A DNA stretch of 64,000 nt from Chloroflexota bacterium. Its GTDB lineage: Bacteria > Chloroflexota > UBA11872. Under the pieces are notes generated by a model, which saw only the letters and a program-made list of their open reading frames with translations, did no database searches and was not told where the DNA came from. Location: the NCBI GenBank assembly GCA_022826485.1, contig JAJDUU010000005.1, positions 62,001 through 126,000 of the forward strand, given 5' to 3'. Each line of letters begins with the position of its first letter. Position 1 is the stretch's first letter. Position numbers and translations under genes: made by a program. Below are positions 1 through 64,000 of this stretch, in pieces.

Positions 1-1
1 G

Positions 2-358
2 ATCAAGGCGCGCGCGCCGGAGTGGATCGGCGCCGTCCGCGAGGCTTCGCGCATGCTGGCGCCCTATGCCGAGCAGGGTGAGGTCCTGTCCCTCGCCGGC
101 GACGTGGTCACCATCGGCTACCGAGGCCAGCTGCCATTCGAGCGGATGGAGCAGCCGCAGTCGCGGCAACTCCTGGCCGAGGCGCTGTCGCGGACGTTCG
201 GGACTGAGTTGCGCGTGCGCAATCGACTCCAGCGCGATGCCGCGCCTGCCCGCCGCCCATCGCCGAAGGCCGCGTCAAGCAGTGACCCTGTGGTCCGTGT
301 TGCAATGAAGGAATATGGGGCTCAGCCGATTGACGCTGAACTCACCGAAGGAGCCTAG
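2..358 (+). CDS. dnaX: DNA polymerase III subunit gamma/tau, C-terminal part (truncated by window start)
   Basis: Open frame from window edge (IKARAPEWIGAVREASRMLAPYAEQGE...); directly upstream of ybaB-recR, the classical dnaX-ybaB-recR order. Confidence 0.75.
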   Translation: MKARAPEWIGAVREASRMLAPYAEQGEVLSLAGDVVTIGYRGQLPFERMEQPQSRQLLAEALSRTFGTELRVRNRLQRDAAPARRPSPKAASSSDPVVRVAMKEYGAQPIDAELTEGA

Positions 359-361
359 CCG

Positions 362-658
362 GTGTCCATGAAGATGATGCGGCAGCTGCAGCGACAGATG
401 GAGAAGACGCAAGAGGAGTTGCGGACCGCCACGCTGGAAGTCACCTCCGGCGGCGGCGCGGTCACGATCGTCATAACCGGCGACCAGCACATCGAGTCCA
501 TCGCCATCGATCCGGCGGCCATCGACCCCGACGACCCGGAGCTGCTCGGAGACTTGGTGACGGCTGCCGTGAACGAGGCCATCGACCAGTCGCAGGACCT
601 CGCCAAGCGCAAGCTCGGCGCGCTGACCGGCGGGCTCAACATTCCGGGGCTCACGTAG
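362..658 (+). CDS. ybaB: YbaB/EbfC family nucleoid-associated protein
   Basis: 98 aa, MKMMRQLQRQMEKTQEEL... ; position between dnaX and recR. Confidence 0.9.
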   Translation: MSMKMMRQLQRQMEKTQEELRTATLEVTSGGGAVTIVITGDQHIESIAIDPAAIDPDDPELLGDLVTAAVNEAIDQSQDLAKRKLGALTGGLNIPGLT

Positions 659-661
659 GGC

Positions 662-1288
662 GTGCCCGACCCGGTTCCACGGCCGATCACGCGCCTCATC
701 GAGGAGTTCGGCCGGCTGCCCACGATTGGTCCCAAGACGGCGCAGCGCCTGGCCTTCTTCTTGCTGCGCGCGCCCGCCACGCAGGTATCGGCGCTGGGCG
801 CCGCCGTCAGCGGCCTGCGCGAGCACGTGGTCAGCTGCACGCGGTGCGGGAACTACGCCGACCAGGATCCCTGCGCCATCTGCCGCGACCCTACTCGCGA
901 TCAGCAACTCCTGTGCGTGGTCGAGGACCCGCTCGATCTGCTGGCCATCGAGCGGTCTGGAGGCTTCAACGGCGTCTATCACGTGCTGCACGGGGTCATC
1001 GCGCCGTTGGACGGCGTGGGTCCCGATGAGCTCAACCTTCCCGCTCTGGCCGAGCGCGTGCGGCGCGAGGGGCTGCGCGAGGTGATCGTCGCGACGAACG
1101 CCAGCATCGAAGGCGACGCCACGGCGGCCTACATCAACGGCCTGCTGGACACGGATTCGCTGCCGGTCACGCGGCTGGCGCGGGGACTCGCCCGCGGCGG
1201 CGACATTGAATACGTTGATGCGGCCACCATCGCCATGGCGCTCGAGGGACGCAGCCGGGTCGCCGATGAGCTCCCGAACGGCCTCTGA
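662..1288 (+). CDS. recR: Recombination mediator protein RecR
   Basis: GTG start; EEFGRLPTIGPKTAQRLAFFLL HhH region, C4 zinc motif CTRCGNYADQDPCAIC, Toprim LLCVVEDPLDLLAIE. Confidence 0.97.
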   Translation: MPDPVPRPITRLIEEFGRLPTIGPKTAQRLAFFLLRAPATQVSALGAAVSGLREHVVSCTRCGNYADQDPCAICRDPTRDQQLLCVVEDPLDLLAIERSGGFNGVYHVLHGVIAPLDGVGPDELNLPALAERVRREGLREVIVATNASIEGDATAAYINGLLDTDSLPVTRLARGLARGGDIEYVDAATIAMALEGRSRVADELPNGL

Positions 1289-1988
1289 GACGACGGCCCG
1301 GCTCCACTGGTTGGGCCACGCGTGCTTTCTGCTGCGCAGCCCCGCGGGCGTGCATGTGCTGATCGACCCGCTCAACGACGCCCTTGGCTATCCGCTGCCG
1401 CCACTACCCGACATCGACCTGGTGCTGCTCAGCCACGAGCATGCCGATCACGCCAACGTGGGGCTGGCGCCCGGACGGCCCAAAGTCGTCCGAGGCGCGA
1501 GCGCCGACGTGTGGCACGCAGCCGAGGTTCAGCTTGGCGATGTGACCGCGACGGTGATCGCCGGCGCCTATCACGACGAGGTGCAGGGGGCCGCCCGCGG
1601 GCGCACGGCGTTGCTCTCGATCGCCGTGGGCGGTGTCCGTCTCTTGCACCTCGGAGACCTCGGGCACGTCCTAGATGCCAATCTCATCGCGCAGACCTGG
1701 GCCCACGACATCGCGTGCGTTCCCGTCGGCGGCCATTTCACTCTCGATGGCATCGGGGCGGCGGAGGTCATCGACCAGATCGCCCCACGGGTCGCCATCC
1801 CGATGCACTTTCGCCCGACGGAAGTCGAGATGCCGCTTCCGATCAGCACGCTGGAGGACAGCGGCTTCTTGACCGGCCGCACCGTGCGGCGCGTGGCCAC
1901 GTCTGAACTCGATCTCGCGCCGGACCTCTTGCCACACAGCCTCGAAGTTACGGTCCTGGAGCCGCCGACTCCTCCAGCGCCCGCGTGA
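1266..1988 (+). CDS. MBL-fold metal-dependent hydrolase (UPF0173-like)
   Basis: LHWLGHACFLL, SHEHADH, HLGDLGH motifs; ATG at 1266 overlaps recR 3' end. Confidence 0.85.
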   Translation: MSSRTASETTARLHWLGHACFLLRSPAGVHVLIDPLNDALGYPLPPLPDIDLVLLSHEHADHANVGLAPGRPKVVRGASADVWHAAEVQLGDVTATVIAGAYHDEVQGAARGRTALLSIAVGGVRLLHLGDLGHVLDANLIAQTWAHDIACVPVGGHFTLDGIGAAEVIDQIAPRVAIPMHFRPTEVEMPLPISTLEDSGFLTGRTVRRVATSELDLAPDLLPHSLEVTVLEPPTPPAPA

Positions 1989-2841
1989 ACAGGCCGGTGA
2001 CGCGCGCGTCGTAGACCTCGGGCGCCACGAACTCGGCGACGACGTGGCCCGCGTCCGGTACGCGCCAGAGCTCCCTGGGCTCGCCGGCGCGCGCGTAGAG
2101 GGCCTCGGCGTCGTGGGGCGAGACCAGCGGGTCGTCCGTGCCGTGCGCGATCAGCACCGGTCGCGGACTCAGGCTCGCAATCGATTCGATCACGGCCAGA
2201 TCGTGCATGCGCGCCCCGGTCATGCGTTCCACCAGCCAGGTCACGCCGCGCTTGAACGGCCACGGCGGCAGGCCGGTGAAGGTCCGGAAACCCCAGGCGG
2301 TGGCGCTTTCCAGCGAGGCGTAGGCCGCATCGCTGAAGATGGCTCGAATCCTCGGCTCGGTTGCCGCCACCGTGATTGCCACGGCGCCGCCCATGGAGTT
2401 CGCGAGGATGACGATCGGGGCGCCGTTCAGCGACGGGTCCGTGTCCGCCAGGTCGACGACAGCCCGCAGGTCGCGCATCTCATGCACGCCGGCGCTGCAC
2501 ATGCGCCCGCCTGACTCGCCACAGGCGCGAAAATCGAACAGCACCACCGAGTAGCCGGCGCGGTGCAGTCGACCGGCTCGCCACTCCATTTCGGTGTGGT
2601 TGGTGCCCCAGCCATGCACGCAAATCACCGTTGCCTTGGCGTCTGCCTGCGGCGCGACCCACACCTTCAACCGCACGCCGTCGTCGGCGCGGATGGTCGT
2701 ATGACGCAGCGGCAGGTCGGACGGCTGCCAGTCCTGCGGACGCCAGCCGCGCGGTGGATGGGTCAGGCGCCACGCGGTTTGGGCGGTCACCGCGGCCCAG
2801 AGCAGGACCACCCCGCCGAAGATCGCCGCGATCAGCGGCAT
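1948..2841 (-). CDS. alpha/beta hydrolase with N-terminal membrane segment
   Basis: HGWGTNHTEM, nucleophile elbow ANSMGGAVA, DDPLVSPHDA, catalytic DAGHV; overlaps trpA stop. Confidence 0.85.
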   Translation of the reverse strand: MPLIAAIFGGVVLLWAAVTAQTAWRLTHPPRGWRPQDWQPSDLPLRHTTIRADDGVRLKVWVAPQADAKATVICVHGWGTNHTEMEWRAGRLHRAGYSVVLFDFRACGESGGRMCSAGVHEMRDLRAVVDLADTDPSLNGAPIVILANSMGGAVAITVAATEPRIRAIFSDAAYASLESATAWGFRTFTGLPPWPFKRGVTWLVERMTGARMHDLAVIESIASLSPRPVLIAHGTDDPLVSPHDAEALYARAGEPRELWRVPDAGHVVAEFVAPEVYDARVTGLFTRALEESAAPGP

Positions 2842-3629
2842 GCGGCGGCGTCCGCCATGGCCTCCACCTGCGCCGCGGCACGCGCCACCGCCTTCGACGG
2901 CGGCGCGGCGTCGAAGATGTCGATCAGCGCGCTGGCCATGATTGCCGCTTCGGCCTGTCCACACAGCGCCCGCACGTGTGCGGGAGTGGAGATTCCAAAG
3001 CCCACCGCGCGGGGGAGCGCGGCTGATTCGCCGACTCGCTGCAGGAACGCCGCGAGGCCCGTTTGCAGGTCCTGGCGGCGGCCCGTGACGCCCGTGAGGC
3101 TCACGCAGTAGAGAAACCCGCTGCCGCGCTCGGCCACGCGGCCGATTCGATCGCTGGGCGTGGTCGGCGCCACCAACGGGATCACGTCGAGACCGTGGGC
3201 GGAGCAGGCCAGCGCCAGTTCCTCGTTGTCGTCCGGCAGCAAGTCGGGAACGATCAGCCCGTCCACGCCCGCGTCCCGCAAATCCCGCGCCAGGTCCTCA
3301 TACCCCCACTGCAAGAACGGATTCGCGTATCCCATCAACACCAGCGGCGCGTCGGTGGAGGCTCGAATCGTCGCGGCGGCCTCGATGCAGCCCGTGAGGG
3401 TGGCTCCCTCGGCCAGCGCACGCTGCGTCGCTCGCTGGATGGTCGGGCCGTCGGCGATCGGGTCGCTGAACGGGACCCCCAACTCCAGCATGTTCGCGCC
3501 GGCGTCGACGTACGCCCGGGCCAGCGCCACCGAGGTCGGCATGTCGGGATATCCGAGCGCGACATACGGCGCAATCACCAGCCGGCCGTCGGCACCGGCA
3601 TCGGTGAAGGCCGCGGCGATACGGCTCAA
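2832..3629 (-). CDS. trpA: Tryptophan synthase alpha chain
   Basis: [43 protein letters not shown] motifs. Confidence 0.97.
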
Positions 3630-4825
3630 CCGGCGGCTCCCAGCGCACTGACCACGGTGTCCATGTCCTTGTCGCCGCGCCCCGAGAGATTCACCAGGAT
3701 CAAGGCGTCGCCCGGCAGCGTCGGCGCCAGCTCGATGGCATGGGCCATGGCGTGTGCGGATTCCAGGGCGGGAATGATGCCCTCGAAACGAGCCAGGGTC
3801 TGTAGGGCTTCCAGGGCCTGCTCGTCGGTTACCGAGACGTAGCTCGCGCGACCCGCGTCGCGCAGATAGGCATGCTCAGGCCCCACGCCCGGATAGTCCA
3901 AACCGGCGGCAATGCTGTGCGTGGGAGCAATCTGGCCGTCCTCGTCTTGCAGCAGATAGCTGATCGCCCCGTGCAAGATGCCCGGGCTGCCGGCTTCCAG
4001 CGTGGCCGCGGTCTGCGCCGGACCCGTGCCGCCCGCTTCAACGCCAACCAGGCCGACCGGGTCGCCCACGAACGAGTGGAAGATCCCGATGGCGTTGCTG
4101 CCGCCGTTGACGCAGGCGATAACCGTGTCCGGCAGGCGGCCGGTCTGCTCCAGCATCTGGGCGCGCGACTCGATGCCGATCACCTTCTGAAACTCGCGCA
4201 CGATCAGCGGATAGGGATGGGGCCCCGTGGCCGAGCCAAATAGGTAGAACGTCGATTCGACGTGCGTGACCCAATCGCGCAACGCCTCGTTGATGGCGTC
4301 CTTCAACGTTTGGCTGCCGGACGTCACCGGCACCACCTCGGCCCCGAGCATGCGCATGCGCACCACGTTGAGCGCCTGGCGGTGAACGTCCTCCTCGCCC
4401 ATGTACACCACGCACTCGAGCCCGAACATGGCGCACACGGTTGCGGTGGCCACGCCGTGCTGGCCGGCGCCGGTTTCGGCGATGACGCGGCGCTTGCCGC
4501 TGCGCACCGCCAGCAGGGCCTGTCCCAGGGCGTTGTTGATCTTGTGGGCGCCGGTGTGCGCCAGGTCCTCGCGCTTGAGCCAGATTCGAGCGCCGCCGAG
4601 CTCCTCGTGCAGCCGGCGCGCTTCGTAGATCGGTGTCGGCCGCCCGGCGTAGTGGTGGAGCAGGCGCTCCAGCTCGGTCTGAAACGCGGAATCGTCGCGC
4701 AGCCGCATGAAGGCGTCCTCGAGCTCCACGAGCGCCGGCACCAGGGTCTCCGGCACGTAGCGACCGCCCCAGGTGCCGAAGTAGCCGGCGGCGTCGGGGG
4801 TGTGGGTGTCTGCGGTGGTGGTCAC
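3626..4825 (-). CDS. trpB: Tryptophan synthase beta chain
   Basis: [23 protein letters not shown]-lysine motif, [25 protein letters not shown]. Confidence 0.98.
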
Positions 4826-5826
4826 GGCGCGGCGCTCGGCCTCAGCTCCGGCGGCACCAGCGATACCATCACATTCCCAATGATCAGCACGTCGCTGGGA
4901 TCCTGCTCGACCAGGTAGACGACCTCGATCACCCCGGTCATCCGGCCCACCTGCAGCACGATGTAGTAAATCGTCGGCACCGCCGGTCCGCTCGGCGGTG
5001 CGCCTTCGGCCAGATTTGGATTCATTTCGAGCACGGCAAGGGTCACGGCGTCGGCAATCTGGGGCACGTTGCCAAATCCCGTAAGCGAGGACTCCAGATT
5101 GGGATAGGGCTCTTGCATCGCCTCGACGCGGGTGGCGGCCGAGCTTCCGATGAAGCTGGATGAGAGGAACTCGTAGAAGCTCGCGGCCCCCTCGACGCTC
5201 GGGTGGACGAAGACGAACTGCACGAGTTGAACCAGGCGCTGGCGCTCGCTGAGGGCCCCGGATTCCGGCTGCCGCCCACTGAATTTCGCGCCGAAGCTGA
5301 CGATCTCGAAGCCGGCGAAGATCTCGGGCGAGAAGACCACGCTTGGGTCCGCCGTTTCCTCGAAGGTTTCCAGGCCGGGGTCCACGGCCTCGTTCGGAAT
5401 CAGCATCGAGGACGCCAGCGGGTTCGCGGCAATGGCCTGGACGTCCATAGGCCCTGTGGCCGCGGGCGCCGTTGGGGCCGCCGTTTCTTGGGTCGCCCCG
5501 CCAGCCGTCACTGGAGGCGTGGTTGGCTGCGTCGTTGCCTCGAACGTCAAAACCGGCGTTCGCTCATCGGGGGGCGGGGGCGCCGGCGAGGCTGTTGGCC
5601 GGGGAGCCGGCGTCGGAGTCGGCGCCGGAGTTGGCGGTGGCGTCGGCGTTGGTTCCAGGGTCGTGGGGGCCGGTTTCATCTCGATCTCGGTTTGACCTTC
5701 GGCGAACACGAATTTGGCGTCCGTGAGCTCGTCCGCCGGGCGCTCGCCGTCTTCCAGCATGAAGCCCTGCGTGCACCCGCTGGCCAGCACCCCCGTCACC
5801 AGCAGCGCCGCGGCAAGCCGTCGCAT
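4822..5826 (-). CDS. Predicted lipoprotein with Pro/Thr-rich linker, embedded in trp operon
   Basis: [21 protein letters not shown] lipobox; low-complexity [28 protein letters not shown]; 4-bp overlap with trpB start. Confidence 0.8.
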
Positions 5827-5828
5827 GG

Positions 5829-6449
5829 CTAGGCGGCCGCTTCCTGCGCCGCGAAGGCCGCGCGCGCGCGCCGCACGAACGCTTCGATCTTGTCCGGGTC
5901 TTTGACGCGATCGGTCTCGACGCCGCTGGCGACGTCCACGCCAAACGGTCGCGCGGCGGCGATGGCCGTCGCCACGTTGTCCGGCGTGAGCCCTCCGGCC
6001 AGCAGCACCGGATGCTCGCGGGTCAAGGACCGCGCCGAGGCGTAGTCCCACGACTCGCCCGTGCCACCGGCTCGCGTGTCGTGCGCGGTATCGAAATGGA
6101 AGAGATCCACGTCGAAGTCGGCCACGATCGCCGCGTCGCGCGGCAGCCGCAGGGTCTTGACCGCGCGTGGTCCCAGCGCATCGCAGTAGTCCGGGTTTTC
6201 ACTGCCGCCAAGTTGAATGCGATCCAGGTTGCACGCGCGGGCGACCTCCTCGACTTCCGGCAGCGGCGCATCGACGAACACGCCCACGCGCTCCGGCCCG
6301 GCCGGCGCCGCGTCGAAGATCTGTTGGGCCTCGGCCACGGTGCGCCGGCGCCAGGCCGGGGCGAATATCACGCCCAGCATGCCCGCCCCGGCGGCAGCCG
6401 CCGCCTCGGCGTCCTCGGGTCTCAGCAGCCCGCAAATCTTGACCAGCAC
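5829..6449 (-). CDS. trpF: Phosphoribosylanthranilate isomerase
   Basis: MLVKICGL N-terminus, QLGG, LLAGGLTPDNV, GVDVASGVE. Confidence 0.96.
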   Translation of the reverse strand: MLVKICGLLRPEDAEAAAAAGAGMLGVIFAPAWRRRTVAEAQQIFDAAPAGPERVGVFVDAPLPEVEEVARACNLDRIQLGGSENPDYCDALGPRAVKTLRLPRDAAIVADFDVDLFHFDTAHDTRAGGTGESWDYASARSLTREHPVLLAGGLTPDNVATAIAAARPFGVDVASGVETDRVKDPDKIEAFVRRARAAFAAQEAAA

Positions 6450-6452
6450 GGT

Positions 6453-7241
6453 CTATGCCGCCGCTCCGGCCGCCACCAGTTCCCGGAGCTGACTGCCCGC
6501 GTCGGGCGCCGTCACGATCGACTCGCCCACGAGCACGGCGCTCACGCCGCTGGCGGCCAGGCGCCGCACGTCGGCCGGGGTGCGCACACCGCTCTCGCTC
6601 ACGATGGCGATGTCGTCCGGGATCATGGCGCAGAGGCGCTCGGTGACCGCCAGGTCGGTCTTGAACGAACGCAGATCGCGGTTGTTGATGCCCACGATGC
6701 GGGCGCCGGCAACCAGGGCCTGCTCCACTTCCTCCTCCACGTGCGCCTCGACCAGCGCCTCCATGCCGAGCTCGTGCACCAGCGCCAGATCGTCGTCCAG
6801 GTCCTGCTCCGGCGTCAGTCCCACGATGAGGAGCACGGCGTCGGCGTTGGCCGCCGCCGACTCGTAGATCTGATAGGCATCGACGATGAATTCCTTGCGG
6901 ATTACCGGAAGATCGCAGGCGCCGCGGGCCTGCTCGAGATCGCTGAGCGATCCGCGAAAGTAGTTCTGATCCGTGAGCACCGAGATTGCGGCCGCCCCGC
7001 TGTCCGCGTATTCGACGGCCTGCGCCGCCGGGTCCAGGTCTTCCGTGAACACTCCCGCGGTTGGCGAGGCGCGTTTGATTTCGGCGATCACGACGACCGC
7101 GTCCACGTCCAGGGCATGCCGGAGCGAGCGCCGTGGGCGCGGCGCCTCGCCGCGGCGGCGCATCTCGGCAAGAGGCACGGCCGCCGCCGCCTGCGCCACC
7201 TCGTGGCGCTTGTGCTCGACGATCTCGTCCAGAATCGTCAT
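6453..7241 (-). CDS. trpC: Indole-3-glycerol phosphate synthase
   Basis: VIAEIKRASPT, VLTDQNYFRGS, IVGINNRDL, VSESGV motifs. Confidence 0.97.
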   Translation of the reverse strand: MTILDEIVEHKRHEVAQAAAAVPLAEMRRRGEAPRPRRSLRHALDVDAVVVIAEIKRASPTAGVFTEDLDPAAQAVEYADSGAAAISVLTDQNYFRGSLSDLEQARGACDLPVIRKEFIVDAYQIYESAAANADAVLLIVGLTPEQDLDDDLALVHELGMEALVEAHVEEEVEQALVAGARIVGINNRDLRSFKTDLAVTERLCAMIPDDIAIVSESGVRTPADVRRLAASGVSAVLVGESIVTAPDAGSQLRELVAAGAAA

Positions 7242-8267
7242 CTAGCCGCCCGGCGTGCTGTTCGTGACGGCGACCATTCGTTCCAGGCTCGCTGCCGCCG
7301 TGCCGCTGTCGATGGCGGCCGCGGCGCGCTCGACGCCGTCCCGCCAAGACTCAGCGACCCCGGCCGCCAGCAACACGCCGGCGGCGTTCGCCACCGCCAG
7401 ATCGCGACGCGGCCCGCGGTCGGCGCCGTCGAGGATGCCGCGGATGGTGACGGCGTTTTCCTCGGGCGTGCCGCCGGCCACGCTTGCCGCGTCACTCGCC
7501 GCCAACCCCAGATCCTCGGCGCTGATGGTGTACGACGAAATCGCGCCATCGCGTAGCTCGGTCACCTGGGTGGGGCCGTCGAGCGTGACTTCGTCCATGC
7601 CCCCGTGCCCGGCGACCACGAGGACGCGGACGGCGCCCATTTTCTGCAGCGCGTTCGCCATGGTCGTCGCCAGCGCGGGACTGGCCGCGCCCAGGAGTTG
7701 CCGCCGCACGCCGGCGGGATTCGTCAGCGGGCCCAGGACGTTGAACATCGTGCGGATGCCGATTTCCCGGCGCAGCGGCGCCGCGAACTTCATGCTGGGG
7801 TGAAAGGCCTGGGCGAACATGAACCCGATCCCGGCCTCGCGCACGCACTGGGCGACAAGCGCCGGAGGAACGGCCAACTGCACGCCAAGGGCTTCGAACG
7901 CGTCGGCGCTGCCGCTCTTGCGAGTGAACGACCGGTTGCCGTGCTTGGCGACCTTCGCTCCGGCGCCGGCGGCAATCAGCGCGGCGGTGGTCGTCACGTT
8001 GAACCAGCTGACGCCGCGTCCGCCCGTGCCGCACGCGTCGACGGCGGACAGATTGCCCAGCTCTACGCGCGTGGCATGGGCCCGCATGCTCTCCAGGAAG
8101 CCGGCGATCTCATCCGCCGACTCGCCTTTCAGGCGCAATGCGGTGACCAGCGCGCCGAACTGCGCGGGCGTGACGCCGCCGGTGAGGATGGACTCCATCA
8201 CCTCGCGCGCCGTGTCGCGCGCCAGCGAACGCCCCTCCACCACGGTCTGAATCGCGCCGACGATCAT
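7242..8267 (-). CDS. trpD: Anthranilate phosphoribosyltransferase
   Basis: CGTGG, KHGNRS, FAQAFHPSMKF, RTMFNVLGPLTNP motifs. Confidence 0.97.
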   Translation of the reverse strand: MIVGAIQTVVEGRSLARDTAREVMESILTGGVTPAQFGALVTALRLKGESADEIAGFLESMRAHATRVELGNLSAVDACGTGGRGVSWFNVTTTAALIAAGAGAKVAKHGNRSFTRKSGSADAFEALGVQLAVPPALVAQCVREAGIGFMFAQAFHPSMKFAAPLRREIGIRTMFNVLGPLTNPAGVRRQLLGAASPALATTMANALQKMGAVRVLVVAGHGGMDEVTLDGPTQVTELRDGAISSYTISAEDLGLAASDAASVAGGTPEENAVTIRGILDGADRGPRRDLAVANAAGVLLAAGVAESWRDGVERAAAAIDSGTAAASLERMVAVTNSTPGG

Positions 8268-8848
8268 GAGAGTGTCCGCATGCCGGCCAGCTTGACGAAG
8301 TTCCGGAGCAGATCGGGTCCCACCGTGGTGAGAATCGACTCCGGGTGAAACTGCACGCCGAGTATCGGGTGGGTCTGATGCCGCACGCCCATGATAAGCC
8401 CATCCGGCGTGCGCGCCGTAACGTCTAGCTCATCCGGCAGGCTCGCCTCCTCGATGATCAGCGAGTGGTAGCGCGTGGCGGTGAACGGATCCGGCAGGCC
8501 GTCGAACAGCTCATCGCCGTCGTGATGGATCGGCGATGTCTTGCCGTGCATCAGCTCCGGCGCCCGCACGATGCGGCCGCCGAACGCCGCGCCAACGGCC
8601 TGGTGCCCCAGGCACACCCCAAGCGTGGGGATGCGCGGCCCCAGCGTGGCGATCAAGTCCACCGAGATTCCGGCCTCGGCCGGCGTGCAGGGACCCGGTG
8701 AGACCACGATGGCCTCGGGCCCCTTCGCTTCGATTTCGGCCACCGTCAGCGCGTCGTTCCGGTGAACCTCGATGTCGTCTGTGATCACGCTGAGGAACTG
8801 CACCAGGTTGTAGGTGAACGAGTCGTAGTTATCGAGCACGAGCAGCAT
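8264..8848 (-). CDS. trpG: Anthranilate synthase glutamine amidotransferase component
   Basis: LLVLDNYDSFTYNLVQ, GVCLGHQA, GVQFHPES motifs. Confidence 0.97.
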   Translation of the reverse strand: MLLVLDNYDSFTYNLVQFLSVITDDIEVHRNDALTVAEIEAKGPEAIVVSPGPCTPAEAGISVDLIATLGPRIPTLGVCLGHQAVGAAFGGRIVRAPELMHGKTSPIHHDGDELFDGLPDPFTATRYHSLIIEEASLPDELDVTARTPDGLIMGVRHQTHPILGVQFHPESILTTVGPDLLRNFVKLAGMRTLS

Positions 8849-10343
8849 GGCCGGCCTCCTCCGCGATCTCGATCGCGCGCAGCAGTGCCCGTGCCTTATT
8901 GAGGCACTCGTGGTACTCCCGCTCGGGCACGGAGTCCGCCACGATCCCGGCGCCGGCCTGCACGTGCGCCATGCCGTCGCGGACGACCATGGTGCGAATC
9001 GTGATCGCCGTGTCGAGGTCGCCCGAGTAGCTCACGTAACCCACGGCGCCGCCGTAGGGGCCGCGCCGCAGGTTTTCCAGCTCGGCAATGATCTCCATTG
9101 CCCGAATCTTGGGCGCGCCCGAGAGGGTTCCAGCCGGGAAGCAGGCGCGCAGCGCGTCGAGACCGCTGCGGCCCGGCGCAAGCGTGCCGGTCACGTCGCT
9201 CACGATGTGCATGACGTGCGAGTAGCGCTCGACGCTCATGAAGTCGTCCACGGCGACCGAGCCCGAGACCGACACGCGCCCGACGTCATTGCGGCCCAGA
9301 TCGACGAGCATCACGTGCTCGGCGCGCTCCTTCGGGTCGGCGAGCAGCTCACGCGCCAGCTCTCCATCGGCGTCCGGATCCTCGCCCCGGGGACGGGTTC
9401 CGGCGATGGGACGCGTGCGGACCTGACCGTCCTCGAAGCGCACCATCATCTCGGGCGACGCGCCGGCAAGCTGCACGTCGCCGAAGTCCAGATAGAACAT
9501 GTAGGGCGACGGATTGATGCGCCGCAGCGCGCGGTAGACCTCGATCGGGTCGACGGTGAGCCTTCGGCTCAGGCGCAGCGACGGCACCGTCTGGATGATG
9601 TCGCCCGCGGAGATGTATTCCTTCGCCCGCTCGACGGCGCGCATGAACTCGGCCTTGGACATGCTCAGGTCCACGCGCCCGTTGACCGGCGACGCGCTGT
9701 CTCGGCTGGGAACCGGCGTGGGGCCCGCAATGCGGTCGGCAAGCGCGGCCAGCCGATCACGCGCCGCGGCATATCCGCGCACCGGATCGGGATCCGGACG
9801 GGCGACCGTGACGAGCCGCATCACGTCACGCACGTGATCGAAGATCACCAGCTCCTCGCAGAGCATGAACATGCCGTCGGGCACGCCCAGCGGGTCCGGC
9901 GCCGGCACCGGCAGCCGCTCGAAGTTGGCCGCAGCGTCGTAGGCCAGATAGCCGACCGCGCCGCCCTGAAAGCGGGGCAACCCTGGATTGGGCGCGACAT
10001 CAGCCGTGTCCAACAACTGCGCCACCAGGTCCAGCGGATCGGTGTAGGTCTCGGTGCGGGCCTCGCCGTCCGCGTCGGTGAATCGTGCCGTTCCGTCGCG
10101 GAAGCGGAGGCTGCGCGCCGGCCGCGCGCCGACGAATGAGTACCGCGCCACCTGCTCGCCGCCCTCCACGCTTTCCAGCAGGAATGCCGGGTCGCCGGCC
10201 CGCAGCTTGAGGAACACCGACACCGGCGTGTCCAGGTCGCCGGGAATTTCATCGAAGATCGGCGTCGCGCGGCCGTGGGCGAGTTGGTCGAGGGCCCACG
10301 CGCGCTGATCCGTGCGTGCGTCCACCATCTGCTCCATGCCCAT
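8829..10343 (-). CDS. trpE: Anthranilate synthase component I
   Basis: IAGTRPRGED, ERAEHVMLVDLGRNDVGRV, FPAGTLSGAPKIRAMEII; start MGMEQMV with AGGAGG-type RBS. Confidence 0.96.
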   Translation of the reverse strand: MGMEQMVDARTDQRAWALDQLAHGRATPIFDEIPGDLDTPVSVFLKLRAGDPAFLLESVEGGEQVARYSFVGARPARSLRFRDGTARFTDADGEARTETYTDPLDLVAQLLDTADVAPNPGLPRFQGGAVGYLAYDAAANFERLPVPAPDPLGVPDGMFMLCEELVIFDHVRDVMRLVTVARPDPDPVRGYAAARDRLAALADRIAGPTPVPSRDSASPVNGRVDLSMSKAEFMRAVERAKEYISAGDIIQTVPSLRLSRRLTVDPIEVYRALRRINPSPYMFYLDFGDVQLAGASPEMMVRFEDGQVRTRPIAGTRPRGEDPDADGELARELLADPKERAEHVMLVDLGRNDVGRVSVSGSVAVDDFMSVERYSHVMHIVSDVTGTLAPGRSGLDALRACFPAGTLSGAPKIRAMEIIAELENLRRGPYGGAVGYVSYSGDLDTAITIRTMVVRDGMAHVQAGAGIVADSVPEREYHECLNKARALLRAIEIAEEAGHAARAR

Positions 10344-10376
10344 TCGACCCCTCCTTCCGGCCCCGACGCCGGGCAC

Positions 10377-10407
10377 AAAAAAACCTCTCGCCTGAGGGGC
10401 GAGAGGC
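10377..10407 (-). terminator. Intrinsic terminator of the T-box leader
   Basis: Minus strand CCTCTCGCCCCTCAGGCGAGAGG followed by TTTTTTT. Confidence 0.93.
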
Positions 10408-10660
10408 TCGTGCCTTCGCGGTGCCACCCTGCTTCGGGTGCACAAGGCACCCCTTCGTTCCAGATACGGAGCTTGCGCTCGATATCCTGCCCTGCGCTAA
10501 CGGTGGGCCTCCGGCGGAGCCTACTTGGGCGTGCCCGTTGGGTCCGCGGCTCGTGGGGCCATTCGCCGCCGTCGCCGCGACCGGACTTGCAGCGCGAGGT
10601 CCGGCTCTCTAACGCGGCTTCCGACGGGTACTCGTCCCAGTCACAGCCTTTCCAGCAATC
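10377..10660 (-). ncRNA. T-box leader (tRNA-Trp sensing) upstream of trpE
   Basis: Minus strand: AGTA (10629-10632); nested stem-I helices CCGTCG/CGACGG, GCCGCG/CGCGGC, CCGGAC/GTCCGG with AGAGAG box; GAA-TGG specifier (TGG=10559-10561); T-box TGGCACCGCG (10418-10427); terminator to trpE RBS. Confidence 0.93.
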
Positions 10661-10663
10661 GCG

Positions 10664-10693
10664 AGCCTACGGCGGGCGATTGGCGCGTGTCAA
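10664..10693 (-). promoter_or_regulatory. Candidate sigma70-type promoter for the trp operon
   Basis: Minus strand TTGACA (10693-10688), 18-nt spacer, TAGGCT, immediately upstream of T-box stem I. Confidence 0.55.
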
Positions 10694-10728
10694 CGAAATC
10701 GGTCGATCGTGAGCTGTGCCGTGCGTGC

Positions 10729-11841
10729 CTACGAAGCCGAGGCAGGCGCGGCGAGACTCTCCAGCACGTCGAACAGATCGTCGAGGTAGGCGTCGGTGGC
10801 CGAGAGTCCCATGTGCCCGACGCGGAACACTTGGCCGGCAAGCTCCGCGATTCCGCTGCCCAGCTGGATGTTCGCTTGCTCGCGCACGGCCGCCACGACC
10901 TCGTTCGCCGCGACGCCGGGCGGCGGGCGCAGGGCCGTCACCGTGGGCGACGCCCACTCGTCGGCTGCCAGCGGCGCATAGCCGGCGGCGCGCGCCCGAG
11001 CGCGCACCCGGGCGGCGGCTTCCCGATGCCGTCGATATCGCACTTCAAGCCCTTCCGCCAGAATGCGGTCGGTGGCGACGCTCAGCGCGGCGATGACGTT
11101 CACCGGCATCGTGGCGGGCTGTGGGTGAAACTCCGCCATCTCGGTGGCGTAGCGGCGCCACACGCGCAGGTCGCTGTAGAGCCCGTGGTTTTCGGCCCCG
11201 CTCGACTCCAGAAACTCCCAGGCCCTCGGATTGACGATCACCGGGGCCGCGCCCGGCGGTGACTCCAGCGCCTTTTGCGAGGCCGTGCAGCAGATGCCGA
11301 CGCCCCACGCGTCAACCGCCATGCGCGCGGCGCCGAACGTCGACACCGCGTCCACGATGAGGAGCCGGCCGGCCTCCGCCACCGCGCTCCCCAGGGCCTC
11401 CAGGTCGTTCAGCACGCCGGTGGCCGTCTCGCCGTGGGTCACGCCTACGACCTGGGCTTCGGGGTGCGCCGCCATGAACGCCGCGAGCTCGTCCGCTCGC
11501 ACGGCTTCACCGCGTTCCGTGCGCAGGACGTGGGTGGTGATGCCGTAGCCGTCGGCGACCTCGCACATGCGGCCGGAGAAAAAGCCGTTGTCCACCACGA
11601 TCAGATGGCCGCCGGTGGGCACCGCCGTCCCGATCGCGGCGTCGATGCCCACGATGCCGGTGCCGGCGAGCACAAAGGCGTCGCCCTCGCTCTCGCCAAT
11701 CGCCAGCAGGTTCTTCCGCACATGCCCGTAGGTCTCTACCCACGCGTCGCCGTAGTGCGGAATCACCTGTTCGCCTAGTGCTTTCAACACCTCCGGCTCT
11801 AGGTCGATCGGACCGGGGATCATCAACCGTGGGCGGCTCAT
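10729..11841 (-). CDS. Class V aminotransferase (serine-pyruvate/alanine-glyoxylate aminotransferase-like)
   Basis: PGPIDLEPEVLKALGEQVIPHYG, HGETATGVLND, DAVSTFGA, CTASQKALESPPG. Confidence 0.88.
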   Translation of the reverse strand: MSRPRLMIPGPIDLEPEVLKALGEQVIPHYGDAWVETYGHVRKNLLAIGESEGDAFVLAGTGIVGIDAAIGTAVPTGGHLIVVDNGFFSGRMCEVADGYGITTHVLRTERGEAVRADELAAFMAAHPEAQVVGVTHGETATGVLNDLEALGSAVAEAGRLLIVDAVSTFGAARMAVDAWGVGICCTASQKALESPPGAAPVIVNPRAWEFLESSGAENHGLYSDLRVWRRYATEMAEFHPQPATMPVNVIAALSVATDRILAEGLEVRYRRHREAAARVRARARAAGYAPLAADEWASPTVTALRPPPGVAANEVVAAVREQANIQLGSGIAELAGQVFRVGHMGLSATDAYLDDLFDVLESLAAPASAS

Positions 11842-12021
11842 GCCGAATCTGCCAAAGGGTGAATAAACAGCGCGGCGCGGACGTGCACTGGGCGCCTTTG
11901 CGCCCGGGTATGCCTCGGCGGGTTGTTCATTTGGTCTGACGCATGCGTGCCGTGAAGCATAGCCGCTTGGTGGCGGTGGGAGCGTGCTATACACGCACGG
12001 ATCGCCGTCTCGGACAGCAAC

Positions 12022-13164
12022 ATGCCGCTCTCGCAACCGTCAAACCGCGTCTACGCCGAGTTGGGCGTGCCGCTGGTGATCCATGCCGGCGGGCCCACCA
12101 CGAACTACGGCGGCTCGCTCATGCGGCCCGACACGCTGGCGGCGATGGCCGAGGCGGGGCGGGCATTCGTGTCGGTCGAGACGCTCAACCGCCGCATCGG
12201 CGCCTACATCGCCGAGGTCACGGAAGCCGAGGCGGGCATGGTGGTCGCCGGGGCGGCCGCCGGAATGGTTCTCTCGCTGGCCGCGTGCATGACGGGTACG
12301 GACCTGGCGGCCATCCGGCGCCTGCCGGACACGACGGGCCTCAAGGACGAGATGGTCATTCAGAAGATCCATCGCGGTCCCTACAGCCACATGTACGGCT
12401 TCACCGGCGCGCGAATCGTCGAGGTGGGCAACGTGTCGTCGTGCCTGCCCGAGGAACTCGAAGCTGCGCTGACCGACCGCACGGCCGCGGTGGCCTTTCT
12501 CTTCGCGCCGGGGAATCCACGCGGCGGATTGACCCTGCCCCAGGTGGCCGAGATCGCCCACGCCCGCGGCGTTCCCGTGATCGTGGACGCGGCCATGACG
12601 GTGCCGCCGCGCGAGAACCTCACGCGCTTCATCCGCGACGGCGCTGACCTGATCACCATGAGCGGCGGCAAGGTCATCCGCGGTCCGCAAGCGACCGGGC
12701 TGCTCTACGGACGCGCGGACCTCATCGAGGCGGCCCACCTCAACAGCAGCCCCAACCACGCGATCGGGCGACCGTCCAAGGTGGCGAAAGAGGAAATGGT
12801 GGGCCTCTACGCCGCGCTGCGCAGCTACATGGACTCGGACGAGGACCAGATGCTGCGGGAGATGCGCGACTTGGTCGAGATCATCGTCGACGACGTGGGC
12901 GAGATCGACGGCGTGCGCGCGACCGTTGAGTTCGACGACGACCGCTTCTTCGTCCCGACCGCCGTGATTGGCTTCGAGCCCGACTGGACCGGAGCCGACG
13001 CCCAGACGATCGGCGACGCGCTGCTGGCCGGTGAGCCGCCGATCTACCTCCGCGTCGATCCCGCGCGCAACCTGCTGGAGGCCTACTCGGCCAACCTGCA
13101 ACCAGGCGAGCCGGAGATCATCGGGCGGCGGTTGCGCGAGGCGCTGACGGAACCAGGCGCGTAG
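12022..13164 (+). CDS. SelA-like PLP-dependent enzyme (aminotransferase class V superfamily)
   Basis: VVAGAAAGMVLSLAACM, VIVDAAMTVPP, ITMSGGKVIRGPQATGLLYGR PLP-Lys region. Confidence 0.8.
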   Translation: MPLSQPSNRVYAELGVPLVIHAGGPTTNYGGSLMRPDTLAAMAEAGRAFVSVETLNRRIGAYIAEVTEAEAGMVVAGAAAGMVLSLAACMTGTDLAAIRRLPDTTGLKDEMVIQKIHRGPYSHMYGFTGARIVEVGNVSSCLPEELEAALTDRTAAVAFLFAPGNPRGGLTLPQVAEIAHARGVPVIVDAAMTVPPRENLTRFIRDGADLITMSGGKVIRGPQATGLLYGRADLIEAAHLNSSPNHAIGRPSKVAKEEMVGLYAALRSYMDSDEDQMLREMRDLVEIIVDDVGEIDGVRATVEFDDDRFFVPTAVIGFEPDWTGADAQTIGDALLAGEPPIYLRVDPARNLLEAYSANLQPGEPEIIGRRLREALTEPGA

Positions 13165-13206
13165 TCGAGAGCCGTCACTGTCCGTCATTCCGAGCCGCCC
13201 AACCTG

Positions 13207-13312
13207 TCATTCCGGCGGAGGCCGGAATCCAGTCAGTGTTTCGGGTTCGTCGGGCGGACCTGGACCCCGGCCCCGTATCAAGCACGGGGCAGGCTCTTCG
13301 CCGGGGTGACGA
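13207..13312 (+). repeat. Dispersed composite palindromic repeat, copy 1
   Basis: TCATTCCGGCGGAGGCCGGAATCCAG ... CTGGACCCCGGC...GCCGGGGTGACGA. Confidence 0.8.
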
Positions 13313-13341
13313 GCGCTTGCGCTATCGGCGTCACCCAGCGC

Positions 13342-13947
13342 TCACACGCCCGATGGTCGATGCGTCGCGAACCGAAAGTCCTGGAGTTGTCGCCATTCGT
13401 GACCGGCGGGGCGGTTCACGCGGGCGAAGAGGCTTATGCCGCTTGCCTCGACGCGAGCCGGCAAGCTGAGGTCTCGGGCCGCTTGCATTCCGCGGGCGTG
13501 ACTCAACTCGTCCGCACCCTGATAGAGGGTCAGGTGAAACCGAAAGCCGTCGACGGGCTCAGGGCGATTGGGGAGATACACGCTGGTCGAGATTGGACTG
13601 ATTCCACACATCAGCTTTCGATGCAGGCGATCCAGCTCGGGCGACCGCTTCACGCGTACGACGACGATTCGCCGGTCATGCGGATCCCAGACCGTCAGAT
13701 CGCCGAACTCCACCGCGAACGGCGTCGTGTCCGCGGCGGCAGCGGACGTGATCTCGATGACCTCCTCCAAGTCGGTCGGATCGGCGAAGGTTCCTTTCAC
13801 GGTGACATGGGGAGGCAGGGTCGAGGCGGGGAGGCCCGGTTGCTCGCGTACCTTGGCGACTTCCCGGCGAACGCTCTCCGGCATCACGATGGCGATGCCG
13901 TAGCCCGTGTATCCGAATCTGTCAGGGCTAGGAGATCGTCCGGGCAA
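13342..13947 (-). CDS. 2H phosphoesterase / 2'-5' RNA ligase family protein
   Basis: Two HxTx motifs: PPHVTVKGTF and FHLTLYQG, spaced as in the family. Confidence 0.8.
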   Translation of the reverse strand: MPGRSPSPDRFGYTGYGIAIVMPESVRREVAKVREQPGLPASTLPPHVTVKGTFADPTDLEEVIEITSAAAADTTPFAVEFGDLTVWDPHDRRIVVVRVKRSPELDRLHRKLMCGISPISTSVYLPNRPEPVDGFRFHLTLYQGADELSHARGMQAARDLSLPARVEASGISLFARVNRPAGHEWRQLQDFRFATHRPSGV

Positions 13948-14031
13948 ACGCCACTCCGGAAGGAATGAACTGAGTCAACCCACGACGCGACGCCAGGGTT
14001 GCATTCCGTGGGAAGCGACGCATAGACAATC

Positions 14032-14670
14032 CTATCCGGGGGCTGTCACGCAGCGCTCACTCGCCGGACCGTGGATCGGTCTGACAGACAGCTCGTCGAT
14101 GACCGCGACGGTCCGCTGCTGCATCTCGGCCATCGCCTCGTCAGAGAGGCGCGACGTGTCGAAGTAGAGGGTCTCGCCGGAAACCGTGAGCGACTCGAAC
14201 GGCGAATGCAGCATCGCGTGCATGTCCGAGAGCCGGTCGTGGTCGAAGTGGCTCGGGTGCCGCTCGCCGCGCTCGGCGCGCGTCCGATAGCGCTCGAAGA
14301 GCACGTCGGGGTCACCCTTGAGCACCACCTGGACCGTGAGGAAGTCGGCGTCACGTTCCAGCGCGCGGAGCCGGGGGTTGTCAAAGGACGGGATCAGCGG
14401 TGATTCGATGATCACCGACGTGCCGGAGGACAGCAGCTCGCCGGCGACGCTGAACATTACGTCGATGGCCGCAGCCCCGAGCTGCTTGGATTCCACGTAG
14501 TCGGCGGCGCCCAGCCGGTCGAATAGCTGCTCCTTGATCGCGTCCTTGACCACCAGCGGCCAGCGCAGCTCGCGGGACAGCGCCCGCGCCAGCGTGGTCT
14601 TACCGGATGCCGCGTACCCGTTGACGATCAGCAGCACTGGCAAGGGTGGGTGCGGACGCGAACGGTCCAT
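14032..14670 (-). CDS. P-loop kinase (AAA_33 / zeta / polynucleotide-kinase-like)
   Basis: LIVNGYAASGKTTLARAL Walker A at N-terminus; VIIESPLI; FERYRTRAERGERH lid-like segment. Confidence 0.75.
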   Translation of the reverse strand: MDRSRPHPPLPVLLIVNGYAASGKTTLARALSRELRWPLVVKDAIKEQLFDRLGAADYVESKQLGAAAIDVMFSVAGELLSSGTSVIIESPLIPSFDNPRLRALERDADFLTVQVVLKGDPDVLFERYRTRAERGERHPSHFDHDRLSDMHAMLHSPFESLTVSGETLYFDTSRLSDEAMAEMQQRTVAVIDELSVRPIHGPASERCVTAPG

Positions 14671-14672
14671 GC

Positions 14673-15557
14673 TCAGCCGTCCTCGAACAGCGACGCGATG
14701 AACGCCGTGGCTTCGGCGTGGGCTTCCGGCGACGCCCCGGCGGGATCGCGCAGGTGGGCGCTGGTGGCGCCGTCGGGCCAGAGACCGCCCACCGGGGCGG
14801 TGGCCTTCTCGCAAAGTCGCTCGTACAGCTCGAACTTCGCCGACAGATCGTGCTCCGCCATGGCCTGCTGGAACAGCGCCAGGAATGCCGGATCGTGCTC
14901 CCTGAGATAGCGCACGGACGCTTTCTCGCCCTGCCACGGCAGCCCTCGGGTTGCGAAATAGCCGGTAAAGGCGTCGCTAAGGCCATAGAGCAATCGCGCG
15001 TCCAGAGCCGCGGCGTAGTCGGGGTCATCGGACGCGAGCATGCGGCGATTGTGCTGCCGGTCGTAGTTGAGCTTGTTCCAGGCCCGGTAGGCCGCGCCCG
15101 GCGCCGCGCCTGCAGCCGGATCGGACCGGCGAACCTGGATCTGGGCCCTGGCAAGCGCCCCGTTTTGGTCGCACAGGATCTCGGCGCGCTCCAGGTGCGA
15201 CGCCAGCATCCCGACCCATGCGCCGGCGTCCAGGCGGGACTCGGCGTCGGCGATCTCCGCGATCTCGCGCGCCGTGGCGAACATCAGGTCGCCCGTGCGG
15301 CCGTCGATGCAGGTCACACCGGTGCGCAGGTTCGCGTGGGCGTCGTCGAGCACGATCAGCAGATCGATGTCGCTCGTCGGTGTCAGCACTTCATCCAGAC
15401 CGGATCCGCATAGGGCGACGCCCTGGACCGCCGGGTGTCGCGCGAGCCGTTGCACCACGTCATCGAGCATCGCGTCACCGGCCGGCCATGGAACGGCGCG
15501 ATAGGACGCGGCCGACGCCGGTCGGCTCACGGCGGGCTCTGAGCGCCGTGCATCCAT
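14673..15557 (-). CDS. Nucleotidyltransferase-domain protein (Pol-beta fold)
   Basis: ALCGSGLDEVLTPTSDIDLLIVLDD (GS...DxD motif); stop abuts the kinase start; true start uncertain. Confidence 0.7.
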   Translation of the reverse strand: MDARRSEPAVSRPASAASYRAVPWPAGDAMLDDVVQRLARHPAVQGVALCGSGLDEVLTPTSDIDLLIVLDDAHANLRTGVTCIDGRTGDLMFATAREIAEIADAESRLDAGAWVGMLASHLERAEILCDQNGALARAQIQVRRSDPAAGAAPGAAYRAWNKLNYDRQHNRRMLASDDPDYAAALDARLLYGLSDAFTGYFATRGLPWQGEKASVRYLREHDPAFLALFQQAMAEHDLSAKFELYERLCEKATAPVGGLWPDGATSAHLRDPAGASPEAHAEATAFIASLFEDG

Positions 15558-15592
15558 CCTAGAATTGACCCCTCTGCCACCGTTTACGACTC

Positions 15593-17629
15593 ATGGCCAC
15601 CACCCCCCGCACCGGAGTCCCCGCAGGCTTCCGACTCGAAGCGCCCTATGCGCCCGCGGGCGACCAGCCCAAGGCCGTGGCTCAGCTCGTGGACGGTCTT
15701 GACTCCGGTAATCGCTGCCAGACGCTGCTCGGCGTGACCGGGTCGGGCAAGACCTTCACCATCGCCAACGTTATCAACGACGTGCAGCGCCCCGCGCTGG
15801 TGCTGGCGCACAACAAGACGCTGGCGGCCCAGCTGACTACCGAGTTGGCCGAGTTCTTCCCGCACAACGCCGTGGAGTACTTCGTCAGCTACTACGACTA
15901 CTACCAGCCCGAGGCCTACGTGCCGCGCACCGACACCTACATCGAGAAAGAGACCGACATCAACTGGGAGATCGACAAGCTGCGGCTCTCCGCCACGCGC
16001 TCCCTCTTCGAGCGGCGCGACGTGATCATCGTGGCCACGGTCTCGTGCATCTACGGCATCGGCTCGCCGGAGGACTACGGCCAGGTCAGCCTGGCGCTCA
16101 CCGTGGGCGAGGCGTACGACCGGCAGCGCTTTCTGCGACGGCTGGTGGGCATGCAGTACCAGCGCAACGACGCCGGATTTCAGCGCGGACGGTTCCGCGT
16201 ACGCGGCGACGTGGTGGAGATTCACCCGGCGTATGACGATTTCGTGCTGCGCTGCGAGTTCTTCGACGAGGAGTTGGAGCGCATCGCCAAGATCGAACCG
16301 CTGACGGGCGAGATCCTGGAGGAGCTGGCGTCGGTCACCATCTACCCGGCGCGGTTCTACGTCACCCCTGACGAGCGCCTCAACGTGGCCCTGAGCGCCA
16401 TTGAGGACGAGCTTGGCGAGTACGCGGTCCAACTGGATGAGCGGGGCAAGGTGCTGGAGGCGGCGCGGCTGCGCCAGCGCACCAACTTCGACCTGGAGAT
16501 GCTGCGCGAGACCGGGATGTGCTTCGGCATCGAGAACTACAGCCGGCACCTGAGCGGCCGGCGACCCGGCCAGCCGCCGTGGGTGCTGCTGGACTACCTC
16601 CCGGACGACTTCGTGCTGGTGGTGGACGAGTCGCACGTCACCCTGCCGCAGGTGCGCGGCATGCTGGCCGGAGACCGCAGCCGCAAGCAATCGCTCGTCG
16701 ACTACGGCTTTCGGATGCCGTCGGCGTTCGACAATCGCCCGCTGGCCTTCGAGGAATTCGAGACCTACATGCAGTCGGCGGTGTTCATGTCCGCCACGCC
16801 CGGCCCCTACGAATACGAGCACAGCGAGCAGGTGGTGGAGCAGATCGTGCGGCCCACCGGCCTGGTCGACCCGGCCATCGAGGTGCGGCCCACGGAGGGG
16901 CAGATCGACGACCTGATCGGCGAGATCAACAAGCGCGTGCGGGTCGGCGAGCGCGTGCTCTGCACCACGCTCACCAAGCGCATGGCCGAGGACCTCGCCG
17001 AATACCTGGCGGAAATCGGCATCAAGGTGCACTACCTGCACTCGGAGATCGACACGTTGGACCGCGTCACGATCCTCAGCGAGCTGCGGCGCGGGGTCTA
17101 CGACGTGGTGGTGGGGATCAACCTGCTGCGCGAGGGTCTCGATCTGCCCGAGGTGTCGCTGGTGGCCATCCTCGACGCCGACAAGGAGGGCTTCCTGCGC
17201 GCCGACACCTCGCTCATCCAGACGATTGGACGAGCCGCGCGACACCTGAACGGTCGCGTGATCATGTACGCCGACATCGTGACCGCGAGCATGCAGCGGG
17301 CCATCGACGAGACCTATCGCCGCCGCAGCTTGCAGGTCCAGTACAACGCCGAGCACGGCATCACGCCGCAGTCGGTGATCAAGGGGCTGCGCGACCTCAC
17401 CGACCGGGTCGAGGCGGAGGCCCTGCCGCGCGCCGCCGAGGACGCGCCAGCCTACGAGCTTGGCTTCCGTCGCGTGGACGCCATGAGCCGGGCGGAGCTG
17501 GCCGCCCACATCAAGCAGTTGGAAGCCAAGATGCGCCTGGCCGCCGAGGCGCTCGAATTCGAGAAGGCCGCCCAGTTCCGCGACCGCATCCGCGAGCTTC
17601 GCGAGGACCTCGAAGCGGCGAAGGCCTGA
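15593..17629 (+). CDS. uvrB: Excinuclease ABC subunit B
   Basis: [28 protein letters not shown] beta-hairpin, [30 protein letters not shown]-terminal UVR motif. Confidence 0.99.
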
Positions 17630-17633
17630 CGCG

Positions 17634-18512
17634 GTGACCGAGGTTGATTTCCCGCGCTCGCCGATTCCGGCCGCCAACGTGGCGTCGGTGCCACAGCGCA
17701 GCCCGTTGCGCTATCCCGGCGGCAAGACCTGGCTGGTGCCGCACATCCGGGCCTGGCTCGACAGTCTTGAGCCGAAACCGGAGCTACTGATCGAGCCGTT
17801 TGGCGGCGGCGCCATCGTCTCGCTCACGGCGGTGATGGAGGGATTGGTCGAGCGCTGTCTGCTGGCGGAGCTCGACCCCGATGTAGCCGCCTTCTGGAAG
17901 GCCGCCCTGCGCCACGGTCCCGAGCTATGCGAGCGAGTCCTGGGGTTCGAGCCCACGCGTGACGCGGTGGAAGCGCTGGCGCGGACCCAACCGGACGAGC
18001 CGCTGGAACGCGGCTTCCGCGCGCTGGTGCTCAACCGCACCCGCCGCGGTGGGATTCTGGCTCCCGGCGCGTCGCTGAGCCGCGCCGGCGAGAGCGGCAA
18101 GGGGCTGGCTTCGCGCTGGTACCCGGAAACCATCGTCTCGCGCCTCGAGTCGATCAGCGCGCACGCCGACCGGATTGACTTCCGCGAAACCGATGGCATG
18201 CGGGTGCTGGAAGAGTTCGCCGGAACGCCGGGCTCGGTGGTCTTCGCCGATCCGCCCTACACCGCCGGCGGCAAGCGCGCGGGTCGGCGGCTTTATACCC
18301 ACTTCGAAGTCGACCACCCCCGACTGTTCCAGATGCTGGCCGACGCCGCGCCCGAGTTCATGCTCACCTACGACCACGCGCCCGAAATCGCCGACCTCGT
18401 CCGCCGCCATGGCTTTCACGCCGTCCAGGTGACGATGAAGAACACGCACCATGATCTGGTCGGCGAGTTGGTGATCACGCGGGGGCCCACTCGTCATTCC
18501 GAACGAACGTGA
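17634..18512 (+). CDS. D12-class DNA adenine-N6 methyltransferase, no adjacent restriction gene
   Basis: LRYPGGKTWL AdoMet motif, EPFGGGA, FADPPYTAGG (DPPY catalytic motif). Confidence 0.85.
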   Translation: MTEVDFPRSPIPAANVASVPQRSPLRYPGGKTWLVPHIRAWLDSLEPKPELLIEPFGGGAIVSLTAVMEGLVERCLLAELDPDVAAFWKAALRHGPELCERVLGFEPTRDAVEALARTQPDEPLERGFRALVLNRTRRGGILAPGASLSRAGESGKGLASRWYPETIVSRLESISAHADRIDFRETDGMRVLEEFAGTPGSVVFADPPYTAGGKRAGRRLYTHFEVDHPRLFQMLADAAPEFMLTYDHAPEIADLVRRHGFHAVQVTMKNTHHDLVGELVITRGPTRHSERT

Positions 18513-18663
18513 GGAATCTAGAGCGTGTGAGCTCACGGCCGGGGTGGGGTAGTTAAGAATCCTCGCTGGGCTCGGAGTATCTGTGCTCGGAAGTCAAGGG
18601 GATTCAAGCCGCTGCGGCGAACGGCTCGACCCACGGAGTTCCGCCTGCGAACGAGCCTTCCCT

Positions 18664-18746
18664 CGTCACCCCGGCGAACGCCGGGGTCCAGGTCCGCCCG
18701 ACGCGCCGGAGACCCGGACTGGATTCCGGCCTCCGCCGGAATGACG
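18664..18746 (-). repeat. Dispersed composite palindromic repeat, copy 2
   Basis: cgtcaccccggcgaacgccggggtccagg...ctggattccggcctccgccggaatgacg. Confidence 0.8.
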
Positions 18747-18830
18747 AAGTGGAGAGCCTCGGAGAATCTGTGTTGCAAGTCAAGCGTGTTCAAGGCGCTG
18801 CGGCGGGCCACTCAATCCAGGACGATCCCT

Positions 18831-18913
18831 CGTCACCCCGGCGGAGGCCGGGGTCCAGGTCCACCCGACGCGCCGGAGACCCGGACTGGATTCCGGCCTC
18901 CGCCGGAATGACG
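18831..18913 (-). repeat. Dispersed composite palindromic repeat, copy 3
   Basis: cgtcaccccggcggaggccggggtccagg...ctggattccggcctccgccggaatgacg. Confidence 0.8.
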
Positions 18914-19043
18914 GACGGTCGGCAGGCGCTTCATCGGAGTGGCAGGGTGGCGCTCGAAGTGACGGATCGAGTGATGTGGGCAGGTGTCGGGGCGAATCCC
19001 ACGCTGCGCGCAGCGTGGGCCACCGGGCAGGGTCGCTAGTCGC

Positions 19044-19763
19044 TCAGTTCTGCGAGAAGTGCGTGGAGACGACTCGGTCGAGCAGGTCGTTGGTGCAGTC
19101 GCGGCAGAAGACGATGCGGGAGCGATGCTCCTGGCGGGCCAGTTCGAGAATGTCTTCCGGGCGCGGCGCCGCCCGCATGACGCAGACGTTGGTGCAGACG
19201 CGGCGGCCGTGCACCAGGTCGACCGCCCGGTCGCGGTCCGGTCCGGGCAGGTCGAGCACCTGGCCGAAGCTGCGGGTGGCGAGGCGGCGCACGGCCATGC
19301 GCCGATCGTCGTGTTCGGGAATGCGCCGCAGGCGGTGCACGGACAGCACGGTGGCCAGGTCCGGCTCGGCGGCCGCGAGGACGTGGGGATCGCTGGTGCC
19401 GCCGGCGTTGCGCTCCGGTGAATCCAGCAGATCGGCGTGCACGACGGCCACGTCGTAGTGGGGCCCGACCTGCTGCCACGGCTCGTCGCGCAAGACGTTG
19501 ATGAACTTGGGCGCGTAGATCTGTCCGGTCGCTTTGTCCAGGCTCTGGTCCACGTACCAGCGCGTGCTCCAGTACGGCGATCCACGGGGTATGCCGGGGA
19601 TGACCCAGGTGCCGAATGGCCGCAGCTCGCCGCGATTCAAGCTGAGGCCGGCTCGCTGGCCGAGCACCAGCATCACTTCCTGGATATGCGCCACGGTGGA
19701 GACGACGGTTTCGGCCTCCCACGGCGCGACGCCTTCGGTCCACTGGAACGAGATCGACTTCAT
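19044..19763 (-). CDS. Archaemetzincin-like protein with degenerate active site
   Basis: LATVLSVHRLRR...MAVRRLATRSFGQVLDL...CTNVCVM...FCRDC: resembles the archaemetzincin C-terminal half but without HExxHxxGxxH. Confidence 0.55.
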   Translation of the reverse strand: MKSISFQWTEGVAPWEAETVVSTVAHIQEVMLVLGQRAGLSLNRGELRPFGTWVIPGIPRGSPYWSTRWYVDQSLDKATGQIYAPKFINVLRDEPWQQVGPHYDVAVVHADLLDSPERNAGGTSDPHVLAAAEPDLATVLSVHRLRRIPEHDDRRMAVRRLATRSFGQVLDLPGPDRDRAVDLVHGRRVCTNVCVMRAAPRPEDILELARQEHRSRIVFCRDCTNDLLDRVVSTHFSQN

Positions 19764-19846
19764 GGTCGAGCCCGGCGCTCCATCTGCTGCCGCTGATGCC
19801 CGACGGTCATGGTAGGACCTCGGGGCGGCCGCAGATTGAGCAAGCG

Positions 19847-19898
19847 CCGGATTCCGGCTCCGTATCAGGTGCCGGGCAGGCTCTCCGCCGGAATGACA
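19847..19898 (-). repeat. Dispersed palindromic repeat, variant/partial copy
   Basis: GCCGGATTCCGGCTCCGTATCAGGTGCCGGGCAGGCTCTCCGCCGGAATGACA; inner part resembles the 3' half of copy 1. Confidence 0.55.
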
Positions 19899-19907
19899 AC
19901 TGGGCAT

Positions 19908-19943
19908 CCCCTCACCCCTGCCCGCTCCCCACGGGAGCGGGAG
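19908..19943. repeat. CCCTCTCC-type hairpin repeat (divergent copy)
   Basis: ccctcacccctgcccgctccccacgggagcgggag, related to the elements at 34553 and 61950. Confidence 0.5.
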
Positions 19944-19998
19944 TCGGAGCCGGAATGACGGCACGGAGCCGCTTCGGGGCAATTGCTACGCTCGCCGC

Positions 19999-21786
19999 AT
20001 GGAGTTGAACGGCGACGGCGCGGCGGCGCCGAGCACTTCCGATCGCGTCTCCGTGGTCGAGCTTGGCGCCGAGACCCGAGTGGCCGTCTTCGCGCGTCAC
20101 GAGGGCGCCTACCGGCTGCTGACGGTGGCCGGGGCGCCGAGCACGCTGGACGCGCCGCACTTCGATCTCACGCCGAGCTTCGAGCGGGCCGTGGCGGAGG
20201 TGGAGTCGCTCGCCGGCGCCTACTTCGCCATCCCCGAGACCTCGGCGCGTCCGCACGGCGAGCCGCGCACGCCGCCGATCGCCGCCGCGGTGGGCCGCGG
20301 TTTGGCGCCCGGGCCGTCATGCTTTGTGGTGAGCAATCTGGTGGCGCGCGATCTCGAAGCGCTCGAGCAGGCCCTCACCGACCGCGAATTCGTGGTGACC
20401 GGTCGCGCAACCACCGCGGCGCGCGAGTTCCGCGATCGTATCGACGGCCCCGCGACCGTCGACGTGATCACGGCGCAGCGGCCCAGCATCGTCGTGGTGG
20501 CGCTGACAGAGGATCGGGACGGGCAGGGCCTGGCCTACATGGCCGACTTGCTGCTTGGCGGGCTGGCGGGCCGCGAGGCGAGCTATGTGCCCGTGGTTGC
20601 CATCCTCTATGGCGGCGAACTCGATGAGCGGGCGCTCGCCGTCCTCAAGCAGGCGTTTCCGGTCCACGCGGTGTCGGTGCAGGGCGGCGGCGTGGATGAC
20701 CCGCTCGATCTGACCGAACCGAAGGCGCTCCTCGATGACGTGCAACAGACGGTGAAGGCTCGACGCTTCACCGGACGCGCCGTGCCGGCCGTGGTCGCCG
20801 ACGCACCCGCGCACGCGACCGCCGCGGCATTGGGCGCGGCCGTCGAGGAGTTGTCCGCGCAGCAGGGGCTCGACGTTGCCGCCGTCTCGCTCGAGGACGA
20901 CCACGTGTCGGTCGTCGGCTTCCAGGGCGGTACGGGAGTCCGCGTGGGACTCGGACAGGGGCAAGACCTGTCGCGTCCCTATCACATCGCGCTGCAAACG
21001 CCGATCGAGCGCGTGGCGCAATGGGCGCCCGAGGAGCCGATCCCGCAGGCGCTGCGTTTCACGGCTCTGAATCGGTCGGTGCACCCGGCGGCGATGGCGG
21101 CCACGCCGGGGGAATTGCAGTTGTCGCACGCGGTGTTCTCGGCCGCGGCCCGACAGGCTCTGCGCAGCTCCGAGGACGGCCGCAGTCCGCTCAACCACGA
21201 GGCGCTCGATCTGGTCGTCCTCACGGGCCGCGCGGCGCGTGACGCCGGACGGCCCGTGCAGGCCGCGTTGCTGCTGGTGAATATCCTGGAGCCGGAGGGC
21301 GTCACGCAGCTCGCCATCGACCCGACGTCGAGCCTGGCCATGCAGGGTGCCCTGGCTCGAACCGGCGCCCGGGTCGCGCTCGAATCGACCCTCGTGCCGT
21401 TGGGCGTCTGCGTGGCGCCGCGGGGCCGCGCGAAAGCTGGCGAGCCCGCCGTGCTGGTCGACGTGCGACCGAGCTCAGGAGCGCGCATTGAGCGCGAGGT
21501 CAGCGCGGGCGCGCTGGACGTCATTCAATGGGACGCGCGCGTGCCGGCCGAGGTGCGCATCTGGCCGCAACCGCGATTCGACGTGGGTCTCGGCAACGGA
21601 CGCCCGGCGCGGTTGAAAGCGAACGTGGGATCGGGTCTGGTGGGACTCATCGTGGATGCGCGCGGGCGGCCGCTGGTCTGGCCTGACGAGCCCGACGAGC
21701 GCCAGGCCCGCCTGCAGCAGTGGCTGCGCTCGATGGACGCCTTTCCACCGGTCGGGACCGCGCCGGCGAGGCCGCATGGAAGCTGA
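19999..21786 (+). CDS. Glutamate mutase MutL-like (GlmL family) ASKHA-type protein
   Basis: C-terminal GLVGLIVDARGRPLVWP...RLQQWLRSM and VLTGRAARDAGRPVQAALLLVNILEPEGVTQLAIDP resemble Chloroflexota MutL-like proteins. Confidence 0.6.
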   Translation: MELNGDGAAAPSTSDRVSVVELGAETRVAVFARHEGAYRLLTVAGAPSTLDAPHFDLTPSFERAVAEVESLAGAYFAIPETSARPHGEPRTPPIAAAVGRGLAPGPSCFVVSNLVARDLEALEQALTDREFVVTGRATTAAREFRDRIDGPATVDVITAQRPSIVVVALTEDRDGQGLAYMADLLLGGLAGREASYVPVVAILYGGELDERALAVLKQAFPVHAVSVQGGGVDDPLDLTEPKALLDDVQQTVKARRFTGRAVPAVVADAPAHATAAALGAAVEELSAQQGLDVAAVSLEDDHVSVVGFQGGTGVRVGLGQGQDLSRPYHIALQTPIERVAQWAPEEPIPQALRFTALNRSVHPAAMAATPGELQLSHAVFSAAARQALRSSEDGRSPLNHEALDLVVLTGRAARDAGRPVQAALLLVNILEPEGVTQLAIDPTSSLAMQGALARTGARVALESTLVPLGVCVAPRGRAKAGEPAVLVDVRPSSGARIEREVSAGALDVIQWDARVPAEVRIWPQPRFDVGLGNGRPARLKANVGSGLVGLIVDARGRPLVWPDEPDERQARLQQWLRSMDAFPPVGTAPARPHGS

Positions 21787-22864
21787 CCGCGTCCGGCGCG
21801 CCATTCGGCAAACCGTGCGGAGCGGCACGCTGCGTCGCCGTCACGTCCTGCCGAGCTCGGGCCGCATCCTGGTCAATGAGGGTGACGAGGTCGTGATGGG
21901 CCAGGTCTGGGGCCGCGGTCGCATGCGCGCCGGGGTGACGGTGGTCGACTTGCCGCGATTGCTGAACGCCCAGCTGGACGACGTGCCGGGCCTGCTCCAG
22001 GTGAGCCGCGCCGAGATTGTCGAAGAGGACACGTTGCTCGCGGAAGCGCCCGGGCGCATGGGCATTGGGCGGCAGTGGCGGGCGCCGTCACGCGGCATGA
22101 TCGCCAGTCTCAGTCCGCGAACCGGGATTGCGGTCTTCGTGCGTGAGGTGCGCGAGGTTGCGCTTCACTGCCGCCTCGCCGGGACCGTCGTCGGCGTCAC
22201 GCCCGGCGAGTCGATCGTTATCGAAGGCGAAGGCGTCGCCATCGCCGGGGCGCTGGGCGCCGGAGGTCGTGCGGTTGGGCCCCTGCGCCTGGTCGAGGCG
22301 AGCGATCGCCCGCAGGACGTGGCCGACGGCGGAGAGATTCTCGTAACTCCCGAGCCCCTGCGCACCGAGTGGATGCAGCGCGCCGTCGAGGCCCGCGCCT
22401 CGGCGGTCATCGCGCCGTCGGCGGACGATGCCACGCTGTCCGAGTTGGCGCTGGCACCGACCATCGTGGGTTTGCCGTTGCCCGCGTCCGCGCCGCTCTC
22501 ACCGCCGGTGCCGACCCTCCTCACCGAGGGCTTTGGCAACACTCGGATGCCTCGCGCTCTGCAGCGCATGTTTCGCGCCAGTGCGGACGAGCTGGTGTCC
22601 GTCGTGGGGAACCGCCAGCCGGGCGAATCGGAAGTATTGCTGCCCCCGGGACCCGCCGAGGCGCTCATTGAGGAGCTTGGGGCCAATGGCCTTCCGGTTC
22701 GCATCGTGGCCGGACCGGATGCCGGTGAGGAGGGCGTGGTGGTCGGCCCGGCGCCGGACGAGGCGCGCGCGCCCTCCGGCTCGCCGGCCATTTGCGTGCG
22801 GGTGCAGCGGACGCAGGGCGGCACCGTGACCGTGCCCGCCGCCAACTGCGAGGCGATCGCCTAG
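21776..22864 (+). CDS. Conserved hypothetical protein with C-terminal KOW-like segment, coupled to MutL-like gene
   Basis: ATG at 21776 overlaps the MutL-like stop; LRRRHVLPSSGRILVNEGDEVVMGQVW; VRIVAGPDAGEEGVVVG KOW-like. Confidence 0.6.
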   Translation: MEADRVRRAIRQTVRSGTLRRRHVLPSSGRILVNEGDEVVMGQVWGRGRMRAGVTVVDLPRLLNAQLDDVPGLLQVSRAEIVEEDTLLAEAPGRMGIGRQWRAPSRGMIASLSPRTGIAVFVREVREVALHCRLAGTVVGVTPGESIVIEGEGVAIAGALGAGGRAVGPLRLVEASDRPQDVADGGEILVTPEPLRTEWMQRAVEARASAVIAPSADDATLSELALAPTIVGLPLPASAPLSPPVPTLLTEGFGNTRMPRALQRMFRASADELVSVVGNRQPGESEVLLPPGPAEALIEELGANGLPVRIVAGPDAGEEGVVVGPAPDEARAPSGSPAICVRVQRTQGGTVTVPAANCEAIA

Positions 22865-22868
22865 GCCG

Positions 22869-24554
22869 CTACATCCGCTCCGGCGCGTCGATGCCCAGGA
22901 GCTCCAGGCCGTTGCCCAGCACCTGTCGCACGGCCGCGACCAGGCGCAGACGGGCCGCCGACAGCACGGCGTCGTCGCTTACCACGCGGTGGTCGTTGTA
23001 GTAGGAGTGAAAGGCCCGCGCGAGCTCCAGCAGGTAATGCGCGATGCGGTGAGGCTCCCGCGAATCCGCGGCGTCGACCATCACCTCGGGGTAGACCAGC
23101 AGCCGCCGGACGAGAGCCGTCTCCGGCGCGCCCAGGCGGGTGAGGTCCGGCGTCGCGCCTGATGGATTCTCGGCCGCCGACCGCTGGATCCCGGCGCAGC
23201 GGGCGTGCGCCATCTGGATGTAGTAGATCGGGTTCTCTGGATCCTCGCGCTTGGCCAGCTCCAGATCGAACTCCATCTGGCTGTCGATCGCCTTGGAGAG
23301 AAAGAAGTAGCGAGTGGCCGCGGGCCCAACCTCGTCCAGCACCTCGCGCAGCGTCACGAAGCGCCCGCTGCGCTTGCCCGCGCGCGCCAGCCCGTCGCCG
23401 CTGCGCACGCCGACCATCTGCGCCACCAGGATTTCGAGTCGCGCCGGGTCGATGCCCAGCGCCTCCATGGCGGCCTTCATGCGCGGCACGTGACCCTGAT
23501 GGTCGGCGCCCCAAATGTTGATCACGTGGTCGAAACACCGCGCGCGGAACTTGTCCCGGTGGTAGGCGATGTCCGTGGCGAAATAGGTGGGGTCGCCGCG
23601 CGACCGCACCAGCACGTTGTCGCGATCCTCGGTTCCCTCGCCGCCCACGAACCAGGTCGCGCCCTCGCGGTGCGTCACGTGTCCTGAGTCCGCCAGGGTC
23701 TGCAGCGCGGCCTCGACCTCGCCCCGAGATCGCATCTCGCGCTCGGAATACCACTCGTCGAACTCGATTTCGAGGTCGGCGAGGTCCTGCTTGATCGAGG
23801 TGAGCGCGATGGCGACGGCGCGCTGCTCGAACGCCTCGGCGTCCTGCTGCGCCTGGCCGTCGAGCCAGCGGTCGCCGTCCTCGGCGGCGATGGTCCGGCC
23901 CCAATCCGCGACGTAGGAACCGCGATAGCCATCCTCGGGGAACGGCTGGCTGACGCCCAGGGCCGCGGCGTAGTGATGGCGGACGGTTTGGCCGAGGAGC
24001 TCGATCTGGCGGCCGGCGTCATTGACATAATATTCGCGCGTCACGTGATGCCCGCGAGCGGTCAGCATGCGGGCGATGGCGTCTCCGACCACGCCGATGC
24101 GTCCGGCGCCGACCGTGAGCGGGCCGGTGGGGTTGGCGCTCAGATACTCCACCTGGACGCGCTGGGGATCGGTGACCGGCGTCGGTCCGAAGGCTGGGCC
24201 GGCCTGCACGATCGCCTCGATTTGATCCAGCACCCAGGCGTCATCGAGGCGGAGATTGACGAATCCCGGACCCGCGACCGAGACCTCGGCAATCGCCGCA
24301 TCAGACGGGACGTGTGACGCAATGGCCTCGGCGATGGCGCGCGGCGGCATCTTGGCGCCGCGCGCGAGGCGCAGCGCGTCCGCGCTGGCGTAGTCGGCCA
24401 GCTCGTCCCCGCGATGATCCAGCCCGATTTGGGCCGTTGGCATCGGCGGGAGATCGCCGCCGTCACAGGCGGTGGCCAGGGCGTTTCGAAGGAGCGCGGC
24501 CAAGCGCTCACGGAGGACGAATTCAGGCACGGCGATTCGCGCGGTGTGGGGCAA
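22869..24554 (-). CDS. argS: Arginyl-tRNA synthetase (HIGH motif degenerate)
   Basis: VEYLSANPTGPLTVGAGRIGVVGD, EYYVNDAGRQIELLG, GKRSGRFVTLREVLDEVG, DLELAKREDPENPIYYIQMAHAR, C-terminal DALR-like end. Confidence 0.93.
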   Translation of the reverse strand: MPHTARIAVPEFVLRERLAALLRNALATACDGGDLPPMPTAQIGLDHRGDELADYASADALRLARGAKMPPRAIAEAIASHVPSDAAIAEVSVAGPGFVNLRLDDAWVLDQIEAIVQAGPAFGPTPVTDPQRVQVEYLSANPTGPLTVGAGRIGVVGDAIARMLTARGHHVTREYYVNDAGRQIELLGQTVRHHYAAALGVSQPFPEDGYRGSYVADWGRTIAAEDGDRWLDGQAQQDAEAFEQRAVAIALTSIKQDLADLEIEFDEWYSEREMRSRGEVEAALQTLADSGHVTHREGATWFVGGEGTEDRDNVLVRSRGDPTYFATDIAYHRDKFRARCFDHVINIWGADHQGHVPRMKAAMEALGIDPARLEILVAQMVGVRSGDGLARAGKRSGRFVTLREVLDEVGPAATRYFFLSKAIDSQMEFDLELAKREDPENPIYYIQMAHARCAGIQRSAAENPSGATPDLTRLGAPETALVRRLLVYPEVMVDAADSREPHRIAHYLLELARAFHSYYNDHRVVSDDAVLSAARLRLVAAVRQVLGNGLELLGIDAPERM

Positions 24555-24629
24555 GCGCCCGGCGCGGTGCTCCGAGAGTATACGGACGAGCCATAGCCGC
24601 GGGCGCGTTTCGCCGGCCGCCCGCTCCCG

Positions 24630-25493
24630 CTAGCGTCCCCAATCGCGGGGATAGCGGAAGTCGCGGTCGATCGTCCGATCGGAGAGCTTGGCGATCACGG
24701 GCGGGCGCCGCTTGAACTGGGTTTGCTGCACGCGCCGGCGTATCTCCGTCACCAGGTCGGCGTCGTAGCCGCCCGCGACGATCTCATCCGGCGTGTGCCA
24801 TTCGTCGACCAGCAGATAGAGCACTTCGTCGGCCACTCCATAGGTGAACCCCAGCTCGTCTTCGTCGGACTGGCCCTCCCACAAGTCGGCGGAGGGCGGC
24901 TTGTCCAGGATGGCCGAGGGAAGGTCCAGCGCCACCGCCAGCTGACGCACCTGCGTCTTGTAGAGGTCGCCGATGGGATTGACGGCACTGGCCATATCGC
25001 CGTGCAGCGTGCCGTAGCCCAGCAGCAGCTCGGTCTTATTGCTGGTGCCCGCCACGAGCGCGTCGAACGCCTCCGACTGGTCGTAGGTCGCGATCATGCG
25101 CGTGCGCGCCATCACGTTGCCCCGGCGAACCGGCGTCGTGTCGTCGTCTAGCTCCTCCAGGTACCCATCGACCGCCTGGCTCACGTCGATGACGTGGGAC
25201 TCGACGCCGAGGGCTTGCACCAGCGTCTCGGCGTCGCCCCGGCTGGCGGGGTTGCCGGTGCGGTAGGGGAGCATGAGCGCCAGCACGTTGGTGGGTCCCA
25301 GCGCTCGGGCCGCCAGGGCGCAGGTGAGGGCCGAGTCGATGCCGCCCGAGGTGGCCACCACGGCTCGCGTGAAGCCGAACTTCGAAATCGCGTCGGCGAT
25401 GAATCGCACCAGCACTTGCTCGGCGAGCGCGGTGTCCAGCTGCAATCCGTGGCGCGCGCGATTCTGGAGGGACGTTTCAGTTGTCGATGCCAT
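24630..25493 (-). CDS. nadE: NAD+ synthetase (ammonia-dependent catalytic domain)
   Basis: VVATSGGIDSALTCALA PP-loop, TSNKTELLLGYGTLHGDMA, PIGDLYKTQVRQLA. Confidence 0.95.
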   Translation of the reverse strand: MASTTETSLQNRARHGLQLDTALAEQVLVRFIADAISKFGFTRAVVATSGGIDSALTCALAARALGPTNVLALMLPYRTGNPASRGDAETLVQALGVESHVIDVSQAVDGYLEELDDDTTPVRRGNVMARTRMIATYDQSEAFDALVAGTSNKTELLLGYGTLHGDMASAVNPIGDLYKTQVRQLAVALDLPSAILDKPPSADLWEGQSDEDELGFTYGVADEVLYLLVDEWHTPDEIVAGGYDADLVTEIRRRVQQTQFKRRPPVIAKLSDRTIDRDFRYPRDWGR

Positions 25494-26388
25494 CGCGGCG
25501 CTCCCCGGCAATGCGTGCGAACTCGCGGCTGACCAGCTCAAGGTTCTCATCCCGGCGCAGCGGCAGGCGCGTTCGCTGACGCCGCAGCCGGCTATCGGGC
25601 AAATCGGCCACGACGAGCGCCTCCTCGAAGTTGGGCGCCCGCGCCAGGCACGTCCCGTCCGGCGCCACCACCTCCGACCCGCCCCAGAAGTTCACCCCGT
25701 CCTCGAACCCCACGCGGTTCACGTGCACCATGTAGCACACGAGCATCTGGGCGTAGAGCCGGTTGAGCGCGTGCCAGGTCTCGGCGCTTCCCAGCTCGCT
25801 CGCGCCGCCGCCCACGCCGCGCCCGGGACTGCTCGACAGCCCGAAAATCACGTCCGCGCCGTCCGCCGCCGCCAGGGCGGCGCTGGTGGGATGCCACAGG
25901 TCCTCGCAGATCAGCATGGCCTGCCGCCCGTGAGCCGAATCGAATGCCCGCACGTGCCGGCCGGCGGCCAGATCGCGCGCCTCGTCGAACAGCCCGTAGG
26001 TCACCAGATAGACCTTCTGGTGAACGTGCAGCAGACGTCCGCCGGAGGCGCATGCCGCCGCCGGCACGAAGCGATGGTCGGCGGTGCGCTCGATGAATCC
26101 GAATACGATGTCGATGTCGCGGCTGGCGTCCAGAATCGGCTGCAGACTGTCGTCGTCGCGCGGGACGGCCACCTCGGCGACCAGGTCGCTCAGGAAGTAT
26201 CCCGTCAACGACTGTTCCGGGAAGACGACGACGTCGCAGCCGGCTTTCACGGCCCGATCGGCGTAGTCCAGATGGATCGCCAGGTTGTGCGCGACGTCGC
26301 CCAATCGGGGGCGGATTTGCGCCAGCGCTACCCGCAGATCCCGCACTGGCGCAACCTCCGGTAACCGGCGTGGCGCCAGTCTAGCCAC
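25477..26388 (-). CDS. Nitrilase-superfamily amidohydrolase, probably the amidase half of a split glutamine-dependent NAD+ synthetase
   Basis: Catalytic Glu in VVFPEQSLTGYF, Lys in HQKVYLV, Cys in LICEDLWHP; overlaps nadE start. Confidence 0.88.
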   Translation of the reverse strand: MARLAPRRLPEVAPVRDLRVALAQIRPRLGDVAHNLAIHLDYADRAVKAGCDVVVFPEQSLTGYFLSDLVAEVAVPRDDDSLQPILDASRDIDIVFGFIERTADHRFVPAAACASGGRLLHVHQKVYLVTYGLFDEARDLAAGRHVRAFDSAHGRQAMLICEDLWHPTSAALAAADGADVIFGLSSSPGRGVGGGASELGSAETWHALNRLYAQMLVCYMVHVNRVGFEDGVNFWGGSEVVAPDGTCLARAPNFEEALVVADLPDSRLRRQRTRLPLRRDENLELVSREFARIAGERRDGIDN

Positions 26389-26449
26389 TGGTCGGCCGCG
26401 CTGGCGCTCGCCCGCGCCGCGGAGCGAGTCTCGCGCGCCATTCCGCGAG

Positions 26450-26479
26450 TTGACGGGCCTTGCCCATCGGGCCTAAATT
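26450..26479 (+). promoter_or_regulatory. Candidate promoter for secreted glycoside-hydrolase-like gene
   Basis: TTGACG, 18-nt spacer, TAAATT. Confidence 0.45.
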
Positions 26480-26575
26480 CGACCGTCACGGTCTGGCGGC
26501 GAATCACGTTCGGGCTCTGGGGAGCAGATACCCAGCGGGCGCCGTCTTAGCGCCCGCCTCCGAGGAGTTCCGCGC

Positions 26576-28486
26576 ATGCGTAAGTGGTTCGTTGTAGCCA
26601 TCGTCACTCTGTTGGTCGCCGGGGCGGTCACCTCGGTACAGGCCATCGGCTGCGATGCCAACCAGGGCACCCCGATCGAGGACGGCTGCCTGTACACCAT
26701 CACGGGCGGCGATACACCGGACCCCAACGACGGATTCCCGGTTGTGAACACCGGCGAGATCAACTGGTACTCGTGCGTGCGGACGCTCGGTCTGCAGGAC
26801 GTCGGCTACCCGATCGCCCAGCAGTTCGAGTTCAACGGCTTTCAAATCCTCGCCTTGCAGAAGGTGATGTTGCAGTACCGCCCGGACTACGCGGACCGAG
26901 GTGGCTGTAGCCAGTTCGCCTACCTCAACTCCATGGACCTGTTGGCCAACAGCTTCGGGGTCAACCTGCCCGGCGTGCCCGCGCACCGCGTGCTGCCGGA
27001 GGACGAGGGGGCGAGCTTCGCGCAGATCGTCGAGAACCACCTGGCGCTGCTGGACGCGAACCCGGTCCTCAGGGCCAAGTTCCTGGAGAAGGCGAACTGG
27101 CAGAACCTGTACGGCTTGCCAATCGCCTATGAAGAGCAGGAGATCAACGGCAATCCGCAGGGCGCCCAGGTCTTGCGCGCCCAGCGGGCCGTGTGGCGGA
27201 TCTTCAACGTGGACGCGCCGGGGACGCGCCCTGGCGTGCCCCATCTGCTGAACGTGCCGGACCAGATCAAGAAGCTCAACAACGTCATCATTCCCGAATG
27301 GGCCAAGCGCCCGGTCTCCGAGGCGCAGGCGACGGGCTCGGCCCCGGCGCCCATGGTGCTGCCCCATGGCCTGCAGGGATACGGCATGCAGGGTGAGTTC
27401 CGCCGCCCGGACGACCAAGCGCTCGCCAATCTGATTACCGGCGCCGGCTTCGGCTGGGTCAAGCAGCAGGTGCCGTGGGAAGAGGTGGAGACGGAAGCCA
27501 CGTTCGGGCCGAATTGTGAGCCCAGCGATCCCTCCAACTGGTACTGGGCCGACGTGGACCGCTTCGTCAACACCATGCGGGCCAACGGCCTGCAGATTCT
27601 GCTCAGCGTGGTGAAGGCGCCGCCGTGCTACAAGGAACCCGGATCGCCGCCGGGCCACGGCCCGCCCGTCGACCCCGCGACTTTCGGCCGCTTCATGGAG
27701 GCGATCGCCAGCCGCTACAAGGGGCGGGTCCAGGCCTACGAGCTGTGGAACGAGGCCAACCTGCAGCGCGAGTGGACGACGCTGCGGCCCCGCGATCCCA
27801 ACAACACCGCCCACCTCGAGTTCCTCGAGCTGGTCAAGCACGGGTACACCGGCGGCAAGCGCGGCGACCCCAACGCCTACATGGGGTTGGGCGCCCCGAC
27901 GCCGGCGGGCAACACGCTCCACGCCATTGACGACCGCCAATACTTGCGGCGCCTCTGGGCCGCCAACGGCGGTGAGATCGCCAACTACTTCGAGTTCCTG
28001 GGCGTGCATCCGAACGGCGGGCCGAACGCGCCTGACGACACGATCAACAACCCGTCGGCGAGCCGCGCCAAGTGCAACGGCGGCTGGTCGACGCACGACA
28101 GCTTCTTCTTCAACCGTTACGAGCAGCTGTACAATGACATGATCGCGGCGGGTCCGGCGTTCCGGGACAAGACGCTCTGGCTCACCGAGTTTGGTTGGGC
28201 CACGACTCCCAACCCGGCGTCCGGCTACGAATATGCCCGGTGCAACACCGAGCAGGACCAGGCGAACTACTTCGTTCGCGCCTTCGCCAAGGTGCGGGCG
28301 GAAGCGCCCTACGTGACGCACATGATCGTCTGGAACCTGAACTTCCAGCAGGTGGTGGGCGCGCATGACGAGAAGTGGGCGTTCGGGATCGTGCGCAGCG
28401 ACCTGAGCCCGCGGCCGGCTTACACCGCCCTCAAGAACATGCCCAAGCCGAGGGCGGCGCCAACCGCGCCGGGACCGGCGGGCTAG
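26576..28486 (+). CDS. Secreted clan GH-A glycoside hydrolase-like protein
   Basis: Signal peptide MRKWFVVAIVTLLVAGAVTSVQA; ELWNEANL acid/base and WLTEFGW nucleophile motifs; N-terminal VGYPI-type domain. Confidence 0.75.
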   Translation: MRKWFVVAIVTLLVAGAVTSVQAIGCDANQGTPIEDGCLYTITGGDTPDPNDGFPVVNTGEINWYSCVRTLGLQDVGYPIAQQFEFNGFQILALQKVMLQYRPDYADRGGCSQFAYLNSMDLLANSFGVNLPGVPAHRVLPEDEGASFAQIVENHLALLDANPVLRAKFLEKANWQNLYGLPIAYEEQEINGNPQGAQVLRAQRAVWRIFNVDAPGTRPGVPHLLNVPDQIKKLNNVIIPEWAKRPVSEAQATGSAPAPMVLPHGLQGYGMQGEFRRPDDQALANLITGAGFGWVKQQVPWEEVETEATFGPNCEPSDPSNWYWADVDRFVNTMRANGLQILLSVVKAPPCYKEPGSPPGHGPPVDPATFGRFMEAIASRYKGRVQAYELWNEANLQREWTTLRPRDPNNTAHLEFLELVKHGYTGGKRGDPNAYMGLGAPTPAGNTLHAIDDRQYLRRLWAANGGEIANYFEFLGVHPNGGPNAPDDTINNPSASRAKCNGGWSTHDSFFFNRYEQLYNDMIAAGPAFRDKTLWLTEFGWATTPNPASGYEYARCNTEQDQANYFVRAFAKVRAEAPYVTHMIVWNLNFQQVVGAHDEKWAFGIVRSDLSPRPAYTALKNMPKPRAAPTAPGPAG

Positions 28487-28521
28487 CCGAGGCGCGACAC
28501 TAGTCGCACGCGACGGCCGAA

Positions 28522-28546
28522 CCGGCGGGGCCTCGAGCCCCGCCGG
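28522..28546 (+). terminator. Strong GC hairpin downstream of the GH-like gene, no U-tract
   Basis: CCGGCGGGGC-CTCGA-GCCCCGCCGG perfect 10-bp stem. Confidence 0.4.
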
Positions 28547-28592
28547 CGCCGTTGCGGCCGCCGGCGACTTCTGAGCGCCTACACTTGCCGCC

Positions 28593-29441
28593 ATGGGCGT
28601 GCTCTACGTCGTGGCCACGCCAATTGGCAATCTCGAGGACCTGACGGCCCGCGCCGCGCGCGTGCTTTCTTCGGTGCCGGTGGTCGCGGCGGAAGATACC
28701 CGCCGCACCCGCAAGCTGCTCAACCACATCGGCGCCGGCCCGCGGCTCATCGCGTACCACGCCGAGAGTCCGGAGCGCAGGGAGAACGCCATCGTCGCCT
28801 GTCTGCGCGAGGGCGACGTCGCGCTCGTGTCCGACGCGGGCACGCCGGGTTTAGCCGACCCCGGCCCGGACCTGGTGGCGCGTGTACGCCGCGAGGGATT
28901 CTCGGTGGTGCCGATTCCCGGCGCTTCGGCCCTGGCCACCGCGCTGTCGGTCGTGTCGTTCGCGCAGCAGCCGGTGACGTTCATCGGGTTTCTGCCCGAG
29001 CGACGGCCCAGGCGCGAGCGCTTGGTCCGGCGCGCCGCCGAGGTCGCGCGCACGCTGGTCGTCTATCTGCCGCCGCACCGGGCCGCGGCGCGGGTGGCCG
29101 AGCTGCTGGAGTGGCTCGGCGACCGTCCGGCGGCCATGTGCCGCGAGTTGACCAAGCTCCACGAGGACATTCGCGAGATCCCGCTGTCCGAGCTGTGTGC
29201 GGTGTTGACGGACGATGCCCCGCGCGGCGAGATCACGCTGGTGATCGACGTGGCGGAGCGCGAGTCCGAGGCCGAGCCCGAGTCGTCCACCGTTGTCACC
29301 GCGGTCACGGCCGCCCTAGCGTCCGGCGCGTCGCCCGCCCAGGCCGCGGCTGCGGTTGCCCGGGAGCTGCGGGTTCCGCGGCGCGAGGTCTATGCGCTGG
29401 TCCAAGAGCTTCGCCGCGGCGACTCGGGCGAATCGCGCTAG
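28593..29441 (+). CDS. rsmI: 16S rRNA (cytidine(1402)-2'-O)-methyltransferase
   Basis: LYVVATPIGNLEDLTARAARVL, AEDTRRTRKLL, LVSDAGTPGLADPG, REVYALVQEL C-terminus. Confidence 0.96.
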   Translation: MGVLYVVATPIGNLEDLTARAARVLSSVPVVAAEDTRRTRKLLNHIGAGPRLIAYHAESPERRENAIVACLREGDVALVSDAGTPGLADPGPDLVARVRREGFSVVPIPGASALATALSVVSFAQQPVTFIGFLPERRPRRERLVRRAAEVARTLVVYLPPHRAAARVAELLEWLGDRPAAMCRELTKLHEDIREIPLSELCAVLTDDAPRGEITLVIDVAERESEAEPESSTVVTAVTAALASGASPAQAAAAVARELRVPRREVYALVQELRRGDSGESR

Positions 29442-29486
29442 GCGGGCTGGGCTAGAATCGCAAACTCGCCTCGGGCGAAACCCTCT

Positions 29487-31019
29487 GTGTCCAAGTACTA
29501 CCTCACCACCGCCATTCCCTATCCGAGCGGCGAGCCGCACGTGGGCCACAGCTTCGAAATGATCGCGGCCGACGCTGTGGTGCGCTTCAAGCGGCTGCGC
29601 GGCGTTGACGCCTATTTCCTCGGTGGGCTCGACGAGAACAGCCAGCGCGTCAGCCGCCAGGCTGCCGAGGCGGGCGTGGACACGATGGACTACGTCGATG
29701 AGGCCGCCGAACGCTTTCAATCCGTCTGGAACAGCGTCGACGTCGAATTCGACGACTTCGTCCGCACGACCGAGCCGCGGCACCACGTGACCGTGAACGA
29801 GTTCTTTGCGCGCGTGCTGGCCCAGGGCGACATTTACGAAGGCGACTACGAGGGCTGGTACTGCGTCCCCTGTGAGGCGTTCTACACGGACGACGACCTG
29901 GTCGACGGTTGCTGTCCGTTCCACAACGCTAAGCCCGAGTGGGTCACCGAGCGGAACTACTTCTTCCGCATGTCCAAATACCAGGACGCCATCGCCGCTC
30001 ACTACGAAGCGCACCCGGACTTCGTGTACCCGGAAACGCGGCGCAACGAGATGCTCGGCATCATTCGCCAGGGCCTGCGGGACTTCAGCATCTCGCGCGC
30101 CTCCCTGACCTGGGGCATCCCCCTGCCCAACGATCCCGCGCAGCGGATCTACGTCTGGTTCGACGCGCTGATCAACTACATCACCGGCGTGGGCTTCGGC
30201 CAGAACGGCGGCGAAACGGCCTTCGAGCGATGGTGGCCGGCTGAGGCGCACGTCATCGGCAAGGACATCGTCCGCTTCCACGCGCTCTACTGGCCCACCA
30301 TGCTCATGTCGGCGGGCCTGCCGCTGCCCCGGCAGATCGTGGTCCACGGATGGGTGGACTATGAAGGCGCGCCGATGAGCCAGACCAGCGGCCACATCGT
30401 CCGGCCGGCCGACGTGATCGAGCGGCACGGATCGGACGCCCTGCGCTACTACCTGCTGCGCGAGGTGCCGTTTGATAGGGACGGTGACTTCAAGTGGGCG
30501 AACATGAGTCGCCGCTATCAAGACGACCTGGGCAACGACCTGGGCAATCTGGTGCTGCGCACCACGTCCATGCTTGGGCGCTATTTCGATGGCGTGGTCC
30601 CGCCGGCGGACGAGCCGTCCGAGGTCGAGAGCGAGCTGCGCGCCGCGGCCGAGAAGGCCTGGACGCTGGCCGAAGGGCACTTCGAGTCGTGGCGGCTGCA
30701 CCTGGCGCTGGGCGCCACGTTCGACTTCGTGAGCGCGGTCAATCGATATATCGACCGCACCGAGCCCTGGCGCTTGGCCCGCGACCCTGCGCAGCGCGAG
30801 CGCCTGGGCACGGTCTTGGGCGCGGCGCTCGAAGCGGTGCGCCACATCGCCATCCAGATCCAGCCGGCCATGCCGCGGACCTCCACCGCCATCCTCGGCC
30901 GCTTGGGCCTGCCGCCCGCCGGCCCGGGCGACTGGGGCGCGGGAGGCTGGACGGGCCTACCGGCCGGACACCGGGCGCCGGGCGGCGCCGCGCTGTTCCC
31001 GCGCATCGAGGCCGCATAG
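29487..31019 (+). CDS. metG: Methionyl-tRNA synthetase (KMSKS degenerate)
   Basis: TTAIPYPSGEPHVGHSFE, FLGGLDENSQ, YCVPCEAFY zinc region, VYVWFDALINYI; PMSQTSGHIVRP at the KMSKS position. Confidence 0.94.
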   Translation: MSKYYLTTAIPYPSGEPHVGHSFEMIAADAVVRFKRLRGVDAYFLGGLDENSQRVSRQAAEAGVDTMDYVDEAAERFQSVWNSVDVEFDDFVRTTEPRHHVTVNEFFARVLAQGDIYEGDYEGWYCVPCEAFYTDDDLVDGCCPFHNAKPEWVTERNYFFRMSKYQDAIAAHYEAHPDFVYPETRRNEMLGIIRQGLRDFSISRASLTWGIPLPNDPAQRIYVWFDALINYITGVGFGQNGGETAFERWWPAEAHVIGKDIVRFHALYWPTMLMSAGLPLPRQIVVHGWVDYEGAPMSQTSGHIVRPADVIERHGSDALRYYLLREVPFDRDGDFKWANMSRRYQDDLGNDLGNLVLRTTSMLGRYFDGVVPPADEPSEVESELRAAAEKAWTLAEGHFESWRLHLALGATFDFVSAVNRYIDRTEPWRLARDPAQRERLGTVLGAALEAVRHIAIQIQPAMPRTSTAILGRLGLPPAGPGDWGAGGWTGLPAGHRAPGGAALFPRIEAA

Positions 31020-31795
31020 CCACGCTCTTCGACACCCACGCGCACCTGGGGGATTCCGTCTTTGCCGACGAGCTGTCGGCGCTCCGTGATCGTGCCGTCG
31101 CCGCGGGGGTCGGCGAGATCCTGGTGGTGGCCAATGATCTTCCGTCGAGCCGCCGGGCCATCGAGCTTGCGGAGCGATTTGACGGCTGGTTGGCGTCCGT
31201 CGGCGTGCATCCGCACGAATGTGAGAGTTGGGACCGCCGGGCCGCGCGCGAATTCCGCACGCTGGCCGCCCACCCGAAGGTCCGCGCCATTGGCGAAACC
31301 GGGCTCGATCACTACCGTGAATTTCAGCCGCGAGACGTGCAGGAGCGCGCCTTTGCGGAGCAGTGCGCGCTGGCGGTCGAGCTTGGCCTGCCGGTCGTGG
31401 TGCACTCGCGCCAGGCGCTCGATGCCGTGGCCGAGGTGCTGGAGGGCGCCCCGAGCATCACGGGCGTGATGCACAGCTACGCGGGTGACGCCGGACAGGC
31501 CCGCGTGTTCACCGATCTCGGGCTGCACATCTCGCTGTCGGGCATCGTGACGTTTCGTCGCGAGCATGCCCTGCGGGAAATGGCGGCTGAGATTCCGCTC
31601 GAGCGGCTGCTGCTCGAAACCGATGCGCCCTACCTGTCACCGGAGCCCTTGAGAGGTCGGCGCAATGAACCGGCGCACCTGCCGCACACGGCGGCGGTAG
31701 TGGCGGCGGCGGTGGGAATGTCGGTACCCTCACTGGCCGAGAAAACCACCCGGAATGCGCGCGCCGTCTTCGGTGCCCCCGCCGCCAGTGCCTGA
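31016..31795 (+). CDS. tatD: TatD family hydrolase/DNase
   Basis: LFDTHAHLGD, SVGVHPHE, AIGETGLDHY, VVHSRQA, LLLETDAPYLSPEP; no ATG/GTG/TTG near the expected N-terminus. Confidence 0.9.
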   Translation: MATLFDTHAHLGDSVFADELSALRDRAVAAGVGEILVVANDLPSSRRAIELAERFDGWLASVGVHPHECESWDRRAAREFRTLAAHPKVRAIGETGLDHYREFQPRDVQERAFAEQCALAVELGLPVVVHSRQALDAVAEVLEGAPSITGVMHSYAGDAGQARVFTDLGLHISLSGIVTFRREHALREMAAEIPLERLLLETDAPYLSPEPLRGRRNEPAHLPHTAAVVAAAVGMSVPSLAEKTTRNARAVFGAPAASA

Positions 31796-32783
31796 CCATC
31801 AATCGGCGGCCGACGCTGACCAACTCGCGACCAGCCTGGTCGCGCCGACGCTTGCCGACGTCGAGCAGGTTCTCAGCGCCTGCGCGCGCGTTCCCGAGGT
31901 CCCCCTGCTCGAGGAGGTCCTCAACGCGGTGCTCCTGGCGCCGGGTAAACGCCTCCGGCCGTCCCTGGCGCTCCACGTGGCCCAGACCGTCGGCGGGCGA
32001 CCTGAAGCCGTAGCCAAGCTCGCCGCGGCAACCGAGGTGCTGCACTCGGCCACGCTGGTGCACGACGACATTGTCGACAGCTCGCCCGAGCGCCGCGGGC
32101 AGCCCGCCGTGCACGTGATGTGGTCGCAGAAGATCGCCGTGCTTGCCGGCGACTACCTGTTCGCGACGGCCGCCGACCTGGTGGCGCAGCTCGATCGGCC
32201 GGTCATCGTGCGCCTATTCGCGGCCACCATCCACGACATGTCGACCAGCGAGTTTGTGACTCCGACCTACGACGACGGTGAGGAAGCCCGCGAGCAGTAC
32301 CTGAGAAAAATCGGGCACAAGACGGCTTCGTTGTTTGCGCTGGCCTGTGAAGCCGCCGCCGTACTGGGCGATGTCCCGGATGCCGAGCGAGAGGCCTTCC
32401 GCGAGTTGGGCTGGAGCCTGGGCATGGCCTTTCAAATTACCGACGACATCCTGGATATCAGCGGATTGGTGGCCGAGACGGGCAAGCCGGTCGGCACCGA
32501 CCTGCGCGCCGGGCTGGTCACGCTGCCGGTGATCGTGTACCTCGGGAACGAGACGCGCGGCGACGACCCCGTGCGCGCCGTTCTATCGGGACAGGCCGCC
32601 GATGACGTTGCCGTGACGCAGGCGCTTGAGGCGATCAAGGCTTCGGGCGCCGTGGAGCAGGCGGCCGGCGTCGCCGCGAGCTACGCGGCGCGTGCCCACG
32701 CGGCGTTGGACCGCGTTCGGCCGGCGCCGTCGCGGGCGTCCTTCGAGGACTTTATTCGGCAGGCGACCGAGCGCACCCGCTAG
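31755..32783 (+). CDS. Polyprenyl (heptaprenyl-type) diphosphate synthase
   Basis: GKRLRPSLALH, LVHDDIVDSSPERRGQP (FARM), FQITDDILDISG (SARM). Confidence 0.95.
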   Translation: MRAPSSVPPPPVPDHQSAADADQLATSLVAPTLADVEQVLSACARVPEVPLLEEVLNAVLLAPGKRLRPSLALHVAQTVGGRPEAVAKLAAATEVLHSATLVHDDIVDSSPERRGQPAVHVMWSQKIAVLAGDYLFATAADLVAQLDRPVIVRLFAATIHDMSTSEFVTPTYDDGEEAREQYLRKIGHKTASLFALACEAAAVLGDVPDAEREAFRELGWSLGMAFQITDDILDISGLVAETGKPVGTDLRAGLVTLPVIVYLGNETRGDDPVRAVLSGQAADDVAVTQALEAIKASGAVEQAAGVAASYAARAHAALDRVRPAPSRASFEDFIRQATERTR

Positions 32784-32808
32784 CCGCCCGGGCGGCCGAT
32801 AATGCGGC

Positions 32809-33504
32809 ATGGCCAAATCGCCTTGGGTGCGCCCCATGTTCGACGCGATCGCACCCCGTTACGACACGCTCAACCGGCTGATGAGCCTCGGGATGGACCG
32901 CGGCTGGCGTCGCCGTGCCGTGGCTCGGGCGCTTGAAGATCGGCCCGCCACGATTCTCGACGCGGGCGCCGGGACACTCGACCTCTCGCTGGAGGCATGG
33001 CGCAGTTCCGCACACTCTCCGCGGATTATCGCGCTCGACTTCGCCGGCGAAATGCTGGCTCACGGGATGCCCCGCGTGCGGCGTGCCGGCGCAGACGTAG
33101 CGGCCGTGCAGGGCGACGCGCTCAGACTGCCGCTGGCCTCCGGCTCCGTCGACGCGATCGTTAGTGCGTTCCTGCCGCGCAATCTGGACAGCCTGCCGCG
33201 GGCCTGGCGCAGCTTCGCGCGGGTGCTGCGTCCCGGAGGCGTGCTGGTGATCCTCGAGATGGCGCCGGTGCGCACGCCGGTGTTCCGGCGCCTCTTCCGC
33301 CTGTACTTCCATCGCTGGATTCCCTGGATGGGGCGCCGGATCAGCGGCCACGGGGCGGCCTATACGTGGCTGCCGGAATCGGTGGACGACTTTCCCACGG
33401 CGCAGGAGTTGGCGGACCAAATCGAGGCTGCCGGATTCGTTGACGTGCGGTTTCGCAAACACGGCTTGGGCGCCGTGGCCATCCACTGGGCCCGGCGCTC
33501 ATGA
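32809..33504 (+). CDS. UbiE/MenG-type SAM-dependent methyltransferase
   Basis: MFDAIAPRYDTLNRLMSLGMDRGWRRRAV, ILDAGAGTLDLSLE, RVLRPGGVLVILEM. Confidence 0.9.
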   Translation: MAKSPWVRPMFDAIAPRYDTLNRLMSLGMDRGWRRRAVARALEDRPATILDAGAGTLDLSLEAWRSSAHSPRIIALDFAGEMLAHGMPRVRRAGADVAAVQGDALRLPLASGSVDAIVSAFLPRNLDSLPRAWRSFARVLRPGGVLVILEMAPVRTPVFRRLFRLYFHRWIPWMGRRISGHGAAYTWLPESVDDFPTAQELADQIEAAGFVDVRFRKHGLGAVAIHWARRS

Positions 33505-34583
33505 CCGCCGTCGTGCCCATCGAGTCGAGTGAGGCGTGGGACGCGTTCGTCGCCGGCCATCTCGACGGCGGATTCCTGCAGTCGTGGCGCTGGGGAGAGC
33601 TGAAGGCGCGCTACGGGTGGCGGGCGATTCGGCTGGGCCTGCCGCGCGGGGACGGCAGCCTTGCGTCCGGGGCCCAGGTGCTCGTCCGAACCAGACGACT
33701 CTGGCCGGGCGGGCCACGCGTCGGGCTGGCCTACGTGCCGCGCGGACCTCTGGCTGAATCCCCGGACGACGCGGCGACGGTGGTGCGCGCGGCGATTCAG
33801 GTCGCCCGGAAGCACGGCGCATCCTTCATGCGCATCGAGCCGCCAGCTGATGCCGCGGCCGACGCGGTGCGCTCCTGTGGGTTTCGACCGTCCAGCCAAT
33901 TCGTGCAGATTCCGCGAACGGCCATGGTCGATCTCGAGCGCGCGGAGTCCGACATCCTCGCCGGCTTCAAATCCAAGATGCGCTACAACATTCGCCTCGC
34001 CGGACGGCGCGGCGTGGAGGTGTCGGTCGCCGCCGCCGCGGACTTCGAGGCGTTCGTCGACTTGATGGGCGTCACTGCGTCGCGGGAACGGTTTGCCATC
34101 CACCATCCGTCCTACTACCGCGACGTGTGGCAGACGTTTCAACCCGATCAGGGGGCGCTCTTCATCGCCCGGCATCGGGGAGCGCCGCTGGCGGCGCTGA
34201 TGGTCGTGGGCGCGGGGCGCACGGCCGCCTATGTGTTCGGCGGATCGTCGAACCAGCACCGCAACCTCATGGCGCCCCACGCGCTCCAGTGGGCAGCCAT
34301 GCGGTGGGCCAAGGCGAACGGCTTTGCGCAATATGACCTGTGGGGCATGGCGGCCCCCGACGATCCAACGGACGCCATGGCGGGGGTGCACCGGTTCAAG
34401 CTGGGATTCAACCCGGATCTGGTGACCTATCCCGGCGCGTTCGATCTGCCGCTGCAGCCCGTGCGGGCGCGGCTGCTGACGCGCGCCGTGCGTCTGCGCG
34501 ACGCGGTCCAGCGTCTACGTGCGGGCCGGGCCGGTCGCGAGTCACATCGGGTCCCCTCTCCCGATTGGAGAGGGCTAGGGTGA
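33501..34583 (+). CDS. FemAB-like peptidoglycan bridge aminoacyltransferase
   Basis: FLQSWRWGELKARYGW, KSKMRYNIRLAGRRGVEV, YDLWGMAAPDDPTDAMAGVHRFKLGFNP. Confidence 0.9.
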   Translation: MTAVVPIESSEAWDAFVAGHLDGGFLQSWRWGELKARYGWRAIRLGLPRGDGSLASGAQVLVRTRRLWPGGPRVGLAYVPRGPLAESPDDAATVVRAAIQVARKHGASFMRIEPPADAAADAVRSCGFRPSSQFVQIPRTAMVDLERAESDILAGFKSKMRYNIRLAGRRGVEVSVAAAADFEAFVDLMGVTASRERFAIHHPSYYRDVWQTFQPDQGALFIARHRGAPLAALMVVGAGRTAAYVFGGSSNQHRNLMAPHALQWAAMRWAKANGFAQYDLWGMAAPDDPTDAMAGVHRFKLGFNPDLVTYPGAFDLPLQPVRARLLTRAVRLRDAVQRLRAGRAGRESHRVPSPDWRGLG

Positions 34584-34584
34584 G
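34553..34584. repeat. CCCTCTCC-type hairpin repeat forming the femAB/murE junction
   Basis: cccctctcccgattggagagggctagggtgag; compare ccctctcccatggggagagggctggggtgag at 62090. Confidence 0.75.
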
Positions 34585-36100
34585 CGTGTCGCCCCGGCCG
34601 CTGCCGTTCACCGAACTCCTGGCGGCCTGTGCGGACGCGACCCTGCGCCAGCCGTCCGGTCAATTGATCGACTCGGTGCACTTCGACTCACGCCAGGTCG
34701 GCCCCGGCGCCTGCTTCGTCGCCCGGCGAGGGCTGCGCGACGACGGCCACGCCTACGTTGCCGCGGCCGTCGCCGCCGGCGCGGTGGCCGTGGTGGCCGA
34801 GCGTCCCGTCGAGGTTCCTGCGCACGTGGGGCTGGCGCTCGTGCCGAACGGCCGGACGGCGCTGGCCGCGCTGGCCCGGCGTCTCTGGGGCGAGCCCGAT
34901 CTCGCGCTGGGCACGGTTGGCGTGACGGGCACCGACGGCAAGACCAGCACCAGCCACCTGATCGCGGCGATGCTCCAGGCGCAAGGGCGCTCGGCGGGTG
35001 CCATGACCACCGTGGGGACGTGGCTCGCCGGTGCATGGCTGCCGGCCGCCGGGCGCCTCACGACCCCCGAGCCGCCGGTGATTGCCCGGCAACTGCGCGA
35101 GCTCGTGGATGCGGGCGCCGATTGGGCGGTGCTCGAAGTGGCGTCGCACGCGCTCGAGCTCCAGCGCGTGGACGGCTTCAGCTTCGACCGCGCGGTGATC
35201 ACCAACGTGACCCACGAGCATCTGGACCTTCACGGCAGCATCGAGGGCTATCGGCGGGCGAAGCGCCGCCTGCTCGATCTGGTGGACGCAACCGCCGCCA
35301 CCGACCGAGGTCGGGCGGCGGTTCTCAACGCCGACGATCCCGTCGTCGCGGGATTCGCGCGGCATACCCGCAGCGACGTGATCACGTTTGGCCGGCAGCC
35401 GACCGCCGACGTGCAGTCGGAGTGGGTCGAGCTCGACGACGGACGCCGGCGGGTGACGCTGAGCTCTCCCTGGGGCCGTTGGACGGTGCCGACCAACCTC
35501 ATCGGCCCGTGGAACGCCGCCAACATCGCCGCCGCTGCCGCGTGCGTGGGATCGATCTGCGGCGGCCTCGAAGACGCGATGGCGGCGCTGCCGCGGATCG
35601 CATCTGTTCCCGGACGCATGCAGATCATCGAGTGCGGTCAGCCGTTCCGCGTCGTCGTGGACTTCGCGCATACGCCGGCCGCGCTTGAGGCCTGTCTGCG
35701 CGCGCTGCGCCCGCAAACCCCCGGGCGACTCATTGCCCTGTTCGGCAGCGCGGGCGATCAGGATCGGAGCAAGCGACCGCTGCTGGGCCGCGCGGCGGCC
35801 GAGTTGGCCGACTGGGTGCTGGTGGCCGACGAGGACCCTCGCAGCGAGGACCCGCAAGCCATTGCCGAGGCGGTCGTTGCCGGAGCCCGGGAGGCGCGTC
35901 CAGAGGCGTGGATCGACATCGTGCTGGATCGACGGGCGGCGATTCACGCGGCCATCGCCGAGGCCGGTCCCGGCGACACGGTGCTGCTGGCGGGCAAAGG
36001 CCACGAAACCACCATCGCCTACGCCGATCGCACCATCGCCTGGGACGAAGCCGCGGTCGTCCGAGCGGCTCTGGCCGCCGCCGGCTATCCCAAGCCGTAG
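34580..36100 (+). CDS. murE: MurE-type UDP-MurNAc-tripeptide synthetase
   Basis: VTGTDGKTSTSHLIAAML P-loop, VLEVASHALELQRV, HTPAALEACL, ADEDPRSEDP, GKGHET motifs; GTG start in GTGA overlap. Confidence 0.93.
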   Translation: MSVSPRPLPFTELLAACADATLRQPSGQLIDSVHFDSRQVGPGACFVARRGLRDDGHAYVAAAVAAGAVAVVAERPVEVPAHVGLALVPNGRTALAALARRLWGEPDLALGTVGVTGTDGKTSTSHLIAAMLQAQGRSAGAMTTVGTWLAGAWLPAAGRLTTPEPPVIARQLRELVDAGADWAVLEVASHALELQRVDGFSFDRAVITNVTHEHLDLHGSIEGYRRAKRRLLDLVDATAATDRGRAAVLNADDPVVAGFARHTRSDVITFGRQPTADVQSEWVELDDGRRRVTLSSPWGRWTVPTNLIGPWNAANIAAAAACVGSICGGLEDAMAALPRIASVPGRMQIIECGQPFRVVVDFAHTPAALEACLRALRPQTPGRLIALFGSAGDQDRSKRPLLGRAAAELADWVLVADEDPRSEDPQAIAEAVVAGAREARPEAWIDIVLDRRAAIHAAIAEAGPGDTVLLAGKGHETTIAYADRTIAWDEAAVVRAALAAAGYPKP

Positions 36101-36170
36101 TCGGTCTCCGGCTACTGGGTCACTCTGAGTCCGTCATTCCCGCGAAGGGAGACCTTCGCGAGACCTATCC

Positions 36171-36259
36171 GTCATTCCGGCGGAGGCCGGAATCCAGTCC
36201 GGTCGAACCTGGAAGAGCGCCGGATGCTTGGCGTCGGGCGGGTCCGAGACCCGCCCCGG
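36171..36259 (+). repeat. Two-hairpin dispersed repeat, type B copy 1
   Basis: gtcattccggcggaggccggaatccagtccggtcgaacctgg...cttggcgtcgggcgggtccgagacccgccccgg. Confidence 0.75.
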
Positions 36260-36467
36260 CAGACTTATGCAAAGGTCTCCGAAGGCGGGAATTCATCCCC
36301 GCAAGTCAACCGACGACTCAAGGGTGCCGGATGCAACTGGATCATGGTGCGGCACTCAGATGCCGAAGTCGCCCACGGCCAGTCTCCGAACCCCCTGGCG
36401 CACGGCTGCTAGGGTATGCCCGCGACGCGACCACACCGCCACAAATCAACCCGCGAGAAACCGCCCG

Positions 36468-37484
36468 ATGAGAATTGCGCTCTACCAGGAATTCGGCGAG
36501 GGATGCCGGCGCCTCACCCATGAACTGCTGCCGCCCGAGGCCGGCTGGGAGCTGATCGAAACGCAGCACGTCGGTTCCGACGTTGCCTCGCTGGCCGAGG
36601 AGGACGCGGAGGTCATTCGCAGCGCCGAGGTCGTGATCGCCACGCCTCTCAGTCCCCTGCCGGACGCTATCTACGATCCCGACGGGCGGGTGCGGCTGAT
36701 CCAGTTGCTCTCCGCCGGTTACGACACGGTCGATCTCGACCGCTGCCGGGCGGCTGGGCAACTGCTGGCCACCAACGGCGGCGCCAACGCCGTGGCCGTG
36801 GCCGAGCACACCATCCTACTCATGCTCTCGGTGCTGCGTCGGCTTCCGGTCATCGACCGCGATACGCGGTCCGGGCGCTGGACGGCGGCTAAGACGCCCG
36901 AGTGGGAGCCGCACGAGCTGGAGGGTCGCACCGTCGGGCTGGTGGGCTTCGGGCAGATCGGCCGGCAGGTCGCGCAGCGGCTGCTGCCGTTCGGCGTGCA
37001 GCTGCAATACCACGACGTGGTGCAGGCGCCCCGCGAAGTGACCGAGAGCCTGCGGATCCGCTACGTGTCGTGGCCCGAGCTCTTGGAGACCTCGGACATC
37101 ATCTCGCTGCACGTGCCGCTGCTGGAGAGCACGCGCAATCTGATCGATGCCGCTGCGCTGGCCCAGATGAAGCCGGACGCCATCGTGATCAACACGGCGC
37201 GCGGCGGCGTGATCGACGAAGCGGCGCTCGTCGAGGCCCTGCAACGCGGCCATCTGGGCGGCGCCGGCCTCGATGCATTCGAGACAGAACCGTTTCCGGC
37301 CGGGCAAGCCCTGGCCGACCTCGATTCAGTCGTCCTCACGCCCCACTTCGCCGGACCCACCTACGAAAGCTGGCCCAAGCGCATCCGCTTCGCCTACGAA
37401 AACACAGCCCGAGTCGAACGCAACGAACGGCCCGAGGCAGTCGTGCTTGAGCTGGCGGATGTGCCACTAAGGGCGGCGCGGTAG
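36468..37484 (+). CDS. D-isomer-specific 2-hydroxyacid dehydrogenase
   Basis: TVGLVGFGQIGRQVAQRL NAD-binding, SLHVPLLESTRNLID, INTARGGVIDEAAL, LTPHFAG. Confidence 0.93.
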   Translation: MRIALYQEFGEGCRRLTHELLPPEAGWELIETQHVGSDVASLAEEDAEVIRSAEVVIATPLSPLPDAIYDPDGRVRLIQLLSAGYDTVDLDRCRAAGQLLATNGGANAVAVAEHTILLMLSVLRRLPVIDRDTRSGRWTAAKTPEWEPHELEGRTVGLVGFGQIGRQVAQRLLPFGVQLQYHDVVQAPREVTESLRIRYVSWPELLETSDIISLHVPLLESTRNLIDAAALAQMKPDAIVINTARGGVIDEAALVEALQRGHLGGAGLDAFETEPFPAGQALADLDSVVLTPHFAGPTYESWPKRIRFAYENTARVERNERPEAVVLELADVPLRAAR

Positions 37485-37573
37485 GGGGCGCTAGCCCAAA
37501 GGCTTATTCAGGTCAGGGTGGATGGTCCTCGGAGTTCACTTCGCGCTATCAGCCAGTGGCGTAAGCGACCGCG

Positions 37574-37876
37574 CTATTCCTGCGAGTATTGGACCTGCGC
37601 CTCGGCGAGCACTTCCTGGCGAAAGTAGCGGCTCAGGTCTTCCGGCGTGCGGAGGTCGACTTTACGACCGAGAATTCGCGTCAACTCCAACTCCATGCCG
37701 GCGAATGCAAACAGACCGGGGATTCGGTCCGGAGCAAACTCGACGAGCATGTCGATGTCGCTGTCCGGTCCGAAATCGGACCGCAGCGCCGAACCGAAAA
37801 CCGCCATCCAGCGAATTCCGTGCGCTTGGCAGAATGCCGCCAGCTCATCCTTCGGGATGGGTACTTGCACCGTCAT
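37574..37876 (-). CDS. MNT-type nucleotidyltransferase (MntA-like)
   Basis: [27 protein letters not shown] (GSx10DxD), [18 protein letters not shown]. Confidence 0.85.
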
Positions 37877-37891
37877 TGGACTGCTGCCGTT

Positions 37892-38240
37892 TCACGCCGC
37901 ATAGATCACCTCTGCAGACTCCAAGACTGCCCGACGTCGGATGTAGTTGCGGCTCTGCTCGACGGCACGGCGGCTGACCAGGTCAGCCTTGCGTCCAAGC
38001 AACTGACTTAGCTCCTCCTCCATGGTCACCATCACGAAGAGCCCGTGCTCCGCTTCTGGCAGGAAGCGCACCAACACGTCGGTGTCGCTCTCCGGTCCGA
38101 AGTCTTCGCGCAGCACCGATCCAAACAGCGCCATCTCTGCGATCTGTAACGCTTGCAGAGGGCCGGCAACGCTCGCGAGGGCACCTGAAACTCGCCCGAG
38201 GCAAGCAGATTGCCACGGGCCATGTCAGGCTCCAAGCGAA
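37892..38240 (-). pseudogene. Second MNT-type nucleotidyltransferase, apparently frameshifted near its N-terminus
   Basis: ORF 37892-38134 MALFGSVLREDFGPESDTDVLVRF...; expected N-terminal helix FQVPSRALPALCKRY lies upstream in another frame. Confidence 0.55.
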
Positions 38241-38325
38241 GGGATAGCGGTAACTGGGACGTGAAGCTAGACGGTCCAATAACAGCTCTTGACAAGACGG
38301 TGATCGCTAACTTCCAGCACGAAAG

Positions 38326-38937
38326 TCACAGCTCACTTAGAAACTGCCGGACCCCAGCGAAGGCGACGTGGGCGAATGCCCATTGGCCTCGCCTCGCTGC
38401 TACGCCCACGGAGTGCCGAGGCTCTTCCCCGGCTGCTAAGTAAGCAAAGGTGCGGGCTTTGTCGGGGTTTCTGACCGGTGCGCTTCGCGAATCCGTAACG
38501 CATCTGAGGAAGTCGTCAACGCACCCTCGTTCTGGAGTATCCGCTAGACTCTCCCACAGCAGCGTCTCGAGCATTCCCTCGCGGCCCTCGCCAGGAAGGA
38601 TCAGCACGGATGCAGATGGGCCAGCACCGGCGCGCATTGCTGGCTGCGACGGAACCGGAAGACCGACGTTTTCCAATGAACTCTGAACACTCTCAAAAGC
38701 CGCGACGGCATTGGATTCAGCGTCTCTGATGATGCCGATGCTCTGCACTTCTTCACTGAATCTGGGCATCGCAACAAGTCCTTCAAGGAAATCGCGTAAT
38801 TCGCCACCGCTTCCAAAATCCCGGACCTGCAAGTGCCCTATCTGAAGGTGATCGGCGAATGCTTCGAAGAAATTGAAACCGTCACGGCCTTCGACAAGAA
38901 GCTGAGCAGGATGCTCGATTCTAGCCGGATCGGCCAT
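38326..38937 (-). CDS. DUF3226 (TOPRIM-related) protein, partner of adjacent ATPase
   Basis: QLLVEGRDGFNFF, IGIIRDAESNAVAAFESVQSSLENVGLPVP, VLILPGEGREGMLETLL, CVDDFLRCV...KARTFAYLA. Confidence 0.75.
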   Translation of the reverse strand: MADPARIEHPAQLLVEGRDGFNFFEAFADHLQIGHLQVRDFGSGGELRDFLEGLVAMPRFSEEVQSIGIIRDAESNAVAAFESVQSSLENVGLPVPSQPAMRAGAGPSASVLILPGEGREGMLETLLWESLADTPERGCVDDFLRCVTDSRSAPVRNPDKARTFAYLAAGEEPRHSVGVAARRGQWAFAHVAFAGVRQFLSEL

Positions 38938-38939
38938 CC

Positions 38940-40040
38940 CTAGCGAAACTCCAAATCGTGCTTGATGGCGGCCTTGATCGCACTGGGCTTATAGGTGAAA
39001 CATCGATTTCCGATATCGCTGGCCTCCAGCCGGTGAAGCACAAAGCCATCGGCTCCTAGTGCAGTGTAGGCGTCGCTCATACATTCGTAGCTATGCGTAG
39101 TTGCAAAAACCTGTACATCGAACAACTTAGCAGTCTCACCAACGAATTGCCAGACTTTTGGCATCACTGTGTGGTGAATTCCGTTCTCAATCTCGTCTAT
39201 CAATAGTACACCCCCGCTCATCCCCGCCATAGATAGGCCAAGTGCAATCCAGGAAAGATGCTGCATGCCCTCACCCAGGGATGCCAGTGGTACGAGCTCG
39301 CGAAAGCCAACATCCCCCATTATCACGGGGACTCCGCTGAACGAGTTGTCCTCGACGCTCTTAAGCCTGGGTTCGATAATCTGTAATGCCTGCAATAGAA
39401 TATGTCCACGCTTTTGCCTTCTCACTTCCCCTAGTAGCTTCGGAGATTGATCAGGGCTTTGATCATTTGATGGAATCAATGCCGCATTAAATCTAGGTTC
39501 AATCTGCGGCGCTCCAGATTCAATATGAATTGTGTCGTTTCCCCGCAATAGCAGTCGGCTTTCATGGATCTTTATATCAGATGGTATATTCGGACCAGTG
39601 AATGCAAAGGTAAGGCTCTCGGGGTCGATTGATGCCGGACCCAACCCACTTGAGTTCGAGCTTATCTCTGCAATCTCGGTGCTCTTAAGCCGCTCAATGG
39701 AGATTTCTAAGGAAAGATCACCTAAGGTCTTCAGATCGCCAGAAGACTCATGTGTCGCCTTGATGGAAATCTTCTTGTTCTTGTTGAGGTTAAGGAACAT
39801 AGGTTTCCAATATAACTCCCTTACGGCTTCTGTAGATATTGTTGGTGATTCAACACCGCGAATGATGTTAGCGTTCAATGCCGGTCCTGGACTCCCGAAT
39901 CCAGCCAAGAGAAACAGTGCCTCAAGTAACGATGTTTTTCCCGAGCTATTCTTTCCTGCAAAGAGGTTGATACGTCCTAACTGGTCGACGGCCAAATGCT
40001 TGAAGGCACGGTAGTTGCGAATCTCCAGGCGCTTTAACAC
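38940..40040 (-). CDS. AAA/ABC-type ATPase (OLD/RecF-like, AAA_15/AAA_21)
   Basis: LEIRNYRAFKHLAVDQLGRINLFAGKNSSGKTSLLEALFLL (Walker A), SLGEGMQHLSWIALGLS, GVLLIDEIENGIHHT (Walker B), FATTHSYEC; locally AT-rich. Confidence 0.9.
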   Translation of the reverse strand: MLKRLEIRNYRAFKHLAVDQLGRINLFAGKNSSGKTSLLEALFLLAGFGSPGPALNANIIRGVESPTISTEAVRELYWKPMFLNLNKNKKISIKATHESSGDLKTLGDLSLEISIERLKSTEIAEISSNSSGLGPASIDPESLTFAFTGPNIPSDIKIHESRLLLRGNDTIHIESGAPQIEPRFNAALIPSNDQSPDQSPKLLGEVRRQKRGHILLQALQIIEPRLKSVEDNSFSGVPVIMGDVGFRELVPLASLGEGMQHLSWIALGLSMAGMSGGVLLIDEIENGIHHTVMPKVWQFVGETAKLFDVQVFATTHSYECMSDAYTALGADGFVLHRLEASDIGNRCFTYKPSAIKAAIKHDLEFR

Positions 40041-40078
40041 GCTTCAGGCTCCGAGTGCTTGTCTTCGGTCATTGAAGT

Positions 40079-40933
40079 TCATACCCGGCGGTCTAGCAAG
40101 TTAATGAGCTCGCGCCATTCGGCCGGCGCGAGGCCGCTGGATTCTTGATCGACAGTCTCGCCGTTGAGCATGCGGCGGAGGACGGCGAGGCCTGGGCCTG
40201 AGATCGAGGCGGCGTTCATGCGGTAGTCCATGAACGCGTCATGGGTGAGCGGCACCCAGCGGCGGATGACGTCGAGCAGCACGTCGGCGTAGGCGCGAAT
40301 CTCGTATTGCGCGTGGGGGTCGGCCCGCAGCCAGACGAAGTGCAGCAGGTTGAACAGGTCAATCTTCCAGTACCACTGGGTGTAGAAGTTGAGGGAGAGG
40401 TTCATCCGCGCCAGCTCGCGCGCCAGGCCCTGGCGGTCGGGATCGAGCGTGGCTCCCTCGGCGTCCAGGTTCAGCATCTCCTCGTAGTGCTCATAGGCCT
40501 GGCCGGCGTCGGTGCTGAGGAGATCGAGCACGCGCTGGGCCTCGCCGTCGTTCAGCACGTCCCCGCTGCCCTGGTGGTTGAGGCTCGACTGCGCTTGCAG
40601 GCGGTCGCGCTCGGGGACGTAGAACTCGTGGTCGAGCACGGAGTAGCGCGCGGAATACTCGTTCACGCTGGCGGTGCGGTGGCGGATCCACTGGCGCGCC
40701 ACGAAGATCGGCAGCTTGACGTGCAGCTTGATCTCGCACATCTCGAAGGGCGTGGTGTGCCAGTGGCGCATGAGGTAGCGGATGAGGCCGCGGTCGCGCC
40801 GCCGCCGTTTGCTGCCGCCGCCGTAGGAGACTCGGGCGGCCTGCACGATGGCCTCGTCGTCGCCCATGTAGTCGACCACGCGGATGAAGCCGTGGTCGAG
40901 GACCGGCACGGGCTCGAACAGAAGCTCTTCCAA
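40079..40933 (-). CDS. thyX: Flavin-dependent thymidylate synthase
   Basis: [72 protein letters not shown] (ThyX motif); TTG start inferred. Confidence 0.95.
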
Positions 40934-41067
40934 CGCCGCGACCGTGGTGCGCCGGGTGCTATGCGCTTGGGCGCGCTGCTCGGCGATGTCGGCCTGCTGC
41001 TCGGGCGCGATGCGTGGCGTCTGGACGGTTCCGGCGGTGCTTCCTCTGGCGGTTTGAATCTTAGCCG

Positions 41068-42981
41068 CTATGGCAGCAGCCCGCGCTGTCGCAGCAACTC
41101 CGAACCGATGGATCCCAGGCGGACCTCCCCGTATTCCGGATACCACTCGAAGCGGGCGCGCTGGAAGTACTGCACGGTCCGCCCGTTCTCCGGCATCTCG
41201 TCCGAAATGGGGTAGCCGAACCTGTCGAGCCCGCCCTGGGACTCCCAATAAGCCAGGAAGGCGAAGTGCACCGCCTGCCGCGTCTCCGGGAAGTAGCGGT
41301 GGTTGGGCTCCCGAGGGATCGGCTCGGCGCGCGGGAAGGGCCGCCGCGCAGCCGTCAGCTCGTCGCCCAGCAGCCCGAGTTGGACCTCGTAGCGGGTGCC
41401 GGCGTGCTCGGCGTGATATTCGAAGCGCGCCTTTTCGAAGTACTGCACGTTGCGACTGCCCAGACTGAACTCCTCGGTCAGCGGCAGCCCGAAGGTCTCG
41501 ACGCCGCCGTTCGCGTCGAAGTAGCGCAGAAAGCCGAAGATGATGTTGTGGCCGGTCTCCTCGTAGTAGCGGGACTGGCCGTCCGGCAGGTTCAGCGGAA
41601 CCACGGGCCGCGTGAGCGAGTGCCCCAGCACGATGCGGAAATGCGAGCCCGCGATGGCGCCCACCTGGGACGCCGCGTGCTGGTTGAAGGCGGTTCTGAA
41701 TTCGCGGTGGCTCACGCTCGCCGAGCCGGCGGTGCCGTTGACCTGGATGCGCACGGTGCGTCCGCCATCCGTGCGTCGGATGTCCAGGCTCGTGATATCG
41801 CCCAGGGCGACCCCCGCCGCGGCCCGCAGCGCGTCGCCCAACACCGTCAGGCCGAATGCTTCGGTGCGCCAGGTGCCGAACGGCGAGTCGGCGTCCCAGG
41901 GGCGGCCGGACGGGTCGAGGTCGGAGATGCCCATCAGATAGGGCAGCGGCGCGCCGCCAAACTGGTCGCTGCTGGCCTCGGTGTGCCCGTTGGACGTGCT
42001 GAAGTAGTAGGGGCGCACGTTCTGGCCGCCGTAGGTCAGCACCTGTCCGGCCGTGGCGTCGACCGCCGTGTTGGTCGACTCCCGCTCGTGGTTCGCGCCG
42101 GCGTAGGCCTGGTGGTTGGGCGTGTCGTCGATGTCCCACATCGAGTGGTTGGGCCGCAGTCCGGTGAGGGCGTAGCCGCGGGCGGCGATCGCCTGGGCTT
42201 GCAGCGCCGCCGCGGGCCAGTGATGGGGCATCTCCGCCGGGACCACGCCGCGCAGATAGTCCTCGAGGGGCAGGACGTTCACGGTGTCGACCTGCGATTC
42301 GTCGCGGGCGTGCAGCACCAGCGAGCCGCGGTAGGTATCGAGGTAGGCGCCCGGAACCGGCTCGCTCCTGCCGGCCGGCTTGTGCACCGCCCGCAGCCGG
42401 GTGGCGGCTTCCAGGGGCTTGACGACCAGGACGCTCGGCAGCTGGAATCCCTGTGTCCAAACGCCGCTGGGATTGATGACGCCGACGGTGATGCCTCCGC
42501 CGGTCTGCTCCAGCATCTGCAGGCGGGCGCCCGCCGGCAGCGGGCCGGTGACGCCCTCCACCTGCCAGCTTCCGCCGTAACCGATGATGTCGCCCGGCAG
42601 GCCGTTCGATGAGCCCCTGGAGCCGTCGACGGCCGGAGGCCGGAAGCCACGGTCGATGAGCACCCGGATCTGCGTGCCGGCGGTGTCGGCCGGACCGATC
42701 TGGGTCCCTGGGTAGTAGGCCTGCAGGATTTGCTCAGCGGACTGGCCTGCGTGCGCGCGTCCGCGCGCACCCCACTGCGACATCCCCACGCCGTGGCCCC
42801 ATCCCGCGCCTTCGAGCCGAACGGTGGCGTGGGGATGAAACGGGACGGCGACGGTGCTCACGGCGGCCACGCGGCCTGGCGCGGTCGCCAGCAACACGGC
42901 GGTCACGGCAACCAGGCCCGCAAGGGCCTCTGCCAGCCGGCCCGCCCGGCACCAGCGGAAGATGGGGGCGTGTCGTCTCAC
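41068..42981 (-). CDS. SpoIID/LytB-domain protein with C-terminal tandem FGxP-type repeats
   Basis: [53 protein letters not shown]; two C-terminal FG(L/Y)P(L/I)...VQYF(E/Q)(K/R)ARFE units; GTG start inferred. Confidence 0.85.
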
Positions 42982-43127
42982 AGAGCAACGAGTGTAAGGC
43001 CCGCGGGCCTGCGTTTGAACCACATCAGCAAACGGTCGGCTGTCGGGGACCGTGACGGCAGGTTGCCCGTGGGACGCGCTGCCGGCCCATATACTGCGAC
43101 GGTGGCGTCGCGCAGCGGCAAACACTC

Positions 43128-43835
43128 ATGAGCGCTCCCGCCGCGCGGGGTCCCATTGTCACCATCGACGGTCCGGCTGCCGTGGGCAAAACGACGGTCG
43201 GCCGCATGCTGGCCGAGTCTCTTGGCTACCTGTGCCTGGACAGCGGGCTGTTCTACCGCGCCGTGGCGTTGGGAACCGTGCGCGCCGGCGGCGATCCCGA
43301 CAGCCCGGACGATGCCCTGGCGGCGGCTCAGGCCCTGCGGTTGCGCTTCGGCCCGGACCCGTCGGGGCGATTCGCGGCGCGGACCTTCGATGGCGCCTGT
43401 GATATCACCGAAGCGCTCATCAGCCCCGAGGTGGATCGCACCGTGTCATTGGTATCGCGGATTCGCGAGGTGCGGGCGGCCATGCTGGAGCCCCAGCGCG
43501 AGGCGCTCCGTGAGGGCAACATCGTGGCGCTGGGCCGTGACATTGGCACCGTGGTGTGCCCGGAGGCCGACCTCAAGATCTACCTGGACGCCAGCCCGGA
43601 CGTGCGCGCACAACGCCGCTGGAAAGAACGCCGGGACGCCGGGGGGCAGATGGACATCGCCGACATCCGCGAGAACCTGCACGCGCGCGACCGCATTGAT
43701 TCGCAGCGGTCGATCGCGCCGCTGCAGGCCGCGCCCGACGCCGTGATCATCTCCACCGACGACGCCACGCCCGGTGAGGTCGTGGGCGCCATCAGAGCCG
43801 CGATGGCTGCACGGGGGTTGATCCGTGGGGGCTGA
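43128..43835 (+). CDS. cmk: Cytidylate kinase
   Basis: IVTIDGPAAVGKTTVGRMLAESLGYLCLDSGLFYRAVA, GRDIGTVVCPEADLKIYLDAS. Confidence 0.97.
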   Translation: MSAPAARGPIVTIDGPAAVGKTTVGRMLAESLGYLCLDSGLFYRAVALGTVRAGGDPDSPDDALAAAQALRLRFGPDPSGRFAARTFDGACDITEALISPEVDRTVSLVSRIREVRAAMLEPQREALREGNIVALGRDIGTVVCPEADLKIYLDASPDVRAQRRWKERRDAGGQMDIADIRENLHARDRIDSQRSIAPLQAAPDAVIISTDDATPGEVVGAIRAAMAARGLIRGG

Positions 43836-44532
43836 TTACTTCGCCTGGTCGCCGAATCACACGCCCCGCCCATCGATGTGGGCCTATCGCACCGGTCGAG
43901 CGTTCGGTCGCTTTTGCCTGTTTCCGCTGCTATTCGATGTCCATGTGAAGGGAGTGAAGCACGTGCCGTCCGGCGGCCCGTTGATTCTCGCCTCCAATCA
44001 CGTGAGCAACTTCGATCCGATCCTCCTGGGGACCTATGTCCCCCGCACGACGGCCTTTGTCGCCAAGGAGGAGCTGTATCGCGTGGCGCCCCTGGCGCTC
44101 TTGTGGCATCTGTGGGGCGCGGTGCTGGTCCGGCGTGACGGCCTGGATATGCGTCCCCTGCGGATGCTGCTGCGGATCCTCGCGGACGACGGCACGGTGG
44201 GCATGTTTCCGGAGGGCACCCGCAGTCGCGGCAAGGGCCTGCAGCGACCGCTGCCCGGGGTGGCCTACCTGGCCGCGAAGAGCCGTGTGCCGATCCTGCC
44301 GGTGGCCATTTGGGGCGCCGACGACCTGGATCTCAAACGGCGGATGGTGCGCGGCCGCCCCCGGGTCGACCTGCGTATCGGCGAGGTGATGGCGCCGGAC
44401 GTGCCGGGCCGACTGACTCGGGAAGCCCTCGACGAAATCGGCGAGGACGTGATGCACCGCATCGCGGCGCTGTTGCCGGAGCGCTTGCGCGGCGTCTACG
44501 CCGCGTCGCCGGCCGGAGCGGACGATGGCTGA
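43825..44532 (+). CDS. plsC: 1-acyl-sn-glycerol-3-phosphate acyltransferase
   Basis: LILASNHVSNFDPILLG (HxxxxD), GMFPEGTRSRGKG motifs; GTG start. Confidence 0.92.
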   Translation: MGADYFAWSPNHTPRPSMWAYRTGRAFGRFCLFPLLFDVHVKGVKHVPSGGPLILASNHVSNFDPILLGTYVPRTTAFVAKEELYRVAPLALLWHLWGAVLVRRDGLDMRPLRMLLRILADDGTVGMFPEGTRSRGKGLQRPLPGVAYLAAKSRVPILPVAIWGADDLDLKRRMVRGRPRVDLRIGEVMAPDVPGRLTREALDEIGEDVMHRIAALLPERLRGVYAASPAGADDG

Positions 44533-45847
44533 CGGCGATCGACAACTTCCGCTGGTGGCGCTGATTGGGCGGCCCAACGTCGGCAAGTCCACGCTGTTCA
44601 ACCGCCTGGTCGGGGAGCGCTCGGCGGTGGTCGAGCCGCAGCCCGGCACCACGCGCGACCGCATCTACGGCGAGTTGGAATGGCGCGGGCGCGCATTTGC
44701 CGTCGTGGATACCGCCGGCATTGCCTGGCACGATCCGGCGCCGGTGGCCGAAGCCGCCGTGGCGCAGGCTAGAGCCGCCGCCGACGAAGCCGACCTGGTG
44801 CTCGTGGTGACGGACGTCCAGACCGGGGTGACGGAGCTGGACGGCGTCGTGGCGCGTGAGGTGCTCCGGCGCGAGCGACCGCATCTGCTGGTCGTCAACA
44901 AGGCCGATCACATGGATTTGCGGCTCGATACCGGCGAGTTCTACGCCCTCGGCCTGGGCGAGCCGACGGCCATCTCCGCAATGCACGGCACCGCCACCGG
45001 CGACCTGCTGGACGCCGTGGCCGAGAGGCTGCCGGCCGTGGCGTATGCCGGCGAGCCGGATGAGCTGCCTCGATTGGCGATTGTGGGACGCCCGAACGTC
45101 GGCAAGTCGTCGCTGCTCAACGCGCTGCTGGGGGAGACACGGGCGCTGGTGCACGACGCGCCGGGGACGACGCGCGACAGTATCGACACCCTGCTGGAGT
45201 GGGAGGGCCGATCGATCCGGCTTATTGACACGGCGGGAATTCGACGCCGGGGTCACATCGACTCGGGCGTGGAGTACCACAGCGTCTTGCGCGCGGTGCG
45301 CTCGATTCAGCGCTGCGACGTCGGCCTGCTGGTGGTCGATGCCCACGAGGGCCCAACGGCGCAGGACGCGCACGTGGCCGGGCTGGTGCTCGAGGCCGGC
45401 AAGGGCATCGTCGTGCTCGCCAACAAGTGGGACATGCTCCAGGACCCGGAGCGCCGCAAGGAGGTGGACTTCCACCTCGAGCGCGTCTTGCACTTCCTGC
45501 CCGAGGCGCCGTTTCTGCACACCTCGGCGCTCACGGGACGCGGCGTGCCGATGAGCGTCAGCGCGGGCCTCCAGGTGCACCAGGTTCGGCAAACACGCGT
45601 GGCGACGGGTCCGCTCAACCGGTTCTTGCGCGGCTGGGCCGGCCGCCGCGGCCCGCCCAGCCGCAAGGGACGCCAGGCGCGCTTCAAATACGCCACGCAG
45701 ATCGGCGTCAGTCCCCCGTCCTTCGTGACATTCTTCGCGCGGCCCGAGAACGTGCATCCGTCGTATGTGCGCTATCTCGAAAACGGGTTGCGCGAGGCGT
45801 TTGGCTTCGACGGCACGCCGATCGTGATCCGGCTGCGGCCGTCGTAG
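44525..45847 (+). CDS. der: Ribosome biogenesis GTPase Der (EngA)
   Basis: Two G domains: GRPNVGKSTLFN and GRPNVGKSSLLN, two DTAG(I) motifs, C-terminal KH-like domain. Confidence 0.98.
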   Translation: MADGDRQLPLVALIGRPNVGKSTLFNRLVGERSAVVEPQPGTTRDRIYGELEWRGRAFAVVDTAGIAWHDPAPVAEAAVAQARAAADEADLVLVVTDVQTGVTELDGVVAREVLRRERPHLLVVNKADHMDLRLDTGEFYALGLGEPTAISAMHGTATGDLLDAVAERLPAVAYAGEPDELPRLAIVGRPNVGKSSLLNALLGETRALVHDAPGTTRDSIDTLLEWEGRSIRLIDTAGIRRRGHIDSGVEYHSVLRAVRSIQRCDVGLLVVDAHEGPTAQDAHVAGLVLEAGKGIVVLANKWDMLQDPERRKEVDFHLERVLHFLPEAPFLHTSALTGRGVPMSVSAGLQVHQVRQTRVATGPLNRFLRGWAGRRGPPSRKGRQARFKYATQIGVSPPSFVTFFARPENVHPSYVRYLENGLREAFGFDGTPIVIRLRPS

Positions 45848-45937
45848 CACCCGACACATGGACGGTCGAGGCGCCGGGTTGACAGGCTTCGCGCCCCATT
45901 TCAAGCTTGGCGCCACACGGCGGTAGGGGCCTGCCTC

Positions 45938-46603
45938 ATGTCCGTGGGCGAAATTCTGGGCGCGGTCGGCATTGTGCTCGGTGCCTATCTCGTCGGCTCC
46001 ATTCCGTTCGGCGTGCTCGTGTGCCGGTTCGGATTCGGCATCGATGTGTTCGCGCAGGGCAGCCGACGGTCGGGCGCCACGAACGTCATGCGCGCGGTTG
46101 GGTTTGGACCGGCGGCGCTGGTCATCGTGGGCGATCTCCTGAAGGGGTTCGTCCCTGGCCTGGTGGCGTTGCTCATCTTCAGCGACGACTCCATCGTGCC
46201 GGTGCTGGCGGTGACGGCGGCCGTTGCGGGACACAATTGGTCGGTCTTCCTGCGCCTCCGCGGCGGTCGGGGCGTGGTCACGGCGGTCGGCGGCTTGGCG
46301 GCGATGGCTCCCATCGTGGTCGCAATCGCTCTTCCAGCCGGTCTGCTGGCGGCGGCAATCAGCCGCTACGTGTCGGTGGGGTCGCTGACCGGCTCCCTGA
46401 CCGCGCTGGTGAGCGCCGTGGTGTTCTTCGCCATCGGAGGATGGATCACGGGCTACGACCTGCTGCTCGCGGCCGGGCTCGCGTTCTTCATGTTTACGCA
46501 ACACATCGACAATATGCGACGGATCGTCTCCGGTACGGAGCGACGCCTGCCAGCCTGGGCTAGTCTGATCAACGGGCGCAATCGAGGGTCGTCGCTGAGT
46601 TGA
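45938..46603 (+). CDS. plsY: Glycerol-3-phosphate acyltransferase PlsY
   Basis: AYLVGSIPFGVLV, GSRRSGATNVMR, GHNWSVFLRLRGGRGV. Confidence 0.92.
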   Translation: MSVGEILGAVGIVLGAYLVGSIPFGVLVCRFGFGIDVFAQGSRRSGATNVMRAVGFGPAALVIVGDLLKGFVPGLVALLIFSDDSIVPVLAVTAAVAGHNWSVFLRLRGGRGVVTAVGGLAAMAPIVVAIALPAGLLAAAISRYVSVGSLTGSLTALVSAVVFFAIGGWITGYDLLLAAGLAFFMFTQHIDNMRRIVSGTERRLPAWASLINGRNRGSSLS

Positions 46604-46631
46604 GTCGACGGCGCGGTCGAGGGCTCCTGTA

Positions 46632-48197
46632 CTAGGCGGTCGTGTCCCGAACGCTCGTTTCCACCAGCGCCCGCGCAAGCTGACGCGCGATGTTCTCCAC
46701 CGCGATCCCCGCCGCACGGCCGTTCGCGGCCAGTGAACCGGCTCGTGCGTGGAGCCAGACGCCGAGCCGCGCCGCATCGATTGGAGCGAGTCCCTGCGCG
46801 GCCAGTGCGGCCACCGCGCCGGCCAGCACGTCGCCCGACCCGGCCGCCGCCAGCGCCGGATTGGGCCGCGCCAGCAGGTGAAGCTGGTCGCCCGCGGCCA
46901 CAAACGTCGGCGATCCCTTGCCGATCACGACCGCCCCGCTGAGGGCCGCAAGCTCGCGCGTGGCGTACATCATGTCGGCGCCGCGCGGGGTTTCGGCGAG
47001 GTCGAGGAGGCGGCGCATTTCGCCGGGGTGCGGCGTGAGGATCGCGTTTGGACCGAGCATCGCCAACCGTGCGGGTTCGTCGGCGAGCGCGTTGAGCCCG
47101 TCGGCGTCGACGACGGTCGGCACGCCGCGCCGGGTGTCCACCGCAAGGTCGCGCGCCAGGGCATCGCTGCTCGCGCTCCGGCTCAGGCCGGGACCCACCA
47201 CCAACGCCGTCGGCTCGCCCAGCGCCTCGATGGCATCCAGCGATGCACCAATGCAGCCGTCGGCATTCGCCGGCAGCACGCGAAACGTGGCTGCGGGCGC
47301 CACGGCCGCGCAGGCGCCCACCGCCGACTCCACCGAAGCGACGGTCACCATGCCGGCCCCACCGCCCTGAGCCGCCAGGGCCGCGAGGGCGGGCGCGCCG
47401 CGATAGGCAGCCGAACCGCCCACGATCAACACGCGGCCAAAGGTGCCCTTGTGCCCGTCCAGCGGTCGCGCCGGTACGAGGCCCCGCACCGTTGCCGCAT
47501 CGATGATCCGCGCGGCGCCGGAGGCGGCAATCTCCGGCCCCAGCCCGATGTCGAGCGCCTCCACCGCACCGGCGTATTCGATGCCTGGGTGCAACACCGT
47601 GCCGAGCTTGATCGGACCGGTTGCAAGGGTCCCCGTCGCGCGAAAGGCGTTTGGGTCGGCCTGCCCGGTGTCGCCGTCCACGCCGCTCGGGACGTCGATA
47701 GCCAGTCGCACCTGGCCGGGAACTTCCGGCAGCGCGCGCAGCATCTCCGCGACCTGGCCGCGCAGCGGCGGCGTGCTGCCAATGCCCAGCAGCCCGTCCA
47801 CGACGCAGTCCGCCGTCCGGATGTCGCGGGCCAGCGGCCGCGCGTCGTCCGACCAGATCCGCCACCGAGCTCCGGCGGCGCGGGCTGCGTCAACCAGCGG
47901 ATCGGCGGATCGCGCGCGCGAGGCCCAGCAGATGACGCTAGCTCCCATGCGGGTCAGCGTGCGCGCCATGATGAGCGCATCCCCGCCGTTGTCGCCGGGC
48001 CCGACCAGGGCCACGATCACGCGCCCGCGCAGCGGCCCGACGCGGCCGTGGATAGCGACGGCCAGCGCGGATCCGGCCCGACGCATCAAGTCGATCTCCG
48101 GCGCCGTCGCCGACTCGAGCCGCCGCATGCCGGCGACGTCCACCACGCGGTCGAAGGCCGGTCCCGGCATTCTCACCGCCGCCCGCGGCCGGGTCAT
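46632..48197 (-). CDS. nnr: Bifunctional NAD(P)H-hydrate epimerase / ADP-dependent dehydratase
   Basis: VALVGPGDNGGDALIMARTL epimerase; GTFGRVLIVGGSAAYRGAPALAA, LTPHPGEMRRLL, AAAGSGDVLAGAVAAL dehydratase. Confidence 0.95.
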   Translation of the reverse strand: MTRPRAAVRMPGPAFDRVVDVAGMRRLESATAPEIDLMRRAGSALAVAIHGRVGPLRGRVIVALVGPGDNGGDALIMARTLTRMGASVICWASRARSADPLVDAARAAGARWRIWSDDARPLARDIRTADCVVDGLLGIGSTPPLRGQVAEMLRALPEVPGQVRLAIDVPSGVDGDTGQADPNAFRATGTLATGPIKLGTVLHPGIEYAGAVEALDIGLGPEIAASGAARIIDAATVRGLVPARPLDGHKGTFGRVLIVGGSAAYRGAPALAALAAQGGGAGMVTVASVESAVGACAAVAPAATFRVLPANADGCIGASLDAIEALGEPTALVVGPGLSRSASSDALARDLAVDTRRGVPTVVDADGLNALADEPARLAMLGPNAILTPHPGEMRRLLDLAETPRGADMMYATRELAALSGAVVIGKGSPTFVAAGDQLHLLARPNPALAAAGSGDVLAGAVAALAAQGLAPIDAARLGVWLHARAGSLAANGRAAGIAVENIARQLARALVETSVRDTTA

Positions 48198-48574
48198 GGG
48201 CTGCTGAGCGCCACGACGAAAGCGATGGCCTGATCGCGGCTGTGCGTGAGACTGATGTCGAGATCGTGGATGCCAAGCTCGGCTGCCCGCCGCTCGGCGG
48301 CGCCGTGAAGCCGCACGAGCGGCTTGCCGCGCGGGTCGTTTACGACCTCGATCTCCTTCCACAGCACGCCGCGCATGCCCGTACCCAGCGCCTTGGACAC
48401 GGCCTCCTTGGCCGCAAAGCGCGCGGCGAGCTCGTCGGCGCGCCCGCGGCATCTCGCCTGCTCGGCGGCGGTGTAGATGCGGTTGAGAAACCGCGAGCCA
48501 TAGCGCTGGTGCGCCTGGCGGATGCGCTCGATCTCGATCAGGTCGACGCCGGTGCGGACGCGGGGGCCGCTCAC
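48194..48574 (-). CDS. acpS: Holo-[acyl-carrier-protein] synthase
   Basis: GVDLIEIERI, RFAAKEAVSKALGTGM, DISLTHSRDQAIAFV. Confidence 0.95.
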   Translation of the reverse strand: MSGPRVRTGVDLIEIERIRQAHQRYGSRFLNRIYTAAEQARCRGRADELAARFAAKEAVSKALGTGMRGVLWKEIEVVNDPRGKPLVRLHGAAERRAAELGIHDLDISLTHSRDQAIAFVVALSSP

Positions 48575-48581
48575 GGTGGTG

Positions 48582-49820
48582 TCAGTGTCCGGTTATTTCA
48601 ACGCGCCGAATCGAGGAGTCGTACTCCCAGCCGCTGCCGAGCAACTCGATGCGGCGCAGCTTGACGGGCGGCGGCTGCAGGGCCCCGAGAAGGTCATCCA
48701 CTTCGAGTGTCGTCCACTGCCCGCGGGGAACCAGCTGGCCCAGCTTGACGCTGAGCCCGTCGTCATTCTGGTGGTAGAACCCCGCGCCCCAGATCTGCTC
48801 GCTGCCTTGCTCGTCCACATAGACCAGGCGAACCATCAGCGGATACTCGGTTCCCGCCGTGCCGCCGCCGGACAGGCTTTGAGCGTCGGTGCGCGCCTCG
48901 AGACGCAACCGCAGCGTCATCAGATCGCGCGTATCGATGTCGAGGAGCTGCATGACGCCGCTCTCGCCATGCCGATCGATCGGCGTGCCGCCGTTGGCGC
49001 GCACGAAGCGCAGCGTCCCATCGCTGACTTCAACGCGACCTGCCGGCCCGGCCTCGGTGTCGAAGAAGCTCCACCACGGACCATTGCCAATGTCGGTGGC
49101 GAATAGCGAATCTTGAATCAGGTCCCGCTCAACGGGTAGTGGCCCAATGAGGCCGGAGGCCATGTTGAACTCCGCCCGCGATTGACTGGTGAGGCGCAGG
49201 GAGCGAGGGCCAAGGCTCACCTTGGCCTCACCCACGCGCACCGCCACCTGGTTGGGGCCCTCGACCGGGCGCTCCACCAGATAGCTCCCTTCGGCCAGGT
49301 CCAGCCGGCCGTCGTCGACGAGCACCGTGATCTCGCGGTCCGGGATATGCGGGTGCCGGCTCACGCCGACGCGCACCTGACCGGTGAACAGCCGCAGCAC
49401 GGAGTCTTGCGAGCGCTCGTTGAACCGTCCGAACTGCATGCGTTGCAGGGCGAGCTCGGTCTCGTTGAAGAGCAGCAGGGTGCTGCCGTCGGGAAGACTG
49501 ATCAGCAGACGGGATCGATCATCGGTGCGGAGCCGCGTCCCTTCGGGCAAATCGGCGGTTGCCGCGAGCTGACGCCAGGTGGCGGCCGCCGGCGGCTGGA
49601 CGAGCACGGTGCCTTCGAGGACGAGGGCGCGACTCCCGCGCGCTTCTTGCACCAGTCCGAGCGCCGCGCCGATCCCACGCGGCACGAAGACCACGAGGGC
49701 GACGAAGACGATCAGCGACGCGACGAGCGCGACCCACGCGAGCCGTTGCATGCCGCGGTAGGACTCGGTCTCGGGATCTGCTCGGGGCGTCGCTATTTCC
49801 GTGTCCGTGCGCATCGACAC
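48582..49820 (-). CDS. FecR-domain single-pass membrane protein
   Basis: TM segment WVALVASLIVFVALVVFV then FecR-like EGTRLRTDDRSRLLISLPDGSTLLLF and LFTGQVRVGVS. Confidence 0.65.
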   Translation of the reverse strand: MSMRTDTEIATPRADPETESYRGMQRLAWVALVASLIVFVALVVFVPRGIGAALGLVQEARGSRALVLEGTVLVQPPAAATWRQLAATADLPEGTRLRTDDRSRLLISLPDGSTLLLFNETELALQRMQFGRFNERSQDSVLRLFTGQVRVGVSRHPHIPDREITVLVDDGRLDLAEGSYLVERPVEGPNQVAVRVGEAKVSLGPRSLRLTSQSRAEFNMASGLIGPLPVERDLIQDSLFATDIGNGPWWSFFDTEAGPAGRVEVSDGTLRFVRANGGTPIDRHGESGVMQLLDIDTRDLMTLRLRLEARTDAQSLSGGGTAGTEYPLMVRLVYVDEQGSEQIWGAGFYHQNDDGLSVKLGQLVPRGQWTTLEVDDLLGALQPPPVKLRRIELLGSGWEYDSSIRRVEITGH

Positions 49821-49823
49821 ATT

Positions 49824-50135
49824 TTAGGTTCGAATCGTAAAGCTCGTGAATTCGCCGGTCGCCGGCGCCCAGTCCGCGTCGACTCGCACCACGCGAGAAT
49901 GGGGCGGGCCGATGCGCAGTTGCGCCAGCAGTGCTTCCAGGTCCGCCTGACCGCCCTCGGCGCGGACTTCAACCGAGTAGCCGTCCGCTCGATTGCGGGC
50001 GTATCCGGTGACACCCAGTCGCCGTGCGTGGATTTGGACGAAGTAGCGAAACGCGACCCCCTGCACCCGACCATACACCGTCGCGGCAAGGCGAGACACG
50101 CCGTACTCAGAGCAGCGAGCCCTGTTGCGTCCCAC
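49824..50135 (-). CDS. Acylphosphatase
   Basis: [44 protein letters not shown]. Confidence 0.93.
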
Positions 50136-51141
50136 CGTCGCCCTTGGTGAATCCCAGGTGCTCGTAGGCCTTGGGAGTGGCGACGCGGCCGCGAGACGTC
50201 CGCGCCAGGAAGCCGGCTTGCAACAGATACGGCTCGTAGTGGGACTCCAGGGTGGTGACTTCCTCGGCCACCGTGGCCGCCAGGGATTGGAGTCCGACGG
50301 GACCGCCGGCGTAGGACTCGATGATGGTGGTCAGTATGCGGCGATCCATGCTGTCGAGGCCGTGGGGGTCGACGCCCATGTCCTCGAGCGCCTGGTTGGC
50401 CACGGCTTCCGTCACCACGCCGTCCGCCTCGACCTCGGCAAAGTCGCGGACGCGGCGCAGCAGCCGGTTGCAGACCCGCGCCGTGCCGCGCGCCCGCTGC
50501 GCGATGGCCGCGGCCCCGGCCGGCACGACCTCGACGCCGAGGATGCCCGCCGACCGCCGCACGATGTGGGCGCATTCGTCGGGCGAGTAGAAGTCGAGGC
50601 GATAGGACTCGCCGAACCGATCGCTCAGCGCCGGCGTCAATTGGCCGTGCCGCGTCGTGGCGCCGACGACGGTGAATCGCGGCAAGTCGAGCCGATAGGT
50701 GCGCGCATGCGGCTTGCCCGCGCCGACCACGATGTCCAGCGCGAAGTCCTCCATGGCGGGATACAGGATCTCCTCGACCGTCCGCCCCAGCCGGTGAATC
50801 TCGTCGATGAACAGCACCTCGCCGTGCTCCATGCTGCTCAGGGTGGCGGCGAGATCGCCGGGGCGTTCGAGCGCCGGCCCGGACGTGACGTGCAGCCGGC
50901 CCTCCATCTCGGTGGCGATGATGTTGGCCAGGGTGGTCTTGCCCAGGCCCGGCGGTCCGGCGAGCAGGATGTGGTCGATGGGCTCGCCGCGTTGCCGCGC
51001 CGCCGCGATCATCAGGCGCAGGCCGCGTTTGACGCGCGGCTGTCCGATGAATTCGTCGTCCGCCAGGCTGACGGGGCGAAGCGTGGTTTCCAGGCTGCGA
51101 TCCTCACCGCCGGCGTCGACGGCGACGATGCGTTCGGTCAC
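50107..51141 (-). CDS. ruvB: Holliday junction branch migration ATPase RuvB
   Basis: [48 protein letters not shown] motifs. Confidence 0.98.
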
Positions 51142-51716
51142 GGCGTGACTCGCGTGCCGAGGATGCGCAGCGCCGCGCCGATGCGATCCGCCACGTCAAG
51201 GTCTTCGGCGGCGATCTGCTCCAGCGCCAGCTGCGCCTCCACGCGCGTGTAGCCAAGACCCACCAGCGCGTCGAGCGCCTCGTCGGCCCCGGTCGGTCCG
51301 ATCCTGATTCCCGGCTCGGGAACCAGCTTGCCCCGCAGCTCCAGGATGATGCGATTGGCCAGCTTGCGCCCGATGCCCGACACCGCCTGGAAGGGCCGTG
51401 GGTCTTCCTCGTCGAGCGCCTGCACGATGCGGTCGACCGGATGACTGGAGAGCACCCGCACGGCCATCCGCGGCCCCACGCCGGTGACGTCGAGCAGGTG
51501 GCGAAACACCTCCAGCTCCTGCGCGGAGCCGAACCCGGCGAGGATGGCCCCGTCCGACGCGATGTGGGTGTGCGTGTGAAGCTCCACCGGCTGCCCGGGC
51601 GACCGGCGCGCCCGTGCCGGAACCACGACTTCCAACCCCAGACCCGTTCCGTGGACCTTGACCACCAGCGAGTCGTCGCCGGTGCGTATGACCAATCCCT
51701 CCAGGTACCCGATCAT
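51138..51716 (-). CDS. ruvA: Holliday junction branch migration protein RuvA
   Basis: [47 protein letters not shown]. Confidence 0.97.
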
Positions 51717-52222
51717 CGGACGCCCAGGGTGCGCTCGAGCGTGCGCGCGCGGATCGAGTGCTGGTGGCAGATCGCCGTCGCCAGCGCGTCGGCTGCGTGG
51801 TCGGAGGTCGGCGGCGCGGACATGCGCAACAGCCGCACCACCATGGCTTGCACGGCGTCCTTCTCGGCGGCGCCGTATCCGGCCACGGCCAGCTTGATCT
51901 CCCGCGGCGCATACTCTTCCACCGCCAGCCCGTGGTCGGCCGCCACCAGGTGGACCACGCCGGTCGCATAGGCGACCTGGGCCGCTGTCGTCAGACGCCG
52001 GGCATAGCCCAGGCGCTCGAGCGCAATGTCGGTGACGGGGAACCGCTCGATGAGCTCGGTCAGCGCGTCGCGGATGGTCGCCACGCGGGTCCCCAGCGGG
52101 TCTTTGGCCCGCGTGGTGATGCACCCCGAGTCCAAGGCCCTCGCATTGTGCGGTCCCGCGACGATGCCGAAGCCGCAGCGCGCCGTCCCGGGGTCGATAC
52201 CCAGCGTCACCCGATCAGGCAT
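51713..52222 (-). CDS. ruvC: Holliday junction resolvase RuvC
   Basis: LGIDPGTARCGFGIV, ALERLGYARRLTTAAQVAYATGVV, DHAADALATAICH. Confidence 0.96.
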   Translation of the reverse strand: MPDRVTLGIDPGTARCGFGIVAGPHNARALDSGCITTRAKDPLGTRVATIRDALTELIERFPVTDIALERLGYARRLTTAAQVAYATGVVHLVAADHGLAVEEYAPREIKLAVAGYGAAEKDAVQAMVVRLLRMSAPPTSDHAADALATAICHQHSIRARTLERTLGVR

Positions 52223-52245
52223 GCACGCCGGATCGTGAGCGGACG

Positions 52246-53001
52246 TTAGGATGCCAGCTGCGCGAGCAGGTCGTCGCTGATCTCCAACGTGGTGTAGACG
52301 CGCTGCACGTCGTCGAGTTCCTCCAGCGCTTCCGCCATGCGCATGGCCCGTGCGGCCTGGGCCGCGTCCAGCGGCATCGGGGTGGTCGGTTCATGAACCA
52401 GATCGGCGGACGTAATCCGGTACCCGGCGTCGCTGAGCTCGCGGCGCATGCGCGCCAGGTCCCCGGCCGGCGTGGCCACGTGCACCGTGCCGTTGGCCGC
52501 CTCCACGTCCAGGGCGCCGGCGTCGATGGCCATCAGCTCGATCTCTTCGGGATCGGCGTCTCCAACCTCGACCGCCAGACTGCCGCGCACCTCGAACTGC
52601 CAGGCCACCGAGCCGGAATCGGCGAACGTGCCGCCAAGATTCGTCAGGGCATTGCGGACTTCCGCGACGGCGCGATTGCGGTTGTCCGTGACCACCTCGA
52701 TCAGCAGCCCGACGCCCGCCGGACCATAGGCCTCGTAGGTCAGCTCGATGAGCGAGGCGCCCTCACCGGGACCGCCGCCGCTCCCGCGCTGGATCGAGCG
52801 CTCGATCGTGTCCTTTGGCATGTTCGCGGCGCGGGCTTTGGCGAGCGCCTGCTCGAGCCGGAAGTTCCCACTGGGGTCGGGGCCGCCTTCCTGCACGGCC
52901 ACGGTGATCTCGCGCCCGATCTTGGTATAGAGCTGGCCGCGCTTCGCGTCGTTTGCGGCCTTCTGGCGCTTGATTTGCGACCACTTGGAATGGCCGGACA
53001 T
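52246..53001 (-). CDS. yebC: YebC/PmpR family DNA-binding/translation factor
   Basis: MSGHSKWSQIKRQKAANDAKRGQLYTKIGREITVA, NMPKDTIERSIQRG. Confidence 0.96.
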   Translation of the reverse strand: MSGHSKWSQIKRQKAANDAKRGQLYTKIGREITVAVQEGGPDPSGNFRLEQALAKARAANMPKDTIERSIQRGSGGGPGEGASLIELTYEAYGPAGVGLLIEVVTDNRNRAVAEVRNALTNLGGTFADSGSVAWQFEVRGSLAVEVGDADPEEIELMAIDAGALDVEAANGTVHVATPAGDLARMRRELSDAGYRITSADLVHEPTTPMPLDAAQAARAMRMAEALEELDDVQRVYTTLEISDDLLAQLAS

Positions 53002-53133
53002 TGCCTGCACCCCCAGGGAGTCGCGCGGGATTTCTCGAAGTATAGGATAGCGTTGTTCGCTGTTTGTGCGTATTCGAAACCGCGAGCCCAGAGCGCGGGC
53101 TATGCTGGCGCGGAGTCACCGGAGTCGCAGCCA

Positions 53134-54459
53134 ATGACGCAGGAATCTTCATTGCCACTTGCCGCATCCGCGGCCCTCTTCGACCGTGCGCGGCAGGTGA
53201 TTCCCGGCGGGGTCAACACGTCGCTGCGCAAGGTCGCGCCCCAAATTGTCTGGTCCCGCGCGGAGGGCGCCTACCTCTACGACGTGGACGGCAACGCCTA
53301 TCTCGACTACAACGCCGCGTTCGGCCCGATCATCCTGGGCCACGCGCATCCGGGCGTGGCCGCCGCGGTGGCCGAGCAGCAGCGCACGCTGGACCTCACG
53401 GGAATCGGTGTCAGTGAGCTGGAGATCCAGGCGGCCGAGAAAGTCGTGGAGCACGTGCCGTCTGCCGAGCAGGTGCTGTTTTGCACGTCAGGCTCGGAAG
53501 CTACCTACCACGCGGTGCGGGTGGCGCGCGGGGCCACCGGCCGGCGGGCGATCGTCAAGTTCCAGGGGCACTTTCACGGCTGGCACGACCATCTGCTCGC
53601 CAACGTCATCTCGCCGCCGGACCGCGTGGGTGCGCTGGACCCGATGTCCTCCGGCATCCTGCCGGACGTTCACGCCGAGCTGATCGTGCTCGAGTGGAAC
53701 GACCTGGAGGGGTTGGAGCGGCTCATGGCCGAGCGCGGTCAGGAGATCGCTGCCGTGATCCTGGAACCCATTCCCCACGCGATCGGCGTGGTCATGCCCG
53801 AGCAGGAGTTCCTCACGCGCCTGCGGACGCTGACCCATGAGCATGGGGTCGTGCTGGTGTTCGACGAGGTGGTCACGGGCTTTCGGCACGCGCTCGGCGG
53901 CTTTCAGGCCATCAGCGGCATCACCCCGGACTTGACCACGCTGGGCAAGGCGATGGCCAACGGCTACCCCTGCGCGGCAATCTGCGGGCGGCGCGATCTG
54001 ATGCAGCACTTCAATACATCGGACGGCGATGTGTTTTTCTCGGGCACGTTCAACGGGCATCCGCTAACCATGGCGGCCTGCCTGGCCACGATCGAGGCGC
54101 TCGAGCAGCCCGGACTCTATGAGCGGCTCTTCGCACTGGGCGAGCGCATGCGGCGGGGCCTCGACGAAATCATTCAGCGGCTAGGGATCGAGGCGTTTCC
54201 CAGCCAATTCGGCTCGGTGTTCGTGACCTACTTCATGTCGCCGCCGGCAAAGTCCTACCGCGACCTGCTGCGCAACGACGACGAGATGTACCTCGACTTC
54301 CACCGCGGCATGCTCGAGCGCGGGTTCTACATGCTGCCGATGGCCCTGAAGCGCAATCACATCTCGGCGGCGCACACCGAGAGCGACATCGACCGCACGC
54401 TGGAGGCCGCCGACGAGGTCCTGACGGCACTGGCGCACGGCCGTCCCGTCACGCGCTAG
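53134..54459 (+). CDS. Class III aminotransferase, glutamate-1-semialdehyde 2,1-aminomutase-like
   Basis: VIPGGVNTSLRKVAP, FCTSGSEATYHAVRVARGATGR, LVFDEVVTGFR, TTLGKAMANGYPCAAICGRRDLM. Confidence 0.88.
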   Translation: MTQESSLPLAASAALFDRARQVIPGGVNTSLRKVAPQIVWSRAEGAYLYDVDGNAYLDYNAAFGPIILGHAHPGVAAAVAEQQRTLDLTGIGVSELEIQAAEKVVEHVPSAEQVLFCTSGSEATYHAVRVARGATGRRAIVKFQGHFHGWHDHLLANVISPPDRVGALDPMSSGILPDVHAELIVLEWNDLEGLERLMAERGQEIAAVILEPIPHAIGVVMPEQEFLTRLRTLTHEHGVVLVFDEVVTGFRHALGGFQAISGITPDLTTLGKAMANGYPCAAICGRRDLMQHFNTSDGDVFFSGTFNGHPLTMAACLATIEALEQPGLYERLFALGERMRRGLDEIIQRLGIEAFPSQFGSVFVTYFMSPPAKSYRDLLRNDDEMYLDFHRGMLERGFYMLPMALKRNHISAAHTESDIDRTLEAADEVLTALAHGRPVTR

Positions 54460-54482
54460 CGGGACCTCTTCGCAGCTCCTCC

Positions 54483-54571
54483 GTCATTCCCGCGGAGGCG
54501 GGAATCCAGTCCGATCAGACCTAGAGGCGCGTCGAACACTTGGTGTCGGGGCGGTTCGCGAACCGCCCCGA
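54483..54571 (+). repeat. Two-hairpin dispersed repeat, type B copy 2
   Basis: gtcattcccgcggaggcgggaatccagtccgatcagacct...cttggtgtcggggcggttcgcgaaccgccccga; colinear with 36171-36259. Confidence 0.75.
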
Positions 54572-54580
54572 CCTCTCGAT

Positions 54581-55510
54581 CTAGGAGTCTCCGCCAGCCG
54601 GCCCCAACTCGTCCTCGATTTCGCAGATCAGCTCGATCAACTCGTCCGCGACCCGTGCGTGATGGGCGTCGAACGGCATGATCGGCTCGCGCACGCGGCT
54701 GGTGGCGAAGAGGCCGCGGCGCACGCAATAGCGCTTGTAGAAGTGCACCGAGATGTCGATGTACTGGTGCGCGAAAGCCAGGAACGGCACCACGCGGTGA
54801 AACAGCTCGCGCGCCTCGTCGCGGCGACCGGCGCGGTGCAGCCGAAAGACGTGCACGAACGGCCGGTTGATGGCGGTGGTCGTCGTGAAGTGCGTGCCGC
54901 GGTCGAGCGCCTCGATGAACTGCGGCAGCGACCAGCCGCAGCCGATGGTGAGCCGGCCGTCGGTCGCGTCGATCAACTCGGAGGTCTTGGCGCCCGAGGG
55001 CACGGTTTCCAGCTTGAGACAGCGGAACGACTCCAGCTCGTCCCAGAGCTGCATCAGGGTCTCGCGGGCCATGCCGTAGCCACCCCAGTGCAGGTCTTGA
55101 ATCATGAGCATGGGCATGCCGGCGCGGGCGGCCTCGCGGAAGTAGCCCACGGCCCCGCCGTGATCCTCGATCAGCGGCACCGGCACGGCGCAGAGGACCC
55201 CGTCGACGCCAAGCGCCACGGCATCCTCGGCCAGCGCCCGCGCGCGCCGCGCGTCGGGATCGCTGGCGCCGGCTACGACTGTTACGCGGCCGCCGACGAT
55301 TCGCAGCACCTCGCGCACGTAGACGTGACGCTCGTCGGGCGTCAGCTTGGCGACCTCGCTCGCCACCGCCGGAACGATGAACCCGCTCACACCGTCCGCG
55401 ATGCCTTCCTCCAGCAACCGTTCGAGCGACGCAATGTCGAGCCGGTCGTCGTCGGTAAAGGGCGTGTTGACGATCGGTACGACGCCCGTGAGCGGATAGA
55501 GCTCCTTCAT
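54581..55510 (-). CDS. Dihydrodipicolinate synthase/N-acetylneuraminate lyase family protein
   Basis: GVVPIVNTPFTDDDRLDIASLERLLEEGI, CLKLETVPS Schiff-base Lys region. Confidence 0.88.
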   Translation of the reverse strand: MKELYPLTGVVPIVNTPFTDDDRLDIASLERLLEEGIADGVSGFIVPAVASEVAKLTPDERHVYVREVLRIVGGRVTVVAGASDPDARRARALAEDAVALGVDGVLCAVPVPLIEDHGGAVGYFREAARAGMPMLMIQDLHWGGYGMARETLMQLWDELESFRCLKLETVPSGAKTSELIDATDGRLTIGCGWSLPQFIEALDRGTHFTTTTAINRPFVHVFRLHRAGRRDEARELFHRVVPFLAFAHQYIDISVHFYKRYCVRRGLFATSRVREPIMPFDAHHARVADELIELICEIEDELGPAGGDS

Positions 55511-55526
55511 GCCGCGTGTCTCTCCA

Positions 55527-56270
55527 TCAACCCGTGAACACGGTTCCCTCAACGTAGTCGGCCTCATCGGACGCGAGGAACGCCAGCACGCGGGCCACGC
55601 CCTCGGGATCGCGGAGTTGCTGCTGGGCAGCGTCAATCTCCGCACGTGACCACCCATGCACCCGCCCCTGGTCCTCGACATTTGCTCGCTTGAGCGGCGT
55701 GTCAATGATCGACGGACACACGGTGTTGACGCGGATGGGGCGTCCCGCCAGGTGGTTCGGCGCGATGAAGCCCAGGCCGTGAACGGCGGCTTTGCTGGTG
55801 CCATAGGCCACGGACGAGCTGCGGCTGGTCACACCGGCCCCCGACCCGACCAGGAGGATCGTGCCCCCGTGATCACCCATGGCTCCCACGGCGTGCTTCA
55901 TGCAGAGGAACGTGCCGCGCACGTTCACGTCCTGGACCCGCTGAAACACGTCGGCCTCGAGCTCCGCGATCTCGACATAGGCGCCCTGCAGGATTCCCGC
56001 ACAGGTGATGAGGACGTCGAGCGCTCCGAACTCGGAAACCGCCGTCTGAATCAGGCGTTCGCAGTCGGCCTCGCGCGTGACGTCGGCGCGGACGAAGGTG
56101 GCGGACAGACTCAGCTGGGTGAGGTCGCGCGCCAGGGCTTCGCCCTTGGCGTCGTCCACGTCCCCGATCACCACGCACGCGCCGCGCGCGGCGCAGAGTC
56201 GCGCGGTGGCGGCGCCGATGCCCGACGCGCCGCCGGTGACGACCACCACCCGGCCGGCAAGCGCCGTCAC
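55527..56270 (-). CDS. Short-chain dehydrogenase/reductase
   Basis: VVVTGGASGIGAATARL, TCAGILQG, YGTSKAAVHG motifs. Confidence 0.93.
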   Translation of the reverse strand: MTALAGRVVVVTGGASGIGAATARLCAARGACVVIGDVDDAKGEALARDLTQLSLSATFVRADVTREADCERLIQTAVSEFGALDVLITCAGILQGAYVEIAELEADVFQRVQDVNVRGTFLCMKHAVGAMGDHGGTILLVGSGAGVTSRSSSVAYGTSKAAVHGLGFIAPNHLAGRPIRVNTVCPSIIDTPLKRANVEDQGRVHGWSRAEIDAAQQQLRDPEGVARVLAFLASDEADYVEGTVFTG

Positions 56271-57130
56271 GGCGTGGCATCCCAGGCGAGGCCGGCGCGG
56301 GCCAGGGCGTCATCCACGGCCAGCTTGGCCGGGGCGAGTTGGTCGAGCGTCAGGTGCTCTAGCAGCACCCACGCGTGCGGTTGCGAGGCGTTGAGCCGCT
56401 TTAGCCACCGCGCGTGGTCGACGACGCCCCGACCCGGCGTGACTTCGTCGATGTGCAGCACCAGCTCCTCCCGCACGGTGAAATCCTTCCAGTGGGCCGC
56501 CGCGATCCTGCCTCGCGCACCGTCGAGCAGTCGGTCGAAAACCGCATTGGGCTGCCAAGCATCCCAGATGCTGCCGATGAAGTTCACCGGATCGAGATTG
56601 AAGCTGAGCGACGGCGAGTCGATGGCTTCCAATATCGCGGTCACGCGCTCGGGCCGGTCGAAGACTGACAACACATGCCCCTCGAACGCCAGCACCACCC
56701 CGAGATCCTCGGCGGCCCGCGTTGCCAGCCGCAGGCTGTCGAGCGCCCGGTCGAACGTGGCGTCCAGATGATGCTCCGGATGGGGAAACCATGGGCCGTT
56801 CGGATTGAGCCCGCCGGGCCGGACGTAGCAGGTGCGCGCGCCAAGGACATTCGTCGCCTGCATGTGGGCGATCAGGCCGTCGATCCCACGGCGGCGATCC
56901 GCGTCACTGTGTCCGACGAGTGATCCATACGCGCCGTTGGACTGGGCGATGACCAGGCCCGCGTCGCCAATGACTCGGCGCGCGTGCTGAAGGTCGTCGT
57001 GACTGGCCTCGCCGGGTCCGCCCAGCTTGACGTTCGTGCCTTGAAACCCCATCTCGGCGAGGTGGCGCACGTCCGCCGCTGATATGTCCGCCGGACGGTC
57101 CGGCAGCGCTCCCGCCACGCCAATTCGCAT
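56267..57130 (-). CDS. Sugar phosphate isomerase/epimerase-like TIM barrel
   Basis: MRIGVAGALPD...HLAEMGFQGTNVKLGG, LAFEGHV, LDPVNFIGS, HWKDFTV...DEVTPGRGVVDHARWL. Confidence 0.82.
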   Translation of the reverse strand: MRIGVAGALPDRPADISAADVRHLAEMGFQGTNVKLGGPGEASHDDLQHARRVIGDAGLVIAQSNGAYGSLVGHSDADRRRGIDGLIAHMQATNVLGARTCYVRPGGLNPNGPWFPHPEHHLDATFDRALDSLRLATRAAEDLGVVLAFEGHVLSVFDRPERVTAILEAIDSPSLSFNLDPVNFIGSIWDAWQPNAVFDRLLDGARGRIAAAHWKDFTVREELVLHIDEVTPGRGVVDHARWLKRLNASQPHAWVLLEHLTLDQLAPAKLAVDDALARAGLAWDATP

Positions 57131-57212
57131 GTGTTCGGAGCCCTTGTGATGCGACGGGTCATCGTACGGCGTGTGCCACACTCGACGCGCTCGTCGGAAG
57201 AGAAATACCAGC

Positions 57213-57998
57213 GTGTCGAATCACGAATCTCCACGCGATTGGCGCCCCGAGCCGTTCCGCAAGCTCGTCACGCTTGGCGAAAGCACCACCGCCGGCGGCT
57301 GGAGCTCGGTGCGTGAACGCAGCTGGCCTCACGTGTTGGCCGCGCTGATCTCGGACTTTCAAGATGAGCCGGTCGAGCTGGTGAACACCGGCATCGGCGC
57401 GAACGTCATCTCGACTCGCGTGCCCTGCTACTCCTACTCCGGCAAGCCGGCCGCCAACGAGCGCGTGCAGAAGCACGTGATCGACCACGATCCCGACCTG
57501 CTGGTGATCTCCTACGGCCTGAACGACGCGCGCGGCGGCACGCCCGCCGAGATGTTTCGCACCGAGCTGACGGGCGTGATCGAGCAGGTGCGAGCGGGGT
57601 GCGATCCGCTGATCGTGCTGCCCGGGCCGTACTACATGACCGACTTCGGTCTGGGAGAGCACTTTCAAGAAGGCAGCCACGAGGTGTTCCAGACCTACAA
57701 CCTCGTCACCGAGCAGGTCGCCCGGGTGACGGATTGCCTGTTCAGCGACGTCTACAACGCCTATGGCGGCGCGGCCTGGATGGTGCACTACGACGGCGTG
57801 CACGCCAACGACCTGGGGCACCGGCTGGTCGCGAACACCATCTTCCAGACGCTGGCCCAGAACTGCTCCGGGCTGGCCGTCCGCACCAAGCGCCTGGAGC
57901 GCACCGGCGAGCGCTGGCGCGACGAGTCCACGTTGATGGCGGACTACGGCTATCAGGGTCGGCGAGCCATGCCGCTCGAAATCGACGACGATGCCTAG
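57213..57998 (+). CDS. SGNH/GDSL-family hydrolase
   Basis: KLVTLGESTTAGGWS block I, VISYGLNDARGG, DGVHANDLGH block V; GTG start. Confidence 0.85.
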   Translation: MSNHESPRDWRPEPFRKLVTLGESTTAGGWSSVRERSWPHVLAALISDFQDEPVELVNTGIGANVISTRVPCYSYSGKPAANERVQKHVIDHDPDLLVISYGLNDARGGTPAEMFRTELTGVIEQVRAGCDPLIVLPGPYYMTDFGLGEHFQEGSHEVFQTYNLVTEQVARVTDCLFSDVYNAYGGAAWMVHYDGVHANDLGHRLVANTIFQTLAQNCSGLAVRTKRLERTGERWRDESTLMADYGYQGRRAMPLEIDDDA

Positions 57999-58890
57999 CG
58001 ACGAGGCGCGCATGCGGGGCGTCTTCCCCGTCTTGCAGTCGCCGTTCGACGACGCGAATCGGCTCGATCTCGACGCGCTGGCGGCGGAGGTCGAGTTCTG
58101 CCGGCGGGCCGGCGTCCATGGTGTCGTGTATCCCGCCATTGCCAGTGAGTTTCAGTACCTGACCGACGACGAGCGCCGCGCCGGGGTCGAGGCGGTGGTG
58201 ATCGCGGCCGCGGGCGCGGTTCCGGTCGTGGCCGGCGTCGCGTCGGCCAGCGGCGCCCAGGCGGCGGTCTACGCCGAGCACGCCGCGCAAACCGGCGCCG
58301 GCGCCGTCATGGCGCTGCCGCCGATCCTTTCACCGGGACGGCCGGACGAATTGCGCGCCTACTACGCGGGCATCGCGCGGGCGGCCGAGTTGCCGCTGTT
58401 CGTGCAGCACTCCCAGGCGGGCATGGACGCCGAGTTTCTGGCGGGCCTGGTGCGCGACATCGAATCGGTGCACTACATCAAGGAGGAAATGCACCCGAGC
58501 GCGCACTACATCAGCGGCGTGCTGGAGGCGCTTCCGAAAGGCTCGGTCGGCGTGTTCGGCGGCTACTACGGCCGCTGGATGCTCTCGGAGTTGGCGCGCG
58601 GCGCGACCGGATTCATGCCCGCCGCCGACACCGTGGACGTGCACGTGCAGGTCTGGGAGGCCTGGCAGCGGGGCGACACGGCCGGCGCGCGCGAAATATT
58701 CAATCGCCTGTTGCCGCTCATCAACCTCTCGGTGCTGCTGGAAACGCCGCTGCTCAAGGAAGTGCTGGTCCGGCGGGGCGTGTTCACGTCGGCGCGCATG
58801 CGCCAGCCGGGCGCTCTCCAGCTCGACGACCACGACCATGCGGAGCTGGACGCCATCCTGGAGAACCTGCAGCCGCTTCTGCACGCCTGA
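57991..58890 (+). CDS. Dihydrodipicolinate synthase family protein (second paralog)
   Basis: RGVFPVLQSPFDDANRLDLDALAAEVEFC, HYIKEEMHPS Schiff-base Lys region. Confidence 0.88.
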   Translation: MPSDEARMRGVFPVLQSPFDDANRLDLDALAAEVEFCRRAGVHGVVYPAIASEFQYLTDDERRAGVEAVVIAAAGAVPVVAGVASASGAQAAVYAEHAAQTGAGAVMALPPILSPGRPDELRAYYAGIARAAELPLFVQHSQAGMDAEFLAGLVRDIESVHYIKEEMHPSAHYISGVLEALPKGSVGVFGGYYGRWMLSELARGATGFMPAADTVDVHVQVWEAWQRGDTAGAREIFNRLLPLINLSVLLETPLLKEVLVRRGVFTSARMRQPGALQLDDHDHAELDAILENLQPLLHA

Positions 58891-58943
58891 CGCCGAGCGC
58901 GGGCATCGGTCACAATGCCCCGCCCCCAGCTAGAGACCTCGCC

Positions 58944-60053
58944 ATGAAGATCACCTCCGTCCAGGCCATCGTTCTCCGACTGCCCGACGTCACCACCGCC
59001 GCCGACGGCACGCAGGACACGTGCCTGATCCGCATCGAAACCGATGCCGGCATCACCGGCTGGGGCGAGGTGGACTCTGCGCCCACCGTGGTGCGAGCGG
59101 CCGTGGAGGCGCCGCTGTCCAACGGCATCACACGCGGCCTGGCCAGCGCGCTGGAGGGATCCGATCCGCTGTCCATCGACGCCTGCATGCAGCGCATCTA
59201 CGACCTCACGCAGTACTACACGCGCTACGGCGCCGGCGCCCATGCCGTGGCGGGCGTCAACATCGCGCTCTGGGACATCGCGGGCAAGGCCTACGGGCAG
59301 CCGATCTACCGGCTGTTCGGCGCCGAGCAGCGGCAGGTGCGCGCCTACGCCTCGGTGCTGTTCCAGGACACGCCCGCCGACACCTACGAGCTGGCGGCGC
59401 GCCTGGCCGACCGGGGTTTCACGGCGGCGAAGTTTGGCTGGGGTCCCATGGGGCAGAGCGAAGCCAACGACGTCGCCCTCGTCCGCGAGGCGCGGCGGGG
59501 CCTGGGCGATAACGTGGACCTGATGGTGGACGCGGGTCAGCCGTGGGACTGGCGTACCGCCCTGGTTCGCACGCGCCAGTTCGCCGAGTTCCGTCCGTTC
59601 TGGCTGGAAGAACCGCTGCACCCCGAGGACGTGGCCGGCTACGGCAAGCTCTCGGCGGTGAGCGAGGTCCCCATCGCCGGCGGCGAGTCCGAGTCTCGTC
59701 TGCTCGATTTCGAAGAGCTGATCCTCGTGGGCGGACTGGACTGGGTGCAGGCCGATCCCGGCCGCTGCGGCATTAGCACCATGGTCGAGATTGGACGCCT
59801 CGCGGCCCGTCACCAGCGCGGGTTCGTGAACCACACGTTCAAGACCGGGGTGTCGATCGCGGCCTCGCTGCACGTGCTGGCCGCCGTGCCCAACACGCAG
59901 GTGCTCGAATACGCCATGACCGAGTCGCCGATCCGCCACGAGCTGACCTACGAAGACTTCGAGCTCGACGCCGGCTGGGTCGCCCCATCAGACGCCCCCG
60001 GCCTCGGCGTGACCATCAACGAGGCGACGCTGGAACGCTACGGGGTGGCTTAG
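58944..60053 (+). CDS. Mandelate racemase/muconate lactonizing enzyme (enolase superfamily)
   Basis: AAKFGWGPMG, LMVDAGQPWDW, WLEEPLHPED, AGGESES metal ligands, FVNHTFKTG. Confidence 0.9.
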   Translation: MKITSVQAIVLRLPDVTTAADGTQDTCLIRIETDAGITGWGEVDSAPTVVRAAVEAPLSNGITRGLASALEGSDPLSIDACMQRIYDLTQYYTRYGAGAHAVAGVNIALWDIAGKAYGQPIYRLFGAEQRQVRAYASVLFQDTPADTYELAARLADRGFTAAKFGWGPMGQSEANDVALVREARRGLGDNVDLMVDAGQPWDWRTALVRTRQFAEFRPFWLEEPLHPEDVAGYGKLSAVSEVPIAGGESESRLLDFEELILVGGLDWVQADPGRCGISTMVEIGRLAARHQRGFVNHTFKTGVSIAASLHVLAAVPNTQVLEYAMTESPIRHELTYEDFELDAGWVAPSDAPGLGVTINEATLERYGVA

Positions 60054-60844
60054 CCCTCGGCGAGCAGCTTCCGCAGATAGGCAATCTCGTGGGCGGCGGT
60101 TTCTTCCCACGGGTGGTGGTGGGCGTGTTCGACGCTGATCCAGCCGTCGAAGCCTTCCTCGCGCAGGATGCGTAGATAGCGCCGGAAGTCCAGGTCGCCA
60201 GCGTCCAGGAAGGTGAGTTGGCCCCAGGTGATCTCGGTGGCGCCGATCCAGTTGTGGGCCTGGATTTGGTCCACGTAACGCCCAAGCTGTCGTGCGCTGT
60301 CCTCGGGCGTCTCGCCGACGAGCGGCGTCTGGATCGCGACGCGCAGGTTGGGGCGGTCCACCAGCTCCAGCAGCCGGATCGTCGTGGGGCTCGTATCCGA
60401 GAGACACGGTCCGCTGTGGATCACCTGGTGCGTTTCGAGCAGGAGCGTCACGTCCGATGCCGCCGCCATGTCGCAGGCTTCTTGGAGGCCCTTGACGCAG
60501 CGCGCCCACATGGCGTCGTCGGCCTCGGCGCTGGGCGTGACGCCGGTGTAGGCGCGCACATAGGAGGCGCCGAGCTCTTCGGCGTAGCTGAGGAAGGTGG
60601 CGGCCTCGCGCAAGGAATCCGCCGCCGTCGCCTCGCTGGTGGTGAAGTCGAAGTAGGGACACAACTGCACGATCTGCAGGTTCCGCGCGGCGCACGCGTC
60701 GCGGACCCAGGCAAGATCGGCCGTATCCAGGTATTGCTTCCAGAGGTCGATGCCGTCGTAGCCGAGACTGCCGGCGACCTCGATGCAGCGTTCGGCCACG
60801 TCCTGGGTCCAGCCGAACCCCATCATCGCCAGGGAAACTTGCAT
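60050..60844 (-). CDS. Sugar phosphate isomerase/epimerase-like TIM barrel (second)
   Basis: SLGYDGIDLWKQYL, LLLETHQVIHSG, ISVEHAHHHPWEETAAHEIAYLRKLL. Confidence 0.85.
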   Translation of the reverse strand: MQVSLAMMGFGWTQDVAERCIEVAGSLGYDGIDLWKQYLDTADLAWVRDACAARNLQIVQLCPYFDFTTSEATAADSLREAATFLSYAEELGASYVRAYTGVTPSAEADDAMWARCVKGLQEACDMAAASDVTLLLETHQVIHSGPCLSDTSPTTIRLLELVDRPNLRVAIQTPLVGETPEDSARQLGRYVDQIQAHNWIGATEITWGQLTFLDAGDLDFRRYLRILREEGFDGWISVEHAHHHPWEETAAHEIAYLRKLLAEG

Positions 60845-60944
60845 GTGACAGTTCGTGGTGCGCGCGGTCGGGCAAAGTCTAGGAGATACGCGCGAACCCG
60901 GCGTCGCGCTATTGTCGGGTCGGCGGCTGCTTGAGGGGAACGGC

Positions 60945-61916
60945 GTGGAATATCGACGGCTGGGCAAGACCGGACTCGAAGTATCCGTGGTGGGCATGGG
61001 CTGTTGGGGTCTCAGCGGCGGGTTGGGACACGTCTCGCAGGCGCAGGCCAACGCGACGGTGCACGCGGCCATCGACGCGGGCGTGACGCTCTTCGACACC
61101 GCCGACGCCTACGGACCCCGCCTGAGCGAGCTGATGCTCGGCAAGGCGCTGCGCGGCGTGCGCGACCAGGTGCTCATTGCGACCAAGGTGGGCCAGATCG
61201 GTTGGAACACCGGGCACCTGCTCAGCTATGAGTCGGTGGAGCACGTCCACAACTGCTGCGACGCCAGCCTCTACCGCCTGGGCACCGACGTGATCGACAT
61301 TTACCAGTGCCACCAGCCCAATCCGGCGCATCCCGAGGTGCTGGTGGAGGCTTTCGAGCAGCTGCTGCAGGCCGGCAAGATTCGCTCCTACGGCGTCTCG
61401 ACGGACGATCCGGCGGTGCTGCGAGCCTTTGACGAACGCGGCGGCAATGGCGTCTGCCAGCTCGGATATAGCGCCCTGAACCGAGCCGCGGAGGCCGAGT
61501 TGCTGCCGCTATGCGCCGAGCGAGACATCGGGACGCTGGTGCGCGTGCCGCTGGAGCGCGGAATCCTCACCGGCAAGTTCGACCGCGACACGGTGTTCGA
61601 CGACATGAACCGCTCCGCCTGGAACGAGGCCGCGCGCGACGAGTTCCTCGCGCAGCTGGACGCCGCGGATCGAATTCGCCCGCTGACGAATGCACGGCGC
61701 AGCATGACGCAGGTCTCGCTGGCCTATCTGCTGGCCCACCGGGCGGTGACGTCGGTGATTCCCGGCATGAAGACGCCGGACCAGGCGCGCGGCAACGCCG
61801 CGGCGGCCGACGTTGCCCTGACGGAAGACGAGCTCGAGCTGATTCGGAGTATCCCGGAGTCGGCATCCGTGCCGCTCGGCGCGTCCGGAAAGCCAATCGA
61901 CAGGTCGCCAACCTAA
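60945..61916 (+). CDS. Aldo/keto reductase
   Basis: YRRLGKTGLEVSVVGMGCWGL, LFDTADAYG, IATKVG, IDIYQCHQPNP, SVIPGMKTPDQARGN; GTG start. Confidence 0.93.
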   Translation: MEYRRLGKTGLEVSVVGMGCWGLSGGLGHVSQAQANATVHAAIDAGVTLFDTADAYGPRLSELMLGKALRGVRDQVLIATKVGQIGWNTGHLLSYESVEHVHNCCDASLYRLGTDVIDIYQCHQPNPAHPEVLVEAFEQLLQAGKIRSYGVSTDDPAVLRAFDERGGNGVCQLGYSALNRAAEAELLPLCAERDIGTLVRVPLERGILTGKFDRDTVFDDMNRSAWNEAARDEFLAQLDAADRIRPLTNARRSMTQVSLAYLLAHRAVTSVIPGMKTPDQARGNAAAADVALTEDELELIRSIPESASVPLGASGKPIDRSPT

Positions 61917-61949
61917 CCCAGGACGCCTCTGAAGAAACTCGTTCCGGCC

Positions 61950-62123
61950 CGACTCCCTCTCCCCGTAAGGGCGTCCGACTCATTCTCCCCACGAGGTTGC
62001 CCGACGCCCCCTCCCATGGGGAGAGAGTCCGACGCCCCCTCCCATGGGGAGAGGGTCCGACTCCCCCTCCTATGGGAGAGGGTCCGACTCCCTCTCCCAT
62101 GGGGAGAGGGCTGGGGTGAGGGG
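61950..62123. repeat. Tandem array of about six ~28-bp hairpin units (CCCTCTCC-type)
   Basis: Units of tccgac(t/g)cccctcccatggggagaggg, ending ctggggtgagggg. Confidence 0.85.
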
Positions 62124-62170
62124 ATTCCCCCCCGCGTCACTCCCGCGTCCGACGTTCCAACTGGGCCCGC

Positions 62171-63097
62171 TCAGTCGCCCTCCACGCGCAGCATCGCGGC
62201 GGCGTCCCGCACCGTGCACACGGCCACCGGCTCCGGCTTGGACCGCGCGTGCGCCAGCAGCGCCGGCAGGGCGCGATTCGCCGGATCGTGCAAGTAGTGC
62301 GTGTAGGGATGCCACGTCGGCACCCACAGCAGGCCGTGGTCATAGGCGTGGTCGAGCGCTTCAAGGTTGTACGCAATCCAGTCGTCCAGGGCCGCGGCGT
62401 CGGTCCAGGGACAGGTCCAGCCTTCCGGTACGGGCTCATGGCCCTCGGATAGGCGCCACGCTTCCATCGCATCGTTGTCACGGTTGCGCTCGAAATCGAA
62501 AAACAGGCGGTCCATCCAGCCCTGGATGGGAATCTCGATCAGGCCGGTGGGATAGACGTAGGGCTGCAAGCGCGACGGCGCCGCGACGTCGTGCTCCCAG
62601 CCGTACTTGCCCATGGTCGATTCCATGTGGCTGCTCACCCAGCGAAAGCCGCTGTCGAGGATGGTCTGCTGGTTGGCAAGCATCCGGTCCAGGCCACTCG
62701 GCAGCCCGCCAGGGCCGCGAATCACAGTCGATTGCACGCCGAGCCGGTTTTCCAGCTCTCGGTTCGCCGTGGTCAGCTCCCAGCCAAGCTGCGCCGGGTC
62801 CGGATACGAGAGCAGCATGTGGCTGTAGGTGTGGTTGTCGATCACATGGCCGCGCCGCAGGATCTCCCGCAGGTAGTCGATGTCGGGCTCCTCGAGGCCG
62901 TTGGCCACGTAGAAGAAGTGCAGCTGCACGCCAAACGACTCGGCGGTGGTGCAGAGCCGCAGGGTGTAGTCGCGCAGCGGCGCCATGATGCGGCCGTGGT
63001 TGATCATCACCGGGGAATACCCGGCGCACATTTCGAGGTCGTAGCTCAGCGCCACCGCGCAGCGCACGCCCTCGGGAAGTTCCACCCGAACCCGCAT
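62171..63097 (-). CDS. Polysaccharide deacetylase family protein
   Basis: VALSYDLEMCAGY, GHVIDNHTYSHMLLS (HxxxH), RGPGGLPSGLD. Confidence 0.85.
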   Translation of the reverse strand: MRVRVELPEGVRCAVALSYDLEMCAGYSPVMINHGRIMAPLRDYTLRLCTTAESFGVQLHFFYVANGLEEPDIDYLREILRRGHVIDNHTYSHMLLSYPDPAQLGWELTTANRELENRLGVQSTVIRGPGGLPSGLDRMLANQQTILDSGFRWVSSHMESTMGKYGWEHDVAAPSRLQPYVYPTGLIEIPIQGWMDRLFFDFERNRDNDAMEAWRLSEGHEPVPEGWTCPWTDAAALDDWIAYNLEALDHAYDHGLLWVPTWHPYTHYLHDPANRALPALLAHARSKPEPVAVCTVRDAAAMLRVEGD

Positions 63098-63163
63098 CGC
63101 CGCCTCCGCTCATCCAGCGCTTGTGGAAGGTACCCCGTTGGCCGGTTCGGTGTCTGCCCCTTC

Positions 63164-63246
63164 CGTCATTCCGGCGGAGGCCGGAATCCAGACGACGACG
63201 CGAGCGTATTGCGCGAACCTGGACCCCGGCCTTCGCCGGGGTGACG
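63164..63246 (+). repeat. Dispersed composite palindromic repeat, copy 4
   Basis: gtcattccggcggaggccggaatccag...cctggaccccggccttcgccggggtgacga. Confidence 0.8.
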
Positions 63247-63464
63247 AAGGAAGTCGGGGTGGCGAAGGCTTAGCGTCGTTTCGGCGGAGAGCCTGTTCCG
63301 TTCGTGGTGAGCCTGTCGAACCATGAATGGAGGACGGGTGCAGGAGGCGTCCTTCGACTTCGCTCAGGACGAACGGGCCGGAGGCATCCGCTCAACGCTG
63401 ACTGGACCGGCGCGCCAGCGACCGGCGCGTACTATGAACCGCTTCCCGCTCCCGAGGATCGAAC

Positions 63465-64000
63465 ATGGCCGTCACGCATAGATTTCAGGACATGACCTGG
63501 TCCGAGGTCAACGAGGCCGTCACCCGCGGCGTCATCCCGCTGCTGCCGGTTGGCACCGTCGAGCAGCACGGGCATCACCTCCCCGTCAAGATCGACAACT
63601 GGACCTCCACCGAGATTTGCGAGGAGGCGGCCAAACGGTCCAACGGACGCCTGTCGCTCATGCCGTCCGTGAGCTACGGCTACACGTCTCACGTGATGGA
63701 CTTTCCCGGCACGGTGACCATCCACCACGAGACGTTCATCCGCTACGTCGTGGACATCCTCAAGAGCCTGGCCTACCAGGGCTTCAAGAAGATCATCATG
63801 GTCAACGGCCACGGCTCCAACATCAACCCGTTGGAGCTGGCCGCGCGGCGCGCCATGCTGGAGAGCGACGCCTGGGTGGGCATCGGCGGGTGGTGGCATT
63901 TCATGGCCGCCGATCCGGACTTCATGTCCACCTGGCGCGAGTCCGACTTCCCCGGCGGCTGCGCCCACGCCGGAGAGGCCGAGACCTCGCTGGCGCTCTT
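63465..64000 (+). CDS. Creatininase family protein (truncated by window end)
   Basis: LLPVGTVEQHGHHLPVKIDNWTSTEI, GFKKIIMVNGHGSNINPLELAARRA, CAHAGEAETSLAL. Confidence 0.9.
   Translation, partial: MAVTHRFQDMTWSEVNEAVTRGVIPLLPVGTVEQHGHHLPVKIDNWTSTEICEEAAKRSNGRLSLMPSVSYGYTSHVMDFPGTVTIHHETFIRYVVDILKSLAYQGFKKIIMVNGHGSNINPLELAARRAMLESDAWVGIGGWWHFMAADPDFMSTWRESDFPGGCAHAGEAETSLAL

Follow-up and report, generated by a model that had tools for sequence, protein, structure and literature searches.

Several described systems couple an ABC-type ATPase to a TOPRIM domain. In OLD nucleases of classes 1 to 3 the two form a single polypeptide, and in the class 2 enzymes the ligands are E400, E404, D455, D457, T506, and E508, the helical domain contributing E508 from its first helix (PMC6755086). 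In PARIS, which is triggered by Ocr, they are encoded by two genes. AriA, the ATPase, binds the TOPRIM protein AriB and keeps it sequestered, letting it go as a tRNase once a phage protein is sensed (PMC12409363). AbiLii of the AbiL system is an effector of the TOPRIM_OLD type, and the AAA-TOPRIM_OLD pairs of the NetFlax network are toxin-antitoxin pairs for which neutralisation of the toxin has been proven in E. coli (PMC10440598). PADLOC-DB 2.0 lists a further two-gene phage defence candidate, PDC-M38 (genes M38A and M38B); a 2026 survey calls such PDCs unpublished and mostly unvalidated (PMC12988326).

Here, we examined a gene pair within a 64-kb window from a Chloroflexota bacterium, by which we mean the whole stretch of DNA analysed. 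We consider it likely that this pair was acquired horizontally as a two-gene cassette of PDC-M38 type and forms a split OLD-like abortive-infection defence module. Both genes lie on the minus strand. The first encodes an ABC/AAA-type ATPase of the OLD/AbiLi/AriA group (38940..40040, 366 aa), with a GTG start and a GGAG Shine-Dalgarno motif 8 nt upstream. The second, which starts after a gap of 2 nt, encodes a DUF3226 protein (38326..38937, 203 aa), a predicted TOPRIM nuclease with an OLD-type helical domain. The ATPase matches the Pfam families AAA_21 (1.3e-22, 81.6 bits) and AAA_15 (4.2e-18, 66.5 bits) and carries a Walker A motif (GKNSSGKTS), a signature (SLGEGM), a Walker B motif (LLIDEIEN), and a switch (ATTHS), the residues of which are conserved across its relatives in our alignment. 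It is an OLD/Rad50-type ABC ATPase.

These two open reading frames, their strand and spacing, and the ATPase motifs are as an earlier, sequence-only reading of this DNA had reported them, and its hand counts of G+C (22/60 at 39781-39840 and 44/60 at 40801-40860) were exact on recount. The low-GC islet that it proposed is likewise evident: the pair has a GC content of 52.1% (48.7% for the ATPase gene and 58.0% for the DUF3226 gene) versus 68.4% for the 64-kb window. All of the lowest-GC 1.1-kb stretches of the window fall over the pair, and outside 37.5-40.2 kb every such stretch is at least 64.6% GC.

The partnership of the two genes is almost obligate. DUF3226 was present in 27 of the 399 Chloroflexota genomes sampled, and each intact DUF3226 ORF among them had the ATPase directly upstream on the same strand, in a count that left out DUF3226 fragments and ORFs cut by contig ends. 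An ATPase search of 85,462 species genomes gave the same picture from the other side, with DUF3226 directly downstream of 77 of the 80 nearest ATPases. One exception lies at a contig end (L141); beside the other two (L072 and L111) we looked for a DUF3226 remnant and found none. The DUF3226 start mostly overlaps the ATPase stop or falls within 5 nt of it, and the distance matrices of the two proteins correlate (r=0.815, with a shuffled maximum of 0.143). In both trees the window copy falls in a strongly supported clade (support of 100 for the ATPase and 99 for DUF3226), in which Binatota, Latescibacterota, Acidobacteriota, Pseudomonadota, Gemmatimonadota, Cyanobacteriota, and Chloroflexota are intermingled; both trees come from quick searches and many of their branches are weak, and we rely on the window clade alone. 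Conserved co-occurrence, on which the sequence-only reading had made its proposal depend, is therefore what the 27 Chloroflexota genomes and the nearest ATPases display. In one Synechococcus bin (L097 7680-11791), an AAA-DUF4276 pair and an AAA-DUF3226 pair, both of ATPase-TOPRIM type, stand back to back.

The window ATPase ends in LEFR-COOH, in keeping with a family rule of E-hydrophobic-R at the very end of the protein. The terminal Arg is the exact last residue in 118 of 130 paired ATPases, and a relative from a P4-like satellite ends in D-I-R. We found no earlier description of this C terminus. The possibility that it is purely a Shine-Dalgarno effect of the downstream gene was examined through the codons and Shine-Dalgarno motifs at the ATPase 3' end. 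This explanation was rejected for the Arg, since all six Arg codons are used and its conservation thus acts on the protein. The Glu codon may partly reflect such an effect; it is GAG in 94 of 116 sequences, and Shine-Dalgarno-like motifs occur at the ATPase 3' end in 72 of 116.

Relatives of the pair are carried by several kinds of mobile element. Plasmids that have the pair as main cargo are a mobilizable one of 3,793 bp from Salmonella, E. coli plasmids of 4,693 bp, and ColRNAI plasmids of 4,167 bp from Klebsiella, on the last of which the genes are annotated merely as an ATP-binding protein and a DUF3226 or hypothetical protein. Searched separately, each gene matched 144 records of enterobacterial plasmids, 138 of them from Klebsiella. 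On two IMG/VR contigs the pair lies in lambdoid-type regions, with NinB or Q and O/P replication genes as its neighbours. The E. coli MB06172 copy belongs to a P4-like element located at ssrA, where it sits between psu (polarity suppression) and the integrase; the psu-int site of such elements is a reservoir of antiviral systems in which PARIS has been found (PMC9122126). Three DUF3226 queries found no relatives in 50,697 sequenced phage genomes, a first scan of viral contigs with the DUF3226 alignment gave no match, and a library of viral predicted structures gave no useful match to DUF3226. ATPases of the same group do occur on viral contigs (L162, L166-L168, L170-L173, and L175), most of them about 740-760 aa long and followed by a gene for a product of about 190-320 aa. 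Four of these small products were scanned; three had no Pfam match and one matched DUF3226 weakly (8e-9). These long ATPases with a small protein are a possible distant variant of the pair.

Within Chloroflexota, we compared 136 genes flanking the pairs with 134 genes taken from remote regions of many of the same genomes, using PADLOC and Pfam. Plausible defence genes among the 136 neighbours were few (two HmaB/DUF1156 methylases, PDC-S19, PDC-S35, and SIR2), and the enrichment of defence genes in this comparison is weak and not a clear one. Enrichment in defence islands, which the sequence-only reading had named as a check, is thus weak for the Chloroflexota neighbourhoods; relatives do sit on mobile elements and in the known P4 psu-int hotspot. 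Housekeeping loci, the setting that it had named as speaking against defence, are not where the relatives mainly reside.

The same plasmids raise the question of whether the pair is instead a toxin-antitoxin addiction module, in which the ATPase would neutralise a DUF3226 toxin and which would mainly stabilise plasmids and islands rather than act against phage. In favour are the cryptic ColRNAI-type plasmids of 3.8-4.7 kb that have the pair as main cargo, the genes that overlap or nearly do so, and the related AAA-TOPRIM_OLD pairs, which do behave as toxin-antitoxin systems in E. coli (PMC10440598). However, the pair also occurs in chromosomes, in prophages, and in the P4 defence hotspot, and the related PARIS is not a classical toxin-antitoxin system, as loss of either of its genes is non-toxic (PMC9122126). 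We regard addiction as an unlikely main role.

The DUF3226 protein matches its Pfam family (PF11536) at 2.5e-19 (70.3 bits, cut-off of 27). Its AlphaFold model, made from an alignment of 69 sequences (pLDDT of 96.1, pTM of 0.91), has a TOPRIM-plus-helical fold. The best PDB match of this model is 6njv, the C-terminal region of the Xanthomonas class 2 OLD, with a probability of 0.99, an E value of 2.4e-3, and a modest TM score of 0.43 in Foldseek. The archaeal structure 2p62 (PH0156) is related by profile (E value of 7.7e-6), and the OLD-like_TOPRIM family (PF20469) matches 39 of the 69 homologues, at best with 8.7e-7. The TOPRIM fold, the lack of which would have spoken against the earlier proposal, is thus well supported by model, PDB match, and family profile.

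Four acidic positions are nearly invariant among the 69 homologues: E16 (68/69), D72 (69/69), D/E74 (66/69), and E124 (69/69). In the model, E16 comes after strand 1, strand 3 ends with D72 and D/E74, and the helix that succeeds strand 4 begins with E124. They correspond to E400, D455, D457, and E508 of class 2 OLD, in a mapping that rests on motif order and secondary structure rather than on coordinates, and E16, D72, E74, and E124 are therefore the predicted metal ligands of the window protein. The invariant Glu and DxD motif of OLD TOPRIM domains are both recognisable, the latter as D-A-E in the window; DxE is found in 21 of the 69 sequences. Of the residues equivalent to second-metal ligands of class 2 OLD, E124 (for E508) is retained throughout, while position 20 (for E404) is D or E in 52 of 69 and G in the window copy, which is unique in this respect among the 69. 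Because this G replaces an acidic residue, the second metal site of the window copy may be impaired.

Could the window copy then be a decaying remnant with an inactive nuclease, of a family that is active elsewhere? The unique G at residue 20, an S at the residue aligned to the conserved G43, and a long terminal branch in the DUF3226 tree all point in this direction. On the other hand, both ORFs are full length, the ATPase motifs are intact, the four predicted ligands and the C-terminal ExR are kept, and the D-A-E variant is shared in form with the other DxE sequences. Decay strikes us as improbable, to about the same degree as addiction.

We next compared the locus with other genomes of the genus. 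Neither DUF3226 nor the ATPase was found in a search of the five other congeneric genomes, and the ATPase is present in 2 of 19 genomes of the family. In two congeners (G060 and G125), the counterpart of the nucleotidyltransferase gene at 37892-38233 is followed by the thyX region 31 or 43 bp later. Since the two neighbours all but adjoin there, the pair represents some 1.8 kb inserted cleanly between retained genes, and the empty sites are near-seamless. Set against them, the probable acquired cassette spans 38234..40052, with a right edge that is uncertain to about 40109. The horizontal acquisition proposed from base composition thus gains support from the absence in all five congeners and from the two empty sites. 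A 9-bp direct repeat, TCAGGCTCC, flanks the cassette on the plus strand (38225..38233 and 40044..40052), occurs just twice in the 64-kb window, and has a single copy at the G060 empty site. As marks of insertion these repeats are no more than suggestive, given that a Shine-Dalgarno motif lies within the sequence (the complement of the right copy contains that of the ATPase) and that the right edge is blurred.

The neighbour directly downstream of the pair, outside the cassette, is a minimal nucleotidyltransferase of the PADLOC PDC-S09 type (37892..38233, minus strand), the N terminus of which is degenerate or lost in the window and intact in congeners. A second one of the same type (37574..37876, minus strand) neighbours it within this variable site. 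Of the two genes, congeners retain either one or the other here, and no HEPN partner was seen beside the tandem (37574-38233) in the window. The site is bordered on the right by a conserved gene on the minus strand (approximately 40079..41020), which we take from a motif to be thyX, and on the left by a conserved gene on the plus strand (36384..37484), which by eye is presumably 2-hydroxyacid-dehydrogenase-like. In a third congener (G141), the same interval (L210 1100-7806) holds about 6.7 kb of alternative content, which encodes a methyltransferase of type III kind (2.8e-156), a PDC-S35-type TIR protein (3.4e-64), a nucleotidyltransferase, and a helicase-like protein that matches REase_III weakly. 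Given the empty sites of G060 and G125 and the island of G141, the locus is a small variable site that accepts different defence-type cargo. Farther left, at 36130-36292, lies a repeat of about 160 bp that is dispersed through the host genome in dozens of copies. Every congener searched has copies too, with best identities of about 90%.

This distribution bears on whether the pair serves DNA repair or housekeeping, in the manner of RecF/Rad50-like ATPases or of archaeal Cran1 in cell-cycle progression. The ATPase fold does match Rad50, PtuA, and SMC heads in structure comparison, DUF3226 occurs in Methanocaldococcus as well, and Cran1 is an OLD-family protein that is reported as apparently not antiviral (PMC12796447). 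Yet a patchy gene pair (27 of 399 genomes of the phylum, none of five congeners, the ATPase in 2 of 19 family genomes) that is cleanly inserted between retained neighbours and carried by plasmids, prophages, and satellites is a very poor candidate for such a role.

We therefore return to the defence module as the preferred reading and, by analogy with PARIS, AbiL, and the AAA-TOPRIM_OLD pairs, infer how it could work, including the lock or sensor role of the ATPase, the nuclease activity and its substrate, and the anti-phage outcome. An oligomer of the ABC ATPase would probably bind the DUF3226 protein, hold it in check, and sense infection. A trigger would cause an ATP-dependent rearrangement by which the DUF3226 TOPRIM protein is released or activated. 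It would then cut nucleic acid, either DNA or tRNA, with two metals, and phage growth would be stopped, probably because the infected cell shuts down by growth arrest or dies. More tentatively, and as a possibility we rate below an even chance, the DUF3226 pairs may form a class of their own among split OLD-like immune systems, with a regulatory device particular to them. The ExR tail of the ATPase could dock on or lock the nuclease, and small plasmids, prophages, and satellites would carry the pairs between phyla as part of an arsenal.

Our search of the open literature found no papers naming DUF3226 or PDC-M38 and no published test of this pair type. This analysis contributes a structural assignment and catalytic residues, shows how nearly obligate the pairing is, traces the distribution on mobile elements, and describes the C-terminal tail. 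DUF3226, a domain of unknown function, gains a structural and catalytic reading, and a database candidate becomes a testable claim. With the cassette present on very common small Klebsiella plasmids and in the P4-satellite defence hotspot, the answer would be relevant to many bacteria.

How, then, does the pair compare with the described systems? It shares with PARIS (AriA plus AriB) the two-gene architecture of ABC ATPase and TOPRIM protein and, through a relative, the P4 psu-int hotspot. Beside its effector, the ATPase also scores above the published PARIS thresholds of 32 bits for AAA_15 and 27 bits for AAA_21 (PMC9122126). That the pair is PARIS proper is nevertheless scarcely credible, as the effector is DUF3226 and not DUF4435 and the ATPase, at 2e-27 against AriA models, scores far better on those of AbiLi (3.1e-51) and PDC-M38A (1.1e-50). 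The window DUF3226 protein has no match to DUF4435 (PF14491) at an E value of 1 or better, and 7 of the 69 family members match it weakly (1.8e-5 at best). The ATPase resembles AbiLi over its whole length, but AbiLii belongs to the RloB family whereas the partner here is DUF3226, which has no match to the AbiLii/RloB models of PADLOC and Pfam. GajA of Gabija likewise has ATPase and TOPRIM domains, in one polypeptide rather than two, and no GajB UvrD-like helicase lies beside the pair, which is flanked by nucleotidyltransferase and thyX genes. Membership in PARIS, AbiL, and Gabija was thus rejected in each case for want of a defining feature (DUF4435, AbiLii, and GajB, respectively). The AAA-TOPRIM_OLD pairs of NetFlax are alike in their two-gene ATPase and TOPRIM architecture, which is the basis of our comparison; the main text of that study does not name DUF3226 (PMC10440598).

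Class 2 OLD has the same two domains, in one polypeptide where here there are two genes, and DUF3226 matches its C-terminal region together with the E508-bearing helical domain. Of the split OLD/PARIS-like architecture suggested by the sequence-only reading, the split OLD-like part accordingly stands as the preferred reading, on fold, ligands, and pairing, and PARIS proper does not. PDC-M38 is the same type of pair. The window genes match M38A at 1.1e-50 (profile positions 1-331 of 383) and M38B at 5e-8 (11-194 of 220), judged by profile scores alone, and a Chloroflexota relative matches them at 2.9e-79 and 7.8e-39. Because PADLOC already lists this candidate, the pair type is a catalogued one and not a new system, and the window pair is a divergent member of it.
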